IMG/VR virus record: IMGVR_UViG_3300013137_001215
Coordinates: 1-32,141 of that record
Direction: 5' to 3' (one strand)
Length of the DNA stretch: 32,141 nt
From: a virus
In this document: positions 1 to 32,141 of the stretch, piece after piece
How the letters are laid out: each line of letters begins with the position of its first letter
Numbering within the stretch: the first letter of the stretch is position 1
Notes under the pieces: model-generated
The model's database searches: none
What the model was told of the DNA's origin: nothing
Seen by the model: the letters and a program-made list of their open reading frames with translations, nothing else
Made by a program: the position numbers and the translations under genes

Positions 1-7
1 ATTTGTT

Positions 8-116
8 GTTATAAATATGTAAGTGATTTTCTACACGGAGCAAAGCGGAATGGTACGGTCTGGTACGCTATGAAGTACAAATAGAAAGTCAGACAAAATC
101 ACTTATTATTTATAAC
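8..116. repeat. Long inverted repeat between TTATAAC-type boxes
   Basis: GTTATAAAT (8-16) is the exact reverse complement of ATTTATAAC (108-116), and AAGTGATTTT (21-30) of AAAATCACTT (95-104). The 64 bases between hold no ORF. The left box looks like the end of one attC-like site and the right box is the start of the next (110-158), so this may be an ORF-less cassette. What it does is not known. Confidence 0.5.
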
Positions 117-158
117 GGCAATGTGAAACGGTTGCCTTTAGTTCGTTTCACAATATAG
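110..158 (+). repeat. attC-like palindromic site A
   Basis: Order seen: TTATAAC (110-116), unpaired GGCAAT, GTGAAACG (123-130), 13-base loop, CGTTTCAC (144-151), AA, degenerate TATAG. The 8-base arms pair perfectly. The box-spacer-arm layout, with a 6-base spacer on the left and a short one on the right, matches the sites at 28.4-29.4 kb. There is no T-run, so it is not a terminator. Mobile-cassette function is inferred. Confidence 0.45.
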
Positions 159-238
159 AGATATATATGAATCGGATTCACATACTGGGATGATGTTGAA
201 ACCGAAATTGATTTATACAAACAATAAAAAATTAACAA

Positions 239-676
239 ATGGGAAATCTAATTCAAATTGAACCTATCGCGGTTAAAGACAAAAACGATGTTGTTAAAGC
301 CCTCAATATTCTTGAAAGAATCGGAATAAAAAGAATGACCGATGAACAAAAAGCAAAATATCTCGCTGACCCATCAAGAAAAGTTGATAACAATTTCATG
401 ATACAAGAAGAGGATGGTGGATTCCGCATTCAATCACACTACATAGGATTTGGAATATCAATTGAAAATCTGGAAGAACAAGTAAATGAAATACTTGAAC
501 AAATGCCGGATTTATGTGTTAAGATAGAAGAAATCGAAACGAAGAAAACACAACTTAACAAAGAAATCGAGGAAAAAAGAAACAAACTGAAAAAAGAAAT
601 TGAAAAAACCGTTTCGGAAATTAAAGGACAGGAAGATTCTTTTGGCATAATCAAAATAAAAGAAAAACAAAAATAG
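239..676 (+). CDS. Hypothetical protein with C-terminal coiled coil
   Basis: A 145-residue protein I do not recognise. The first ~90 residues look globular. Residues ~90-130 are a highly charged K/E helix with heptad-like spacing (EIEEKRNKLKKEIEKT), so a coiled coil is likely. No signal peptide or membrane segment. It starts right after a short AT-rich leader following attC-like site A and is followed after one base by a 33-residue ORF, so the two may be co-transcribed. Function unknown. Confidence 0.6.
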   Translation: MGNLIQIEPIAVKDKNDVVKALNILERIGIKRMTDEQKAKYLADPSRKVDNNFMIQEEDGGFRIQSHYIGFGISIENLEEQVNEILEQMPDLCVKIEEIETKKTQLNKEIEEKRNKLKKEIEKTVSEIKGQEDSFGIIKIKEKQK

Positions 677-677
677 A

Positions 678-779
678 ATGGAAAAGATTTTAGACCAATA
701 CATATCATTAAACAAATGTCCACATTGTCAATCTGAAAATACTTTTCATAAACACACCAAAGAAAAACGCACCAAATAA
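678..779 (+). CDS. Small CPHC-motif peptide
   Basis: A 33-residue ORF one base after the preceding stop. It has a single CPHC knuckle (around residues 14-17) followed by a basic tail ending KEKRTK. One CxxC pair is not a full zinc finger; it could be a truncated zinc ribbon or act as a dimer. The tight spacing to the upstream gene supports translation. Function unknown. Confidence 0.4.
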   Translation: MEKILDQYISLNKCPHCQSENTFHKHTKEKRTK

Positions 780-799
780 AATATAATGTAAAACGAAGT

Positions 800-1102
800 A
801 TGAATGATTTAAATATAAATTATACTGACCATAAAGGTAAATATATTTTCTGTGTAAAATCAGACAAATGGTTAGGCATTCGTTCAGGAAAAGGTTACAA
901 AATTCTTGAAGTTAAAGAAAATAAAGGTGATTATTTTTATCACATTTTAACTGAGAATATTGAAAAATATCCTGAAGGTGCTGCATTCAAACCTAATTCA
1001 AAAAATTTCCTTACTGTTCAAGAAAGTATGGCTAAATTAAGAACCTTAAAATGGGAAAGAATTCTCGGTGGTTCAGAAGATCAAGGTTATTTAACGGATT
1101 AA
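800..1102 (+). CDS. Hypothetical protein, source of a duplicated 3' end
   Basis: A 100-residue soluble protein with no recognised domain. Its central part (LGIRSGKGYKILEVKENKG) suggests small beta strands. The last 77 bases of the gene (1027-1103) recur almost perfectly at 1587-1663 after the GNAT gene, so this gene's end has been copied or split by an insertion. It is the intact copy: the downstream copy lacks the N-terminal two-thirds. Function unknown. Confidence 0.6.
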   Translation: MNDLNINYTDHKGKYIFCVKSDKWLGIRSGKGYKILEVKENKGDYFYHILTENIEKYPEGAAFKPNSKNFLTVQESMAKLRTLKWERILGGSEDQGYLTD

Positions 1103-1103
1103 A
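1027..1103 (+). repeat. 77-base direct repeat, copy 1
   Basis: Covers the last 24 codons and stop of the 800-1102 gene. It matches 1587-1663 at 76 of 77 positions (G1096 versus A1656). The copies flank about 480 bases that carry the GNAT gene. Confidence 0.95.
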
Positions 1104-1113
1104 ATTACATAAA

Positions 1114-1194
1114 ATGATAGAATTTAAAGAAAATCAGAACAAAATTTTTATTGGAAAAAATAAAATTACAAAATCTTATAAATATGTAAAATAA
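1114..1194 (+). CDS. Possible 26-residue peptide
   Basis: A short ORF (begins MIEFKENQNK, ends YKYVK) between the duplicated gene and the GNAT gene. A TATAAATA box for the next gene overlaps its end. Nothing but its position and A-rich codons supports it, so it may be chance. Confidence 0.2.
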   Translation: MIEFKENQNKIFIGKNKITKSYKYVK

Positions 1195-1201
1195 AAACAA
1201 T

Positions 1202-1546
1202 ATGGATATAAAATATACTGAAAAAGATGATTTTGGTTATTATGTTATATATGAAAAACAAATTTTAGGATGGATGTATTCTGAAATACATAATAATTAT
1301 GAGATTGTTTATGGGTTTTTTATTGAAGAAAAATATAGAAATAAACACATAGGTTCAGAATTACTCAGTCGTTATTTAAAATTAAAATTAGATAAAGATA
1401 TATATCTACATGTTCAAATAAATAATTTATATGCTATAAAACTATATAGTAATTTTGGGTTTTCTATTACAAATGATGATATAATAACAAATAAATATAA
1501 ACCTAAATATAAAGATGTATATTTTATGAAATTAAATAAATCATAA
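1202..1546 (+). CDS. GNAT-family N-acetyltransferase
   Basis: A 114-residue GCN5-related acetyltransferase, which would move an acetyl group from acetyl-CoA to an unknown amine. Motif A is visible as EEKYRNKHIGSELLSRY (residues ~41-57), matching the (R/Q)xxGxG/A pyrophosphate loop with H in the middle. Motif B is NNLYAIKLYSNFGF, the usual N..A..LY..xGF. It is short for the family but has the core fold. TATAAATA lies 18 bases upstream. Gene and flanking DNA sit between two copies of the preceding gene's 3' end, which suggests insertion as a unit. Substrate cannot be told. Confidence 0.85.
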   Translation: MDIKYTEKDDFGYYVIYEKQILGWMYSEIHNNYEIVYGFFIEEKYRNKHIGSELLSRYLKLKLDKDIYLHVQINNLYAIKLYSNFGFSITNDDIITNKYKPKYKDVYFMKLNKS

Positions 1547-1570
1547 TTTTTGTTTTATTATTTAGGTAGA

Positions 1571-1662
1571 GTTCAAACCTAAAGAATATGGCTAAATTAA
1601 GAACCTTAAAATGGGAAAGAATTCTCGGTGGTTCAGAAGATCAAGGTTATTTAACAGATTAA
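1571..1662 (+). pseudogene. Truncated copy of the 800-1102 gene
   Basis: From 1588 this repeats the last 24 codons and stop of the 800-1102 gene. A short upstream echo (TTCAAACCTAA at 1571) matches that gene about 30 codons from its end, with the piece between deleted and the frame lost. It lacks most of the coding region and is best seen as a duplication remnant. The 24-residue frame starting MAKLRTLKW could still be translated. Confidence 0.75.
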
Positions 1663-1696
1663 ATAAACTAATAATTCATTTATTACTATAATTCGT

Positions 1697-2632
1697 ATGA
1701 AATTATGGGTAATAAATAACACAAAATTAGGCTATAAAAACAACTCAAAAGAATGGTTAAAAAATATGTTTGATTATTTTGATAATCAATTTATACCATT
1801 TCTTAAAAAGAACGCCAAACCTGGCGACAAAATAATTCACTTAGGCAACATTTTAAATACAACTGAAACTGTTAATATATCTACGTTACTAACAGTTCGT
1901 GATTTATTTATACGAATGTCTCAAATCGCACCAGTTCATTTAATTGATGGTTATAGCGAAAAAAATGGAGTATCAAAAATATTCATAAACGGAACACCAC
2001 CATTATTCTTTGTACATAACATAAATAATGTTGAAGAATTATATGGTGTGAAGTTTATACCAAATAAAAATCCATTAGAGCATATCACAAGCAATGATAA
2101 AATAGTATTCACTAATAATAGAATTGATACCGAATTACTAAAAAAATTTCCAGATATTTTATTTTTATGTGGTTATTCTGATGATAGAAAAGAAGATGCG
2201 AATGTAATCCAAATTGGTGCACCATATCAGTTTGATAAAACAAGTTCTGATAAAGGTTTTTATGTTGTTGAAATAGAAACCAAGAAATATAAATTCGTTA
2301 AGAATAATTATTCACCAAATTACAACACTATTACAATAACTGATATATCACAAATAGATGATATTGATCCAGATTTTGTTAATAAAAATTTTGTTAATAT
2401 TGTAATTGATAAATCTTTAATCGAAGATAAGAAAGTAAAAATTGATATGTTACTTTCAAAGTATAATTTCAAATCTGTAAGTTACACAAATGATGTTGAA
2501 AATATTGAATTGGTTGACAATGCTTCTATAAACATAGAAGAAATAATAAGGGATAAAATAAAAAATTCAGATAATAAAGAATTAGTATCTGAATTTGAAA
2601 ATATTTTAAAAATCTGGAAGGAAAAATATTAA
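1697..2632 (+). CDS. Inactive Mre11/SbcD-like metallophosphoesterase homologue
   Basis: A 311-residue protein whose first ~110 residues follow the calcineurin-like phosphoesterase fold of phage gp47/SbcD nucleases, but each metal-binding motif is altered. Motif I, normally SDxHLG, reads NNTKLG (residues 7-12: D to N8, H to K10). Motif II, normally GDxxD, reads GNILN (50-54: both D to N). Motif III, normally GNHD, reads GYSE (85-88). Surrounding scaffold such as KPGDKIIHLG is kept. Family enzymes cut DNA using two metal ions; this one should not. The intact frame suggests a kept non-catalytic role, for example partner binding. The C-terminal half is not recognised. No SbcC-like partner is in view. 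Confidence 0.65.
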   Translation: MKLWVINNTKLGYKNNSKEWLKNMFDYFDNQFIPFLKKNAKPGDKIIHLGNILNTTETVNISTLLTVRDLFIRMSQIAPVHLIDGYSEKNGVSKIFINGTPPLFFVHNINNVEELYGVKFIPNKNPLEHITSNDKIVFTNNRIDTELLKKFPDILFLCGYSDDRKEDANVIQIGAPYQFDKTSSDKGFYVVEIETKKYKFVKNNYSPNYNTITITDISQIDDIDPDFVNKNFVNIVIDKSLIEDKKVKIDMLLSKYNFKSVSYTNDVENIELVDNASINIEEIIRDKIKNSDNKELVSEFENILKIWKEKY

Positions 2633-2721
2633 AACTTTTTAGAAAAAACATTATATAAAAGGATATAATGATAAATATCATAGATCAGATTTAATGAAAT
2701 CTATAATTTAAAATAAAATGG

Positions 2722-2729
2722 TATATTTG
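2722..2729 (+). promoter_or_regulatory. Bacteroidota-type -7 box (TATATTTG)
   Basis: Matches TAnnTTTG, the -7 element of Bacteroidota primary-sigma promoters, 23 bases before the lipoprotein start. No convincing -33 element is seen. Confidence 0.4.
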
Positions 2730-2752
2730 TAAATAAATTAAAATAAAATAAT

Positions 2753-3343
2753 ATGAAAAAAGTAAAAATTGTTAGTATTGTAATGTCGCTTTTTGTGATA
2801 ATTTTTGGATTTTTAGTATCGTGTAGTCCAGTCGTCAAAGAAAAGGAAGTGGTGAAAATTAAAAAACCAATTGTGCAGTATTCATTGGATTTTATAAAGA
2901 ATAATCCAACATTGTTTAACAACACCACCACAACAGATCAATTTAATGTTATATTTAAAGATTCTTTAATATTGAATATCGAATCTTTAATATTGAAGGA
3001 TGAATTTGAACTAAAATATGTATTGAAAAATGGTAAGAAAATATATGTTGTTTTAGGATTAACCACAAATTTTAGATTGGATGATAATTTTAATCAATAC
3101 TGGATGTCAATTGTTGGTTGCCTATCTGATTCGGTTGATGTCTCTACATTAGTAGAAGGCAAAAGATATACAATAAAATCTGGAGATTTTACTAAGTTCA
3201 TAAAATATAGAGATGTTGAATCATTAACAGGATATAGTGTTATGCTTGATACGGAAGAAATTGGATTCGAAAAGGAATCTCCGGGACCTGGAAATTCTGT
3301 GAAATTGGGAACCTCATTGTGGAAAGATTTAAATTTGAAATAA
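2753..3343 (+). CDS. Putative phage lipoprotein
   Basis: A 196-residue protein with a lipoprotein signal: basic MKKVK, a hydrophobic stretch and a lipobox LVSC with the lipidated cysteine at about residue 24, then a charged linker (VVKEKEVVKIKK). The mature part has no recognised domain. It would be anchored in a host membrane. Phage lipoproteins often alter the cell envelope or exclude other phages, but nothing specific shows that here. It has its own host-type promoter box upstream and an intrinsic terminator downstream, so it may be an independent transcription unit. Confidence 0.7.
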   Translation: MKKVKIVSIVMSLFVIIFGFLVSCSPVVKEKEVVKIKKPIVQYSLDFIKNNPTLFNNTTTTDQFNVIFKDSLILNIESLILKDEFELKYVLKNGKKIYVVLGLTTNFRLDDNFNQYWMSIVGCLSDSVDVSTLVEGKRYTIKSGDFTKFIKYRDVESLTGYSVMLDTEEIGFEKESPGPGNSVKLGTSLWKDLNLK

Positions 3344-3365
3344 TAAAAATTAAAGCGAAGAATTA

Positions 3366-3392
3366 AACCCTATCTGTTAGATAGGGTTTTTT
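3366..3392 (+). terminator. Intrinsic terminator after lipoprotein gene
   Basis: A perfect 10-base hairpin, AACCCTATCT (3366-3375) with AGATAGGGTT (3379-3388), loop GTT, running into a T tract. It lies 23 bases past the lipoprotein stop. Confidence 0.9.
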
Positions 3393-3434
3393 ATTAAAAA
3401 TAGATTCAAGAAATAATATATAACTTGATAAATT

Positions 3435-3494
3435 ATGAAGTATCTCAAATATTATAAAGTTTTTGAATTAAAAGAGGAAGATTTTTTATTTTAG
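3435..3494 (+). CDS. Minigene: orphan capsid-targeting-like leader
   Basis: A 19-residue ORF, MKYLKYYKVFELKEEDFLF, that consists of little more than the N-terminal motif shared by many proteins here (compare MKYLKTYDIFEK at 19022). It may be what is left of a deleted internal-protein gene. Translation is uncertain. Confidence 0.35.
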   Translation: MKYLKYYKVFELKEEDFLF

Positions 3495-3505
3495 ACATTT
3501 TGCTG

Positions 3506-3513
3506 TATCTTTG
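3506..3513 (+). promoter_or_regulatory. Bacteroidota-type -7 box (TATCTTTG)
   Basis: Exact TAnnTTTG only 4 bases before the ATG at 3518, so the transcript would be leaderless or nearly so, or start at an internal codon. Confidence 0.4.
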
Positions 3514-3517
3514 TATT

Positions 3518-4009
3518 ATGAAAAAGAGATTATATAAAATATTAAACTTTATTTATTTCAGACTAAGCATTGTTGCTGAATTTCCTATTATATTTTTTCA
3601 CGAATTTGCACATGCCTTTGCTTATTTTTCTTTTAAAGGTTGGATTACCGTATTCAAAGACATAAAAATTGAAATTAGTATTAAAAATAATACTTTATAC
3701 ACTAGTGGTCATTTTACACATGGTCTAATTTCAAAAAGATGGCAAGGTGTTTATCTTTCAATGGCACCATTTTTAATTCCATTAACTATTTTAACATTGG
3801 CTATTTGCTTACAAAGTTGGATTTTCTTTTGTATATTAGTTTATGAATGTTTATTTTTTAAACAAACTATACCAAGTCCATACGATTTTTTAAATGCTGA
3901 AAGAGCCATTAAAGACCCAGAATGGGAATTCAATCAAATGTTTTATGATAAAGAAAAACTTTATCCAGATTTTGTAGAAGAATGGAAAACAAAAAAGACT
4001 GATGTTTAA
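3518..4009 (+). CDS. Membrane protein with HExxH zinc-protease motif
   Basis: A 163-residue membrane protein. HEFAH (residues 28-32) lies in a hydrophobic stretch, IIFFHEFAHAFAYF, as in site-2-protease-like (M50) and related membrane metalloproteases, where the two His and the Glu bind zinc and activate water. A second hydrophobic block at ~85-115 would cross the membrane again. PSPYDF (~127-132) could supply a third ligand like the D of the S2P motif, but this is a guess. The start at 3518 is preferred over 3500 because the upstream codons overlap the promoter box. It converges with the next gene on a shared terminator. Substrate unknown. Confidence 0.6.
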   Translation: MKKRLYKILNFIYFRLSIVAEFPIIFFHEFAHAFAYFSFKGWITVFKDIKIEISIKNNTLYTSGHFTHGLISKRWQGVYLSMAPFLIPLTILTLAICLQSWIFFCILVYECLFFKQTIPSPYDFLNAERAIKDPEWEFNQMFYDKEKLYPDFVEEWKTKKTDV

Positions 4010-4026
4010 TCAGTCTTTTTTGTTTT
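3991..4026. terminator. Bidirectional terminator between convergent genes
   Basis: AAAAAGACTGAT pairs with ATCAGTCTTTTT around a short loop, giving a T run on both strands. It overlaps the last codons of the 3518-4009 gene and abuts the stop of the minus-strand gene at 4027. Confidence 0.85.
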
Positions 4027-4467
4027 TTAAAGTGCAGGACCACCTAATCCACTTTTTTGTTTATTCATAATAGCCTCCCTATTTTCAATATCTACTTTAA
4101 ACTTATTATAAGCCTCTAGTAATTCTTTCTCTCTCAATTTTTTATCATTACAAGCCTTTAAAATAAATTTCGGTCTTTTTGTTCCATTCGCTTCTACTTC
4201 GCCTTTTTGTTCATAATATTTAAATAAAACATCTTTGGCTTCCTGAAAATTCTCAGGAACTTTAGCCTTTTTGCCTAATTTTATATATATCAATGCATTA
4301 ATACACCATGCTGCGAATTTTTTTGATTCTTTAGACAATCCATCACCCATACCAAAAATCTCATTTAGTTGTTCTTCTGTGATTAAATTTTCATAAATTT
4401 CTTCATCAATTGTTTGTGAAACAACATTTTCTTTTACAAATTGAGTATAATCTTTTAAATTTTTCAT
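4027..4467 (-). CDS. Hypothetical protein with capsid-targeting-like N-terminus
   Basis: A 146-residue protein beginning MKNLKDYTQFVKEN, which fits the pattern of T4 internal-protein targeting peptides. ITE and LNE follow within 40 residues and would suit a T4 gp21-type prohead protease (I/L-x-E). The rest is helical and charged, with no known domain, ending GLGGPAL. TATAAATA on this strand lies 27 bases upstream, as expected for a late gene. I infer a head-packaged protein; its action in the cell is unknown. Confidence 0.6.
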   Translation of the reverse strand: MKNLKDYTQFVKENVVSQTIDEEIYENLITEEQLNEIFGMGDGLSKESKKFAAWCINALIYIKLGKKAKVPENFQEAKDVLFKYYEQKGEVEANGTKRPKFILKACNDKKLREKELLEAYNKFKVDIENREAIMNKQKSGLGGPAL

Positions 4468-4493
4468 CGTTTTAAATTTGTTTTTATTTATTT

Positions 4494-4501
4494 TATTTAT
4501 A
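4494..4501 (-). promoter_or_regulatory. T4-late-like TATAAATA box
   Basis: Exact match to the T4 late promoter core on the minus strand, 27 bases before the ATG at 4467. In T4 this box is read by the gp55 sigma-like factor. Confidence 0.5.
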
Positions 4502-4503
4502 TA

Positions 4504-4977
4504 TTAAATATTTTCAATGATATTTATACTTTCTCCATCTTCTAATAATTTTACTAATCCAAAATGTTTTGGTTCTATTTTTAATAATTCCTCAAATGTT
4601 AGCCATTTATATCCATCCGATTCCCAATCCATTTCAGGTTTAAATTCATTTTCAACTATACCTAAAAAATTATGATATTCAAAACCTTTCGCTTTAAAGA
4701 TATATAATGGTATTAATTTTAGATCACCGTTATAACCACATTCTTCTGTGATTTCTCTTTTTACAGAATTTTCTACACTTTCGTTTTCATCTATCTTACC
4801 TCCGATGGTTCCATAACAAGATGGTTCATTTACATACTTTGAACGATGTAATACTAAAAAACGATTAGTCGATTTTGAAAAAATGAGAGCACCAGCGCCT
4901 TTATTACCCCAGAATTTAGCACCAGAATCATTATTATATACTGTATAATTTTCTACAAATAACTTGTATGATTTCAT
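4504..4977 (-). CDS. Nudix hydrolase with capsid-targeting-like leader
   Basis: A 157-residue Nudix protein. The full Nudix box, Gx5Ex7REUxEExGU, is present: GG at ~59-60, then KIDENE, and REITEECGY about seven residues later. These residues bind divalent metal and cleave X-linked nucleoside diphosphates. Strands before and after the box match the Nudix fold. Unlike plain Nudix enzymes it starts MKSYKLFVENY, the same motif as the other candidate head-packaged proteins. Possible substrates include damaged dNTPs, NAD-type metabolites or capped RNA ends; the sequence does not decide. Confidence 0.9.
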   Translation of the reverse strand: MKSYKLFVENYTVYNNDSGAKFWGNKGAGALIFSKSTNRFLVLHRSKYVNEPSCYGTIGGKIDENESVENSVKREITEECGYNGDLKLIPLYIFKAKGFEYHNFLGIVENEFKPEMDWESDGYKWLTFEELLKIEPKHFGLVKLLEDGESINIIENI

Positions 4978-5028
4978 ACATCTATATATAAAAAAAGACC
5001 CTCAATTTTTTCATTTTTAATGATTAAT

Positions 5029-5589
5029 TTAAACGAATATTACATCGCTAAATTCTCCACCTAAGTGGAATTTTATTTTCTTCTTAGCAACTTCGTCATA
5101 AACTTTGTTCCAGTTTATATCACCAACAACATTGTTCTTGAATGATTCAAACTGTCTGTCTACAACAAACATTGGAACTTTTGACCTATCAACACCTTCG
5201 TTCAAGTCTTTTTTGATTCTTTCTTTTGATAAATCAACATCAGGTTCAAAAACTATTGCAATTTTTTCAATATCAGTATATTTCTTTAAGAATTTTCTTG
5301 CAGAAGCAGATACACCAGTAGCATCGAATACACAGTATCCGTAAACATCTAAATTGTTTTTCAATCTAGAGTCTGCTAATTTCCAAATATAGTTGTCTCT
5401 TGATATATCAGAAACATCTCCACAAACTTCTCTACGGATATCATCAGGACACACTTTTATATTTTCTAAAGTTAAACCTCTTTCTTTCAGGAAGTTTGCT
5501 ACTTCAGAAAAATCAGTTAAAAATCTATTCTTGTAGTAAGTAGATTTACCTGACCCACTGAGACCTATACTATAGTATAATTTTTTCAT
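5029..5589 (-). CDS. Polynucleotide-kinase-like P-loop kinase
   Basis: A 186-residue AAA_33-type kinase. Walker A is GLSGSGKST (residues 9-17). PDDIRRE (48-54) matches the lid/substrate motif of T4 polynucleotide kinase (PseT) kinase domains, and R123/K-rich helices after EPDVDLSKER fit the lid arginines. It would phosphorylate 5'-hydroxyl ends of RNA or DNA. There is no phosphatase domain, so it is kinase only. In T4, Pnk repairs host tRNA cut by defence nucleases, with RNA ligase; no ligase is visible here. It has a host-type promoter box upstream. Confidence 0.75.
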   Translation of the reverse strand: MKKLYYSIGLSGSGKSTYYKNRFLTDFSEVANFLKERGLTLENIKVCPDDIRREVCGDVSDISRDNYIWKLADSRLKNNLDVYGYCVFDATGVSASARKFLKKYTDIEKIAIVFEPDVDLSKERIKKDLNEGVDRSKVPMFVVDRQFESFKNNVVGDINWNKVYDEVAKKKIKFHLGGEFSDVIFV

Positions 5590-5626
5590 ATTATGGATTT
5601 GCTTTTGTTTATATATAATTCAAATA

Positions 5627-5634
5627 CAAAGATA
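5627..5634 (-). promoter_or_regulatory. Bacteroidota-type -7 box (TATCTTTG)
   Basis: TAnnTTTG on the minus strand, 38 bases upstream of the kinase start. The divergent gene at 5642 begins just beyond it. Confidence 0.4.
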
Positions 5635-5641
5635 CAAAATT

Positions 5642-6454
5642 ATGGATAAAGAAAAAAATTTCTTTGACGATTTATTAAATGAAGATGATAGTGAAAACAA
5701 ACTTCATGATGAAGAAGTTAATGAAGAAGAAACTCATTTTAGTTTTGAAGATGATTCTCCTCCAGAAGATTATAAACCAGATTATGATTCAATAGATAAA
5801 ATTGATATAACTAGAACTAATTCGGAAATAAAAGATAGTGTTGCAGAATTGCAAGGTAATATTAATAGTATGTTAAATACTATTCAAACTAAACCAGAAG
5901 ATATGTTTCCTGACAAAGACCTTTTACCTGGCTTAGATATACAAGTAGAATATCATGATTATGAAAAAGATATAGAACTAATTAAGATAGAATCTAAAGA
6001 AACACTTGAATGTTTAGCGAATCTTTATTTGACAGAAGAAATGATGAAAACTAAAAACATTTACAAGATTATAAAAGATGATGCTATTAATTTAGCAAAA
6101 CTTAATTTTTCAATTGAGATGTCTCAAAGAGCAATGATTTCTTGTATGAAACAATTAGATATGGGTGTAAATGACCCTGATATGTACCAATCTGTCGCAT
6201 TATTTCAAAAAGAACTTAGAGATTCTATTAAAATGGCATATGATTTACAAAAGAAAATGAAGGATTTTTATAAAGAATTGAAAGCAGAATTGCAAGTAAT
6301 TGATACAGGTGAAAAAATAACACCTCAGGAAGATGATAAATATACTATTGTTAGTGATCCAAAAATGTTAAATGATTTATTTGACCAAATGAAAAAAGAT
6401 CCTACATTACTACAAAGTATGATGGATGAACAAAAAAATAAAAAGAAAGAATAA
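5642..6454 (+). CDS. Conserved-looking phage protein, acidic N-terminus
   Basis: A 270-residue protein. Residues 1-55 are strongly acidic (NEDDSENKLHDEE, NEEETHFSFEDD). Residues ~60-225 are helical with likely coiled coils (MAYDLQKKMKDFYKELKAEL). The C-terminus is charged (KNKKKE). I do not recognise a domain. Acidic-start, helical architecture is seen in some small terminase or scaffold proteins of T4-like phages, but no motif supports either. It converges with the DHH gene. Confidence 0.6.
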   Translation: MDKEKNFFDDLLNEDDSENKLHDEEVNEEETHFSFEDDSPPEDYKPDYDSIDKIDITRTNSEIKDSVAELQGNINSMLNTIQTKPEDMFPDKDLLPGLDIQVEYHDYEKDIELIKIESKETLECLANLYLTEEMMKTKNIYKIIKDDAINLAKLNFSIEMSQRAMISCMKQLDMGVNDPDMYQSVALFQKELRDSIKMAYDLQKKMKDFYKELKAELQVIDTGEKITPQEDDKYTIVSDPKMLNDLFDQMKKDPTLLQSMMDEQKNKKKE

Positions 6455-6478
6455 TAAAAACCTCTCAATGTTTTATTT

Positions 6479-8515
6479 TTATAATTGTAATCCTGGATAT
6501 TGTTTCTTTATTAATTCTCTTGCCTTCTCAGTTGATATACCCCACTGTTTAGCAAGACCATCTAAACCAATATCATTCAATGATTTTTTCAATCTTTCTA
6601 CATTCTGCATAATATCTTCTTTATCCCATTCTTGATATTGTTTTTCAACATCTTGTGCTTTTCTAATTTGTTGTTTAGTTAGAACTTTTTTATTCATGTC
6701 AGTATCCTTTGGCTTAGGTGCTGGTTTTTCATCTGGGTCACCCCAAGGCATTGTTAAATCATCGAATTTAATACCTGATAACTCTGAAATCATTGTATTT
6801 TTGATTAAATCTAAGAATCTTGTGCCAGCAATCTTATCTTTATCTGGTGCTGCTTCGACATTCACCTTTTTATCAGGATGTTTTGGATCTGGTACACCAA
6901 GTACAACACCATTTGGCACTTCACCAAATATGTTTGATATTGAACCAATACCTTTATGACCACCAGCTTTTGTTGTCATTTCAGGAACAGTTAATATGTT
7001 ATAACCATACTCTTTACACATTTGCATTAATAAATTATCACAATATTTTCCTAAATCTTCAACAGGCTCACCGTTAATTTTTGGTAAGTATTCTTTAACA
7101 TATAAATCAAATTTATGTAATGATGCTACTTGTAATGTGTTACCATATTGTAATAATATCCAGAAGATAGGCTGTTTTGCTTTAAATACAACATGTTCAC
7201 CTTGTACTAAAATTTCACCACTAATACCTTCTATTTTTGGATCATTTGTTACATCTTGTTTTGGATTGAATGTTATAAATTTCTTATCTTTTGTTAAGAA
7301 ATCACTAATATCTCCAATCAATTCCATTTTTTCACCATTCTTACTAAGTAATTCATTATACATTGGACTTGTTTTTAAAACTCTATATGGTATAATAGGA
7401 ATTCTTTCATCATTTAACAAATGAGTTTCCAATAACGACCTTGCTCTTAAAGCATTTGCCCAAGTACCTGATGGTACAAAACACATAGTTCCAATAATTT
7501 GATAACCTGGCATAGACACTTTTGGATTTCCTGGCACATCTTCACCAGTTTCTTTATCTACATAACCTCTACCAACAGTACCAAATAGTGCTTTAAATTT
7601 TTCTTGTGAATCGATATATTGTTTAGGACCTCTTTGGTCGCCACCCCAAGTTCTATGAGCCATTTGTCCTAATCTCCATTCAGCATCCTTTATAAAATCT
7701 TTTTCAAAATCTCTCATTAATTTTGGATTTTCACGCTTAATATGAGCAACTAAAGCTTTTATATCTGGTTTTCCATCGTCTGTCAAAAATCCACCAGCTT
7801 TTGCTAATTGTTTTATTTGGACATTATTTAAGTTATTTGCAGGATATAATATTTTAAATAATCTAAATATATTATAAATTGAAGGATTTATATCTTTTGA
7901 GTTTGCTACAACTTCAATAAAAGTTTTATGGTCACTTCTTTTTAACATTTGATTAAATGCTGCAGCAAATTCTAATTTATTTTTAAATTCTTTAAAATCA
8001 AATGTTAAAATTCTTTTTATATCAACTTTATAATCATCATATTTTGCAGAATCGACCATATCAATAATACTTAAAACATTTGAATCTACTGGTAAACCAA
8101 GTTGGTCCATAATTCCTTCATATGCAGAACCAGTATGTGTTTTTACAGCAGTAGGTTCTCCTTTATTTTCGCCTTCTTCAAATTTGCCATGATGGTCTAT
8201 ATAAACATCGATACCTTTTATATTTTCAGCATAATCTAATGCTATATTTATAAGGGCTTCATCTAATACAGTTGTAGACCATCCTTCCTGATAATTTATA
8301 ATACCATATTTTTCAATTTCAAATCCTTTCTTTTCAAGATATCCTTTCATAGCTATAGCACTATATATTCCATCTAAATCATCATGAAAATATAAAGCTA
8401 CTTTCTTGCCTTTTTTGCCTTTTTTTGTCCAATATTCTTCAGAATTTGGAATTCTTGGTGCGGATTCGTCCAATTTGTCGGTCTGTTTTGAAAAAAGACT
8501 ATAATTTTTTAACAT
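6479..8515 (-). CDS. DHH/DHHA1 phosphoesterase with capsid-targeting-like leader
   Basis: A 678-residue DHH-superfamily enzyme, related to RecJ, NrnA nano-RNase and cyclic-dinucleotide phosphodiesterases. Motif HDDLDG (44-49), IDHHG (106-110) and the aspartates in IDMVDSAKYD (151-160) are the metal-binding sites. GGHKG (518-522) marks the DHHA1 substrate-binding domain. A ~250-residue insertion lies between the two. The N-terminus MLKNYSLFSKQTDKLDE matches the candidate head-targeting motif and ends in LDE, a possible prohead-protease site. It could degrade short oligonucleotides or cyclic-nucleotide alarms of CBASS-type defences, but substrate is inference. Last ~80 residues are helical, K/Q-rich. 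Confidence 0.85.
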   Translation of the reverse strand: MLKNYSLFSKQTDKLDESAPRIPNSEEYWTKKGKKGKKVALYFHDDLDGIYSAIAMKGYLEKKGFEIEKYGIINYQEGWSTTVLDEALINIALDYAENIKGIDVYIDHHGKFEEGENKGEPTAVKTHTGSAYEGIMDQLGLPVDSNVLSIIDMVDSAKYDDYKVDIKRILTFDFKEFKNKLEFAAAFNQMLKRSDHKTFIEVVANSKDINPSIYNIFRLFKILYPANNLNNVQIKQLAKAGGFLTDDGKPDIKALVAHIKRENPKLMRDFEKDFIKDAEWRLGQMAHRTWGGDQRGPKQYIDSQEKFKALFGTVGRGYVDKETGEDVPGNPKVSMPGYQIIGTMCFVPSGTWANALRARSLLETHLLNDERIPIIPYRVLKTSPMYNELLSKNGEKMELIGDISDFLTKDKKFITFNPKQDVTNDPKIEGISGEILVQGEHVVFKAKQPIFWILLQYGNTLQVASLHKFDLYVKEYLPKINGEPVEDLGKYCDNLLMQMCKEYGYNILTVPEMTTKAGGHKGIGSISNIFGEVPNGVVLGVPDPKHPDKKVNVEAAPDKDKIAGTRFLDLIKNTMISELSGIKFDDLTMPWGDPDEKPAPKPKDTDMNKKVLTKQQIRKAQDVEKQYQEWDKEDIMQNVERLKKSLNDIGLDGLAKQWGISTEKARELIKKQYPGLQL

Positions 8516-8605
8516 TTATTTATTTTTATTTTTTATAAATATAATACCATCCCTTCAAGGTATAACTGTTTTTATTTTATTTATATATTAAAAAGTTAAA
8601 ATTAA

Positions 8606-8629
8606 AAAACCTCTCATTTGAGAGGGTTT
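8606..8629 (-). terminator. Intrinsic terminator of the 8634-9185 gene
   Basis: On the minus strand AACCCTCTC pairs with GAGAGGTT around a 4-base loop and runs into TTTTTTAATTTT. Confidence 0.85.
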
Positions 8630-8633
8630 TAAT

Positions 8634-9185
8634 TTATTTTAGCAATTTGACCAAATCATCATTTAGTACTTGTATTAATCTTCGATCACCGAATTTTACA
8701 TCAGGAATATTTTTTATTATTGAATATTGTTCCGTTCCTTCAACAATTATTTTACCAAATGGTTGTTTTAATTGTTCATTTTTCTTATAATATTCCATTA
8801 ATGTTTTTATAAATTCAGTTAATTTTATTTCTGTATTTTCATTATATTTAACAATAACTAAAGTGTCTTTAGTTTGTTCACTTATAATATAATGTAATTT
8901 TTCTTTACTTACTTTATTATTCTCTAATAAAATAATAGAAACAGATGGTTTTACATTTCCAGGAAATTTAGCAACTTTACCAATAAATTCAAATTTCTCC
9001 ATTTTAGGCTCCTTGACTATAGGCTCACGTTTTTCATCCTCTTTTGGATTTGGTGTTTCTTTAGCAGTAGGAGTTGTTTCAATTTCTTTCTTTTCTGGAG
9101 ATGGTACAACTTTACTATCACTTGATTTTTTAGTGTTAGTCGTACAATTTCTTTCGCTAGTAAAATCCAAATACTTTTTAATCAT
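8634..9185 (-). CDS. Hypothetical protein with targeting-like leader and charged linker
   Basis: About 183 residues from the start MIKKYLDFTSERN, chosen because it gives the shared N-terminal motif; an upstream in-frame ATG at 9218 would lie in the preceding terminator hairpin. Residues ~15-75 are a low-complexity S/T/P/K/E linker. The C-terminal ~110 residues (from KFEFIGKVAKF) form an alpha/beta-like domain I do not recognise. Terminators flank the gene on both sides. Possibly packaged in the head; function unknown. Confidence 0.6.
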   Translation of the reverse strand: MIKKYLDFTSERNCTTNTKKSSDSKVVPSPEKKEIETTPTAKETPNPKEDEKREPIVKEPKMEKFEFIGKVAKFPGNVKPSVSIILLENNKVSKEKLHYIISEQTKDTLVIVKYNENTEIKLTEFIKTLMEYYKKNEQLKQPFGKIIVEGTEQYSIIKNIPDVKFGDRRLIQVLNDDLVKLLK

Positions 9186-9203
9186 CTCTTTCCTTCTTTT
9201 ATA

Positions 9204-9248
9204 GACAATAAAGCCCAACCCAAAAACTGAGTTGGGTTTAATATTGTC
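9204..9248 (-). terminator. Strong terminator hairpin after the Q/G-rich gene
   Basis: AAGCCCAACC (9211-9220) pairs with GTTGGGTTT (9231-9239), and GACAATA (9204-9210) with TATTGTC (9242-9248), making a long hairpin just after the stop of the 9255-9782 gene. Confidence 0.75.
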
Positions 9249-9254
9249 TCGTAA

Positions 9255-9782
9255 TTAAATCTCCTGAGTTGGAGTTTGACCCTGTCTCTGAGTACCTTGT
9301 CCTTGACCTTGTGTTTGACTTTGTCCTTGGGTAGCACCTTGACCTTGTGTTTGACCTTGTCCTTGGATAGCTCCCTGACCTTGTGGTTGTCCTTCTTGAG
9401 CGGGTATTTCTTGTGCTGTTGCCTGTGCTTGAACATTCTGTCCTTCAGGTTGTTGTGCCTGTGGTTGTGTTTGAACAGGTTGTGTTTGTACAGTAACACC
9501 AGCATATTCATCACCTAATACATCAAGTGGTAAATTATCAATAGTTAAAAATTTGGTTTGAACATATTTAGCAATAAATTCTGCTAATTCTGTATCTGCA
9601 AATTTGCCAGAAATATCATGTCCTGAGTCTTTAGCCTTTTTCTTAAATGAACTAATCAATGATTTTGGAACATCAAAACCACGAACTCTATATGCGTCAC
9701 CAATAGCTACAACATCTTCAGTTACTAAAGATGTGCCTTTTTTCATTTTTCTAAAAGATTTAAAATCAAATGCGTTTTCCAT
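9255..9782 (-). CDS. Small structural-type protein with Q/G/T-rich tail
   Basis: A 175-residue protein. Residues 1-95 are a compact charged domain (starts MENAFDFKSFRKMKKG). Residues ~95-175 are low-complexity Gln, Gly, Thr, Ala and Pro, with repeats of the type GQGQTQ and VQTQPQ. Such flexible tails occur in phage structural and head-packaged proteins. DFKSFRK near the start partly matches the targeting motif of neighbours, less well. TATAAATA on this strand lies 22 bases upstream. The repeated codons make it prone to length variation. Function unknown. Confidence 0.6.
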   Translation of the reverse strand: MENAFDFKSFRKMKKGTSLVTEDVVAIGDAYRVRGFDVPKSLISSFKKKAKDSGHDISGKFADTELAEFIAKYVQTKFLTIDNLPLDVLGDEYAGVTVQTQPVQTQPQAQQPEGQNVQAQATAQEIPAQEGQPQGQGAIQGQGQTQGQGATQGQSQTQGQGQGTQRQGQTPTQEI

Positions 9783-9803
9783 AATCGAAACAATATTATT
9801 TTT

Positions 9804-9811
9804 TATTTATA
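9804..9811 (-). promoter_or_regulatory. T4-late-like TATAAATA box
   Basis: Exact late-type core on the minus strand, 22 bases before the ATG at 9782. Confidence 0.5.
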
Positions 9812-9841
9812 TATTAATTAGAAAAAACCGTTTTTCTAATA

Positions 9842-10705
9842 TTAATTTGAGTTGAACAATTTTTTAATATTCTTTTTACCACTTGTTTTTGAAAAAAGAT
9901 TATAAGTAGCACATAAACCTACACTCCAACCCCATCTTGAATTTTCACCTTTTATATCTGTATTCAAACCAATACCAGCATAAGGTCCAAAAGCCCATTT
10001 ATTTACAGTTTTTGCTTCTGGTACAACTTTATCTATCATTAAAGCACCATCCAATTCTGTAAATTTAACCAAAGGTGAAGGTGAAAACGCTTTAACTGTA
10101 TATTTATTATTGTCTTCTGTCAAAGCATATCTAATAGCAACTGTAAAATAATTTGTATCTAATGTAGATTTAAGAGGTTGTGGTTTACAATTCATAGGGT
10201 CAATTCTGAATTGTGTTTTACCCCATAATGATTGAGTGAAACCTTCATCTTTATAATTAAATGTCCAAGGTATTGTATATCTATTAGAATCTGATGGATC
10301 TGGTATAATTTTATTTATTTCACTTACAAGAGTAGGTACAATAACTTTTACATCACTCTGAATTCCTGCAACAATATTTTTCATATTTTTAAAATCATTA
10401 TAAAATTTTTCATTATATTTTTGCATATCATCCATTGATTTAACTAAATATGATGTTTTTTTAGTAACCATTTTATCAAGTTTTTCATCATAATATGTTC
10501 TTAATGAATCTTTCATAGCTACTAAATTATTCTCATAAATTGCCACATCTCTATTGTGATTTGATTTTTCTTCACTTAATCTATCACAAGTTCTGAATAA
10601 CAAAACAATAAGAATAACAATTATAACAGCAAGAGTAAGTTTTATATACTTACTACTGAATGCTTTCTTAAAAAATTCAACGATAGAATTAATAATTGAT
10701 TTCAT
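9842..10705 (-). CDS. Membrane-anchored protein with beta-rich C-terminus
   Basis: A 287-residue protein. One transmembrane helix at ~21-42 (LTLAVIIVILIVLLF) follows a basic amphipathic start. A coiled coil spans ~45-120. The C-terminal half is beta-rich and ends with alternating glycine/aromatic strands (FGPYAGIGLNTD, GWSVGLCATYNLF) like outer-membrane beta hairpins of Bacteroidota proteins. Its ATG overlaps the stop of the giant upstream gene by four bases (ATGA), so the two are translationally coupled. An envelope-spanning role such as a spanin-like or tail-associated protein is possible but unproven. Confidence 0.6.
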   Translation of the reverse strand: MKSIINSIVEFFKKAFSSKYIKLTLAVIIVILIVLLFRTCDRLSEEKSNHNRDVAIYENNLVAMKDSLRTYYDEKLDKMVTKKTSYLVKSMDDMQKYNEKFYNDFKNMKNIVAGIQSDVKVIVPTLVSEINKIIPDPSDSNRYTIPWTFNYKDEGFTQSLWGKTQFRIDPMNCKPQPLKSTLDTNYFTVAIRYALTEDNNKYTVKAFSPSPLVKFTELDGALMIDKVVPEAKTVNKWAFGPYAGIGLNTDIKGENSRWGWSVGLCATYNLFSKTSGKKNIKKLFNSN

Positions 10706-13700
10706 ATTTTATTGATCTTTTTTCTAATTGGTAAATTAACCACATCATTATATTTATTATTTGCTTGGTCCCAAGGCGCAATATCATAATATTTTTTTCT
10801 TTTCTTTAAAGATGTATAATTTACTTCATAATTCTGTTTTGGTATAGATGTTATATCAAAATCTGTTGGTTTCTCAAAAGCAGTATCTCCACTTGTAGCA
10901 ATGTCTGGATTTAAAGTGTTCCAACCAAACCAATCACCACTTACCCATCTTCCACCATGCCATGCACCTTCAAATCTATAACCATAAAATTCACCATTAT
11001 ACCATTGGTCTTTGAAATTTGATACACTAGCGGAAACATTTCTTGAATAAATCTGAATACCAGCCATTTTATTGAAGTTTTGTGTACTTGTTTGGTCATA
11101 TTGATTCCAAGTTCTGAAATTTTCCTTATCTTCTTGTGTTATCATAGAATTCCAAATTGTCGAATATGTATTTGTTGTAGTATACATATCATAATACAAT
11201 TTTTCCATAAAAACATCATTGATATTAAAACTTGAATAATTTGATAATGCATCTTTTCTATATGAATGATAAACACTAAATAGAGCCGCATCTTGGAAAT
11301 TGTGATATGTAGAATAGTTATTGCTCAAATAATACCAACTCAACTCATTATTAAAAGAATATTTCATTAAATTCCAAATTCTATCTTGACTATCATTTGA
11401 ATAAACTTGATTTACACCAAAATATGACATACCTTCATCTTTATCTATAAATAGTGTTGGATATAAATATGTGAAAGAACTTATAGACATTTTTTCTTTT
11501 AAATTAACTTCTTTAATTATTGTTCTTGAATTAATATCAACCCAATTTGATACAACGCCTATCTGAAGTTTATCACTAGTAGATACAGAATTTGTACTCC
11601 AAAGAGTTCTTATAAATTTTATTTTTTCTAATAAAGCGTTATTTCCCCAAATATCTGTTCTACCTGTTAATTCAACTTCATAGTCTCGTTCAGGATTTCT
11701 CCATGTCCCAGCACTAATATATGATGTTTGATATATATTTCCTGTTAAACCACCAGTCATATCATTAAAAATATATTTTTGTGTTGTTAAGTCATAGATA
11801 AGTGAAGACTCTGCTCCTTTATCAGCACCAGATGAATTTACAACTCTTTGATATATAGGAGATGGATTATCAATTTCACTACTATAACTTATTACAGTGT
11901 TTATAAAATAATCACGATTTGGATTAATAGATAATCTTTCAAAAGAATTTGGGAATGTAACTGTAGATTGTGTATAACCATATGGAGAAACAGTATTCCA
12001 GTAAGGTAAGTTATAAGAAACATAATCTTTTCTAGATGGTTCGGCAACTGTGTGTACACTATCTGTCACAGAACTTAAATTAAATATGTTAGAAGTTTTC
12101 ATATTTGTACCTATCCAAATATCAGTAGCATCCATATCACTTATTGGAATTGTATCAAATATATAAGCTTTATTAACAAAATCATAATCTAATATTGTAG
12201 TATTAATTGTTATAATTGTGCCATTAAGGTTTTTATACAATATATTTACTATTTTACCACTACAAGATATTGTTGGCTCTATACCAACATGACAAGTAAT
12301 ACTTGCTGCTAATGATAGAGGTTGAAATTCTGGGTCAACTATCTCAACATAGAACTTATCATTTGTTGCACCAGTAAGACCAGAGTTTGAAACTTGCCAA
12401 GTTCCTTTTATTAGACTATTTGTATCATCATCTGCATAGCAACTTAATGATACCCAATTTTTACCATTACAGCCATATCTCCATTTTTCTAAAATAGTTG
12501 AAGCCGATAAGTATGATGTTAAACCAGTAGCACCAGTTATTATACCGTCAATTTTATAATCAATACTGTTATAATCCCAGAAAGAATTTCCAGAGAACAT
12601 GGTCCAAGGTAATACATCGTTGAAAATCAATCTATGAGTTGAACCAATATTTACCATTTCACAATAATAAACATTTCTATGTTGATAATAAGAAATTGAA
12701 CCTAAATAATTGATATTACTCATATAAAATCCTGGTTCTGGAAAATAATTATGAAATATTGGTTGCATTCTTATAGCTAATTTATTATACCAATTTTTAT
12801 AATTTAATTGAACAAATATATTATCACTTATATTATCACTATATTCTGACGCTGATGTAATACCTGTGCCTAATGTATAATTATAAGGTAACATATATTT
12901 AAATGTTTCTACATTACACTGAGAATTGGCACCACCTGGATATAAATCATTTCTTCCAACATAGTAATAGAAAGGTACAATTAAACCTCTATTCATAATA
13001 TAAGCGTTTGCTGCACAATTTGTTGTACTTAAAACACCAGTACCTTCAATGTATAAAATATTATTTTTAAATGTATCATAATTAAAACCAGATATTTTTG
13101 TTATAGTATATTCAGCATCATCTAAACTAGTATCAGCTAATATTATACCGCCTGCAGCTAATGCTAATATTTCAGTACCAGTCTCAGTACCAGTACCAAG
13201 ATTAGACATAACTGATGTGTTTTCCAAATAAATCTTATCACCAACAGCAAAATAATCACTCAAATTAAATGTGGTATCAAAATATACTGCCTTGCCAACA
13301 ACTGAACATTTAAATAATTGAGAATTATAAATCAAATTATTTAATGTAGCATTGTATTGTGTTCTAAAATCCTTAACCATGTTAAAACTAGGATCTGTCA
13401 AACCTTGCTCAACATATATGTCTCTGAAACTTATAGTATTTGTAAAATCAGTGCCAGAATGATTTTTGTGTTGTGTTATATAAAAATACAACCAATCTGT
13501 AAATTTCTGATTATAAGGGTTTGTATAATTTGTTGTTGAAAGAGCATTAACATCTACTGTACATCTATCAATAGAATTATATATGCTGTAAGGTATATCA
13601 TTTTTATTAATATAGAAACCATCACAATCTTCACCATTGTTTTGTATAACAGATAAAGAATCTGATGTGAAAGTTCCTGCTCTAATAATGTCTGTAACGC

Positions 13701-16700
13701 CTGTTATACCTTGTTCATCTATCATTATATTCCAATTTATACTTGGTGTCGTTGAACCTGTTATCCACCAAGGTGGTGGACATGAGCCATAAATCCATTT
13801 TGTATTTGTTGTATAATGTTCTGCTGTATCATCACTATATTTTATAACCATTTTTCCAACTTTCGTTGTATCATCATTACCACTCTCACTTGTTCCACCA
13901 ATAGGTCCATTCAAAACAGGCATAGGATGTGTATAATAACCACTATTTGCAATAGACCAAACATTTCTAAAGTTTCTTGCAAACATTTCTTTTTCACTAC
14001 TTGTACAATTATCATACAAATCTTTAATTGTATTAAATTTAAAAATAAGGTATAATGGATAATGTCCTGATGAAGATCCACCTATTACATAGTTTACGAA
14101 ATCATAATCCATTCCATATAAACTTTCAAAGGATGCATATGATGCGGCTGTTAATGTTACTGCCGAACTATCGACAAATACTGTATCACTTTCAATAATC
14201 TCTGCACCAGGATTTATAATTTGTAAATGTAAGTCACCATCAGTATCAGCCAAAACAAAATCAATTGCTTTCTTTAATAAAATTCTAGACTCATATGTGG
14301 TACAATTTAATTTAAATACAAATTCATATGGTGAAAATGTGTACTCTGTTGTATCATCAAACATAGTGCTAGAAGAATAACTCGTTTCTCTTTTCCATAC
14401 AGCATCGTTCATATATGATTTTGATCTATCATCTGTTACAACACTTGACCATTCTATTTCCAATTGATTACTACTAGTTGCAAAAGCACTAATACCAAGA
14501 AATAGATTTGTTTCTAATGCAATACTTTTTTGATAAACCAAAGGATAAATACATTCTATTACATATGTACTACTTGTTAGAGGACCATCATTACTATTAT
14601 CTATTACACTATTATCTCTAAAAATTGAAATTCTTGTTGTTTCTTTTTGTCCTAAAACATTTAAACCGAAGACTCCGTTGTAAAATTTGCCATTGTACCA
14701 GTTATTTTCTGGGTTTCCTGATTGACTTTGGAATGAACTACCATTGAATATACCATTATACCATTGAATACCATTACTCATTATAACATTGTTAAAATTG
14801 CCATTATATACATTTATATTTCCATAAAATTTAGCATTATTATATGTACCACCATACAATTCATAAAATGTTGTTGATGCTGAAGATGTAGCAAGTGTAG
14901 TACCAGATTTAAAATCCATTTTTTGTATTAATCCAGTATCACCAAACATCCAACTGTTATAATCTCTAACTAATATAACATAATCATCACCTACAGCATT
15001 TGCAGTTTGATATGAATAACCAGTACCAATTATGGCGATAGGTTTTGATGGGTCTAAATATCTATTATTTTCAATAAGTGTTGTTGTGATATTATATAAT
15101 TCTTGTGAATTAAAACCAAATAATTTAACATTTGTTGATGCATCAGATGATACAAAGTTGTGTCCATTATCAAACTCAATATACATTTTAGTAACAGTTG
15201 CGTTTGTTGTTGTGTCATATAATATTTTACTTTTAATTGAACCTTTACTCATAGTAACATATTCAGAATTAAACTGATTACTTGTGAAATAACCATATGG
15301 TAAATAAAATGGACCGTATGGTGGACTTCCATTAGGCGATTTTGATAAATAATTTTTCTGACCACCTGAAAATTTTCCATCATATATAGTTATTGGTGAG
15401 AAAAACAATCCATCAGTAACATCAGCATAATTAATTGTGTTAAAATTATAAAATGCAGGATATGTAAAGACACCATTATTTATCTCCGAATCAGAAAATT
15501 CATTTAAACCGTATACATAATCTGATAATGTTCCACCACTATTATAAATAGGATTACACCAAACACCATTAAAATCACCATCATAAATTTTGGAATTAGC
15601 AAATCTATTAAACACTGCAACACTATCTCTTGATATTTCAAAATTACCACCATAAATATTTGTATTCTTTAATGTTACATTGTAGAATATACCATCATAA
15701 ATATCTCCTTTATTAAAAACTACATTATGTAATTCACCACCATAAACTGTACCGTTTTTCCAGAAAATAGTATTGAACGATGTATTTTTCATTAAACCGC
15801 CTCTAAATTTTCCATCAAACCATTGAGTTCCTATATTTTGTCCAGTAGATATATCAGTATATCCTGTACCTTGAAAATTACCACCACTAAAATCTCCATT
15901 AACCCATATTAAACCTCTCCAATTACCATTTAAAAAAACACCATCTTGCCATATAGAATTGTTGCCAGCTATTCCAAAAGTACCATTAAGGAATATACCA
16001 TCTTCCCAAGTATTTAATTCAAATGTATTTCCATACCAACTTCCATAATGCCAAGTTGAATCATTAGACAATTCACTTGTATTGTGAAAATATCCACCAT
16101 AAATATCATATTTCTGTATAGAACAATTATAAAAATATCCTCTTGTTATAGTTGTTGAGCCACTTATTGTATTTTTTATTGAACAATTATAATAATTGCC
16201 ACTTGATATATTACAATTTTCCAAAGAAGAACTCAAATCATAATAATAAGAATATCCATAACCATTATTATCTAAATTTGAATATTTTACATAAGTATCA
16301 TTTGTTGAATTATAATTAAGAAGTAATGATACATAATTAACACCGTATTTATCAACGATATTACAATCATTAATATCACCATTAAACATAACACATTGAG
16401 TTAATGTTATATTACTTGGTTGGTCGTTTGAATCTATTGTAGCATTTCTAAATACTGTCCCATCAACTTTAGCATTGTTTATTGTAATATTGTTACATAT
16501 AACTTTAGAAACATAATGACCATATATTTTACCGTTTGTTGGTATAGTGTAAATTAATTTGTCAATGACAAATGTATTAATGTTTTTATCAACATAGATT
16601 ACTTTATAACCTTGTGAATCTGGATTGTAAATAAAATCATTTGCATATAAAATTGTTGTATAGTTATCTAGAATTACATCTATGTTATAATTTAATGTGT

Positions 16701-16860
16701 TTGTATCACCACTAAATGTAATAAAAACAATATCACCTTCTTCTATATGTGAATCTAATTCTGTATATAATTGGATATAACCATTATAAGAATCTATTTT
16801 TGGTAATAATTTTACTGCATTTACTGTTCCTAAATCATCATATCTTGATGGTGCAGACAT
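10702..16860 (-). CDS. Giant repeat-rich structural protein (putative tail fibre/adhesin)
   Basis: A 2052-residue protein with no signal peptide. From ~residue 195 to ~430 and again at ~650-730 and ~1985-2020 it carries degenerate repeats of a YxGxFxG/WxNGxF type (WYNGKFYNG, WQDGVFLNG, WFDGKFRGG, YDGDFNG, WHGGRWVSG), typical of stacked-turn beta structures. The rest is rich in Asn, Ser, Thr and Tyr, as in receptor-binding fibres. It is the largest frame here and has no break. The gene's size, coupling to a membrane-anchored partner and composition suggest a virion surface protein contacting the host, but no named family is recognised. Confidence 0.6.
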   Translation of the reverse strand: MSAPSRYDDLGTVNAVKLLPKIDSYNGYIQLYTELDSHIEEGDIVFITFSGDTNTLNYNIDVILDNYTTILYANDFIYNPDSQGYKVIYVDKNINTFVIDKLIYTIPTNGKIYGHYVSKVICNNITINNAKVDGTVFRNATIDSNDQPSNITLTQCVMFNGDINDCNIVDKYGVNYVSLLLNYNSTNDTYVKYSNLDNNGYGYSYYYDLSSSLENCNISSGNYYNCSIKNTISGSTTITRGYFYNCSIQKYDIYGGYFHNTSELSNDSTWHYGSWYGNTFELNTWEDGIFLNGTFGIAGNNSIWQDGVFLNGNWRGLIWVNGDFSGGNFQGTGYTDISTGQNIGTQWFDGKFRGGLMKNTSFNTIFWKNGTVYGGELHNVVFNKGDIYDGIFYNVTLKNTNIYGGNFEISRDSVAVFNRFANSKIYDGDFNGVWCNPIYNSGGTLSDYVYGLNEFSDSEINNGVFTYPAFYNFNTINYADVTDGLFFSPITIYDGKFSGGQKNYLSKSPNGSPPYGPFYLPYGYFTSNQFNSEYVTMSKGSIKSKILYDTTTNATVTKMYIEFDNGHNFVSSDASTNVKLFGFNSQELYNITTTLIENNRYLDPSKPIAIIGTGYSYQTANAVGDDYVILVRDYNSWMFGDTGLIQKMDFKSGTTLATSSASTTFYELYGGTYNNAKFYGNINVYNGNFNNVIMSNGIQWYNGIFNGSSFQSQSGNPENNWYNGKFYNGVFGLNVLGQKETTRISIFRDNSVIDNSNDGPLTSSTYVIECIYPLVYQKSIALETNLFLGISAFATSSNQLEIEWSSVVTDDRSKSYMNDAVWKRETSYSSSTMFDDTTEYTFSPYEFVFKLNCTTYESRILLKKAIDFVLADTDGDLHLQIINPGAEIIESDTVFVDSSAVTLTAASYASFESLYGMDYDFVNYVIGGSSSGHYPLYLIFKFNTIKDLYDNCTSSEKEMFARNFRNVWSIANSGYYTHPMPVLNGPIGGTSESGNDDTTKVGKMVIKYSDDTAEHYTTNTKWIYGSCPPPWWITGSTTPSINWNIMIDEQGITGVTDIIRAGTFTSDSLSVIQNNGEDCDGFYINKNDIPYSIYNSIDRCTVDVNALSTTNYTNPYNQKFTDWLYFYITQHKNHSGTDFTNTISFRDIYVEQGLTDPSFNMVKDFRTQYNATLNNLIYNSQLFKCSVVGKAVYFDTTFNLSDYFAVGDKIYLENTSVMSNLGTGTETGTEILALAAGGIILADTSLDDAEYTITKISGFNYDTFKNNILYIEGTGVLSTTNCAANAYIMNRGLIVPFYYYVGRNDLYPGGANSQCNVETFKYMLPYNYTLGTGITSASEYSDNISDNIFVQLNYKNWYNKLAIRMQPIFHNYFPEPGFYMSNINYLGSISYYQHRNVYYCEMVNIGSTHRLIFNDVLPWTMFSGNSFWDYNSIDYKIDGIITGATGLTSYLSASTILEKWRYGCNGKNWVSLSCYADDDTNSLIKGTWQVSNSGLTGATNDKFYVEIVDPEFQPLSLAASITCHVGIEPTISCSGKIVNILYKNLNGTIITINTTILDYDFVNKAYIFDTIPISDMDATDIWIGTNMKTSNIFNLSSVTDSVHTVAEPSRKDYVSYNLPYWNTVSPYGYTQSTVTFPNSFERLSINPNRDYFINTVISYSSEIDNPSPIYQRVVNSSGADKGAESSLIYDLTTQKYIFNDMTGGLTGNIYQTSYISAGTWRNPERDYEVELTGRTDIWGNNALLEKIKFIRTLWSTNSVSTSDKLQIGVVSNWVDINSRTIIKEVNLKEKMSISSFTYLYPTLFIDKDEGMSYFGVNQVYSNDSQDRIWNLMKYSFNNELSWYYLSNNYSTYHNFQDAALFSVYHSYRKDALSNYSSFNINDVFMEKLYYDMYTTTNTYSTIWNSMITQEDKENFRTWNQYDQTSTQNFNKMAGIQIYSRNVSASVSNFKDQWYNGEFYGYRFEGAWHGGRWVSGDWFGWNTLNPDIATSGDTAFEKPTDFDITSIPKQNYEVNYTSLKKRKKYYDIAPWDQANNKYNDVVNLPIRKKINKI

Positions 16861-17301
16861 ATAGTTATAATTTTTAATTTTTATTATATATTAAAATGGA
16901 CATAGCAAAAAGAAACTAAACTGATTTTCCTGATTTTAAAAAGAAATTTTTAATTTTTTTTAAATTTTTTCTCAATTTTTTATATAGTTGAAACTCAGAA
17001 TTTTATATTTTTTATAACTATCTAAAATTCAGTTAATTATAATTTGATATTTTTTGATATTTTTAAAACAATATATAGATTTGTAGGTATATTCCTTTGA
17101 ATTGAAAAGAGAACAACGAATGAAGCAAAAGTAATTCAGAAAAAACCAACTTTTATTCGAAGAAAGAGTATATTGATTAGAAAGATTTTTTAGCTTTCAA
17201 AGGTTAGATTTCCTTAAAAAATCATTGTGAAGCATTAAAGGTTAAAAGACATTAAAGGCGAAAGTTTTAAAGCTTCATACATAAAAAAATTTTAAGGCTT
17301 T
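16861..17301. promoter_or_regulatory. Divergent intergenic region and structured gp32 leader
   Basis: A 441-base gap between the giant minus-strand gene and the gp32-like gene, very AT-rich with long A and T runs. The last 120 bases can fold: GATTTTTTA (17184-17192) pairs with TAAAAAATC (17215-17223), and TGAAGC (17228-17233) with GCTTCA (17272-17277). TTAAAGG recurs three times between them. In T4, gp32 represses its own mRNA by binding a folded leader and the unstructured stretch after it; a similar control here is inference. No strong Shine-Dalgarno is present, as usual in Bacteroidota. Confidence 0.5.
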
Positions 17302-18267
17302 ATGGCAAAAGAAATTTTAGCTGATGATTTTTTATTTTCAGGCTTAGAAGCAAATGACGAAACAATGTCAGTGTTCGACAAGAGCACAACAAACAATGAC
17401 GGTATCTATCGTCCAAATCTCAAAGACGCAACTGATAAGAAAGTTGGATATCGCGCAACACTCAGATTCCTTCCAAATCTTTTAGAAAACGGTAAAATTG
17501 GTCCCTCAGCAATTGAGAAGCATATTCATTATGTTGACATGAAAAATGAGGCTAATCTTGCAGGTTATTATGATTGTCGCAAGAACAATGAACCAAACTG
17601 TGAACTTTGCACAGAATATTGGAAGTTGAAAAACAGTAAAAACGCTGCTGACAACGAAAAGGCAGAATTAATTAAAAGAACAACAAAGTATTATTCTTAT
17701 GTTCTTATCATCGAAGATGAGCAAAATCCTGATTTAGTAGGTAAAATTTTAATCTATCCTTATGGTTACACAATTAAGGAAAAGATTAATTCCGAAAGAA
17801 ACGGTGAAGTAACTGGTACACCTTGCAATGTATTCGATCTTGCAAAAGGCAAAGAATTCAAACTTATCATTAAAGAAAAAGGTGGTTTCCAAAATTATGA
17901 AGCATCACAATTCATGGAAATCTCTCCAATTAAACTTTATGATGAAGCGTCTAAAAAGTTCAAAACTGCACCAGTAGACGCAGATGGCAAAATCACAAAC
18001 GCTAAGGTACAAGCTAAGATTAAAGAATTTTTACTTGCTAAGAATGTTAATCTTGACGATCACAAAGCAAGAGAATGGGATGATGCAATCCAAGGAAAAG
18101 TCACACAAGTACTTTCAATCCTTAGTGGTAAAGATGTTCTTGTAGCTGAGCAAAAAGCAAAAAAGAGCAAAAATGATTCTACAGCAGCACCAGCTGATGA
18201 AACAGAATCTCCAATCGAAAGCAAGGCAACCGATGCTGACGATTTCTTCTCACTCGATGATGAATAA
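17302..18267 (+). CDS. 32: gp32-type single-stranded DNA-binding protein
   Basis: A 321-residue homologue of T4 gp32 (301 residues), which coats single-stranded DNA in replication, recombination and repair. The zinc subdomain is visible: H74 or H76, then C92, C100 and C103 (DCRKNNEPNCELC), matching the His-Cys3 site. The OB-fold core follows (YYSYVLIIEDEQNPDLVGKI). The C-terminus is acidic (ATDADDFFSLDDE), the tail that recruits replication partners in T4. Codons are less AT-biased than in neighbours, fitting high expression. It has a structured leader upstream and an intrinsic terminator downstream. Confidence 0.93.
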   Translation: MAKEILADDFLFSGLEANDETMSVFDKSTTNNDGIYRPNLKDATDKKVGYRATLRFLPNLLENGKIGPSAIEKHIHYVDMKNEANLAGYYDCRKNNEPNCELCTEYWKLKNSKNAADNEKAELIKRTTKYYSYVLIIEDEQNPDLVGKILIYPYGYTIKEKINSERNGEVTGTPCNVFDLAKGKEFKLIIKEKGGFQNYEASQFMEISPIKLYDEASKKFKTAPVDADGKITNAKVQAKIKEFLLAKNVNLDDHKAREWDDAIQGKVTQVLSILSGKDVLVAEQKAKKSKNDSTAAPADETESPIESKATDADDFFSLDDE

Positions 18268-18289
18268 AATCATCAACTAATATGTATGA

Positions 18290-18322
18290 AAAAACCCAGT
18301 TCATTGAACTGGGTTTTTCTTT
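18290..18322 (+). terminator. Intrinsic terminator after gp32 gene
   Basis: AAAACCCAGTTC (18291-18302) pairs perfectly with GAACTGGGTTTT (18306-18317), loop ATT, then a T tract. Confidence 0.92.
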
Positions 18323-18340
18323 TTCTAACTTATAATCTTT

Positions 18341-18581
18341 TTAAATACTCTTTAAGATATCCTCTATCTCCATATCTGATACTAATTCTTTATTTTCTGA
18401 ATTGTTATAAAAATTGATTACCTTATTTATGTTTTCTAATATATTATCGTATTCATTATCATTTTTAAAACAAGCGTCAAAAGCCTCAACAAATAAGAAT
18501 AAGTTACCATCATCATCCAGTCATTGCATCGGCAGTTACAGCCAAACGCAAGCCTTTTTCTATTTTTTCTAATAATTTCAT
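18341..18581 (-). pseudogene. Frameshifted small gene
   Basis: Reads MKLLEKIEKGLRLAVTADAM from 18581, then stops after T-G. One base on, the frame continues as DDDGNLFLFVEAFDACF to a stop at 18341, for about 79 residues in all. The break is at a GG doublet near 18518-18521, so one extra G explains it. Either the gene is dead or the base is an error. It lies 17 bases after the gene at 18598-18985 and was probably in its operon. Function unknown. Confidence 0.6.
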
Positions 18582-18597
18582 TGATTATCGGTTTTGT

Positions 18598-18985
18598 TTA
18601 TACAATACTTGTTCTTTGTTTAAATAAATCATTATAATTTATAACGGTTAATATGTGCAAATTACTTTTTGTTAAATATAAATCATATAATTCTTCATCT
18701 TCTTCTATATCATAAAAATGATTATCAAATAATTCCTTTATAACTTCTGAAAAAATTTCATTAAAGTCTGTAATTGAAAGATCTATTTTTTATCTTATCT
18801 TTTATATTATGTTTTTCTTTATCATTCCAAGTTATATTAATAGTTTTATCATAATTTTTTAGATAAACTTCTGTTATTAGTCTATCATTGTAGAATTCTT
18901 TAGCAACAACAATATTATCTCTGTTGCCTATTATTTTTGCAACATTAAATAATTTTGCTTCAAATGCTTTAAATGTCGTAATCAT
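18598..18985 (-). pseudogene. Frameshifted gene with targeting-like leader
   Basis: Starts MITTFKAFEAKLFN, fitting the candidate head-targeting motif. It stays open for 74 residues, but at a run of six A (around 18788) the natural continuation moves by one base: after DKIK the other frame reads IDLSITDFNEIFSEVIKEL and goes on to a stop at 18598, giving about 128 residues. Removing one A restores a full gene. True decay and assembly error both fit. The promoter region is shared with the divergent gene at 19022. Confidence 0.6.
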
Positions 18986-19021
18986 GTTTTTATATATTAA
19001 AATTTTATATATAATATTGTA

Positions 19022-20095
19022 ATGAAATATCTAAAAACATATGACATATTTGAAAAATCTTCATTAACAACACTTGGTGTGCCAAATGAAGTAATGAGAA
19101 ATATTCAATATAATTATGAATTGAAACCTAATGCAGAATGGCAAGAACTTGGTTATAAAAAAGATTTACAAAAAGAATTAAAGAAGAATGAAAAAGGATT
19201 ATTTTTGGAAATTGCTCAAGAATATATTAAAGTTATTGTAAATCTTGGTAATGATGAATATTTAGAACAATATTTCAATTATGATTCAAGTGGTTGGGGT
19301 TCTTATAATATTGGTGATAGAGATTTGAAAACAAGAACTCAATTATTAATTGGTGTAGATCCAAAACATTTGATATATCAATTAAAAGGTCAAATATTTG
19401 AAGAAAGACCAAAAGTTCAAAGAATGGTTCAAAAAGATATAAGAGATTTAGACCAAACAACCAACGAATTTAAGATATATGTAATGGAAAATTTTAATAA
19501 AATTTTGCAAAGAATATATGGTAGAAGATTTGATGATGTTATGAAAAAAATAGCCAATAACATAGCCAATATAAAACCTGGTGCAACAGCCGATGAAATT
19601 TTCCAATTTCTAAAAGACAATAAAAAATTAGCAGAAAAAGCAAAAGAATATGAACAAGCCAAAAGTGAAGAAGATATGTTAAGAATAGAAGATATGGAAC
19701 AAAAATTCAACTCTTTGCCTGCAATAGATGATTATCTTATTAACTTTGAAGTTGGTTATTCTGATAAATACAATACAAGATTGAATATTCGTGATTTAAT
19801 AAAAACATTTGGTAAAATGATGGTTGAGACAGCATTTATGTTTTATTTATATTCTGGCAGATTGATGGATATGAAGATTGAAAATGCTAAAATGAAACAA
19901 ATGTATAAAAATAAAAAATTTGAAAAAATAAAACTTAATATAGAAGTAGGAGATGAACTCAGAGGTGGTAGATTTAAAAATAAGAAAACCATTGTAAAAC
20001 GAATAGGAAAAGATGATGAAAATCAACCAACAGTCAATGGAAAGACTATATTAAAATATAAGATAGTAAAAGATTTAGCAAAAAATAAGAAATAA
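19022..20095 (+). CDS. Hypothetical protein with capsid-targeting-like leader
   Basis: A 357-residue, mostly helical, lysine-rich protein. It begins MKYLKTYDIFEKSS, with IFE at the position where a T4-type prohead protease (I/L-x-E) would cut. Residues ~115-250 look like long helices, and the C-terminal ~60 residues (VGDELRGGRFKNKKTIVKRIG) look like a small basic beta domain. No known family. It is the longest and only unbroken large member of the 18.3-21.4 kb cluster. In T4, such internal proteins enter the host with DNA and block restriction; a like role is inference. Confidence 0.65.
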   Translation: MKYLKTYDIFEKSSLTTLGVPNEVMRNIQYNYELKPNAEWQELGYKKDLQKELKKNEKGLFLEIAQEYIKVIVNLGNDEYLEQYFNYDSSGWGSYNIGDRDLKTRTQLLIGVDPKHLIYQLKGQIFEERPKVQRMVQKDIRDLDQTTNEFKIYVMENFNKILQRIYGRRFDDVMKKIANNIANIKPGATADEIFQFLKDNKKLAEKAKEYEQAKSEEDMLRIEDMEQKFNSLPAIDDYLINFEVGYSDKYNTRLNIRDLIKTFGKMMVETAFMFYLYSGRLMDMKIENAKMKQMYKNKKFEKIKLNIEVGDELRGGRFKNKKTIVKRIGKDDENQPTVNGKTILKYKIVKDLAKNKK

Positions 20096-20096
20096 T

Positions 20097-20325
20097 ATGA
20101 AAATTAAAAAAGTACAAGAACTTAATGAATCAAATTCCACGATAGATGAAGGATTAGAAGGCACTTTCAATAGCTTTATATTCAAAAAGTAAAATTATAA
20201 ATATTTTAGAGGATTTATATGTAGAAGTTGCTAAACTATATAATGAACAATCAATACCTACAGATTATTTAAAAGAAGAATCTAAAAAATTTATTGTTAA
20301 TTATGTCAAAAAATATACTAGATAA
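20097..20325 (+). pseudogene. Frameshifted small gene
   Basis: Starts MKIKKVQELNESNSTIDE two bases after the previous stop and ends early at codon 32. One base out, the reading continues EALSIALYSKSKIINILEDL to a stop at 20325, for about 75 residues. The break is at a GG doublet (~20160), so one extra G accounts for it. ELNE near the start suits a prohead-protease site. Decay or assembly error; function unknown. Confidence 0.55.
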
Positions 20326-20329
20326 AAAT

Positions 20330-20689
20330 ATGAAATACTTACAAAAATCAAAAATTAAAACCTTTGAATCATTTATAGGTGATTTATTGGGTAAGAACAA
20401 GTACGATAATTTAGAAAATATTTCAAAACCAAAAGACGGTGTTGGTGGCGAAGTTGATAATTTTACTAAAAACAGAATTTTAAATGTTGAAAATTTTAGT
20501 AAATGGTTATCAAATGATTGGATTGGTTATGATGGAAGTAAAGGTGATCCTGGAATAGTAGGTAGAATTGACAAATTATCTCCATCTATGGTAGAAGATT
20601 ATTTCTTTGACCAAGGTGTTCAATGTTCAGATAGAGAAATATTTGATTTCATTGATAAAATAAAAAATGAATGGATTTCAAAAAGATGA
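20330..20689 (+). CDS. Hypothetical protein with targeting-like leader
   Basis: About 119 residues from MKYLQKSKIKTFESFIGDLL. This start is chosen because it keeps the shared MKYL opening and leaves four bases after the upstream stop; ATGs at 20294 and 20303 are in frame. TFESF fits the motif. The middle holds a glycine-rich stretch (YDGSKGDPGIVG), and the end (SMVEDYFFDQGVQCSDREIF) is helical. No known family. Its TGA overlaps the next ATG. Confidence 0.55.
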   Translation: MKYLQKSKIKTFESFIGDLLGKNKYDNLENISKPKDGVGGEVDNFTKNRILNVENFSKWLSNDWIGYDGSKGDPGIVGRIDKLSPSMVEDYFFDQGVQCSDREIFDFIDKIKNEWISKR

Positions 20690-20889
20690 AATATTTAAAA
20701 TCATATGAAACTTATACTAATATGAATTATCCTGATTTATATGATGAACCTGTTCCTGATTATGTAGATAATGATTATTATAGATTTCAGGTTGATGATA
20801 AAGAATCAGAACCACCAAATAAAACAGGCAGAGATGATAGAGAAGTTCGTACTAAAAAAGAGCCTATAATAAAAATTAATGTTGATTGA
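20686..20889 (+). CDS. Small acidic protein with targeting-like leader
   Basis: 67 residues, MKYLKSYETYTNMNY at the start, then a tyrosine- and aspartate-rich stretch (DLYDEPVPDYVDNDYYRF) and a basic end. The start overlaps the upstream stop (ATGA). Looks disordered. Member of the internal-protein-like cluster; function unknown. Confidence 0.5.
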   Translation: MKYLKSYETYTNMNYPDLYDEPVPDYVDNDYYRFQVDDKESEPPNKTGRDDREVRTKKEPIIKINVD

Positions 20890-20993
20890 TGTTTTGTAAT
20901 ACAGCAAAAACAGAAGATGAAATATATAAATTAAATCATCATACAAATTTTCAACCTCTGTGTAGTGTTATTAATCGTAATATTAAAAAATAA
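20889..20993 (+). CDS. Possible 34-residue peptide
   Basis: MFCNTAKTEDEIYKLNHHTN at the start, overlapping the upstream stop (TGATG). The overlap suggests coupled translation, but there is no other support. Confidence 0.3.
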   Translation: MFCNTAKTEDEIYKLNHHTNFQPLCSVINRNIKK

Positions 20994-21005
20994 ATAAAAT
21001 TAATT

Positions 21006-21412
21006 ATGAAATATTTATTAACTTTCGAATTTTTCAAACATAGAAATCCTAATGCACAAGATATTTTGTCTCTACCAACATCTTTAAAAAACCAGATGGT
21101 TATTATAAAACAAATAATAATGTGCAAGATACTAGTTCTATATCCACGACAATAACAGATAAAATGATCAATTATGAAAAGAAATTGGATCTTTATTACA
21201 AATATATCAAAACATTAAAAGGTATATCAAATTTATCTCCTATCACTTACGAACAAGTTGATGATTTTTTCGGGTTTTCATTTGTTGCAAATTATAATAA
21301 AATAATGATACTAACAGATAAAGTATCAGTGTATATACTTATTAATGAACAACTTATGCCTATAACAAATCCATTAGAGATTGTAAAGATTATAGAAAGC
21401 GAAGCAATTTAA
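21006..21412 (+). pseudogene. Frameshifted gene with targeting-like leader
   Basis: Begins MKYLLTFEFFKHRNPNAQD, the shared leader. At a run of six A (~21088-21093) the coding potential moves to another frame, continuing KPDGYYKTNNNVQDTSS and then TTITDKMINYEKKLDLYYK to a stop at 21412. The joined protein would be about 135 residues. An extra A, or two fewer, restores it. The downstream part alone (from 21122) is open but would lack the leader. Decay or assembly error. Confidence 0.6.
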
Positions 21413-21473
21413 ACAATTTATAAAAAATAATATACAAATAGGGAGATAATTTTTTTATTTCCCTTTTTTAATT

Positions 21474-21481
21474 TAATTTTG
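21474..21481 (+). promoter_or_regulatory. Bacteroidota-type -7 box (TAATTTTG)
   Basis: Matches TAnnTTTG, 22 bases before the ATG at 21503. Confidence 0.35.
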
Positions 21482-21502
21482 TAAAAACTAAAATTTAATA
21501 TT

Positions 21503-21898
21503 ATGGAATTTAACGCATTTAACGGAGCAGTCATTAGGAACATGAATATTGATAATGAAACAGTAACATTTGATGTTGATGTTTTAAATAGAACTGCAAA
21601 CATTAAGATTCAAGGTGTTGAATCGATTACAGGTTCGGTTGAAAAATTGAATGAATGTTTGATAAGTAACATTGATATTGATGTTACGGATATTTATCAA
21701 AATACTTTTACAAAAGTTACTGTAACAACAAGTGATGATAATACAATCATATTATTGGGAGATATGAAAGGCGAAATTCTCAATATGGAAGATTTTGAGG
21801 ATTTGAGTTTTGATGAAGATTCTGATTATGAATCAGAAGACGAAGACGAATGTGATTGTGAAGACTGTTGTGGTCATTGTGGTGAAAATGAAGAATAA
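21503..21898 (+). CDS. Beta-rich protein with acidic, Cys-rich tail
   Basis: A 131-residue protein. Residues 1-95 look beta-rich with alternating hydrophobic residues (TVTFDVDVLNRTANIKIQ). The tail is acidic (DFEDLSFDEDSDYESEDED) and ends with a cysteine cluster, CDCEDCCGHCGENEE, that could bind zinc. An acidic tail beside a metal site suggests protein contact or nucleic-acid mimicry, but this is a guess. It has its own promoter box. No family recognised. Confidence 0.6.
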   Translation: MEFNAFNGAVIRNMNIDNETVTFDVDVLNRTANIKIQGVESITGSVEKLNECLISNIDIDVTDIYQNTFTKVTVTTSDDNTIILLGDMKGEILNMEDFEDLSFDEDSDYESEDEDECDCEDCCGHCGENEE

Positions 21899-21943
21899 AA
21901 ATTTACAATATAATAGTAAAATGACAAAAATTGTTTAATTTTA

Positions 21944-22050
21944 GTACTGGATTAGCATTGTCTAATGGATTTGGTCAGGTGGTAATCGCCGAAAGGTAGA
22001 TTAGAGACCATGATGTACGGTAGGTGTAAAAGTAATGCCACACAAGCCCG
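21944..22050 (+). ncRNA. Candidate structured RNA or leader
   Basis: This stretch is clearly richer in G and C than its surroundings. GTAC (21944-21947) can pair with GTAC (22015-22018) to close a three-way junction of ATTAG/CTAAT (21951-21955, 21962-21966) and TGGTC/GACCA (21972-21976, 22006-22010), the latter holding hairpin GGTG/CGCC (21978-21990) followed by GAAA. A last hairpin near 22019-22049 pairs CGG/CCG and GTGT/ACAC. It ends 30 bases before the next gene, so it may be a 5' regulatory leader. No known class is recognised. Confidence 0.4.
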
Positions 22051-22080
22051 ATGATAGTATTAAAAATTAAGCAATTTTTT

Positions 22081-22608
22081 ATGGAAACAAAAGAACAGAT
22101 AAAGAAAAGAAAAACTCGTGAATTAAAATTTGAACGAGTACTATTATATGCTGAATGGGAAGAAAGAGGTCCCGAAGAACAATATATCAATTGGCAACAA
22201 TGGTTGAAAATTAGAAAACTTAGAAAAGATTTAGAAGATTCTAAGCAATTGAAATCAAAAAGTACACTACAAGTACCAATTCTAACATACACTATTAGTG
22301 GTACTACTATAAAAATACGAAAACATTATTATTCAACCGATGATTTCACAAAATATTGTGAAAGAATTGAAAAAGAATTTAAAATTTTAAATCAATATGA
22401 TACAAAAGTATTATTATTGTCTTATAAATTTAGAAACAGATCCTGTTGGGAGAGTACAATTCAATTTGAAAATAATAGTTTTCTGTGTGAAACCTTTAAA
22501 TATGTTCTTGATACAAGAGAACATATACCAATGAGAAAAATGAAAATTATTCATGTCGGTAAAAAAGATAAGAATAATGGAAGAAAAAATCCAACAAATA
22601 GAAAATAG
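22081..22608 (+). CDS. Hypothetical basic protein
   Basis: 175 residues from METKEQIKKRKTREL; an in-frame ATG at 22051 overlaps the candidate RNA and is less likely. Charged helical N-terminus with WEERGPEEQYINWQQWLKIR, then an alpha/beta middle (PILTYTISGTTIKIRKHYY), and a basic tail (KKDKNNGRKNPTNRK). High lysine/arginine content suggests nucleic-acid contact. No family recognised. Confidence 0.6.
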   Translation: METKEQIKKRKTRELKFERVLLYAEWEERGPEEQYINWQQWLKIRKLRKDLEDSKQLKSKSTLQVPILTYTISGTTIKIRKHYYSTDDFTKYCERIEKEFKILNQYDTKVLLLSYKFRNRSCWESTIQFENNSFLCETFKYVLDTREHIPMRKMKIIHVGKKDKNNGRKNPTNRK

Positions 22609-22613
22609 AATTC

Positions 22614-22621
22614 TATAAATA
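22614..22621 (+). promoter_or_regulatory. T4-late-like TATAAATA box
   Basis: Exact core, 20 bases before the ATG at 22641. Confidence 0.45.
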
Positions 22622-22640
22622 AGAAAACTATTTTCCAATT

Positions 22641-22922
22641 ATGGTACATGATAAATTTAGAAGCTTAAAAAGTAAATTAAGTGATATAGAATGGTCAATA
22701 TCTGATGTTGAAAGTTATATTGATGATGTTGAAGGTGAATTAAAAGCTTTAGAAAATGAAAGAGATGAATTATCAGATAACAATTATATTCTAAAAATAG
22801 AAACATTAGAAGATATTTTCAAATTTGAACTTTTAAAAGAAATATATGAAAAATACTCACTTGATGAAATACAAAAAATATTAAAGTGGGAACAAGGTAA
22901 AGGAATTCAAATAAAACCGTAA
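22641..22922 (+). CDS. Small coiled-coil protein
   Basis: 93 residues. Residues ~5-50 have heptad periodicity (KFRSLKSKLSDIEWSISDV, GELKALENERDEL), likely a coiled coil. The C-terminus is a second helix (DEIQKILKWEQGKG). It starts a tight cluster leading to YqeY (2-base gap). Function unknown. Confidence 0.6.
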   Translation: MVHDKFRSLKSKLSDIEWSISDVESYIDDVEGELKALENERDELSDNNYILKIETLEDIFKFELLKEIYEKYSLDEIQKILKWEQGKGIQIKP

Positions 22923-22924
22923 TT

Positions 22925-23338
22925 ATGAAAATTTTAAATCAAATCAAGAAAGATGCAGTCACCGCACTAAAAGAAGGTAACAAGGAAAAGAAAATTGTTC
23001 TTTCAACATTGTCTGCTGAAATTCAGAGAAATGAACCAGTCATTATAAATGGTGAAAAAACTTGGTCAGATGAAATTGCAATAAAAACTATTGCAAAACT
23101 TATTGAAGCTAATAAACTTACAGGTTGTATTTCAGAAAATGATATAATCTCAGCGTATATGCCTGAAATGATGTCTGCTGAAGAATTAACATTTCTAATT
23201 CAAAATCATATAATGACTTTAAATCTTTCTTCTCAGAAAGATATGGGCTCTGTAATGAACTTTCTAAAACAGAATCATGCTAGTAAATATGATTCAAAAC
23301 AAGCATCTTTGATTGCAAAAAATTTATTAACAAAATAA
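22925..23338 (+). CDS. yqeY: GatB/YqeY-domain protein
   Basis: A 137-residue YqeY-like protein, about the usual length (~147). It starts ILNQIKKDAVTALKEGNKEK, as in the family's first helix pair, and ends with SQKDMGSVMNFLKQNHASKYD and SLIAKNLL, the conserved KDMGKVM...L...ADGK...VxxLL pattern. The domain resembles the tail of GatB, the tRNA-dependent amidotransferase subunit that contacts tRNA, so a tRNA or RNA link is likely, though the role of free YqeY is not settled. It is rare in phages and lies 2.2 kb before the Ro60-like gene. Confidence 0.85.
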   Translation: MKILNQIKKDAVTALKEGNKEKKIVLSTLSAEIQRNEPVIINGEKTWSDEIAIKTIAKLIEANKLTGCISENDIISAYMPEMMSAEELTFLIQNHIMTLNLSSQKDMGSVMNFLKQNHASKYDSKQASLIAKNLLTK

Positions 23339-23339
23339 T

Positions 23340-23465
23340 ATGAAAAACAGAGACAATTTCACATCACTTGGACACTATGGTGGCGTAAGTGTATCTTACC
23401 TTTCTTGGAAAAAAAGAATGGTAGGCAAAGTTAAGAGAGGATTTTATTCATTATTCTTAAAATAA
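23340..23465 (+). CDS. Small basic peptide before radical SAM enzyme
   Basis: 41 residues, MKNRDNFTSLGHYGGVSVSY at the start, then LSWKKRMVGKVKRGFYSLFLK. It overlaps the radical SAM start (TAATG), so translation is coupled. The aromatic-x-x and WKK motifs are the kind modified by radical SAM/SPASM peptide maturases, so a RiPP-like precursor is possible. It could equally be an unrelated small phage protein. Confidence 0.5.
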   Translation: MKNRDNFTSLGHYGGVSVSYLSWKKRMVGKVKRGFYSLFLK

Positions 23466-24511
23466 TGTATAAAACTTATTTTAATAGATTTCGGGTATTT
23501 AGAACCGAAGGATATAAGTCTGTCTTCGATTTTAAGACAGGCTATTTTCTTAGTAAAAATAAGAAAAACTATTCTCCTTTTGGTCCAGAAACTCTTGAAG
23601 TAGAAATCACAAAAGGCAATTGTCCACACAAATGCAAGTTTTGTTATAGATATAATCAAGATAAAGAGTTTAAAAATATGTCATTGACTGAATTTAAAAC
23701 TCTTGTAAATAAAATGCCACCAACGATTACTCAAATAAGTTTAGGAATTACTGGCATCCAAACAAATCCTGATACAGAATCAATTGTTGATTTCTGTATA
23801 TCAAAGAGAATTAAACCGAATATAACTATAACAGGTATTGACTTGACAGATGATTTCGCAAAAAGAATTGTACCAAAACTTGGTGGTATAGGTATTTCTG
23901 TTTATAAAGATAAAGAAGAACTTGCTTTTAACACTTTAAACAGAATTAAAAAATATGGTCATAAACAAGTTGGTTTTCAAATAATTGTTGCTAAAGAAAC
24001 TTTGGAATTTGTTTATAAAGTAATAAATAGATTTCTTGCTTCTGGTACAAAAATAAAACCAGACCATTTAGTGTTAATAACACCAAAGCCAGTAAGTGGT
24101 AGTACATTTACTTTACTTGATAAAGATGAATATAGAAATCTATTAAAATATTGTTTACATAATAAAATAAATGTTGGTATGGATCAATGTTCCAAACCAA
24201 GACTTAAAAAAGTAGTATCAGAAAATCTTGTGAATAATATAGATAGTTGTGAATGTTCTTTTTTTACTGCTTTTATAGATGTTTATGGAAATTACTGGCA
24301 TTGTGGTTTTTCTGAAATTGCACACAAAGACATTCACGATAAAATGAATGTGTTTGAAGTTGAAAAGTTTGAAGATATTTGGGAATCAAATTCTTTGAAA
24401 AAACTTAGAAAAGATATAGAAGATAATATAGTAAATGGTTGCAGATTATGTCCTTTATTTCCAAGTATAAATAAATACCAAGATGATAAAGAAATAATTA
24501 AAGAGTGTTAA
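23465..24511 (+). CDS. Radical SAM/SPASM-like enzyme
   Basis: A 348-residue radical SAM protein. CPHKCKFCY (residues 53-61) is the CxxxCxxC motif that holds the [4Fe-4S] cluster cleaving S-adenosylmethionine. Later cysteines (C262, C264, C280, and CRLC at 326-329) with FIDVYGNYWHCGF resemble a SPASM region for extra clusters. SPASM enzymes modify peptides, proteins or sugars. GITGIQTNPD fits the GGE-like strand-2 region loosely. Short coupled peptides lie on both sides (23340 and 24513). Substrate not determined. Confidence 0.85.
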   Translation: MYKTYFNRFRVFRTEGYKSVFDFKTGYFLSKNKKNYSPFGPETLEVEITKGNCPHKCKFCYRYNQDKEFKNMSLTEFKTLVNKMPPTITQISLGITGIQTNPDTESIVDFCISKRIKPNITITGIDLTDDFAKRIVPKLGGIGISVYKDKEELAFNTLNRIKKYGHKQVGFQIIVAKETLEFVYKVINRFLASGTKIKPDHLVLITPKPVSGSTFTLLDKDEYRNLLKYCLHNKINVGMDQCSKPRLKKVVSENLVNNIDSCECSFFTAFIDVYGNYWHCGFSEIAHKDIHDKMNVFEVEKFEDIWESNSLKKLRKDIEDNIVNGCRLCPLFPSINKYQDDKEIIKEC

Positions 24512-24512
24512 A

Positions 24513-24659
24513 ATGAGAAGAAGTCAAAACATATTTTTCTATTTGAGTAGAAGAGATTTTAAAGGATTCTGGTGGTGTATTAAGTATTTTGATAAAAATA
24601 CTCTTAAAGATAGTTGGGGCGGCATATTAAGAGAACAAAAATTAAAAAAGATAGTATGA
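24513..24659 (+). CDS. Small basic aromatic peptide
   Basis: 48 residues, MRRSQNIFFYLSRRDFKGFW near the start, rich in aromatic and basic residues, with GFWWC and SWGG. One base after the radical SAM stop. It could be a second substrate peptide or a small DNA-binding protein. Its stop overlaps the next ATG. Confidence 0.4.
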   Translation: MRRSQNIFFYLSRRDFKGFWWCIKYFDKNTLKDSWGGILREQKLKKIV

Positions 24660-24931
24660 AAATAAGAAATGGTTTTGTAAGCAATAGTATTTAAAGACAA
24701 ATTGAACGAAGAACAAATAGATAAGATAAAAAGACACGAATACATTTCAAAAGGAGTGTGTGATAAAGGTACTAATGTTGATTTTTTTTCTATTCTTATG
24801 ATGATGCTTGGCGTATAACAGAAACAGAATATACTATTGAAGGTGATACAAGCATGGACAACTTTGATATGCACGCTTATCTTACTAAGTTTGTAGGTGT
24901 AAAAGATGGCGAAATTGAGTGGGGTTATTAA
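24656..24931 (+). pseudogene. Gene broken by two frameshifts
   Basis: Starts MKIRNGFV. After one extra base at an AA doublet the frame continues AIVFKDKLNEEQIDKIKRHE up to FF, then at a run of eight T moves again to FYSYDDAWRITETEYTIEGD and ends IEWGY at 24931. Joined, it would be about 90 residues. Both breaks are at homopolymers. Function unknown. Confidence 0.55.
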
Positions 24932-24962
24932 AATGAAAAAAAATGACATTTTTCGAAAAATA

Positions 24963-24970
24963 TATAAATA
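24963..24970 (+). promoter_or_regulatory. T4-late-like TATAAATA box before the RNA units
   Basis: Exact core about 80 bases before RNA unit 1. There is no ORF between it and the Ro60-like gene 610 bases on, so it could drive the non-coding region and the gene together. Confidence 0.45.
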
Positions 24971-25047
24971 AAAATTAAAACTTTTTCCAAAAAGTAAAAT
25001 ACAATATATTTACGAGAGAGAAACGAGGAACAAGTTTAAAATTTTAT

Positions 25048-25257
25048 GAGGATACATACAGCAATTTATAAAAATAAACAATTATAAATTAAAGTTGATC
25101 AAACAGAGTGGTTTGGATAATGCTACTTCCACTTTGACCAGAGGCAACTTTGGAAAAAAACAAAAAAGCGTATTTGCTTTCTAAAAATAAGTTTTAAGAA
25201 ACTTACTGGTATCCTGAAACATAATTAGTCCAAGTGTGGAAATGTTTGGACTGATAC
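25048..25257 (+). ncRNA. Non-coding RNA-like unit 1 upstream of Ro60-like gene
   Basis: About 210 bases without an ORF. It shares ordered blocks with unit 2: GAGGATACATACAGCAATT (25048-25066), TGCTTTCTA (25175-25183), CTTACTG (25202-25208), ATCCTGAA (25211-25218) and TGATAC at the end. Predicted stems: AAAGTTG/CAACTTT (25091-25097, 25144-25150) enclosing AGAGTGG/CCACTTT; TAAGTTT/AAACTTA (25188-25205); ATTAGTCCAA/TTGGACTGAT (25224-25255, with one wobble). Stem sequences differ from unit 2 while pairing is kept, supporting a structured RNA. A Y RNA-like partner of the Ro60-like protein is inferred. Confidence 0.7.
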
Positions 25258-25271
25258 GAGAAACATAAAAC

Positions 25272-25489
25272 GAGGATGTATACAGCAATTGTATAGCAAA
25301 CTACAATTCAAATGAAGAAGAGGTTTACTATCATAGTATAGTTCCTCAGACTGTCCTTCTAGGAAGGTTAAGTTAAAATGTAAAAACAGTCTGAACAAAA
25401 ACTATCTGTGTGCTTTCTAGTCAAGGTATAATAACCTTACTGCATCCTGAACTTACTGTATCAATCAGATGTGAAAGTCTGATTGATAC
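25272..25489 (+). ncRNA. Non-coding RNA-like unit 2 upstream of Ro60-like gene
   Basis: About 218 bases, a diverged tandem copy of unit 1 at offset 224-236. Blocks: GAGGATGTATACAGCAATT (25272-25290), TGCTTTCTA (25411-25419), CTTACTG (25436-25442), ATCCTGAA (25444-25451). Stems: TATACA/TGTATA around GCAAT; GAGG/CCTC with ACTAT/ATAGT (25319-25346); CAGACTG/CAGTCTG (25347-25393) enclosing CCTTC/GAAGG; AAGGT/ACCTT (25423-25438); and a 12-base stem GTATCAATCAGA/TCTGATTGATAC (25458-25489). It ends ~90 bases before the Ro60-like ATG. Confidence 0.7.
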
Positions 25490-25490
25490 C

Positions 25491-25545
25491 TAGATTTCTA
25501 ACAGCAATAAAAAGTTTAATGAAACCAAAAACGGAAATCTGTTAA
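25491..25545 (+). other. Third hairpin with the ACAGCAAT motif
   Basis: AGATTTC (25492-25498) pairs with GAAATCT (25534-25540). The loop begins ACAGCAAT, the motif that starts both RNA units. It may be a partial third unit or the 5' leader of the Ro60-like mRNA. Confidence 0.4.
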
Positions 25546-25581
25546 TTTGTAAAAATTGACCAAAAATAAAATAAGACAATT

Positions 25582-27195
25582 ATGAAAAATCTGGTTAACA
25601 AAAACATGTTCGTAGAAGAACTTACAAGCTATGATGCTCAAACTGAAAATGGTGCATTAAGCCATTCATCCACTGGTGAACACACTCTTGATTACTTTGC
25701 TAAGGCTGGTACATTCAGAGGTAGAGGCGAAACAGAGGTTGCTGGTGATATTTCAGCGGCTTGGAACGAGAACCCAGAATTGGCTCTCAGAACAATGTTC
25801 TATTTGCGTTCTGTAACCAGAAAAACAAAAGGATTTTTTGAATCTGAAAAGGTTCAAAAAGGTCAAGGTGTTAAAGACGAATTCATCAAATTGATGAAAT
25901 GGTTAGAAAATAACCAACCAGAAACTCTTTACAAAAACCTATGGCTAGTACCAGTAGTAGGTTCTTGGAAAGACCTATGGCATGATTCATCTGATACCAA
26001 TTATTTCTATTATGTAAACCCAACCAAGGTTTACGAATTGGTTGTTAAGGGTATAAATGATCCATATAACATGGGTCTTATTGCAAAGTATTTGCCAAGA
26101 ATCCGATCTGCAAGAAACACTAAGAATGATAGACATATCAGAAAAAATCAGTGGGCAAAAGGTTTATGTAAGTATTTAGGTTGGACTGAAAACCAATACC
26201 GTAGGTTTAAGTCAAATCCTGAAAACACTGCACACTCTTTTCAAAGAGTGATGTGTGGTGGCTTATGGGATAACCTTGATTTTAGTGTCATATCTGGTAA
26301 GGCTCTATTCAATCTTATTACCCTCAAAGGTAGAGATGGAAAAACCACATTCCAAAGACATGGACTTGAAGACAAGTACATAAATTGGTTGAAGATTCAA
26401 CCAACTGCTAAATTCACGGGCTATATTTATGAATTGTTCAAACAGACTGGAAGTGGTATCCTACCTCTTATTCAAAAGATAACTTATGACAAACAGTTCG
26501 ATGGCTTAGTCGAATTGGCTAAGAAGGATGAAGGCGGCATCAAAGGAAATGTATGGTGTGCTCTTGATACTAGTGGCTCTATGCAGTCAATAGTAGATAA
26601 GAAAGACACATCAGCATATGATGTATGTGTTTCCCTTGGTATATTCTTCTCAGCATTGAATGAAGGAGCATTCAAAGACCATGTTATAATGTTCGATGGA
26701 ACATCAAAAGTTTTGAAAATAAACGGCACATTCACCGACAAATGTAGCCAAATCAGAACTCATTCAACAGCTTGGGGGTCAACTAATGTGAATTCTATTA
26801 TAGACGAAGTAATTAGAGTTAGAAAGCAAAACCCTAACATACCTGTAGAGGATTTCCCAACTAACTATCTTATAGTAAGCGATATGCAATTTAATCCAAC
26901 TGGAACAATGGAAACCAACTATGAAAAAATAGTTAGAAGACTTGCTGAAGTAGGTTTACCAAAACCAAATATTATTTGGTGGCAAGTTGCTGGTAGAACA
27001 AAAGATTTTCCAAACAAAATGAATGATGAAGGAGTAACTTTATTATCAGGTTTTGATGGATCAACCATACAACTTATTTTGGGAGGGGAAATGGAAAAAG
27101 TTGATGAAATTACTGGACAAGTAAGAAAACTTACACCAATTGAACAAATGATCAAATCACTTGATCAGGAAGTGTTGAATCAATTAAAACTTTAA
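25582..27195 (+). CDS. Ro60/TROVE-like (DUF2828-type) vWA RNA-binding protein
   Basis: 537 residues, the same size as Ro60 (538) and Deinococcus Rsr (531). Residues ~1-310 are helical, with the FYLRSVTRKTKGF...KWLENNQPETLYKNL and LIAKYLPRIRSAR pattern of DUF2828/TROVE-like HEAT rings. Residues ~322-520 form a von Willebrand A domain with an intact MIDAS: DTSGS (329-333), T401 and D434 (SDMQF). Ro proteins are rings that hold misfolded RNA ends and are gated by Y RNAs; in bacteria they link to PNPase. Here two RNA-like units precede it and a structured region follows. Codon use is less AT-biased than in neighbours, suggesting strong expression. RNA binding by this subfamily is inferred. Confidence 0.85.
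   Translation: MKNLVNKNMFVEELTSYDAQTENGALSHSSTGEHTLDYFAKAGTFRGRGETEVAGDISAAWNENPELALRTMFYLRSVTRKTKGFFESEKVQKGQGVKDEFIKLMKWLENNQPETLYKNLWLVPVVGSWKDLWHDSSDTNYFYYVNPTKVYELVVKGINDPYNMGLIAKYLPRIRSARNTKNDRHIRKNQWAKGLCKYLGWTENQYRRFKSNPENTAHSFQRVMCGGLWDNLDFSVISGKALFNLITLKGRDGKTTFQRHGLEDKYINWLKIQPTAKFTGYIYELFKQTGSGILPLIQKITYDKQFDGLVELAKKDEGGIKGNVWCALDTSGSMQSIVDKKDTSAYDVCVSLGIFFSALNEGAFKDHVIMFDGTSKVLKINGTFTDKCSQIRTHSTAWGSTNVNSIIDEVIRVRKQNPNIPVEDFPTNYLIVSDMQFNPTGTMETNYEKIVRRLAEVGLPKPNIIWWQVAGRTKDFPNKMNDEGVTLLSGFDGSTIQLILGGEMEKVDEITGQVRKLTPIEQMIKSLDQEVLNQLKL
27166..27195 (+). repeat. Ro60-like gene 3' end, copy 1
   Basis: Encodes QEVLNQLKL and stop, the real end of the Ro60-like protein. It matches 27458-27487 at 26 of 30 bases. 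Confidence 0.85.
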
Positions 27196-27233
27196 GTTTT
27201 TCTTCAATCGATTCGTCATAACTGATTCGTATT

Positions 27234-27270
27234 AAACGAATATTGTTCTTGAAACAATATTCGTTTTTTA
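27234..27270 (+). terminator. Intrinsic terminator after Ro60-like gene
   Basis: AAACGAATATTGTT (27234-27247) pairs perfectly with AACAATATTCGTTT (27253-27266), loop CTTGA, then six T. It lies within the minus-strand endonuclease remnant. Confidence 0.85.
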
Positions 27271-27457
27271 TTTTATCATTTTCTTGTCTTTTATTAAATC
27301 CTTTCTCACCACCCCATCTTTCAATGATTTTAAAATGTCCTTCTCCATCATATTCAATACAAATATTTAATTCATATAAATAAAAATCAAATGGTAATTT
27401 TTTTACATTCTTACAATCATCAAATCTTTTTTGTCGCTCAAATTTAATGTGTTGTCT

Positions 27458-27487
27458 CAGGAAGTATTAAAGCAATTAAAAGTTTAA
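27458..27487 (+). repeat. Ro60-like gene 3' end, copy 2
   Basis: Encodes QEVLKQLKV and stop in the equivalent frame. With copy 1 it brackets ~260 bases that hold the endonuclease remnant, and it is probably the ancestral gene end. Confidence 0.8.
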
Positions 27488-27595
27488 TGTGGCAGTAAAG
27501 GCTCTGATTCTTAAACCCTCCCTAAAGGCTTGAATTAACCTTCTGAGTGCTATCGGTTACCGAGTTAGGGTTGTATGTAACTGATTTCCCGCACA
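27488..27595 (+). ncRNA. Candidate compact structured RNA downstream of Ro60-like gene
   Basis: 108 bases without an ORF, GC-richer than neighbours, ending in a strong terminator. TGTG (27488-27491) can pair with CACA (27592-27595). Inside, AACCCT (27514-27519) pairs with AGGGTT (27567-27572) and encloses AAGG/CCTT (27525-27542) and TCGG/CCGA (27553-27563), a branched shape loosely like the tRNA-like module of bacterial Y RNAs. It could be a separate RNA or the native 3' UTR of the gene before the insertion. Confidence 0.45.
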
Positions 27596-27632
27596 AAAAG
27601 TCAATGAATTAATTTTCATTGACTTTTTATTT
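27595..27632 (+). terminator. Intrinsic terminator of the downstream RNA region
   Basis: AAAAAGTCAATGAA (27595-27608) pairs with TTCATTGACTTTTT (27615-27628). Confidence 0.9.
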
Positions 27633-27657
27633 TGTAAACATTCATACAATATTAATA

Positions 27658-27665
27658 TATAAATA
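27658..27665 (+). promoter_or_regulatory. T4-late-like TATAAATA box
   Basis: Exact core 15 bases upstream of the ATG at 27680. Confidence 0.45.
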
Positions 27666-27679
27666 AAAAATATGATAAA

Positions 27680-28225
27680 ATGAATATAAAAGTTAAATTT
27701 GAAGATTTTATAAAATATCAAAACGAACATAATACATATTATTTAGATAAAAAGAATAATTATAGATTATGGACAAATTCCAAAAAAGGATTATTTAAAA
27801 ATGCTGGTTGGGAAGTAAATGAAATGTTTGATGGAATTCAAACTAATTATGAAATTTCACCAGAAAGTACATCAGATAATATATGTGTTATATTTTACAC
27901 AAATTCAAATACAAAATATCGTTTTGATCTAATCAAAGAAAAAGAAACTCAAATTTATCATTTAGCATTTACATTAGATAACAGAGAAATAGAAAATTAT
28001 GATAGGAAAACAGACCTTAAAGAATCAAATGAAGTTTTTGGTAGATTGTCGTATATCTTAAAAGACATTTCAAACAAATTTAATATTAATGAATTTTGCA
28101 TAGGTGCGACTGGAGATGCAAAGAAAGATGAAATATATCAGTATATGATGTTATATGTTAAATCTTGGGTAAAAAAGAATACAAATTTATACAATTTAGG
28201 TTGGGGATTATATTTTAAAATATAA
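27680..28225 (+). CDS. Hypothetical phage protein
   Basis: 181 residues. It starts MNIKVKFEDFIKYQNE, a partial match to the head-targeting motif. The middle is a beta-rich fold (ICVIFYTNSNTKYRFDL), then a helix with EVFGRLSYILKDISNKFN and IGATGDAKKDEIYQYMMLYV. The F..v..ilkdi...K then Y..m pattern is common in T4-like phage proteins of unknown function. It has a late-type box upstream. Function unknown. Confidence 0.6.
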   Translation: MNIKVKFEDFIKYQNEHNTYYLDKKNNYRLWTNSKKGLFKNAGWEVNEMFDGIQTNYEISPESTSDNICVIFYTNSNTKYRFDLIKEKETQIYHLAFTLDNREIENYDRKTDLKESNEVFGRLSYILKDISNKFNINEFCIGATGDAKKDEIYQYMMLYVKSWVKKNTNLYNLGWGLYFKI

Positions 28226-28274
28226 TTTATTTATTCGAATATATTTTGTATCTTAGTATTCTCAAATCATGTAA

Positions 28275-28415
28275 TATATAATATTCAAAAAATCAAATGA
28301 ATTGAATATATCTGGTGTTATAAAATCGGTTTGTGACTTATATGAAAATATGAATGATAAATTCAGATTTAATGGTGGTAATGGTTGTGTTGAGTATAAA
28401 CAAACTGTTTTATAA
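28275..28415 (+). pseudogene. ORF remnant ending in attC-like box
   Basis: An open frame of 46 codons without a clear start (an ATG at 28269 is followed at once by TAA). It ends ...VEYKQTVL with its stop inside the TTATAAC box of site B, as the neighbouring cassettes do. Probably the 3' part of a cassette ORF. Confidence 0.4.
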
Positions 28416-28507
28416 CGTTCCGCAAGTTGGCGTAGTGCGGAATAAATGAACAAAATTAATAATCGCTGATACAGTAAGCATTACGCTAACTTGCTGTCAT
28501 TTATTAT
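28410..28507 (+). repeat. attC-like palindromic site B
   Basis: TTATAAC (28410-28416), spacer GTTCC, then GCAAGTTGGCGTAGTGC (28422-28438), which pairs with GCATTACGCTAACTTGC (28478-28494). 15 of 17 pairs are Watson-Crick and two are G-T. The right outer box is degenerate. No T-run follows. Confidence 0.6.
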
Positions 28508-28661
28508 GAAAATTTGGATACATAAATCAGGAGAAAAATGGTGGAAATTTTGGAAACCAGTATGGCTCAATAAAATTAGTTATAACTATCTGAAGGAAAA
28601 AGGTCAATTAAAAAATGATGTCAAAATTTACAGATGGTTGTGGTTTGGTTATTGTGCCTAA
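28506..28661 (+). CDS. Cassette ORF: small Trp-rich basic protein
   Basis: 51 residues, unusually rich in tryptophan (eight): MKIWIHKSGEKWWKFWKPVW at the start and RWLWFGYCA at the end. It lies between attC-like sites B and C, with the stop eight bases before the next TTATAAC box. Amphipathic or membrane-active character is possible. No family recognised. Confidence 0.5.
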   Translation: MKIWIHKSGEKWWKFWKPVWLNKISYNYLKEKGQLKNDVKIYRWLWFGYCA

Positions 28662-28668
28662 CGGTTAC

Positions 28669-28813
28669 TTATAACGTTTTGCGTATATGAGAAGTGGCAC
28701 TTGCAAAATGTTGAAATTTAGCACAAATGTTTCTGTGCCATTTCTTATATAAGGTTTGCTTGTAGAAACTTTCAAATTACCACCTAACTTTATAGTTATA
28801 CACCTTGTTATAA
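28669..28813 (+). repeat. attC-like palindromic site C
   Basis: TTATAAC (28669-28675) at the left and GTTATAA (28807-28813) at the right. Arm TATATGAGAAGTGGCAC (28684-28700) pairs with GTGCCATTTCTTATATA (28735-28751), with two G-T pairs and no other mismatch. The longer right part holds AGAAACTTTCAAATTACCAC, a stretch I associate with intergenic repeats in Bacteroidota genomes (memory only). No T-run. Confidence 0.65.
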
Positions 28814-28825
28814 AAATGTAAAAAT

Positions 28826-29014
28826 ATGAAAGAGTCAATAATTGATAAAAGTAAAGTAATAGTTAGAGAACCACTGATATATGTGGGTGGGGTATATTGT
28901 AAAACTAAAAAAGAACAACGATTGTATAAAATATTAGGTATAATTGCGACTGTTTGTGGTGTTGTTGGTGTGTTGGGATTAGTAGCATTGACTTCATATT
29001 TTTATTTTTTATAA
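28826..29014 (+). CDS. Cassette ORF: small membrane protein
   Basis: 62 residues. A charged N-terminus (KESIIDKSKVIVREP, CKTKKEQRLYK) is followed by one hydrophobic helix, residues ~36-60 (ILGIIATVCGVVGVLGLVAL). Its stop codon TAA lies inside the TTATAAC box of site D, which ties the gene to that site. No family recognised; small membrane proteins in cassette arrays are often toxins or defence factors, but nothing specific is seen. Confidence 0.6.
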   Translation: MKESIIDKSKVIVREPLIYVGGVYCKTKKEQRLYKILGIIATVCGVVGVLGLVALTSYFYFL

Positions 29015-29123
29015 CGGCTGGGTGTATGGCACGCTGCTTACACAGAGTTAATAGAATTGCGAACTTTAATTAAGATAATGGCTGAGAATAGATACGAACA
29101 ATGTGTTATACACGATGTTATAG
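29009..29123 (+). repeat. attC-like palindromic site D
   Basis: TTATAAC (29009-29015), spacer GGCTGG, arm GTGTATGGCAC (29022-29032). On the right GTGTTATACAC (29103-29113), spacer GAT, box GTTATAG (29117-29123). The arms pair throughout, with two G-T pairs. A 70-base loop separates them. Confidence 0.6.
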
Positions 29124-29150
29124 TGCGTTGTTGTAGATGCAATAATGTTA

Positions 29151-29279
29151 ATGAACAAAAGATTGACATATTTTGAAAACGTTAGGTTTATTAAACAAGA
29201 TTGTTGTGATAAATGTAATGATGATATTGAAATAGTTCCAAATCAATCTTGGTATGATGCTGAATACAATGCACTATAA
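29151..29279 (+). CDS. Cassette ORF: small CC/C protein
   Basis: 42 residues, MNKRLTYFENVRFIKQDCCD at the start, then KCNDDIEIVPNQSWYDAEYNAL. The cysteines CCDKC might bind metal. The TAA stop is inside the CTATAAC box of site E. No family recognised. Confidence 0.5.
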   Translation: MNKRLTYFENVRFIKQDCCDKCNDDIEIVPNQSWYDAEYNAL

Positions 29280-29357
29280 CGGTTGAGTATATGTTTAGTA
29301 ATTTTACAAATATAAAATAAACAAATCAAAAATTATTAAATATATACTTTGTTATAG
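29274..29357 (+). repeat. attC-like palindromic site E (clearest copy)
   Basis: CTATAAC (29274-29280) and GTTATAG (29351-29357) are exact complements. Spacers are unequal, GGTTGA and TTT. Arm GTATATGTTTAGTAATTTT (29287-29305) pairs with the 19 bases at 29329-29347, with only two exceptions, both G-T. Box, unpaired spacer, arm and loop follow the order of integron attC sites. Confidence 0.7.
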
Positions 29358-29401
29358 TTTAGTTATAATTTTATTTTACAAATTAAAAAAAATAATATAA
29401 T

Positions 29402-29599
29402 ATGAAAAATTTAGAAAAAATAGAAAAGGTTAAAGAACTTTTTAATGAAGGTGTTAAATTGTTAAAACAGATTAATATCTCTGATAGAGATGAAATAAAT
29501 GATATAGTTGAAAATTTTGGTTCATTAAAAAGTGATGATGGTGGAATATTTTCACAATTAGAATATATCAAAGAAGATATTATAGAAGAATCAAAATAA
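29402..29599 (+). CDS. Small helical acidic protein
   Basis: 65 residues, all helix by appearance (KIEKVKELFNEGVKLLKQIN), followed by a loop and an acidic end (IKEDIIEESK). Begins MKNLEKIEKVKELF. Lies between site E and a weak attC-like sequence. Function unknown. Confidence 0.5.
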   Translation: MKNLEKIEKVKELFNEGVKLLKQINISDRDEINDIVENFGSLKSDDGGIFSQLEYIKEDIIEESK

Positions 29600-29607
29600 A
29601 ATTATAA

Positions 29608-29640
29608 TTTAACGGTTGCAAATATAAAACGTTTATACCG
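29608..29640 (+). repeat. Weak attC-like element
   Basis: TTTAACGGTTGCAA followed by TATAAA/TTTATA (29623-29637) and an outer CGG/CCG. It starts like sites A and E, with box then GG-spacer, but has no right box. It could be degenerate. Confidence 0.25.
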
Positions 29641-29699
29641 AAAACTTTAATTGAAAAACAGAATATAAATAAAAACACAACAATAAATTTGAAACACTG

Positions 29700-29739
29700 A
29701 TAAAAACTTTTAAAAATGTGCGGTGGGAATTTGATTAAT
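29700..29739 (+). repeat. Leader repeat, copy 1 (possible promoter element)
   Basis: ATAAAAACTTTTAAAAATGT followed by GCGGTGG. It nearly matches 30598-30636 and lies 15-55 bases before the ATG at 29755. The shared position suggests a promoter or leader element, or duplicated DNA. Confidence 0.5.
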
Positions 29740-29754
29740 TAAAATAAAAATATT

Positions 29755-30222
29755 ATGGAAGAAAAAAGAAACAGATTAAATGAAATTTTTGAGGTGTTAG
29801 AAAAAAAAATAAATTACAATATGAAATATACAATAATTGATACAAAATCTTTCACAAGAAAATCAACTGGTGAAAAATATGAAACAAAAACCTATTCAAA
29901 AACCATAGATGAAATAGTTGAAAAATATCCATATAATGATATATATGTTTATTCTAAATCGCTAAACACACCAAATTTGGAAGTCATTCTAACACCTAAA
30001 TATAGAATTATCGAAAGAAAATTTGATAATGGTTTAGTTGAATATTTTCCAGAATTTTATAACAATGTTAAAGAAAAATGGTCTAATATATCAGAAACAT
30101 ATATTAGAATTATTGGTTGTGGTTATACTGATTTAGATAAAGCCAAAGAATCTATTGAATATCATAAGATGAATGGTGAAATTATAAAATCTTCATATGT
30201 TGATAAATCTATTTATTTTTAA
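29755..30222 (+). CDS. Hypothetical protein
   Basis: 155 residues. An N-terminal helix (EEKRNRLNEIFEVLEKKINY) is followed by an alternating alpha/beta body with many Tyr and Lys (STGEKYETKTYSKTIDEIV, YIRIIGCGYTDLDKAKESIE). No recognised motif. Upstream it has the repeated leader element and, 84 bases before the start, a TATAAATA box. Function unknown. Confidence 0.55.
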   Translation: MEEKRNRLNEIFEVLEKKINYNMKYTIIDTKSFTRKSTGEKYETKTYSKTIDEIVEKYPYNDIYVYSKSLNTPNLEVILTPKYRIIERKFDNGLVEYFPEFYNNVKEKWSNISETYIRIIGCGYTDLDKAKESIEYHKMNGEIIKSSYVDKSIYF

Positions 30223-30279
30223 TACGTTGCAACAATGTAATAAAAGTTAAAATTAAACGTATAATATGTAAAATTAATT

Positions 30280-30396
30280 ATGGAATTAACAGATGCAAAC
30301 ACAGGAGATAAAATTCATATAGTACATAATTCAATAATGTATTGTAGATTAATTACTCCAAAATATAACGTCACAGATATATGTAGTTTTTCTTAA
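30280..30396 (+). CDS. Possible 38-residue peptide
   Basis: MELTDANTGDKIHIVHNSIM at the start, ending DICSFS. Reads like the beginning of a soluble protein cut short by a stop. Weak support. Confidence 0.3.
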   Translation: MELTDANTGDKIHIVHNSIMYCRLITPKYNVTDICSFS

Positions 30397-30420
30397 ATTA
30401 AAACACAAAACTTAAATAAT

Positions 30421-30597
30421 ATGAATAAAGATAATAAAAACGCAGAAGTTGAAAACACGGATAAAAAATTACATATATCTGGTGTTAGTTACAGTGATTT
30501 AACATTTTACGGCAAAAAAATTACTGATTTAACAAGGGAAGAATTATATAAAGGTATAGAATGGTTATATAATGAAAAGGTAGAAATGTTAGTTTGA
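30421..30597 (+). CDS. Small hypothetical protein
   Basis: 58 residues, MNKDNKNAEVENTDKKLHIS at the start, then GVSYSDLTFYGKKITDLTRE and a C-terminal helix (ELYKGIEWLYNEKVEMLV). It looks like a small folded domain. Ends just before leader repeat copy 2. Function unknown. Confidence 0.45.
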   Translation: MNKDNKNAEVENTDKKLHISGVSYSDLTFYGKKITDLTREELYKGIEWLYNEKVEMLV

Positions 30598-30636
30598 AAT
30601 AAAAACTTTTTAAAAATGTGTGGTGGATAATTTAAT
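30598..30636 (+). repeat. Leader repeat, copy 2 (possible promoter element)
   Basis: ATAAAAACTTTTTAAAAATG followed by TGTGGTGG and an AT-rich end; near-identical to copy 1 apart from one inserted T and a few changes. Lies 39-77 bases before the ATG at 30675. Confidence 0.5.
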
Positions 30637-30674
30637 TTCACATATTTATATATAAGATAAAACAATTTATTAAT

Positions 30675-31085
30675 ATGGAAAACGATAAAAAATTAAATAA
30701 CTTCATTAAAACTACAATTAGAGAGTTTTTGAATGAACAAAAAATAAACAATAATGAAAATAATCTTGTTATTAATAATATTGAACACATTGTTCAATCA
30801 AATAGAGGTAAATATTTATCAACTGAACAATATGATAAAATAAAAAAACTTATGTTAAATAATAAATCAGATATGTTCAATTTTGAACCAGAAAATATAC
30901 CTTCTGATTTACTTGAATTAATAGAAGATAATGAATTGTATTATGGTTTTAATGAAAATGAAATTAAAAGATTTTTAAATAGTGTTAGAAAATTAGGTTA
31001 CACTTTCAACTATATTGACATGGCGACAAAAGATAATGGTGGTATGAATCATACGGTTAAACCTTATGCACTTAGAAAAATCTAA
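30675..31085 (+). CDS. Hypothetical protein with IREFLNE leader
   Basis: 136 residues. NNFIKTTIREFLNEQK (residues ~8-23) resembles the head-targeting motif shifted inward, with LNE as a possible prohead-protease site. The rest is helical and acidic (NIPSDLLELIEDNELYYGFN), ending with NHTVKPYALRKI. Preceded by leader repeat copy 2. No family recognised. Confidence 0.5.
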   Translation: MENDKKLNNFIKTTIREFLNEQKINNNENNLVINNIEHIVQSNRGKYLSTEQYDKIKKLMLNNKSDMFNFEPENIPSDLLELIEDNELYYGFNENEIKRFLNSVRKLGYTFNYIDMATKDNGGMNHTVKPYALRKI

Positions 31086-31141
31086 CATAAATTAGAATTG
31101 TGTTGGAAAATTTTAAAAAAGTTTTTTATACAGAACTATAT

Positions 31142-31155
31142 CTATACCGCTTGTT
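31142..31155 (+). repeat. 14-base motif CTATACCGCTTGTT, copy 1
   Basis: Identical to 31572-31585. Both lie between cassette-type ORFs, and ACCGC here can pair with GCGGT 14 bases on. Possibly half-sites of the attC-like family. Confidence 0.4.
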
Positions 31156-31189
31156 ACCTGCTGGGCGGTTTAATCAAATAATAATTAAA

Positions 31190-31487
31190 ATGAAAAAGAA
31201 AATTTTTAACTGGCTCTACAAATTGGCAATAAAAGTTATTGCTATCAATCGTAAAACACCCTGAATACTTGCTCAAAAAAGGGTGGATAGAGCAAGATGG
31301 TTATTACATTGAGCCGAACATGAAAGACCGTGATTTAGTATCAATTAGTTTTGAAGCACATTATTACCATGTTTGGCACAGTTCCAAAAGAACTTTTATT
31401 GCCCTTGAAAGCACAATCGAATGGTTTGAGAGTTATTATTTGATTATTCACGGTGATAATGGAAGGTATCAACTTGCAGGGATTTAG
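31190..31487 (+). CDS. Small protein, possibly frameshifted near its start
   Basis: The main frame runs from 31239 (TTG) to 31487 and reads LLSIVKHPEYLLKKGWIEQD, then ending GDNGRYQLAGI, 82 residues. An ATG at 31190 in another frame gives MKKKIFNWLYKLAIK, which would join it after one base change near 31232-31240 to make a ~98-residue protein. That is more credible than a TTG start. WFESYYLIIHGDNG looks folded. Function unknown. Confidence 0.45.
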
Positions 31488-31571
31488 CCTTGCAGGTAAC
31501 GAATGGTGCTATGTTTTCGGTTTGCATTGCAGACTTTTTCAACCTACCACCGCCTTTGATGGCAAACTGCA

Positions 31572-31585
31572 CTATACCGCTTGTT
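31572..31585 (+). repeat. 14-base motif CTATACCGCTTGTT, copy 2
   Basis: Follows a GC-rich intergenic stretch (31488-31571) in which GTTTGC can pair with GCAAAC. Same motif as at 31142. Confidence 0.4.
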
Positions 31586-31619
31586 GTGCGTATGTGTTTA
31601 TTTATTAACTAATTAAAAT

Positions 31620-31850
31620 ATGATTATGTGTGAAATTAAACAACCAAAAGAAAAAGCAAAAGAACTATTTGAAAAAATGGTTTATCAAATAGAGTATAAT
31701 TGTCAACCATCATTAGTTCCAATGGTCGCAAAGAAATTAACTTTAATTACAATTGATGAAATTATTGAAGAATTATCAAGAGAAAGTTCCGATGATTCAC
31801 AAGCGGTTGAATATTGGCAAGAAGTTAAAACCGATGTTCAGTGTTTTTAG
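31620..31850 (+). CDS. Small phage-type helical protein
   Basis: 76 residues (or 74 from the ATG at 31626). It starts CEIKQPKEKAKELFEKM and holds KLTLITIDEIIEELSRES and EYWQEVKTDV. The pattern KEKAxEL...A..ITxDEII...YWQEVK is common among small uncharacterised proteins of Bacteroidota phages. Function unknown. Confidence 0.6.
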   Translation: MIMCEIKQPKEKAKELFEKMVYQIEYNCQPSLVPMVAKKLTLITIDEIIEELSRESSDDSQAVEYWQEVKTDVQCF

Positions 31851-31889
31851 CATTACGCACAATGGAACGCAAATAAATACAGTACGATA

Positions 31890-32045
31890 ATGGAAGCACA
31901 TAGACCAGAACCCGAAGAAAGTTGGCAAGACCGACAATTTGATGAAAACCACAGGCAAGTATTGGATTTATTTGCTGTTAGTGGACGAAGTGAACAGTTG
32001 CCTTGCGGTGATTGTGAGAACTATGCTGAATACGATGGTGGATAA
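31890..32045 (+). CDS. Small hypothetical protein with CGDC motif
   Basis: 51 residues, starting MEAHRPEPEESWQDRQFDEN and ending with LPCGDCENYAEYDGG. The single CxxC could bind metal or be a redox pair. It overlaps the next ATG (TAATG), so the two are likely coupled. Confidence 0.5.
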   Translation: MEAHRPEPEESWQDRQFDENHRQVLDLFAVSGRSEQLPCGDCENYAEYDGG

Positions 32046-32141
32046 TGAAAAATAAGAATGAAATAGATGGGTTTGATAATTCAGTTTATGATGTCAAATC
32101 AGGAGAAAAATGCACAGATGAAAATCATGTAGATTTACACG
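32045..32141 (+). CDS. Start of an ORF cut by the window edge
   Basis: MKNKNEIDGFDNSVYDVKSG and on to the last base without a stop. Too short to identify. Confidence 0.45.
   Translation, partial: MKNKNEIDGFDNSVYDVKSGEKCTDENHVDLH

Follow-up and report, generated by a model that had tools for sequence, protein, structure and literature searches.

Conserved RNA elements beside the gene of a Ro60-like DUF2828 protein suggest a phage Ro ribonucleoprotein with tRNA-like parts

Phages encode a DUF2828-type protein with a predicted Ro60 fold, and in many of them a small, structurally conserved RNA element lies beside its gene. On balance we favor the reading that the protein and these RNAs form a phage Ro ribonucleoprotein, in which the elements would be the counterparts of Y RNAs and many of them would display parts of tRNA as decoys or adaptors where tRNA is damaged or repaired. 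The partnership between protein and RNA is the firmest part of this reading and we consider it very likely. The stretch of DNA from which the analysis started, here called the window, is the 32,141-base virus record IMGVR_UViG_3300013137_001215 (positions 1 to 32,141). The DUF2828-type protein is found in 663 records of the phage collection, and the elements give a conserved candidate RNA partner to a widespread phage protein without an assigned role.

A Ro60-like protein and three RNA elements in the window

The gene at 25582–27195 on the plus strand encodes a protein of 537 residues that was matched to the Pfam families DUF2828 (E 9.5e-14) and DUF7788 (E 4e-27) and to PHROG 850, annotated as "RNA-binding protein" (2e-67). 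These were the only two Pfam matches at E <= 0.01; TROVE was not among them, and we therefore name the protein a Ro60-fold relative and not a member of the TROVE family. A phmmer search of the protein against PDB sequences returned no relative and Ro60 was found by fold search alone, so that the kinship of the DUF2828 protein with Ro rests on fold. The AlphaFold model, which was built with 22 relatives (pLDDT 78, pTM 0.75), contains a helical-repeat ring and a vWA domain in the arrangement of Ro60, and the structures ranked at the top by Foldseek were Ro60. Using VIA-align, the model aligned to 1yvp_A (Ro in complex with RNA) with a Z of 21.4 over 399 residues at 4.1 Å, spanning model residues 16–506 and including both the helical and the vWA parts. 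The Z values for Rsr and for the Ro60 of Thermus phage phiLo (9l5y) were 14.5 and 14.3, while those for other vWA proteins reached 10.8 at most. The MIDAS is intact, its residues D329, S331, S333, T401 and D434 being invariant among 26 aligned phage proteins. The best reading of the model makes the DUF2828 protein a Ro-like protein of phages with a Ro60-fold ring and vWA domain, which bears out an earlier note on this DNA that had proposed a helical ring region and a vWA domain with intact MIDAS. The sequence contains a terminator-like hairpin after the gene (27234–27266, plus strand).

The 610 bases before the gene had been described as free of open reading frames, and indeed none of at least 60 residues lies within 24950–25581. 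They hold three RNA elements with a common layout, in which a G-led strand of a 6-bp stem is followed by NNACAGCAA, a variable interior, and a 3′ strand ending in C and then TG. Element 1 (25050–25214, plus strand, 165 nt) has the stem GGATAC/GTATCC, the motif ATACAGCAATT, a long structured interior and a 3′ CTG, and its terminal module is common to the elements of other phages. Element 2 (25274–25447, plus strand, 174 nt) has the stem GGATGT/GCATCC, again ATACAGCAATT, a structured interior and a 3′ CTG. Element 3 (25493–25539, plus strand), at 47 nt of the length of a Class I RNA, has the stem GATTTC/GAAATC, the motif TAACAGCAAT and a 3′ CTGT, and its end lies approximately 40 nt upstream of the start codon. 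All three elements have a terminal stem of about 6 bp with a G-C closing pair, and the motif next to the 5′ stem strand reads ATACAGCAA, ATACAGCAA and TAACAGCAA in elements 1, 2 and 3 respectively. Every unit forms a closed RNA element, and in units 1 and 2 a hairpin follows it. The first, AGTCCAA...TTTGGACT (25227–25252, plus strand), was read from the sequence within the aligned 224-base unit, and the second (25458–25489, plus strand) is a perfect hairpin of 12 bp identified by inverted-repeat search and a fold test.

All three elements were found by a strict scan, which over the whole window gave exactly three elements on the plus strand and none on the minus strand; in 300 shuffled windows the mean was 0.02 and the maximum 1. 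Folding compared with shuffles gave a z of −5.3 for element 1 and −5.0 for element 2 together with its following hairpin. The element starts at 25050, 25274 and 25493 are spaced by 224 and 219 bases, and the two tandem units align at a score of 17, compared with −21.6 ± 5.4 for shuffles, so the diverged tandem repeat is real. The earlier note had counted two copies of about 215 bases; the repeat stands, but there are three element starts, the third belonging to the 47-nt copy.

A blastn search of the RNA region against phages gave no match, and the pattern TACAGCAATT...CTTACTG occurred in 119 stretches of viral contigs, none of which had a DUF2828 gene, so the form of 165–174 nt was not found elsewhere. 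There was no tRNA or YrlA match within 24900–25700 even at E 10, nor any recognizable anticodon arm or tRNA part in the interiors of the window elements.

Conservation of the element beside DUF2828 genes in other phages

The element also occurs next to homologous genes in Felix O1-like, Listeria, Enterococcus, Bacillus, Campylobacter, cyanobacterial, mycobacterial and uncultured phages, and in viral contigs the relatives of the protein have the same element adjoining the gene with different stem sequences. A scan on DNA alone, looking for a pair of TTACAGCAA copies close together, gave 120 stretches, of which only two (L059 and L126) contained several good elements, and the same two were the only ones with a DUF2828 homologue, at 27–28% identity.

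A covariance model built from 15 elements (R1) gave 48 matches at E <= 1 on 46 DUF2828 loci, a count that includes the training elements, and all were on the strand of the gene. On 71 further loci outside the model it gave 50 matches in 34 loci, again with 50 of 50 on the strand of the gene. Among 47 distinct out-of-sample rows all six stem pairs vary on both sides and 100% of cells are paired, compared with 21–46% in slid controls, a figure that leans towards the model as the alignment was fitted to R1; an earlier count of covariation used elements that had been selected by their stems. A second model built solely from out-of-sample matches (R2) finds the majority of the first set again and also detects elements in mycobacteriophage Bromden and Bacillus phage vB_BcoS-136. 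Element 3 of the window scores 48.7 bits with R1, but is one of its training sequences, and is not listed by R2 at E <= 0.05.

A strict pattern that is independent of the models gave 96 elements on the gene strand and 4 on the opposite strand within 1.5 kb of the gene, where approximately 2 were expected from control loci; many loci are related, so neither these elements nor the model matches are independent events. At least one strict element lies within 1.5 kb in 51 of 123 DUF2828 loci. More than half of the loci (72/123) have none within this distance, examples being the group of L015–L022 and L026 and the T4-like phages L147 and L154. A search of bacterial genomes with a narrower protein alignment gave six MAG loci, with convincing elements only in L378.

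The earlier note had proposed a covariance-model search of phage contigs, and this found the same RNA beside DUF2828 genes. Where the note had allowed for homologous genes lacking the units and for a stem without covarying pairs, elements were present at homologous genes and the six stem pairs covaried. The general proposal of a Ro60-like protein with a dedicated RNA is strongly supported by the fold, by the same module at homologous genes in many unrelated phages and by the covarying stems. The note had put the RNA at about twice the length of a Y RNA, but the typical element is 45–65 nt (median approximately 54 among 98 aligned phage matches), and the window copies of 165–174 nt are unusually long.

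Sigma-70 promoter-like sites with at most 3 mismatches precede 25 of 102 elements, compared with approximately 15.6 expected. Clear promoters occur in only a few loci, such as L175, where a perfect TTGACA-16-TATAAT ends 10 nt before the first element. As this enrichment is weak, sigma-70 promoters were set aside as general support.

tRNA parts in the elements and possible roles

The DUF2828 loci contain 3.48 tRNA genes per 10 kb, compared with 0.02 at control viral loci, and the elements are interleaved with tRNA genes, including clusters far from the DUF2828 gene. Hairpins of 5 bp are in excess in the interiors specifically with a 7-nt loop, occurring in 20 of 50 elements (8.4 expected), and in 18 of 47 out-of-sample elements (6.9 expected), where loops of 9 nt are raised too. 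The loops follow the rule of anticodon loops, with a pyrimidine at 32, U33, any base at 34–36, A37 and A38. In 16 of 111 elements the loop is identical to the anticodon loop of a real tRNA from the same loci, compared with 0.47 in matched control windows; out of sample there were 5 such loops, compared with 0.16 in shuffles. The anticodon identities on display are Lys UUU (five times), Ser GCU, Gln UUG, Cys GCA, Phe GAA, Gly UCC, Thr UGU, Ile GAU, Asn GUU and Met CAU.

Longer elements hold more of the tRNA. Those of L158, L150, L126 and Bromden have a T-arm, acceptor and D-arm in circularly permuted order, and a permuted tRNA-like module is present in the long elements of L150, L160, L158, L126 and L151. 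The clearest case is Enterococcus phage EA1, where a frame of stem and CACAGCAA surrounds a permuted tRNA that is complete and whose anticodon loop reads CUGCAAA. Bromden has three elements directly after its gene, two of them short and one with a permuted tRNA. ARAGORN made no clean tRNA call on three un-permuted long elements, yet that of L158 folds to a cloverleaf. The short elements are best read as this frame carrying just an anticodon arm, or not even that.

The strong co-location with tRNA genes, and the T-arms and D-arms within long elements, might mark the elements as tRNA genes that are degenerate or permuted, debris gathering in phage tRNA clusters and unlinked to the protein. We consider this highly improbable, as all elements, even those free of tRNA parts, are framed by the constant module of covarying stem, ACAGCAA and CTG, nearly all are on the strand of the gene, and the loops obey the anticodon-loop rules while the stems of the arms vary.

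The placement of the elements raises a different explanation. The 102 placed elements comprise 58 upstream of the gene, 44 downstream and none inside it, and 16 end shortly upstream of the start codon, at 3 nt in L010, L011, L012 and L023 and at 12–16 nt in another group. None of these 16 has an anticodon-type loop, compared with 18 of the 82 others, suggesting that the start-adjacent elements may be a leader or autoregulatory variant of the gene. Element 3 of the window, approximately 40 nt before the ATG and without an inner anticodon-type hairpin, resembles this class. It could be argued from such elements that the family consists of cis-acting leader signals only, which the Ro-like protein or another factor would bind in the mRNA of the Ro-like protein, thereby regulating its translation or stability, with no free RNA being made. 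This seems unlikely for the family as a whole, because the 44 downstream elements, and others among tRNA genes far from the DUF2828 gene, are not placed as leaders, and many elements hold tRNA-like cargo, for which a leader switch would have no use. For the window, the best reading of the sequence is that the interiors of elements 1 and 2 are large and structured but contain no recognizable tRNA part, and that element 3 is probably a leader-type copy.

In the ribonucleoprotein that we favor, elements adjoining the gene would be transcribed as separate partner RNAs, with the constant end (the G-led 6-bp stem, unpaired NNACAGCAA and CTG tail) as the putative protein-binding handle and the variable part as the presumed working end. 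In the relatives an anticodon arm or a circularly permuted tRNA frequently makes up the variable part, and we therefore propose that there the particle would present imitations of tRNA. These may be decoys or inhibitors of host anticodon nucleases, or they may act as adaptors through which tRNA enzymes are recruited to the ring; start-adjacent elements without tRNA parts may serve autoregulation of the gene. The earlier note had suggested RNA quality control, host RNA decay or defence evasion as possible functions; what the relatives imitate would rather suggest a role in tRNA metabolism or with tRNA-targeting nucleases, and in Listeria phage LMTA-148 RtcB is encoded near the DUF2828 gene. We put a tRNA-directed role for the system at a little under an even chance, and the decoy version of it is more tentative still. 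The display of anticodon loops of many identities links phage Ro-like proteins to tRNA biology.

A further possibility is that the RNA acts as a gate to the ring and as a tether for an exonuclease that degrades structured RNA, with the imitation of tRNA serving as scaffold only, as in a machine of Rsr, Y RNA and PNPase. The Ro60 fold and the precedent in D. radiodurans (PMC7790460) are consistent with this; however the short arms display many anticodon identities, more than a scaffold needs, and no nuclease partner was identified in this analysis. We regard it as somewhat less probable than the leader-only explanation.

Comparison with Y RNAs, phage Ro-like proteins and Dictyostelium Class I RNA

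The pairing of Ro with Y RNA is of a known kind, phages included. What appear to be new are the short anticodon-displaying form and the link to amoebae: in open papers we found no description of the module, of the short forms displaying anticodons, of the resemblance to Class I RNA, or of short RNA partners of phage Ro-like proteins. The earlier note had not recognized the class of the RNA, a point that no longer holds, as the module resembles RF01414 and in other phages merges with YrlA-type Y RNAs.

As with Rsr and YrlA (RF02553), a Ro60-fold protein is encoded next to small RNAs, and the circularly permuted tRNA module of YrlA recurs in the long phage elements, such permutation being how bacterial Y RNA is known to be built (PMC11472068). 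The YrlA model scores 40.1 bits inside the L150 element and, at best, 45.9 bits inside that of EA1, below the gathering score of 69 that no phage element reached; it also weakly matches 13 of 14 control genomes, so only stronger scores count. From the permuted tRNA and these scores we read the long phage elements as YrlA-like. The systems differ in that the phage protein is DUF2828/DUF7788 and not Pfam TROVE, that the phage terminal module consists of the stem, ACAGCAA and CTG, that most phage elements are short with an anticodon arm only or none, and that the RNAs of the window are without the tRNA module. A decoy role against an anticodon nuclease has been proposed for Salmonella YrlA, and the phage elements make this suggestion, that tRNA mimics of Y RNA inhibit anticodon nucleases, testable (PMC7790460). 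Among phage proteins, the Ro60 structure of phiLo (9l5y) has the same overall fold, mycobacteriophage proteins carry the annotation "Ro-like RNA binding protein", and TROVE proteins occur in jumbo phages (PMC7824862).

The second likeness is to the Class I RNA of Dictyostelium, an RNA of 42–65 nt with an AAG start, a covarying terminal stem of about 6 bp, a G-C closing pair, an 11-nt motif and a CUGU end, which is reported to be unique to social amoebae, none having been found outside Dictyostelia (PMC7919456). The phage elements have in common with it (RF01414) the AAG start, the covarying stem of about 6 bp, the G-C closing pair, a CUUACAGCAA-type motif and the CUG(U) end. No Rfam model matched in the window at gathering scores, and element 3 gave 26.3 bits with RF01414 (E 0.015), below the cut-off. 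The best phage element was that of L059 at 39.7 bits, followed by L002 at 36.8, and none passed the gathering score of 41.5; at E <= 0.05 the model matched 19 of 20 phage records (best 2e-7) compared with 4 of 14 control genomes. The phage motif is one base shorter, and only element 3 of the window (47 nt) falls in the length range of the amoeba RNAs, elements 1 and 2 being 165 and 174 nt. The amoeba RNAs are bound by the RRM protein Rnp1A and not by a Ro-like protein, and no tRNA parts have been reported for them. A DUSE promoter element, another mark of Class I RNA, would not be expected in phages.

The phage terminal module therefore resembles Class I RNA, and common descent, transfer or convergence are all possible. 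The furthest-reaching version would be that phages encode a large undescribed family of RNAs (stem, ACAGCAA and CTG, bound by DUF2828 Ro-like proteins) that use anticodon arms or permuted tRNAs to decoy host defences which cut tRNA, and that Class I RNAs belong to the same family by transfer or inheritance, which would make them Y-RNA-like RNAs of a Ro-type protein. We judge this to be rather unlikely as a whole, though less so than any of the three competing explanations above. Even so, the resemblance may be the first clue to what is done biochemically by the amoeba Class I RNAs, which had been described as restricted to dictyostelids (PMC7919456).

Other genes of the window

Upstream of the RNA region, which holds three RNA elements, lies a gene for a Radical SAM/SPASM protein (23465-24511) that belongs to PHROG 7293, a group of unknown function. 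Two more genes of this phage have predicted products linked to nucleotides or tRNA, namely a kinase-like AAA_33 protein (5029-5589, minus strand) and a YqeY/GatB-like ‘tRNA amidotransferase’ protein (22925-23338). The minus strand also encodes, at 10702-16860, a 2052-amino acid protein with pentapeptide-like repeats that is probably a virion or tail protein.

The region 3′ of the Ro-like gene

In the stretch past the Ro-like gene (27197-27490), the minus strand can be translated into an 86-amino acid fragment (EYDGEGHF...NNIRLIRISY) that matches DUF2726 weakly (E 0.001) and is reminiscent of a phage homing endonuclease. The 3′ end of the Ro-like gene is partially repeated at approximately 27455-27488, adjoining this fragment, and the region comprising the two looks like a decayed mobile insertion.

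Hairpins and tRNA-like features in and beside elements of other phages

In Enterococcus phage EA1 (locus L160, 3350-3850) a similar hairpin unit, GGTTTTG...CATAGTTCC..CCGGAACATAAAG, precedes each of three tandem RNA elements, possibly as a processing signal. Between two elements of another locus (L175, 860-930) is a tRNA-like sequence, GGGATGTTTTAGAACGG...CCATCCCA, which by eye seems to be missing its D-arm. At locus L165, ARAGORN predicts a phage tmRNA (1917-2291, minus strand) with the tag GNYAYSFAY within the tRNA cluster; one of the RNA elements is close to this tmRNA or overlaps with it. In elements of loci L126, L158 and L170, several of the displayed anticodon-like loops (CCGTAAA, CCGGTAA, CCTCCAA and AAGTTAA) carry C or A in place of the universal U33, a change that might turn them into altered mimics.
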